A DNA stretch of 16,979 bases from Rubritepida sp. (lineage in GTDB: Bacteria > Pseudomonadota > Alphaproteobacteria > Acetobacterales > Acetobacteraceae). Each line of letters opens with the position of its first letter. Position 1 is the first letter of the stretch. Shown here one piece after another: positions 1 to 16,979 of this stretch. The translations under genes were made by a program, and so were the position numbers. The stretch is taken from the NCBI GenBank assembly GCA_022843345.1, contig JALHNW010000008.1:1-16979 (forward strand), given 5' to 3'. The notes beneath the pieces were generated by a model, which saw nothing but the letters and a program-made list of their open reading frames with translations, had not been told where the DNA came from and did no database searches.

Positions 1-135
1 GGCCAGGGCGGCGGCGGCCTCCTCCTCCCACGCGGCGGGGATCGCGACGGGGCGCGGGGGCGCGTCGGGGTCCGCGCCGATGCGGTGGCGCCGCAGCGCC
101 ACGCCTTCCCACAGGGTTCCGTCGTATCGGGCCAT
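1..135 (-). CDS. Partial gene, possibly TSCPD/NrdJ-type ribonucleotide reductase N-terminus
   Basis: An open frame of 45 codons runs leftward from an ATG at 135 and leaves the window. It begins MARYDGTLWEG and includes PRPVAIPAAWEEE followed by an alanine run. Use of G/C at third positions fits real coding. The wording resembles, from memory, the N-terminal stretch of TSCPD-domain or adenosylcobalamin-dependent ribonucleotide reductase proteins of alphaproteobacteria, which reduce ribonucleotides to deoxyribonucleotides in the cytoplasm. No catalytic residue lies inside the window, so the identity is tentative. Independent support comes from an NrdR-box-like palindrome in the upstream spacer. 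No Shine-Dalgarno is seen before the ATG; the bases there are a run of C. It is divergent from the NDUFA12-like gene. It could instead be an unrelated small protein. Confidence 0.45.
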   Translation of the reverse strand, partial: MARYDGTLWEGVALRRHRIGADPDAPPRPVAIPAAWEEEAAAALA

Positions 136-199
136 GGGGGGAGGATAACACGCCGGACGCGCATCGGAAGCCGCATGATGTGGGGGAAACGCGCCGCGG

Positions 200-215
200 C
201 CACAGCATCTTGTGG
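200..215. promoter_or_regulatory. NrdR-box-like palindrome
   Basis: CCACAGCATCTTGTGG matches the general NrdR-box pattern ACACWATATCTWGTGT at 12 of 16 positions, and its outer CCACA/TGTGG arms are perfectly inverted. NrdR is the ATP/dATP-sensing repressor of ribonucleotide reductase genes, and its boxes usually occur in pairs. A weaker candidate, CCGCATGATGTGGGGG, lies at 171-186 (10 of 16 against the CCACAATATCTTGTGG form). The sites sit 36-80 bases upstream of the leftward partial gene, where a repressor would act. The match is by eye against a remembered consensus. Confidence 0.45.
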
Positions 216-219
216 ATAA
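211..219 (-). promoter_or_regulatory. DnaA box (TTATCCACA on the minus strand)
   Basis: TGTGGATAA on the plus strand reads TTATCCACA on the minus strand, an exact match to the classical DnaA box TTATNCACA. It overlaps the right arm of the NrdR-like palindrome by five bases. A single box can occur by chance, but DnaA control of ribonucleotide reductase genes is known in E. coli, so the overlap is meaningful if the leftward gene is a reductase. Confidence 0.4.
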
Positions 220-263
220 CCGCCGCACTTCCGGGTGCGCCCGCGGCGTGGCATAGAAGGGGC

Positions 264-617
264 ATGTCCGCGCTCGAACTCCTGTCCGCCCGCCTCTTCA
301 GCCGCAAGGTCGGGGTGGATTCCTTCGGCAACGCGTATTTCGAGAGCCGGCGCGCCGTGCCCGTGTACAACCGCACCCGGCGCTTCGTGGTGCTGGCCAA
401 GGGGATGGACAGCACCGCCGTGCCGCCCGAGTGGCATGCCTGGCTGCACCACACCACCGCCGCGCCGCTGGAGCGCCCGGCCTATCCCTGGCTGGCCGGG
501 CACCAGCCCAACCGCACCGGCACCGCGCTGGCCTGGCGCCCCAAGGGGCACGACTACGCGGGCGGCCAGCGCCGGCCGACGGGGGGCGACTACGAGGCCT
601 GGACGCCCGGCACGTGA
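264..617 (+). CDS. NADH:ubiquinone oxidoreductase NDUFA12-family protein
   Basis: A 117-residue protein with the NDUFA12 (B17.2) family layout: a VGVDSFGNAYFE stretch near residues 14-25, an R-rich segment ending in VVLAKG, the strongly conserved PPEWHAWLHH near residues 55-64, and a C-terminal P/G/R-rich tail. Family members are accessory subunits of respiratory complex I in alphaproteobacteria and mitochondria, helping assembly or stability at the inner membrane. The length is typical of bacterial members. The ATG at 264 is chosen because the family N-terminus starts here and GAAGGGG sits just before it; an in-frame start at 180 would add 28 residues unlike the family. It is the first gene of the coupled operon and overlaps the next gene by GTGA. 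Confidence 0.9.
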   Translation: MSALELLSARLFSRKVGVDSFGNAYFESRRAVPVYNRTRRFVVLAKGMDSTAVPPEWHAWLHHTTAAPLERPAYPWLAGHQPNRTGTALAWRPKGHDYAGGQRRPTGGDYEAWTPGT

Positions 618-1108
618 AGGGCCGCTCGCTGGCGGAGGTCCTGACCGGGCTGGTCGTGCTGGTCGTCGCCGCCGGCTTCCTGGGCTATGCGGCGCTGGTC
701 GGCGGCAAGACCGCGGGCGGCGGGGGGATGGAGCTGTCCGCCCGCTTCGACAAGATCGACGGCCTGCCGAGCGGGGCCGACGTGCGGATCGCCGGGGTGA
801 GGGTCGGCTCGGTCACCGGCACGCGGATCAACCCGGAAACCTTCCAGGCCGAGGTGACGTTCCGCGTCGGCAGCAACATCCGGCTGCCGGCGGACAGCTC
901 CGCCGAGATCACCTCGGAGGGGCTGCTGGGTGGCAAGTACGTGTCCATCGTGCCGGGCGGGAGCGACCGCATCCTGGCGGCCGGCGGGCGGATCACCGAG
1001 ACGCAGGGCAGCGTGTCGCTGGAGGCGCTGCTGGGGCGGTTCATCTTCTCCGTCACGCAGATGAACAGCGGGGCGCAGCCTGCCGGCGAGGCGGCGCGGC
1101 CGCAGTGA
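614..1108 (+). CDS. mlaD: MCE-domain lipid-transport protein MlaD
   Basis: A 164-residue protein starting at a GTG inside the stop of the previous gene (GTGA overlap). It has one membrane segment near residues 8-28 (LTGLVVLVVAAGFLGYAAL) and then a single MCE domain, with FDKIDGLPSGADVRIAGVRVG near residues 45-65 and the conserved LLGGKYVSI near residues 103-111. MlaD is the periplasmic, inner-membrane-anchored, lipid-binding subunit of the Mla ABC system that moves phospholipids between the membranes. The other subunits (MlaE, MlaF) are not in the window. Its length is normal for a single-MCE MlaD. No separate ribosome-binding site is needed if translation is coupled. Confidence 0.9.
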   Translation: MKGRSLAEVLTGLVVLVVAAGFLGYAALVGGKTAGGGGMELSARFDKIDGLPSGADVRIAGVRVGSVTGTRINPETFQAEVTFRVGSNIRLPADSSAEITSEGLLGGKYVSIVPGGSDRILAAGGRITETQGSVSLEALLGRFIFSVTQMNSGAQPAGEAARPQ

Positions 1109-1305
1109 GCGCGCCCGCGCGCTGGCCGGGCAAGGATGGCGAGCCCGTCTCCTGCGCCGAGAAGCTGAAGGTGCTGGCCGAGAACCACGAGGAGCTGGCG
1201 CAGGTGATGCGGGACGCCTTCGAGGATGCGCTGCTGATGGGCGTGGACGAGGCGGCGATGCGCGCCATCCTGCACGCGCTGGTGGACGGGCTGCGCGCGC
1301 CGTGA
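1105..1305 (+). CDS. Conserved-looking 66-residue protein, unknown function
   Basis: A short frame starting at a GTG in a GTGA overlap with mlaD and ending in another GTGA overlap with the DUF2155 gene. After a short N-terminus (SAPARWPGKDGEPVSCAEKL) the rest reads as two amphipathic helices: KVLAENHEELAQVMRDAFEDALLMG, then DEAAMRAILHALVDGL. It is acidic, has one cysteine, and has no signal peptide or membrane segment. The double overlap and regular helical character argue that it is a real gene rather than a spacer. I do not recognise a named family. Its position between an Mla subunit and an exported protein does not by itself reveal a function. Confidence 0.75.
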   Translation: MSAPARWPGKDGEPVSCAEKLKVLAENHEELAQVMRDAFEDALLMGVDEAAMRAILHALVDGLRAP

Positions 1306-1664
1306 GGGGCTGGGTGCTGACCCTGCTGGCCGTGTGCGCCGCCACGCCCGCCGCGGCGCAGGGGTGGGAGCCGCGGCGCGTGGCCAACATCCAGGCGCTG
1401 GACAAGGTGAACGCGCGCGTCACCGTGCTGCAGGCGCGGGTGGGCGAGCCGGCGCGCTTCGGCACGCTGAGCATCCTGGTGCGGTCATGCCAGGGCCGGC
1501 CGGCGGACGAGGTGCCCGATTCGGCGGCCTGGATGGAGATCACCGACAGCCGGGCGCCCGCCGGGGCGCCGCCCGCCTTCCAGGGGTGGATGTTCGCGGA
1601 GAACCCGGCGCTGAACATGCTGGAGCATCCGGTGTACGACATCCGGGTGCTGAGCTGCCGCTGA
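1302..1664 (+). CDS. DUF2155 domain-containing exported protein
   Basis: A 120-residue protein starting at a GTG overlapping the previous stop. It has a signal peptide (MRGWVLTLLAVCAATPAAAQ, likely cleaved after AAAQ). The mature part follows the DUF2155 pattern: an ALDKVNARV stretch, an FGTLSILVRSCQGRPADEVPDSAAW segment with a conserved Cys, FQGWMFAENPALN, and HPVYDIRVLSC at the end. The paired cysteines may form a disulfide in the periplasm. The family is common in alphaproteobacteria, often next to NDUFA12-like genes, and its role is not established. The last nine codons form the left arm of the terminator, so the RNA structure constrains the protein's C-terminus. Confidence 0.88.
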   Translation: MRGWVLTLLAVCAATPAAAQGWEPRRVANIQALDKVNARVTVLQARVGEPARFGTLSILVRSCQGRPADEVPDSAAWMEITDSRAPAGAPPAFQGWMFAENPALNMLEHPVYDIRVLSCR

Positions 1665-1695
1665 CGCGGCAGCCCAGCACCCGGATGTCTTTTTT
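1638..1695 (+). terminator. Strong intrinsic terminator overlapping the end of the DUF2155 gene
   Basis: Bases 1638-1661 pair with 1666-1689 in a stem of 23 base pairs with one A/C mismatch (1653 with 1674) and a four-base loop TGAC at 1662-1665. Six T residues follow at 1690-1695. The stop codon TGA occupies the first three bases of the loop. This is a textbook factor-independent terminator and marks the end of the four-gene operon. Confidence 0.93.
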
Positions 1696-2130
1696 CATGC
1701 CCTCACCGCGACCCGGCGGAGCCGGGCCGCTACGCCGGGCGCGGCCATCCGGCCGCTTGGCTTCGGCCCCCTGAAGGGGGCCGGCGCGCGCGGTGCGCGC
1801 GCATTCCGCGTGGGCGGTTCTTGATCCGTGAGGTGGCGCTTGCGGGCCGGCGCTCGGCTGTGGCGTTGGAGCGTCTTGCCGGTGATGGTGCGCGGGCGGG
1901 CCGGCGCTCGGCTGCGCCTCCGGGGTCGGGCCTTGGTCATGACAGGACCCGCTCTTTGGCCGGCCCTGCGGGCCTGCGCCCCGGCGCACCCAGCACCCTG
2001 CGGTCGCGCCAGGGCTTCGCCCTGGCGCGGAGACGGTCGTGCAGGATGAGCGAGGCCCGGCGCGCGCGAAGCCGCGTGGCCGCCCCCAAGGCGAATCCCG
2101 CAGCCCCCACCCGCGCACCTTCCACCCGGG
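1696..2130. repeat. Gene-free, palindrome-rich spacer
   Basis: I see no believable gene in this stretch. It holds several self-complementary elements: 1765-1771 with 1776-1782 (GGCCCCC, TGAA loop), 1784-1791 with 1795-1802 (eight alternating GC pairs, GGT loop), and 2005-2015 with 2019-2029 (eleven pairs, TTC loop). A 19-bp direct repeat, GCGGGCCGGCGCTCGGCTG, occurs at 1842-1860 and 1896-1914. None of the hairpins is followed by a T run. Open frames here are arginine-, alanine- and proline-rich with no family signature. The pattern resembles interspersed palindromic elements of high-GC genomes. Confidence 0.6.
1842..1914. repeat. 19-bp direct repeat pair
   Basis: The sequence GCGGGCCGGCGCTCGGCTG is present exactly at 1842-1860 and again at 1896-1914, 54 bases apart start to start. 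The bases between the copies are not repeated. It lies in the gene-free spacer. Confidence 0.85.
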
Positions 2131-2187
2131 GTCCCCGCGGAGGTTCTCGCCCGCCGCGCAGCGACGGGCGAAAACTTCCGTGGGGTC
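2131..2187. repeat. Long imperfect hairpin at the end of the flavoprotein gene
   Basis: Bases 2133-2153 pair with 2165-2185 with one mismatch (2146 with 2172) and two G-T pairs, leaving an 11-base loop. A second small hairpin, 2187-2193 with 2197-2203, follows directly and lies inside the last codons of the leftward gene. There is no T run on either strand, so this is not a classical terminator. It may still stabilise or attenuate the leftward transcript, or be a copy of a repetitive element. Confidence 0.65.
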
Positions 2188-2683
2188 AGAAAGAGACTTT
2201 CTGGTTCTCGCCCCCCGCCGGCCGCTCGCCGGTGGCCAGCGCCTTGACGTAGCCGTAGGCGTGGAGCGCGGTGCTGGACGGGCTGTCCCAGTATTCCGCG
2301 CCGGTGATGGTGACGGCGATGAGTTCCAGCTCCGGGTCCTCAGCGCCCTTGGGGAACCAGACGCGGGCGCCCTCGCTCCACAGCGCCTTGGCCTTGGCGG
2401 GGTCCTTCATCACGCGCGCCTTGCCCTTGGCCGAGACGTAGTCCTGCGTCGAGGGGTTGGAGGCGGCCAGCAGCACGTCGGAATCCTGGGCGATCTGCAT
2501 GGCCTTGGGCGTGCCGGAGACGTGGAAGAACCACACCGTGTCGCCCTCGATCGCCTGGTGGGCCATGGGGCGGGACTGCATGGTGCCGTCGGGCGCCTGG
2601 GTCACCAGCATCACCGTGCCGATGGAACCCAGCATCTCGCGCACCTTGATGCGGGCTTCGTCGTCGTTCGCGGCCTGGGCCAT
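2186..2683 (-). CDS. Pyridoxamine 5'-phosphate oxidase-like (general stress protein 26) flavoprotein
   Basis: A 165-residue protein with the split-barrel FMN-binding fold typical of general stress protein 26 relatives: an N-terminal helix, GTVMLVTQAPDGTMQSRPM near residues 22-40 (the SRPM strand), VWFFHVSGTPKAMQI near 50-64, VLLAASNP, a DYVSAKGKARV strand, then WSEGARVWFPKG and TGAEYWDSP. Such proteins bind FMN or F420-like cofactors; substrates are usually unknown. The ATG at 2683 is preceded by AAGGAGGA at good spacing, while the ATG five bases upstream is out of frame. It is divergent from the aldehyde dehydrogenase. The C-terminal residues GENQKVSF are encoded by the small hairpin at 2187-2203, suggesting a repeat supplies the tail. 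Confidence 0.87.
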   Translation of the reverse strand: MAQAANDDEARIKVREMLGSIGTVMLVTQAPDGTMQSRPMAHQAIEGDTVWFFHVSGTPKAMQIAQDSDVLLAASNPSTQDYVSAKGKARVMKDPAKAKALWSEGARVWFPKGAEDPELELIAVTITGAEYWDSPSSTALHAYGYVKALATGERPAGGENQKVSF

Positions 2684-2708
2684 GTCATGCTCCTCCTTGC
2701 GGGCGTGT

Positions 2709-2727
2709 CAGGGCTGGAACGGCCCTG
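2709..2727. promoter_or_regulatory. Inverted repeat in divergent promoter region
   Basis: CAGGGC at 2709-2714 and GCCCTG at 2722-2727 form a perfect 6-bp inverted repeat around a seven-base centre, in the 105-bp spacer between the divergent flavoprotein and aldehyde dehydrogenase genes. It could be an operator shared by both. No clear -10/-35 pair is visible. Confidence 0.3.
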
Positions 2728-2788
2728 GGCTTGCGGGGTTGCCGCCATCCGTCGCATCGTCCGGCCCCGAAATCGGAGGGACCGCCCC

Positions 2789-4300
2789 ATGCTCGACACG
2801 CCGCACCCCACGCCTGCCGCCCCCACGCTGGACCAGGGGGCGCTGGCGACCGCGCTGTCCGGGCGGCACTTCATCGGCGGGCGCTACGTCCCCGCGCGCT
2901 CGGGCAAGAGCTTCGCGGTGGTGAACCCGGCCACGGGCATCGAGGTGGCGCGCGCGGCCGAGGGCGATGCCGCGGACGTGGACGCCGCGGTGGCCGATGC
3001 CGCGCGCGCGCAGAAGGAATGGGCCAGGGTGCCGGCGCGCAAGCGGGGCGCGCTGGTGCACCAGTGCGCGGCCCTGCTGAAGGAGCACCAGGAGGAGCTG
3101 GCGCGCCTGATCGCGCTGGAGACGGGCAAGGCGCTGCGGACGGAAAGCCGCGTCGAGGCCGGCGTGGTGGCCGACGTGCTGGAGTTCTTCGGCGGGCTGG
3201 GCAGCGAGCTGAAGGGCGAGAGCGTGCCCTTCGCGCCCAACGTGCTGAGCGTGACGCTGCGCGAGCCGCTGGGCGTGGTGGGCGCCATCATCCCGTGGAA
3301 CGTGCCGATGCTGCTGATGGCGCTGAAGATCGCGCCCGCGCTGGTGGCCGGCAACACGGTGGTGGTGAAGAGCGCCGAGGAGGCGCCGCTGGCGGTGCTG
3401 CGCATCTGCGAGCTGATGAACCGCGTGCTGCCGCCCGGCTGCTTCAACATGCTGAGCGGCTTCGGCCCCGAATGCGGCGCGCCGCTGGTGGCGCACCCGC
3501 TGGTGCGCAAGGTGACGTTCACCGGCAGCGTCGAGACGGGCAAGATCGTCGCCAAGGCGGCGGCCGAGAAGCTGGTGCCGGTGACGCTGGAGCTGGGCGG
3601 CAAGTCGCCCATGATCGTCTTCGCGGATTGCGACTTCGCCAAGACCGTGAGCGGCGCGCTGACCTCCATGCGCTTCACGCGGCAGGGGCAGAGCTGCACG
3701 GCGGCCAGCCGCATCTACGTGGAGCGGCCGATCTTCGACGCCTTCGTGGCCGAGATGGAGAAGGCCGTGAACGCCATGGTGATGGGCGACCCGCTGGACG
3801 AGGCGACGGACATCGGCACCATCATCAGCGAGGGGCAGTTCGAGAAGGTCCAGGGCTTCATCGAGGAGGGCAAGCGCACGCCGGGTGCGGTGGCGCACGA
3901 GTGCAGCGCGATGCCGACGGACCCTGCGCTGAAGAAGGGGCTGTTCCTGCGCCCCGTGATCTTCACCGGGCTGGACGGCTCCTCGCGGCTGGTGCGCGAG
4001 GAGATCTTCGGCCCCGTCACCGTCATCCAGCCCTTCGACGACGCCGAGGCGGTGCTGGCCGAGGCGAACGACAGCGAATACGGGCTGGCGGCGAGCCTGT
4101 GGACCAACAACCTGAAGGTGGGCCTGGACCTGGCGCACCGGCTGGAGGCGGGGCTGGTGCAGATCAACCAGAACCTCGTCGTGCAGGCCAACCTGTCCTA
4201 CGGGGGCGTGAAGTCCTCGGGGCTGGGCAAGGAAGCGAGCCTGGAGGCGATGCTGGAGCACTTCACCCACAAGAAGACCATCATGGTGAACATGGGATGA
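2789..4300 (+). CDS. NAD(P)-dependent aldehyde dehydrogenase
   Basis: A 503-residue cytoplasmic enzyme of the aldehyde dehydrogenase superfamily, which oxidises aldehydes to acids with NAD(P)+. Visible signatures are IIPWNVPMLL (near residue 168), FTGSVETG in the nucleotide-binding region, the general-base Glu268 in LELGGKSP, the nucleophile Cys303 in QGQSCTAASR, EEIFGPV, and a closing YGGVKSSGLGKE. The spacing of Glu268 and Cys303 matches the family. The ATG at 2789 is preceded by TCGGAGGG at 2774-2781; the frame stays open far upstream but without family resemblance. The substrate cannot be told from sequence. It stands alone, convergent with the FAD oxidoreductase 86 bases away. Confidence 0.95.
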   Translation: MLDTPHPTPAAPTLDQGALATALSGRHFIGGRYVPARSGKSFAVVNPATGIEVARAAEGDAADVDAAVADAARAQKEWARVPARKRGALVHQCAALLKEHQEELARLIALETGKALRTESRVEAGVVADVLEFFGGLGSELKGESVPFAPNVLSVTLREPLGVVGAIIPWNVPMLLMALKIAPALVAGNTVVVKSAEEAPLAVLRICELMNRVLPPGCFNMLSGFGPECGAPLVAHPLVRKVTFTGSVETGKIVAKAAAEKLVPVTLELGGKSPMIVFADCDFAKTVSGALTSMRFTRQGQSCTAASRIYVERPIFDAFVAEMEKAVNAMVMGDPLDEATDIGTIISEGQFEKVQGFIEEGKRTPGAVAHECSAMPTDPALKKGLFLRPVIFTGLDGSSRLVREEIFGPVTVIQPFDDAEAVLAEANDSEYGLAASLWTNNLKVGLDLAHRLEAGLVQINQNLVVQANLSYGGVKSSGLGKEASLEAMLEHFTHKKTIMVNMG

Positions 4301-4303
4301 GGC

Positions 4304-4359
4304 GGCGGGCGGCCCTGCCGGAAGCTGCCTTCCAGCCCGGCACGGCCGCCCTGCCCGCC
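4304..4359. terminator. Hairpin between convergent genes
   Basis: The 86-base spacer between two convergent stops folds well: 4304-4310 (GGCGGGC) pairs with 4353-4359 (GCCCGCC), 4316-4321 (TGCCGG) pairs with 4337-4342 (CCGGCA), or alternatively 4320-4324 (GGAAG) pairs with 4329-4333 (CTTCC). No T run follows on either strand, so I regard it as a possible bidirectional attenuator rather than a proven terminator. Confidence 0.35.
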
Positions 4360-4386
4360 AATGTCCGGACCCTGCCGGCCGCCCCG

Positions 4387-5715
4387 CTACAGCGAGCGCG
4401 AGGGGCGGATCGGCTCGCCCGACAGGAAGCGGGCGTGGCGGAAGGGGTGCGGGTCCACCAGGGGCCGCGCGCCGGTGGCGAGGTCGGCCGCCAGGGCGCC
4501 GGCGGCGGGGCCGATGCCGAAGCCGTGGCCGCTGAAGCCCGTGGCCAGCACCAGGCCGGGCAGCCCTTCGCAGGGGGAGATGACGGGCACCGCGTCGGGC
4601 GTGGTGTCTATCGCGCCGCCCCAGGCCTCCGCCACCTCGATGCGCTGGCCTGGATAGGCGGCGCGGAGCGCGGACAGGGCGCGGTCCACCAGCGCGGGGT
4701 CGGGCGCGGGGTCGCGCACGCGCTCCGCCTCGAAGGGGGTGGGCGCGTCCATGGCCCAGTCGGCGCGGTGGCGGATGCCGTCCAGGAAGCGGCGGCCCAG
4801 GCGGAAGCGCAGCTTTTCCCGGCGCTTGCGGTACATGGGCCAGAAGGCGCGGGCGTCGAGCAGGGTGTCGGGCGTCAGCTCCAGCGTGCCGACGCCGGCG
4901 AGCGCCACGGTGTAGCCGCCATCCAGCCGCCGGCGCGTGCAGTAGGCGATGGTGGAGAGGTTGCCCTCGGTGATCTCGGGGCCAGGCTGCGTGCGGAAGG
5001 CGGTGGCGTTCACCACGGCGGCCGGGAGCTTCACGCCGTGGCGCTTGAGGAACAGCGCCGACCAGGCGCCGCCGCACAGGATCACCGCGTCGGTGCGGAT
5101 GCGGCCCTTCTCCGTCACCACGGCGCTGACGCGGCCGGCGGTGGTTTCCAGCCCGCGCGCGGCGCAGCCCTGGTGGATCGTCACGTTGCCCAGGCGTCGG
5201 GCGCCCTGCGCGATGGCGGGCGCGGCCATGGAGGGCTCGGCGCGGCCGTCGGTGGGGGTGTGCAGGCCGCCGATGAAGGGCTCGGCGTTGCCGGGCAGCA
5301 TCGCGCGCACCTCGGCGGCGGACAGGATGCGGGTGTGCTGCTGCATGCCTGCCGCCTCGTCGGCCCAGGCTTCCCAGGCGGCCAGCTGGGCGGGGTCCCT
5401 GGTCGCGCGGATGATGCCGGTGCGGCGGAAGCCCGCCTCGCCGCCGATCGCCTCGTCCATGCCGCCCCACAGGCGCAGCGCCGCCTGGGCCAGCGGGATC
5501 TCATCCGGGTCGCGCCCCTGCACGCGGCACCAGCCCCAGTTGCGGGAGGATTGCTCGGCGCCCACGTGCCCCTTCTCGACCAGCGCGACGGAGCGGCCCT
5601 GGCGGGCCAGGTGCAGGGCCGCGCAGACCCCGATGATGCCGGCGCCGATGATGACGATTTCCGCCGCCTCGGGCAGGCGCTCGTCGTTGGGGATGCGGTC
5701 AACCGGGGGGGACAT
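4387..5715 (-). CDS. FAD-dependent amine/amino-acid oxidoreductase (DadA type)
   Basis: A 442-residue protein of the DAO/DadA fold. The FAD-binding dinucleotide motif IVIIGAGIIG is near residues 20-29, with Glu47 at the end of the second strand (VALVEKG) to bind the ribose. A SSRNWGWCRVQGRD segment follows at about residue 56. A substrate-domain region ends in the C-terminal flavin motif GLVLATGFSGHGFGIGPAAG near residue 395. Relatives oxidise D-amino acids, sarcosine-type N-methyl amines or similar compounds to imines. AGGAG lies seven bases before the ATG. It is the second gene of a leftward pair, 30 bases after the NTF2-like gene, so they are probably co-transcribed. The exact substrate is not readable. 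Confidence 0.9.
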   Translation of the reverse strand: MSPPVDRIPNDERLPEAAEIVIIGAGIIGVCAALHLARQGRSVALVEKGHVGAEQSSRNWGWCRVQGRDPDEIPLAQAALRLWGGMDEAIGGEAGFRRTGIIRATRDPAQLAAWEAWADEAAGMQQHTRILSAAEVRAMLPGNAEPFIGGLHTPTDGRAEPSMAAPAIAQGARRLGNVTIHQGCAARGLETTAGRVSAVVTEKGRIRTDAVILCGGAWSALFLKRHGVKLPAAVVNATAFRTQPGPEITEGNLSTIAYCTRRRLDGGYTVALAGVGTLELTPDTLLDARAFWPMYRKRREKLRFRLGRRFLDGIRHRADWAMDAPTPFEAERVRDPAPDPALVDRALSALRAAYPGQRIEVAEAWGGAIDTTPDAVPVISPCEGLPGLVLATGFSGHGFGIGPAAGALAADLATGARPLVDPHPFRHARFLSGEPIRPSRSL

Positions 5716-5745
5716 GGGGGGCTCCTGGGGCGGGCGTCGTCTGGG

Positions 5746-6345
5746 TCAGGGCGCGTCGCCGCCGGCCAGCCAGGCGGCGCCGCGGGCGTACAGCGCCTCC
5801 ACCTCCGGCCCCGTCAGCCCCGGCATGTCGCGCTTCACCGCGTAGCCGATCCCCGTCTGGAGGTAGGCGAGGTGGCGGTAGCCAGCGGGGAAGGAGGCCA
5901 GGAGGGCGGCGTCCAGCGGCACGGGTGTGCCGGGCACCAGCGGGTCCATGCGGTCCTTCTCGTAGATCGGCTGGCGGTGGCGGATGGTCCAGCGTCCCTC
6001 GTGGCGCTGCACGAAGTCGAAGAAGCGGCCGGTGCAGGTGACGTCCACGGGGATGCCATGCACCTCGGCGCGCTGGCTGATGGTCATCTTGGTCTGCGCG
6101 ATGGCGCGGTCGCCCGCGATGTCGGCGGAATGGCCGCCCAGGAAGTGCAGGATGGAGACGCCCCTGGCCCAGCCGGCCTGGGAGGCGGCGATGAACTCGG
6201 CCGCGGTGCCCTGCGTCCAGGTGGCGTTCATCACGCCCTGGGGGTGCCAGCAAGTCGCGAAGCGCGCCCAGTCCCCGGCATCGCGCCAGACGGCCCAGTC
6301 CTCGACGAGCTGGCGGATGGCGAGGCGGTCTTCGGTGGAGGTCAT
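5746..6345 (-). CDS. NTF2/SnoaL-like family protein
   Basis: A 199-residue protein of the SnoaL-like cone fold. It begins MTSTEDRLAIRQLVEDW, continues with WRDAGDWARFATCWHPQGVMN, has the LHFLGGHSADIAGDRAIAQTKM strand pair, and then VDVTCTGRFFDFVQRHEGRWTIRHRQPIYEKDRMDP, and ends with FPAGYRHLAYLQ. The family includes small-molecule isomerases, dehydratases and binding proteins; the function here is unknown. I chose the ATG at 6345 because the family N-terminus starts there. An ATG at 6426 would add 27 poorly conserved residues. Being 30 bases ahead of the FAD oxidoreductase, it probably acts on the same or a related compound. Confidence 0.85.
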   Translation of the reverse strand: MTSTEDRLAIRQLVEDWAVWRDAGDWARFATCWHPQGVMNATWTQGTAAEFIAASQAGWARGVSILHFLGGHSADIAGDRAIAQTKMTISQRAEVHGIPVDVTCTGRFFDFVQRHEGRWTIRHRQPIYEKDRMDPLVPGTPVPLDAALLASFPAGYRHLAYLQTGIGYAVKRDMPGLTGPEVEALYARGAAWLAGGDAP

Positions 6346-6465
6346 GCGGCGTCCCAGATCCGGGGAAAGGCTGGTGTCCCCGGCGGGAGGGGACCTCGCA
6401 CACACCTCGTAAGCACTTGATTTCATTGGGGCGGATCAGCCCCGAAAACCGCCCGGAAACCCCTG

Positions 6466-6490
6466 GGTGACACAGACAGGTGACACAGAC
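6466..6490. repeat. Tandem 12-13-bp direct repeat at the island edge
   Basis: GGTGACACAGAC occurs at 6466-6477 and again at 6479-6490, with one base between. It lies in the 299-bp spacer between the NTF2-like gene and the AAA+ gene, where base composition changes. Repeats of this kind resemble operator half-sites or the end repeats of some insertion sequences. No transposase is present, so this is only a suggestion. Confidence 0.6.
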
Positions 6491-6499
6491 CGCACTTGG

Positions 6500-6505
6500 T
6501 TGACA
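6500..6505 (+). promoter_or_regulatory. Possible -35 element (TTGACA)
   Basis: An exact TTGACA stands ten bases after the tandem repeat, 140 bases upstream of the AAA+ start and in its direction. No good -10 hexamer is visible 16-18 bases downstream, so this is a weak promoter candidate only. Confidence 0.25.
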
Positions 6506-6581
6506 AGTCTGCGGTGGACGTCGCGTGCCTCAGGGCGCTATGCCAAGGGCATGCCGATCACCCTCCTGCAATCACGCATAG

Positions 6582-6634
6582 CCTGATCCCTGGCGGCCTG
6601 CTGGCTGCAATGGACTGGCGTGCATGGGATCAGG
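6582..6634 (+). promoter_or_regulatory. Inverted repeat overlapping the AAA+ ribosome-binding site
   Basis: CCTGATCCC at 6582-6590 is the exact reverse complement of GGGATCAGG at 6626-6634. The right arm runs into the Shine-Dalgarno-like CAGGGAG at 6631-6637, eight bases before the ATG at 6645. If the leader RNA folds, the site would be partly hidden. The 35-base spacer makes this a modest-stability structure. Confidence 0.4.
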
Positions 6635-6644
6635 GAGACAGGCG

Positions 6645-8150
6645 ATGGCCCGCAGCGGCGACGTGGTGACCTTGCGCTCGCAGGGAGGCGACCAAGATAC
6701 GAACGACTTCGATCTCGGGTCCGACGATAAGCGGCACCGTGATGCCCGCATGGCCGTGCAACCTGCTGTCGTGGCCGCCCAGGCCATGCTGCGCGATGCC
6801 CTGGGCAATCGGCTGTCCGAAGAGGCGGCGCGCACGCGCTTCCTGATCCTCGCCGTCCCCGACACGCACTGGACCGGCCCGGTGATCCACGCCTTCCGCC
6901 TCCACGCGAAAGGCGGCCGTCCTGCGGAACGGCTTGGCCTGGTCGGCGTGGGACCGCTCGACAGGAATGACTGGGTGCACATCCCCGCCGATGGTGCCCG
7001 CGCCGGCATCCTGCGCGACGAGGCGGGCACGGTCCTGCTCGCGGGCGGGCAGCTTGTCGTGACCACGTCCAGCCCGGATGCCCTGCCTGCGCCCGTGCGC
7101 GCGGCGGCTGACCGTGTCGCCGTCCTGGAGCGGATGGACTGGGCCATCCTGCGGCATGTCGCGGAGGCCGTGTGCGGCCCGTGCGATGGTTGGCCGGTGG
7201 AGCCGCGCCCGCCGCAGGACGTGCTGGATGCCATTGGTCCCGGGACGCTCGCGCTCTCCGTGCGCCCCGGTGATGATGCGCGGTCCTATGCGGGGCGGGT
7301 GCTGCGGATCGCTGCGGCGGCGGATCCGGCCAGCCGCCCGCCCCCGGGTCCCGGGACGATTCCTGTCCGCAGGGCTGCGCCTCATGGCCTGGCCCGCGTG
7401 CCGGGACTCGGGCCTGCGCTGGATTGGGCGCGGGCGCTGGCCGCGGATCTTCGGGAGTATCGGGCGGGCCGAATTGCCTGGGCGGACGTGGATCGTGGCG
7501 CGGTCCTGGTCGGTCCCCCGGGAACGGGCAAGACGTCTTTCGCACGCGCGCTCGCCGAGGAGTGTGGCGTGCCCCTGGTGGCCGCGTCCTATGGAGAATG
7601 GCAGGCGGCCGGGCATCAGGGGGAGATGATCAAGGCCATGCGCGCCTCCTTCGCTGCCGCGCGCGCCCAGGCTCCGTGCCTGTTGTTCATCGATGAGCTG
7701 GACAGCTTCCCGGTGCGTGGCCAGCAGGGGCAGAACCATGAGTCCTACGTGCGGCAGGTCGTCAACGCGCTCCTTGCCGAGCTAGACGGGCTGGAGGGCC
7801 GCGAGGGCGTGGTCGTGGTGGCCGCGTGCAATGAGGTGGACGGCGTTGACCCGGCCATCCTGCGCGCGGGGCGGCTGGACCGCGTGATCTCTGTCGGGCT
7901 TCCCGATGTCCGGGGACGGCAGGAGATCCTACGCGTCCACCTGGGCGATGATCTTCCCGGGGCAGACCTGATGCAGGTCGCCACGCTGGCGGATGGGATG
8001 TCCGGTGCGGAGATCGAGAAGGTGGTGCGGGAAGCCAGGCGGGCGGCGCGAGTCGATGGGCGGCGGATGCTGATGGGGGATCTGGTGGTGGCCGTGGCGG
8101 AAGCCTTGGACCTGGAACTGATGCCCTGCACCCCCTCGGCTTCGCACTGA
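6645..8150 (+). CDS. AAA+ ATPase with FtsH-like ATPase core, no peptidase domain
   Basis: A 501-residue protein. Residues 1 to about 255 form an N-terminal region I cannot assign. The AAA+ module follows, with Walker A GPPGTGKT at 290-297, Walker B LLFIDELDS with Asp350 and Glu351, the pore-loop-like SYGEWQAAG region, sensor-1 Asn396 in VAACNEVD, and the second-region-of-homology arginines in ILRAGRLDR. A helical lid with MSGAEIEKVVREARR comes near residue 450. The core resembles FtsH/classical AAA unfoldases, but the chain ends without the M41 HEXXH peptidase, so it probably remodels proteins or nucleoprotein complexes as a ring. AGGGAG sits before the ATG at 6645; an in-frame ATG at 6624 lacks one. 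G+C is visibly lower than in the housekeeping genes. Confidence 0.88.
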   Translation: MARSGDVVTLRSQGGDQDTNDFDLGSDDKRHRDARMAVQPAVVAAQAMLRDALGNRLSEEAARTRFLILAVPDTHWTGPVIHAFRLHAKGGRPAERLGLVGVGPLDRNDWVHIPADGARAGILRDEAGTVLLAGGQLVVTTSSPDALPAPVRAAADRVAVLERMDWAILRHVAEAVCGPCDGWPVEPRPPQDVLDAIGPGTLALSVRPGDDARSYAGRVLRIAAAADPASRPPPGPGTIPVRRAAPHGLARVPGLGPALDWARALAADLREYRAGRIAWADVDRGAVLVGPPGTGKTSFARALAEECGVPLVAASYGEWQAAGHQGEMIKAMRASFAAARAQAPCLLFIDELDSFPVRGQQGQNHESYVRQVVNALLAELDGLEGREGVVVVAACNEVDGVDPAILRAGRLDRVISVGLPDVRGRQEILRVHLGDDLPGADLMQVATLADGMSGAEIEKVVREARRAARVDGRRMLMGDLVVAVAEALDLELMPCTPSASH

Positions 8151-8337
8151 CCCGCAACACCATCAGCGCAACCAGCAGATGCGACCGAATCTGACGGATG
8201 CAGAGGCCGTCCCCCCTTGCCACCCACCTCTCCGGGCACTCTGACGGGCTTGATCTTCAACTCCGGGCTGTAGCTGGATCGCATCCGCACCCTCGCCCTC
8301 TATGCCAGAAGCACGTGGCCTACAGGAGTTCGCTGGA

Positions 8338-9300
8338 ATGAGCCGTTGCCCCATCTGCCGCAGGAAGGACTGCATCGAACGGGGGAACCGGCACCTGCTG
8401 GCGTGCTTCGACCTCACGTTTCCCGGCCAGGGTGATCTTGGTGCCGGCCTCGGATCGGGAGCCCTTTATGACCACCCAAACCTTTCGGATCTTCTCGCGG
8501 CCATCCAACGCGACCGACTGGCCGCCTGGGGCAGTGGAGGTCAGGCCGCACCCGCCAGCGGATGGATCAGGAATCATCCTCACCTCCGCGCCTACTTCGC
8601 CAGCCTGGGCACCGCAGGGTTCACTCCCAGGCCAGGGGAAGGCCCGGACGAAGCCCTGTCGCGCCTCCGGACCTCGACTGCTGACCATGCCTCCAGCGTC
8701 CGCGAACTCCTGGATGGCCTTTGCCGCGATGCCGGATGGGAGGAGTTGGTCTCCCGCGACGAGGACAGCGCCTTCCTGGCCTCATCCGCCTACCAGCTGT
8801 GGTGGGACCGGCATCCGGCAGCGGTGGCCAAGACCCTTCAGGAGACCATCGCGGATCTGCCGCTCAAGGCCGCGCGCACCCCGGCCAGGCGCAGACAGCG
8901 CACAGGTCAAGCCGATGCGGCCACCCCAAGCACGAGCACCTCTGGCGACACCTCCCTTCCGACACCTCCGGTCAGCCCTGCTTGTGATGCCCCATGCACC
9001 CCCGTCTGGCTGGGCACCGAGCCGCCCGGGGCACGCGAGGCGTTCGATCACCTGAGGGTCGCGGCGAGTGACCCTACCATCCTCAGGACCGAGTTCAACG
9101 CCCTCGCGGGCCGCTTCTTCCGGGAGGGCTTCGCTCCCGATCAATGGGTCACCCCGAGCGGCGAGGCGCACTCGCATGCCGATGTGCGCCTCGCCATCAG
9201 CCGCTATGGATGGGGACAGGTCCGCGGCCTGCTGAACGATGGCACGCCCATCCCGCGGGAACCCTCGGAACTCGACGAGGAAGAAGAAGAGGACGAATAG
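8338..9300 (+). CDS. Unknown protein with N-terminal Cys-rich finger and acidic tail
   Basis: A 320-residue protein of no family known to me. It opens with a probable zinc knuckle: Cys4, Cys7, Cys12 and Cys23, with His19 as another possible ligand. Residues of about 30-190 look globular and helical, with many Trp. A Pro/Ser/Thr/Arg-rich linker (about 190-230) follows. A second small domain holds FDHLRVAASDPTIL and SRYGWGQVRGLLNDG. The last 11 residues are SELDEEEEEDE. The ATG at 8338 has AGGAG nine bases upstream; an in-frame ATG at 8302 has no site. It lies 187 bases after the AAA+ gene on the same strand, so the two may form a module. DNA or RNA binding by the finger and a mimic or docking role for the tail are inferences. 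Confidence 0.75.
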   Translation: MSRCPICRRKDCIERGNRHLLACFDLTFPGQGDLGAGLGSGALYDHPNLSDLLAAIQRDRLAAWGSGGQAAPASGWIRNHPHLRAYFASLGTAGFTPRPGEGPDEALSRLRTSTADHASSVRELLDGLCRDAGWEELVSRDEDSAFLASSAYQLWWDRHPAAVAKTLQETIADLPLKAARTPARRRQRTGQADAATPSTSTSGDTSLPTPPVSPACDAPCTPVWLGTEPPGAREAFDHLRVAASDPTILRTEFNALAGRFFREGFAPDQWVTPSGEAHSHADVRLAISRYGWGQVRGLLNDGTPIPREPSELDEEEEEDE

Positions 9301-9387
9301 CGGATTGCTGAGGGACCGGCGCGACATCCCCGGTCGCCTGCCCATCCCATGGATGCGCTTTCCGCTTCCGGTGCGCCCTCCCATGCA

Positions 9388-9393
9388 TAGAAT
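9388..9393 (+). promoter_or_regulatory. Possible -10 element before hsdM
   Basis: TAGAAT matches TATAAT at five of six positions, 55 bases before hsdM. The -35 region at normal spacing (CTTCCG) is poor. Weak candidate for the start of restriction-modification operon transcription. Confidence 0.25.
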
Positions 9394-9403
9394 GGAACCC
9401 ATC

Positions 9404-9424
9404 AGGCGGGCGGTCAGCCCGCCT
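9404..9424. promoter_or_regulatory. 8-bp hairpin in the hsdM leader
   Basis: AGGCGGGC at 9404-9411 pairs perfectly with GCCCGCCT at 9417-9424 around a five-base loop. It sits 23 bases before the hsdM ATG. There is no T run, so it is more likely an operator or leader structure than a terminator for the upstream gene. Confidence 0.4.
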
Positions 9425-9447
9425 TCGCGTGTCGGGATGCCCTGTGA

Positions 9448-11283
9448 ATGAGTGGAACTGCCCTGTCCTCCTTGATCTGGTCCGCCGCCGAGCTGCTGCG
9501 CGGTGCCTACCAGCCGCATGAGTATGGCCAGGCCATCCTCCCCTTCACCGTGCTGCGCCGCCTGGACTGCGTCCTGGCCCCCACCAAGCAGGCCGTCCTG
9601 GACGAGAAGACGGCCCGTGAGGCGGCGGGCGTGAACCCGGAGCCGTTCATGCTCCGCGCCGCGCGCCTGTCCTTCGTCAACACTTCCACCTACGACCTGC
9701 CCAAGCTGATGGGCGACCAGGACAACATCCAGGCCAACCTCATGGCCTATGTCCGAGCCTTCTCTCCCGTGGTGCGCGACATCTTCGACCGCTTCCGCTT
9801 CGCCGAGGAGGTGGAGCGCCTCGCGGCCAAGGATCTCCTCTACAAGCTGACGGAAAAGTTCGCCCACCTCGACCTGCACCCGCGCACGGTCAGCAACGAG
9901 CAGATGGGCCACGCCTTCGAGGAGCTGATCCGCCGCTTCGCCGAGACCTCCAACCAGACGGCGGCCCAGCAATACACCCCGCGCGATGCCATCGAGTTGA
10001 TGGTGAACCTGCTGTTCATCGAGGATGACGACGTCCTCACCCCCGGCAACCCCGTGGTGCGCCGCCTCTACGACCCCACGGCGGGCACGGGCGGCATGCT
10101 CAGCCTGGCGGAGGAGTTCGTCCACCGCACCAACCCCGCCGCCCGCTTCACCATGGCGGGCCAGGAGCTGAACGACCGCGCCTACGCCATCTGCAAGGCG
10201 GACATGCTCATCAAGGGCCAGGACATCTCGGCCATCCTGCCGGGCGACACGCTCAAGGCCGATGGCCATGCGGGCAGCCGCTTCGACTACATGATGTCTA
10301 ACCCGCCCTACGGCTACGACTGGGACGACGCGAAGGCCGTGGTGACGCGCGAGCACCGTGAGCAGGGCCATGCCGGGCGCTTCGGCCCTGGCCTGCCGCC
10401 TACCTCGGATGGGCAGATGCTGTTCCTGCTCCACCTCGTCTCCAAGATGGTGCCCGCGCAGGAGGGCGGCAGCCGCATCGGCATCGTCCTGTCCGGCTCG
10501 CCCCTGTTCACGGGCGGCGCGGGGTCCGGGTCGTCGGAGATCCGGAGGCACCTGATCGAGAACGACCTGGTCGAGGCCATCGTCGCCCTGCCCACGGACA
10601 TGTTCTTCAACACGGGCATCGCCACCTACATCTGGCTGCTCACGAACCGCAAGCCCGGGCACCGGAAGGGCTTCATCCAGCTCATCGACGCATCGGCGCA
10701 GAGCGAGAAGATGCGCCGCTCCCTGGGCTTCAAGCGCAAGCGGCTGGGCGAGGTCCACATCAGGCGGGTGACGGAACTCTTCGGCGGCTTCGTGGAAGCC
10801 CGCCTGGCCACCCTGACCGATGCCCAGGGCAAGGTGACGGAGCAGGTGCTGACCGGCGATGCGCCGGAGCCCGCCGCGCCCCCGGGCGGCAAGCTGCGGG
10901 TGGTCCCGATCTCGCGCATCTTCCGCAACGAGGCGTTCGGCTACCGCACGATCACCGTGGAGCGGCCCCAGCGGGACGGGCAGGGCAACCCCGTCCTGGG
11001 GCAGCGCGGCAAGGCCAAGGGCCAGCCCGTGCCCGACAGCGCCCTGCGCGACACGGAGAACGTGCCCCTGTCCGAGGAGATCGGCGACTACATGGCGCGC
11101 GAGGTGCTGCCCCACGCCCCCGATGCCTGGGTGGACGAGGCCAAGACCAAGCTGGGCTACGAGATTCCCTTCAACCGCTTCTTCTACACCTTCGAGCCGC
11201 CGCGCCCGCTGGCCGAGATCGATGCCGACCTGAAGCGGACCACGGACCGCATCCGCGCCATGCTGGATGGGCTGGCGGCATGA
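9448..11283 (+). CDS. hsdM: Type I restriction-modification DNA methyltransferase subunit
   Basis: A 611-residue N6-adenine methyltransferase. It has the helical HsdM N-domain (LSSLIWSAAELLRGAY, then ILPFTVLRRLDCVL), the AdoMet-binding motif I DPTAGTGGM at 209-217 and the catalytic motif IV NPPY at 285-288, followed by PTDMFFNTGIATYIWLL. A C-terminal part with KTKLGYEIPFNRFFYTFEPPRPL would contact the specificity subunit. With HsdS it methylates adenine in a bipartite target; with HsdR it forms the restriction complex. Length and motifs look complete. There is no clear Shine-Dalgarno before the ATG at 9448. It overlaps hsdS by ATGA at 11280. Confidence 0.96.
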   Translation: MSGTALSSLIWSAAELLRGAYQPHEYGQAILPFTVLRRLDCVLAPTKQAVLDEKTAREAAGVNPEPFMLRAARLSFVNTSTYDLPKLMGDQDNIQANLMAYVRAFSPVVRDIFDRFRFAEEVERLAAKDLLYKLTEKFAHLDLHPRTVSNEQMGHAFEELIRRFAETSNQTAAQQYTPRDAIELMVNLLFIEDDDVLTPGNPVVRRLYDPTAGTGGMLSLAEEFVHRTNPAARFTMAGQELNDRAYAICKADMLIKGQDISAILPGDTLKADGHAGSRFDYMMSNPPYGYDWDDAKAVVTREHREQGHAGRFGPGLPPTSDGQMLFLLHLVSKMVPAQEGGSRIGIVLSGSPLFTGGAGSGSSEIRRHLIENDLVEAIVALPTDMFFNTGIATYIWLLTNRKPGHRKGFIQLIDASAQSEKMRRSLGFKRKRLGEVHIRRVTELFGGFVEARLATLTDAQGKVTEQVLTGDAPEPAAPPGGKLRVVPISRIFRNEAFGYRTITVERPQRDGQGNPVLGQRGKAKGQPVPDSALRDTENVPLSEEIGDYMAREVLPHAPDAWVDEAKTKLGYEIPFNRFFYTFEPPRPLAEIDADLKRTTDRIRAMLDGLAA

Positions 11284-12605
11284 GCTTTCCACCTTACCCC
11301 GCCTACAAGGACAGCGGCGTGCCCTGGCTCGGTGATGTGCCGGCGCATTGGGATGTGCTCGCGCTCAAGCGTCTCTTCACCACTGTCGGCGAGAAGGCGA
11401 TCGGTCGCGAGTTTCCCGTGGCCTTGGAGCACATTGAGAGCGGCACAGGCCGGCTCATTGAAGGTTCCGGGGAGTTCGAGGGGGATGGGGTCGCGTTCCG
11501 CGGCGGCGACATCCTCTACGGCAAGCTACGTCCTTATCTCGCGAAGACGTGGCTGGCAGACCGGTCAGGGGAGGCAGTCGGGGATGTTCATGTCATGCGC
11601 CCTACCGCAGACGTCGTGGGGGCGTTCTACCGGGATCTGCTGTTGACCCCTTCGGTGGTGTCCGTCCTGAACGGGTCCACCTATGGAGCCAAGATGCCCC
11701 GGGTAAGCTGGGACTTCCTTGGCATGATGCCGGTTGTTCGTCCGCCCGAGGATGAGCAACGGGACATCGTCGTATTCGTGGATGCCGAGACTGCCAAGCT
11801 CGACGCGGTGGTGGCGGAGCAGGAAGCCCTCCTGGGTCTGCTGGATGAGAAGCGCCAAGCCGCTATCTCCCACGTTGTCTTCAACGGGTTGGCACCCGAT
11901 GTCCGCAAGAAGGCCAGCGGTGTGTCCTGGGTGGGGAGCATCCCTGACCACTGGGATGTTGTGCCGTTCCGCCAGCTTGCCTCGAAGGGACGTAAGACGT
12001 TCGTTGATGGCGACTGGATCGAGTCTCCCTACATCACCACGACGGGCGTGCGGCTGCTCCAGACCGGCAACGTCGGCGTGGGCCGATTCAAGGAGCAAGG
12101 CTTTCGATACATCACGGAGGAAACCTTCACCTCACTCGGATGCACGGAGGTATGTCCAGGCGACCTGCTGGTGTGCCGTCTTGCGGGGCCGGTTGGCCGA
12201 GCCTGCATCGCGCCCGATCTCGACGTGAAGATGATCACCTCGGTGGACGTGGCGATCCTAAAACCTGCACCGGACGTGGATGTCCGCTACTTCGTCCATC
12301 TGTTGTCATCGGCACAGTATCTGGGCTTCATCGAAGGCGAGTGCAGGGGCGGCACCCGTGACCGGATCAGCCGTAGCTTCCTCGGCGCGCTGCGCATGCC
12401 GAAGCCCCCACTGATCGAGCAGCAGGCCATCGTTGCGGCGCTGGATGCCGCCCTCGCGGACATGGAAGCCCTCGCCACCGAAGCCCGCGCCAACATCGCC
12501 CTGCTCCGCGAGCGCCGCGCCGCCCTGATCTCCGCCGCCGTCACGGGCAAGATCGACGTGCGCCATGCCGCATCCGCGTCCCGGGACGCGAGGGCGGCGG
12601 CATGA
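11280..12605 (+). CDS. hsdS: Type I restriction-modification specificity subunit
   Basis: A 441-residue protein with the standard two-half layout. Each half opens with a matching segment: SGVPWLGDVPAHWDV at about 12-26 and SGVSWVGSIPDHWDV at about 213-227. The two target-recognition domains are followed by helical spacers, EQRDIVVFVDAETAKLDAVV from about 159 and EQQAIVAALDAALADMEALA from about 380, each ending in a RRAA/KRQAAIS-like stretch. The DNA in the recognition domains is visibly less GC-rich than hsdM and hsdR, as expected for domains exchanged by recombination. The target sequence cannot be predicted by eye. It is joined to hsdM and hsdR by ATGA overlaps and appears intact. Confidence 0.95.
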   Translation: MSFPPYPAYKDSGVPWLGDVPAHWDVLALKRLFTTVGEKAIGREFPVALEHIESGTGRLIEGSGEFEGDGVAFRGGDILYGKLRPYLAKTWLADRSGEAVGDVHVMRPTADVVGAFYRDLLLTPSVVSVLNGSTYGAKMPRVSWDFLGMMPVVRPPEDEQRDIVVFVDAETAKLDAVVAEQEALLGLLDEKRQAAISHVVFNGLAPDVRKKASGVSWVGSIPDHWDVVPFRQLASKGRKTFVDGDWIESPYITTTGVRLLQTGNVGVGRFKEQGFRYITEETFTSLGCTEVCPGDLLVCRLAGPVGRACIAPDLDVKMITSVDVAILKPAPDVDVRYFVHLLSSAQYLGFIEGECRGGTRDRISRSFLGALRMPKPPLIEQQAIVAALDAALADMEALATEARANIALLRERRAALISAAVTGKIDVRHAASASRDARAAA

Positions 12606-15600
12606 CCGGGGTCCACAAGGAGATCGCCCTGGAAGATGCGATCTGCGCCCACCTCGCCGCCCATGGCTGGCTCCACGACCCCGCGGCATCGCAGCGCTGG
12701 GACCGGGAACTCGCCTTGTTCCCGGAGGATCTGGCGGCCTGGGTCGCGGCCACCCAGCCCCAGGCCTGGGGCGTGCTGGAGAAGTCCCACGGGGCCAAGG
12801 CCATCGAGGTGCTGGCGCGGCGCGTGCGCGAGGCGGCGGACAGGCAGGGCATCCCCGCCCTGCTGCGCGATGGGCTGGACGTGGTGGGCCTCAAGGCCCG
12901 GCTGGTCCTCGCCCGCTTCAAGCCCGCCCTGGCGATGAACGAGGCGCTGGAGCGCGACTATCGGGCCAACCGCCTGCGGGTGCTGCGCCAGGTCCGGCAC
13001 AGCGTGAACAACGGCGACTGCATCGACCTCGTCCTCACCCTGAACGGCCTGCCCATCGCCACGGCGGAGCTGAAGTCGGCCTATACCCAGTCGGTGGAGG
13101 ACGCGGTGGACCAGTATCGGCTGGACCGCCTGCCCCACCCCAAGGGCGGCAAGGCCGAACCGCTGCTCGCCCTGCCGGGCGGCGCGCCGGTGCATTTCGC
13201 CGTGTCCAATGCCGAGGTGCGGATGTGCACCCGCCTGAACGGGCCGGGCAGCGTCTTCCTTCCCTTCAACAAGGGCAATGCGGGCGGCGCGGGCAATCCG
13301 CCCAACCCCCATGGCGCGCCCACGGCCTATCTGTGGGAGGAGGTGTGGCAGCGCGATTCCCTGCTGGAGATCGTGGGGCGCTACATCATCCCCGTGCGCG
13401 ATGACCATCGCCGCCTCAAGGGCTGGATCTTCCCCCGCTACCACCAGCTCGACGCGACGCGCGCCCTGGTGCGCGCCATCCGGGCCGAGGGTGCGGGCGG
13501 GCGCTACCTGGTGCAGCACAGCGCGGGGTCCGGCAAGACCAACTCCATCGCCTGGACCGCGCATTTCCTGGCCGACCTGCACGACCCCGCGGGCACCACC
13601 AAGGTGTTCGACACCGTGCTGGTGGTGTCCGACCGCACCGTGCTGGACAAGCAGCTGCGCGAGGCCATCGAGGCGTTCGAGCGCACCCAGGGCGTGGTGT
13701 CCGTGGTGACGGGCGAGGGATCGGCGAAGAGCTAGGAACTGGCCCAGGCCCTGGGGGCGGGCAAGAAGATCGTGGTGTGCACGATCCAGACCTTCCCCTT
13801 CGCGCTGGAGAAGGTGCGCGAACTCGCGGACACCCAGGGCAAGCGCTTCGCGGTGATCGCGGACGAGGCGCATTCCTCGCAGTCCGGCCGCGCGGCCTCG
13901 GAACTCAAGGCGGTGCTGTCGGCTGCCGAGGCGGCGGAGATGGAGGATGGCGGGGAGATCGCCGCCGAGGACATCCTGGCCGCGCGCATGGCCGCGCGGG
14001 CGGCGGAGGGGGAGCACATCTCCTTCGTCGCCTTCACGGCCACGCCCAAGGCGAAGACGCTGGAGCTGTTCGGCACCCTGCCCGACCCCGCCCGCCCCGC
14101 GGGCAAGGACAACCTGCCCCGGGCCTTCCACGTCTATTCCATGCGCCAGGCCATCGAGGAGGGCTTCATCCTCGACGTGCTGCGCAACTACACCTCCTAC
14201 CGGATGGCCTTCCGCCTGACCCATGACGGGACGGAGGTGGACGGCAACGAGGTGGAGGCGGGCGAGGCGCAGAAGCGCATCATGGGCTGGGTGCGCCTGC
14301 ACCCGCACAACATCGCCGCGCGCGTGCAGATCGTGGTGGAGCACTTCCGGGAGAACGTCGCCCACCTGCTCGGCGGCCAGGCCAAGGCGATGGTGGTGAC
14401 GGCCAGCCGCAAGGAGGCCGTGCGCTGGACCAGGGCGATGCGCGCCTACATCGCCAAGCGGAACTATCCTGTCGGCGTGCTGGTGGCCTTCTCGGGCGAG
14501 GTGGAGGATGCGGAGAGCGGTCCCGGGACGTTCAGCGAAGGCGGAATGAACGAGGGGCTGAACGGGCGGGATGTCCGCACAGCCTTCGGCACGGACGAGT
14601 ATCGCATCCTGCTGGTCGCCAACAAGTTCCAGACGGGCTTCGACCAACCCCTGCTCTGCGCCATGTACGTGGACAAGCAGCTGGGCGGCATCCAGGCGGT
14701 GCAGACGCTCAGCCGCCTGAACCGCGCCCATCCCGGCAAGGACACGACCTATGTCGTGGACTTCGTGAACGAGGGCGAGGACATCCTGGCCGCCTTCAAG
14801 CAGTATCACGAGACGGCGGAGCTGGCCGACGTCTCCAACCCCAATGCCGTGCTGGACCTGCGGGCCAAGCTGGATGGCACGGGCTGCTATGACACGCAGG
14901 CGGTGGAGATCGTGGCGCTCGCCGCGCTGGGGCCGCACGCGTCCCAGGCCAAGGTGGATGCGGCGATCTGGCCCGTGGCCGATGCCCTGCTCAAGCGGTT
15001 CCGTGCCGCTCGGGACCAGATGGCCGTGCATGCCGAGGGATCGCCTGTGCATGATGCGGCCAAGGCGGAGCAGGCGGTCCTCATCCAGTTCAAGGGCGAC
15101 CTGGGGGCCTATGTCCGGGCCTATGAGTTCCTGGGGCAGATGTTCAACTACGGGCAGACCTACTTCGAATCCCTGGCCGTCTTCGCGCGCCTGCTGCTGC
15201 CGCTGCTGGAGTTCCGGCGGGAGCGGGAGACGGTGGACCTGGCCGGGCTGGCGCTCACCCATCACCGCCTGCGTGACCTGGGCGTGCAGCAGCTGAACCT
15301 GGGCGCGGGCGAGGCGGAGGCGCTGCGCGCGATGACCCAGACCGGGACGGGGCAGCCGCAGGATAAGCACATGATGCGGCTGGCCGAGATCGTGAAGGCC
15401 TTGAACGACCTGTTCGACGGCGAGGTGACCGAGGGGGATGCGGTGACCTACGTGGATCAGGTCATCAAGGGCAAGATGATGGAGAATGAGGCCCTGCGTG
15501 CCCAGGCGCAGGCCAATACCCCCGAGCAGTTCGCCAACTCCCCCGACCTGCGGGACGCGCTGATGACGGCCATCATGGATGCCCTGGACGCGCACCAGGC

Positions 15601-15724
15601 GATGAGCAGCAAGGCGCTTGGGTCCGAAGCGGTGCGCACGCGCATCCTGACCACGCTGCTCGGGCCGGGCGAGCTGTGGCAGAACCTGCGGCAGCCGCCC
15701 CAGGGGCCGGGCATGGCGGCCTGA
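12602..15724 (+). pseudogene. hsdR: Type I restriction endonuclease subunit, interrupted by an in-frame amber codon
   Basis: The reading frame from the ATG at 12602 to the TGA at 15724 encodes one HsdR of about 1,040 codons, normal for the family, but codon 378 (13733-13735) is TAG. Before it lie the PD-(D/E)XK nuclease residues Asp142, Glu156 and Lys158 (TAELKS) and the helicase Walker A motif AGSGKT at 308-313. After it, in the same frame and without lost bases, come ELAQALGAGKK, CTIQTFPFALEK, the DEAH box at 421-424, the TATPKAKTLELFG motif, the VANKFQTGFDQP motif and LSRLNRAHPGKDTTYVVDF. A single substitution explains it. The truncated N-terminal product lacks helicase motifs II-VI. The downstream part has no good start site. 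A sequencing error or amber suppression remain possible. Confidence 0.92.
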
Positions 15725-16002
15725 TGGAACGACGCTGGGCCATCATCTCCATGGACGGCCGCCACACATGGCTGGGCCGGAACTCCGATCCCAGCCAAGC
15801 GGAGATCGCCTCCACCGAGGCGGCCCTGGCCGCCCAGGGCATCCCCGCATGGCTCGCCGTCGTGCAGGGCGATTACTGGTCCACCGCTCCCCTGGAGATC
15901 ATGGCTGTGCGCCCCCTGGCAGGGGCTCAGACATCCTTGTGGGAGGATGCCCAGGCCGCCTTCCTGGCGGCACGGCGGGAGAAGCTGGCCAGCCTGGGCT
16001 GA
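15724..16002 (+). CDS. 92-residue protein coupled to hsdR, unknown function
   Basis: The ATG at 15724 overlaps the hsdR stop by one base (TGATG), so it is probably translated by coupling as the fourth gene of the RM operon. It begins MERRWAIISMDGRHTWLGR, then NSDPSQAEIASTEAALAAQGIPAWLAVVQGDYWS, and a C-terminal helix WEDAQAAFLAARREKL. It looks like a compact alpha/beta protein with no signal peptide, no metal ligands and no DNA-binding motif that I can name. The in-frame frame is open upstream to 15676, inside hsdR, but ATG 15724 is the better start. It ends three bases before the stop of the convergent methyltransferase. No function is assigned. Confidence 0.75.
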   Translation: MERRWAIISMDGRHTWLGRNSDPSQAEIASTEAALAAQGIPAWLAVVQGDYWSTAPLEIMAVRPLAGAQTSLWEDAQAAFLAARREKLASLG

Positions 16003-16005
16003 CGC

Positions 16006-16968
16006 TCACGGCGGCCCCACCCCCCGCACCAGCAGGAGTTCCTGCCTCGCTCGCCGATGGCCGTCCCGGATCCCCAGGGGCTGGACCTGGAATCCATGCT
16101 CCCCGGCCAAGCGGTGGACCTCCGAATCATCCGGGTAGGTCGCCAGGACGCGCCCCCTGACGCGGGCCAGCGCATCCATGACGGCGCGATGGTCCACCTC
16201 ATGGTGGGTGTAGAGGCGGCGGCCCGCCTGGGTGGTACCAATGGTGTAGGGCGGATCCACGAAGAACTTCGCCCGGACCTCGGGGGCGAACTCCCGGATC
16301 ACCTCCATCGCATCGTCCCGGATGGACAGGCGATGCCGCTGCGCGCGGATGGCAAGCAGGCGCTGCACCATGGCCCCGGCACGAAGCGCATCGGCCAGGT
16401 GCCCATCCGGGCGCAGGCCGCCCCCGGCGATGCCGCCCCACCGGAAGCGCCCGGCGAGCAAGGCACGGGCCGCGACCAGCGTCTCCGAGGGATCGCCGTG
16501 GACGCGGCGGAGGAACGCCGCCCACCAGTCGCCCGAGGGCTGCGCCCCCTCCACTTCCTCCAGCAACGCCCGGAAGGCGGCATCCGGGGCGGAGGCGACG
16601 ACCTGCCACAGAGTGCGCAGCCCATCATCGCGCTCCGCGATCACCGCGCGGTCGGCCATGCCCGTGAGGATGGCGCGCACCGAGACGGCGGCGCTCCCCC
16701 CGAACGGCTCCACCAGGCAGGAGGTGGCCCCGAGTTCCCTGACCAGCCGAGAGGCGACCTTGGCCTTGCCGCCGGGATACCGCAGGGGCGTGCACCGCGC
16801 CTGGACGCGCCCACGCGCCCCACCCCCGCGCCGGCCGGGCGCGGGAGGCAGCTTGGGCGGATCATCGTCCCCATCCACGGGCAGGACAGGCTCGGGCCGC
16901 GCCCCCACGCGCGCCCTGCGGCGCTCATGGCTACCCGGCCGCTTGCGGGGCTCGGGGCGCTCCGGCAC
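16006..16968 (-). CDS. D12-class N6-adenine DNA methyltransferase (Dam-like)
   Basis: A leftward frame of 320 residues from a GTG at 16968. It shows the D12/alpha-class order: motif X LRYPGGKAK at 62-70, AdoMet-binding VEPFGGSAAVS at about 86-96, a central target region with RFRWGG, and the catalytic FFVDPPYT with DPPY at 238-241, followed by LYTHHEVDHRAVMDAL. It should methylate adenine in a short sequence. Such genes are common as orphan methylases in prophages and islands. The first 60 residues are Arg/Pro/Gly-rich and unusual, so the true start may be internal (for example the GTG at 16908). The frame is also open to the window edge, so the gene may be longer. It converges on the RM operon. 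Confidence 0.88.
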   Translation of the reverse strand: MPERPEPRKRPGSHERRRARVGARPEPVLPVDGDDDPPKLPPAPGRRGGGARGRVQARCTPLRYPGGKAKVASRLVRELGATSCLVEPFGGSAAVSVRAILTGMADRAVIAERDDGLRTLWQVVASAPDAAFRALLEEVEGAQPSGDWWAAFLRRVHGDPSETLVAARALLAGRFRWGGIAGGGLRPDGHLADALRAGAMVQRLLAIRAQRHRLSIRDDAMEVIREFAPEVRAKFFVDPPYTIGTTQAGRRLYTHHEVDHRAVMDALARVRGRVLATYPDDSEVHRLAGEHGFQVQPLGIRDGHRRARQELLLVRGVGPP

Positions 16969-16979
16969 GTGGCCCGGCA

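What the first reader, a model, noticed from the sequence alone, without database searches (positions are those of the whole stretch)
13733..13735. Amber codon disables hsdR while hsdM and hsdS stay intact
The frame continues without any lost base on both sides of TAG and matches HsdR throughout. The break falls between Walker A and the DEAH box, so no truncated product can translocate DNA. The predicted phenotype is methylation without restriction. This could be a recent loss, a silenced but revertible system, an amber-suppressed subunit, or an anti-self-toxicity escape.
Basis: partly seen in the sequence, partly recalled or inferred. Interest (0 to 1): 0.7.

Follow-up and report, generated by a model that had tools for sequence, protein, structure and literature searches.

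The report
Recently broken type I restriction gene
A single stop codon cuts the DNA-cutting subunit of an otherwise intact bacterial restriction-modification system, so the cell probably still marks its DNA but no longer cuts foreign DNA; this is an ordinary, recent gene loss of a kind already described in other bacteria.

Summary
TAG at 13733-13735 interrupts, at codon 378 of 1040, an otherwise open hsdR frame (12602-15724) directly behind uninterrupted hsdM and hsdS. It lies between Walker A (309) and DEAH (421). Both pieces, cut exactly as here, also lie on a 100,470-base contig in the protein collection, so the stop is not private to this assembly, though the sample may be the same. 119 of 119 listed near-full-length homologues carry nine different residues there (predicted proteins cannot hold a stop). 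There is no decay beyond the TAG: 6 of 390 strongly conserved positions depart, within the 3-13 of twelve intact homologues. TAG acts as a stop elsewhere: in five other coding-like frames the coding signal ends at it. No CTA tRNA was found among 29 (84% complete draft). Against my reading: the RF1 gene is itself frame-broken in this draft, which points to assembly errors or, less likely, real RF1 loss. Best reading: a recent nonsense mutation giving the restriction-minus, modification-plus state known from S. aureus RN4220 and Mycoplasma agalactiae. Ordinary.

The parts
9448..11283 (+). hsdM, type I DNA methyltransferase subunit, 611 aa, uninterrupted
   Evidence: Pfam HsdM_N and N6_Mtase; PADLOC MTase_I PDLC03029 E=1.1e-242; DPTAGTGG and NPPY present; the only N6_Mtase match at E <= 0.001 in this incomplete genome
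11280..12605 (+). hsdS, specificity subunit, 441 aa, uninterrupted; its start overlaps the hsdM stop (ATGA)
   Evidence: PADLOC Specificity_I PDLC03105 E=5e-94 over residues 2-432; Pfam Methylase_S just over cut-off, 22.8 against 22 bits; matched in 76 of 85 relative loci, several cut by contig ends
12602..15724 (+). hsdR frame, 1040 codons, interrupted by TAG at codon 378; its start overlaps the hsdS stop (ATGA)
   Evidence: HSDR_N, SWI2_SNF2, T1R_D3-like; TIGR00348 in both pieces; 119 homologues over 900 aa aligned
13733..13735 (+). in-frame TAG (amber) stop
   Evidence: read directly; identical truncated products on a second, longer contig
12602..13735 (+). N-terminal piece, 377 aa: nuclease domain and first part of the motor domain with Walker A
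   Evidence: HSDR_N at 119-215, SWI2_SNF2 from 281; P0122 identical, on 2 contigs
13772..15724 (+). C-terminal open frame after the TAG (650 aa from a GTG): DEAH box and rest of the motor
   Evidence: SWI2_SNF2 and T1R_D3-like in the piece 13736-15721; P0111 identical over 649 aa

Best explanation
A type I restriction-modification operon hsdM-hsdS-hsdR whose hsdR has recently suffered a nonsense mutation at codon 378. Shown: the stop, the uninterrupted neighbours, the same break on a second contig, sense residues at this place in the homologues listed, and no further decay. Inferred: translation ends at the TAG; the 377-aa product keeps the nuclease domain and Walker A but lacks DEAH and the rest of the motor; HsdM and HsdS still form the methyltransferase; the cell methylates its target sequence but does not restrict.
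For: In-frame TAG with an open, homologous frame on both sides. Truncated products identical on a 100,470-base contig besides the 16,979-base window contig; a third window protein is also on 2 contigs, longest 100,470. 119 of 119 homologues aligned have a residue there, of nine types, so the site is not constrained. The best near-full-length homologue listed is 91% identical, so no intact near-identical allele is listed. At positions at least 95% conserved in the others, the broken gene departs at 6 of 390, its intact closest relative at 10 of 390, and twelve intact homologues (that one included) at 3 to 13 of 390-394; identity to the closest relative is 0.92 before and 0.911 after the TAG. 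hsdM and hsdS uninterrupted with expected domains. Of 72 long coding-like frames in own-genome loci, 6 end in TAG; coding signal continues after the hsdR TAG (0.77 per codon, 662 codons open) but not after the other five (0.02 to -0.66).
Against: The second contig may come from the same sample. The RF1 gene is frame-broken in the same draft, which shows that this assembly holds other breaks, probably errors. Raw reads were not available; a mixed population cannot be excluded. That homologues have a sense residue is partly built in, since predicted proteins hold no stops. Methylation and loss of restriction are not measured. Absence of decay would also fit a gene that still works by an unknown route.
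Confidence: 0.84

Rival explanations
1. The TAG is an assembly or consensus error in a fragmented draft genome; the cells have an intact hsdR.
For: The genome is a draft of 465 contigs, 84.1% complete. Its RF1 gene, nearly full length in 18 of the 20 genus relatives searched, changes frame near residue 80, and RF1 is essential in most bacteria (recalled), so at least one error in this draft is likely.
Against: Both truncated products occur unchanged on a 100,470-base contig; no intact near-identical protein is listed; the RF1 break is a frame change, the hsdR break a clean in-frame stop.
Confidence: 0.09
2. TAG is read through, by a suppressor tRNA or because RF1 is really lost, giving some full-length HsdR.
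For: The rest of the frame shows no decay; RF1 is frame-broken in this draft; the genome is incomplete, so a suppressor tRNA could be missed; position 378 tolerates nine residues.
Against: No CTA-anticodon tRNA among 29 tRNA genes; in five other coding-like frames the coding signal ends at TAG; RNA around the stop folds no better than shuffles, z 0.09; no Rfam family over its gathering score in the window; no stop at codon 378 in the 85 loci or the 26 relative loci.
Confidence: 0.04
3. Translation restarts at GTG 13772 or 13775, and the two pieces assemble into a working split HsdR.
For: An open frame with a GTG starts 12 to 13 codons after the TAG; hsdM-hsdS-hsdR are joined by ATGA overlaps, so coupled translation is likely here.
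Against: The split is inside the first motor lobe, between Walker A and DEAH; no clear ribosome-binding site was seen by eye before the GTG. Of 120 N-terminal pieces listed, only the window's own ends at residue 377; P0137 and P0192 end one codon later, on short contigs, and whether by stop or contig end is not known.
Confidence: 0.03

Closest known systems
Staphylococcus aureus RN4220, hsdR with a premature stop (PMC5399793, passages seen)
   Same: A premature stop in hsdR makes the type I system defective.
   Different: Strain used for genetic manipulation, unrelated lineage; here a draft genome with no phenotype measured.
Mycoplasma agalactiae PG2 and four other strains with disrupted hsdR (PMC9465063, passages seen)
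   Different: There a two-base insertion in a poly(A) region that might switch on and off; here an in-frame stop with no repeat or long run nearby.
EcoR124I HsdR (PDB 2w00, 4be7)
   Same: Same kind of subunit; nuclease region, Walker A, DEAH region and later motor region align in order.
   Different: Weak similarity (E about 7e-9 for the whole; single stretches weaker) and intact.

Membership tests
Type I restriction-modification system | hsdM, hsdS and hsdR next to each other | tested here: met
Type I HsdR | N-terminal nuclease domain HSDR_N | tested here: met
   PF04313 E=6.8e-14, residues 119-215
Type I HsdR | Superfamily-2 motor with Walker A and DEAH | tested here: met
   GSGKT 309, DEAH 421; SWI2_SNF2 in both pieces, T1R_D3-like in the second; spread over both sides of the stop
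Type I HsdR | One uninterrupted reading frame | tested here: not met
   TAG at codon 378
Type I HsdR | NCBIfam TIGR00348 curated cut-off 284.55 bits | tested here: inconclusive
   Pieces scanned apart score 50.8 and 88.5 bits; the X-marked whole frame was not scanned
Restriction-minus, modification-plus type I system | Target motif methylated in the genome | not testable with these tools
   needs long-read methylation data
Restriction-minus, modification-plus type I system | No restriction of incoming unmethylated DNA | not testable with these tools
   needs a plating assay
Amber-suppressed or recoded gene | Suppressor tRNA with anticodon CTA | tested here: inconclusive
   none among 29 tRNA genes; genome 84.1% complete and without tRNA-Trp, -Cys, -Tyr, -Ile in the set found
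Amber-suppressed or recoded gene | TAG not used as a terminator elsewhere in the genome | tested here: not met
   five other coding-like frames among 72 end in TAG with the coding signal ending there
Amber-suppressed or recoded gene | Release factor 1 lost | tested here: inconclusive
   RF1 gene present but with a frame change near residue 80 in this draft; error or real loss not separable

The most novel reading that the evidence does not exclude
RF1 is really broken in this bacterium, so UAG terminates poorly and the interrupted hsdR, undecayed after its TAG, is still made by read-through (or by stop-and-restart as a split motor).
Probability: 0.05. Interest if true: 0.6.

Novelty: new member of a known kind. 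Interest (0 to 1): 0.12.

Why it matters
If true it is a clean example of a restriction-modification system caught just after losing its cutting subunit while keeping its methylating half, a presumed first step toward an orphan methyltransferase. It changes no known picture: hsdR loss by stop, frameshift or deletion is documented in the papers cited.

Tried and rejected
Recurrent TAG: one search flagged G230 and G184 with '1 TAG' and G109 with '1 TAA'. In one search the TAGs of G230 and G184 align at query residue 1032, near the end of the query where that alignment stops, so I read them as the normal gene end; G109 shows no stop within its aligned part (2-1033). L073's stop at 1036 I read the same way. 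So no recurrent amber.

Truncated relatives: of 120 N-terminal pieces listed, only the window's own ends at residue 377. P0137 and P0192 end one codon later, on contigs of 5,578 and 2,475 bases; stop or contig end is not known. Ends are otherwise spread over 349 to about 660.

RF1 as proof against recoding: I first took the over-cut-off match as an intact RF1. Checking it showed a frame change, so this argument was dropped and the odds were changed (best reading 0.88 to 0.84, artefact 0.06 to 0.09, read-through 0.03 to 0.04).

A codon-signal survey for frame changes in own loci was too noisy to give an error rate: it also rings on the strand opposite real genes, and in control loci. Its one clear event supported by homology is RF1.

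RNA recoding structure: no excess folding, no Rfam match over gathering score. Plasmids: 676 records match, 10 cover at least 80% of the query, the best being Roseomonas mucosa at 73%; no near-identical copy among the rows and identity bands shown (the tool says that records of the own or a very near genome may be left out).

Full report
What is there. The frame from ATG 12602 to TGA 15722-15724 is a type I HsdR of 1040 codons broken once, by TAG at 13733-13735, codon 378. The other two + strand frames of the same stretch hold 26 and 8 stops, and third-position GC is 0.936 before and 0.929 after the break, so this is one coding frame with one stop. The N-terminal piece carries HSDR_N (119-215) and the start of SWI2_SNF2; the C-terminal piece carries the rest of SWI2_SNF2 and T1R_D3-like. 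Walker A is at 309 and DEAH at 421. hsdM and hsdS upstream are uninterrupted and match their families; HsdM has DPTAGTGG and NPPY (that these are the AdoMet-binding and catalytic motifs is recalled). hsdM/hsdS and hsdS/hsdR overlap by ATGA. In 85 relative loci HsdM was matched in 65 and HsdS in 76, with contig ends accounting for some misses.

Is it real. The window is the whole 16,979-base contig C8 of a 2.51-Mb draft in 465 contigs, 84.1% complete. The 377-aa product that ends at the TAG is listed on 2 contigs, the longest of 100,470 bases (P0122). The 649-aa product after the TAG is listed on 1 contig, of 100,470 bases, in a cluster of 3 member sequences (P0111). The upstream 332-aa gene, called as 320 aa there, is also on 2 contigs, longest 100,470 (P0242). 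So a longer contig most likely carries the same stretch with the same break. Its source is not shown; it may be another assembly of the same sample.

A result against. I checked the RF1 gene (prfA), because RF1 reads UAG (recalled). One search matched it over its cut-off but only from profile position 95. In the search of the genus, 18 of 20 relatives match from about position 6-9 to 356-359; the two without a match are 74% and 57% complete. With the RF1 of G009 as query, residues 2-79 and 82-344 match G000 contig C279 in two different frames of the same strand (seen also). RF1 is essential in most bacteria (recalled), so an assembly error is the likelier cause, and this raises the odds of error in this draft generally. 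Real loss of RF1 would instead make read-through of TAG thinkable.

Does TAG stop here. In own-genome loci held (about 92 kb with the window), 72 long coding-like frames were picked by a codon model trained on window genes: 61 end in TGA, 6 in TAG, 5 in TAA. After the hsdR TAG the coding signal goes on (0.77 per codon, 662 codons open). After the other five TAGs it does not (0.02, -0.47, -0.18, -0.5, -0.66 per codon). Of 11 window frames whose last codon I read, 2 end in TAG. The set of 29 tRNA genes has no CTA anticodon, but lacks tRNA-Trp, -Cys, -Tyr and -Ile, so it is incomplete. RNA around the stop folds no better than shuffles.

Relatives. One search scored 8000 candidates (a cap) and listed 120. 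Leaving out P0111, the window's own C-terminal piece, 119 were aligned and all have a residue at position 378: Q 34, A 28, G 19, K 15, R 15, T 3, S 3, E 1, D 1. These are predicted proteins, so a stop could not show; DNA is the better test. That set favours intact genes. In the family, 52 of 397 genomes match at E <= 1e-150, the own genome included, with 56 matches. Of the 35 matches other than the window's own with identity of 57% or more, I examined 33: 26 loci, 2 and 5. G194 and G093 change frame once inside the gene, G168 several times with two stops, and G342 is cut by its contig start. G113, the second match of G297 and the 19 more distant matches were judged from the table only; G109 (49%) was looked at. 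Broken hsdR genes thus occur here and there in this family, G093 being a fragmented draft where error is possible.

Age. Positions at least 95% conserved among the other 118 homologues were compared. The broken gene departs at 2 of 142 before and 4 of 248 after the TAG; its 91% intact relative P0002 at 4 of 142 and 6 of 248. Twelve intact homologues tested the same way (P0002-P0013, each left out of its own reference set) depart at 3 to 13 in all. Identity to P0002 is 0.92 before and 0.911 after the TAG. There is no sign of decay, so the loss is recent on this scale. For the closest relative only protein was held, so synonymous and non-synonymous change were not compared.

Mechanism. The 377-aa product keeps the nuclease region but not a complete motor. 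Type I enzymes cut only after ATP-driven translocation (recalled for EcoKI and EcoR124I), so restriction should be lost. HsdM with HsdS suffices for methylation; [quoted passage not shown] agalactiae with disrupted hsdR (passages seen). The predicted state is restriction-minus, modification-plus. No other N6_Mtase match was found in this incomplete genome.

Known precedents. RN4220 has a premature stop in hsdR (PMC5399793, passages seen). M. agalactiae PG2 and four other strains have hsdR disrupted by a two-base insertion. In group A Streptococcus, six of ten previously transformed strains carried a spontaneous hsdR, S or M mutation (PMC8084154, parts of the abstract and passages seen). The finding is a further case of a known kind.

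Host. No call names the genus.

Noticed in passing
L140 (G000 contig C279), about 853-859, - strand: The RF1 (prfA) gene changes frame near residue 80 in this draft, while 18 of 20 genus relatives match nearly full length. Probably an assembly error; if real, a striking loss.
   Followed up: partly
6624-8150 (+) and 8302-9300 (+): An AAA ATPase resembling IetA (PADLOC PDLC02196 E=2.9e-27) is followed by a 332-aa protein with no match in Pfam, PADLOC or NCBIfam; only 3 of 7995 candidates matched it, its own copy included. A possible small defence pair with an unknown partner.
   Followed up: partly
G194 contig C7, 275169-276593 and about 278277-281398: In G194 a related AAA ATPase (41%) lies about 1.7 kb from an hsdR homologue that is itself frame-broken, so the neighbourhood may recur.
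   Followed up: no
16006-16968 (-): A D12-class adenine methyltransferase, best PADLOC match PD-Lambda-5_B (E=7.4e-22), stands convergent to the operon.
   Followed up: no
15724-16002 (+): A 92-aa frame overlaps the hsdR stop; no family match and no match in 85 relative loci.
   Followed up: partly
11280-12605 (+): hsdS has a lower third-position GC (0.78) than hsdM and hsdR (0.93-0.94), which fits exchange of recognition domains by horizontal transfer.
   Followed up: no
L171 (G168): An hsdR homologue in a one-contig genome is decayed with several frame changes and two stops: a later stage of the same kind of loss.
   Followed up: partly
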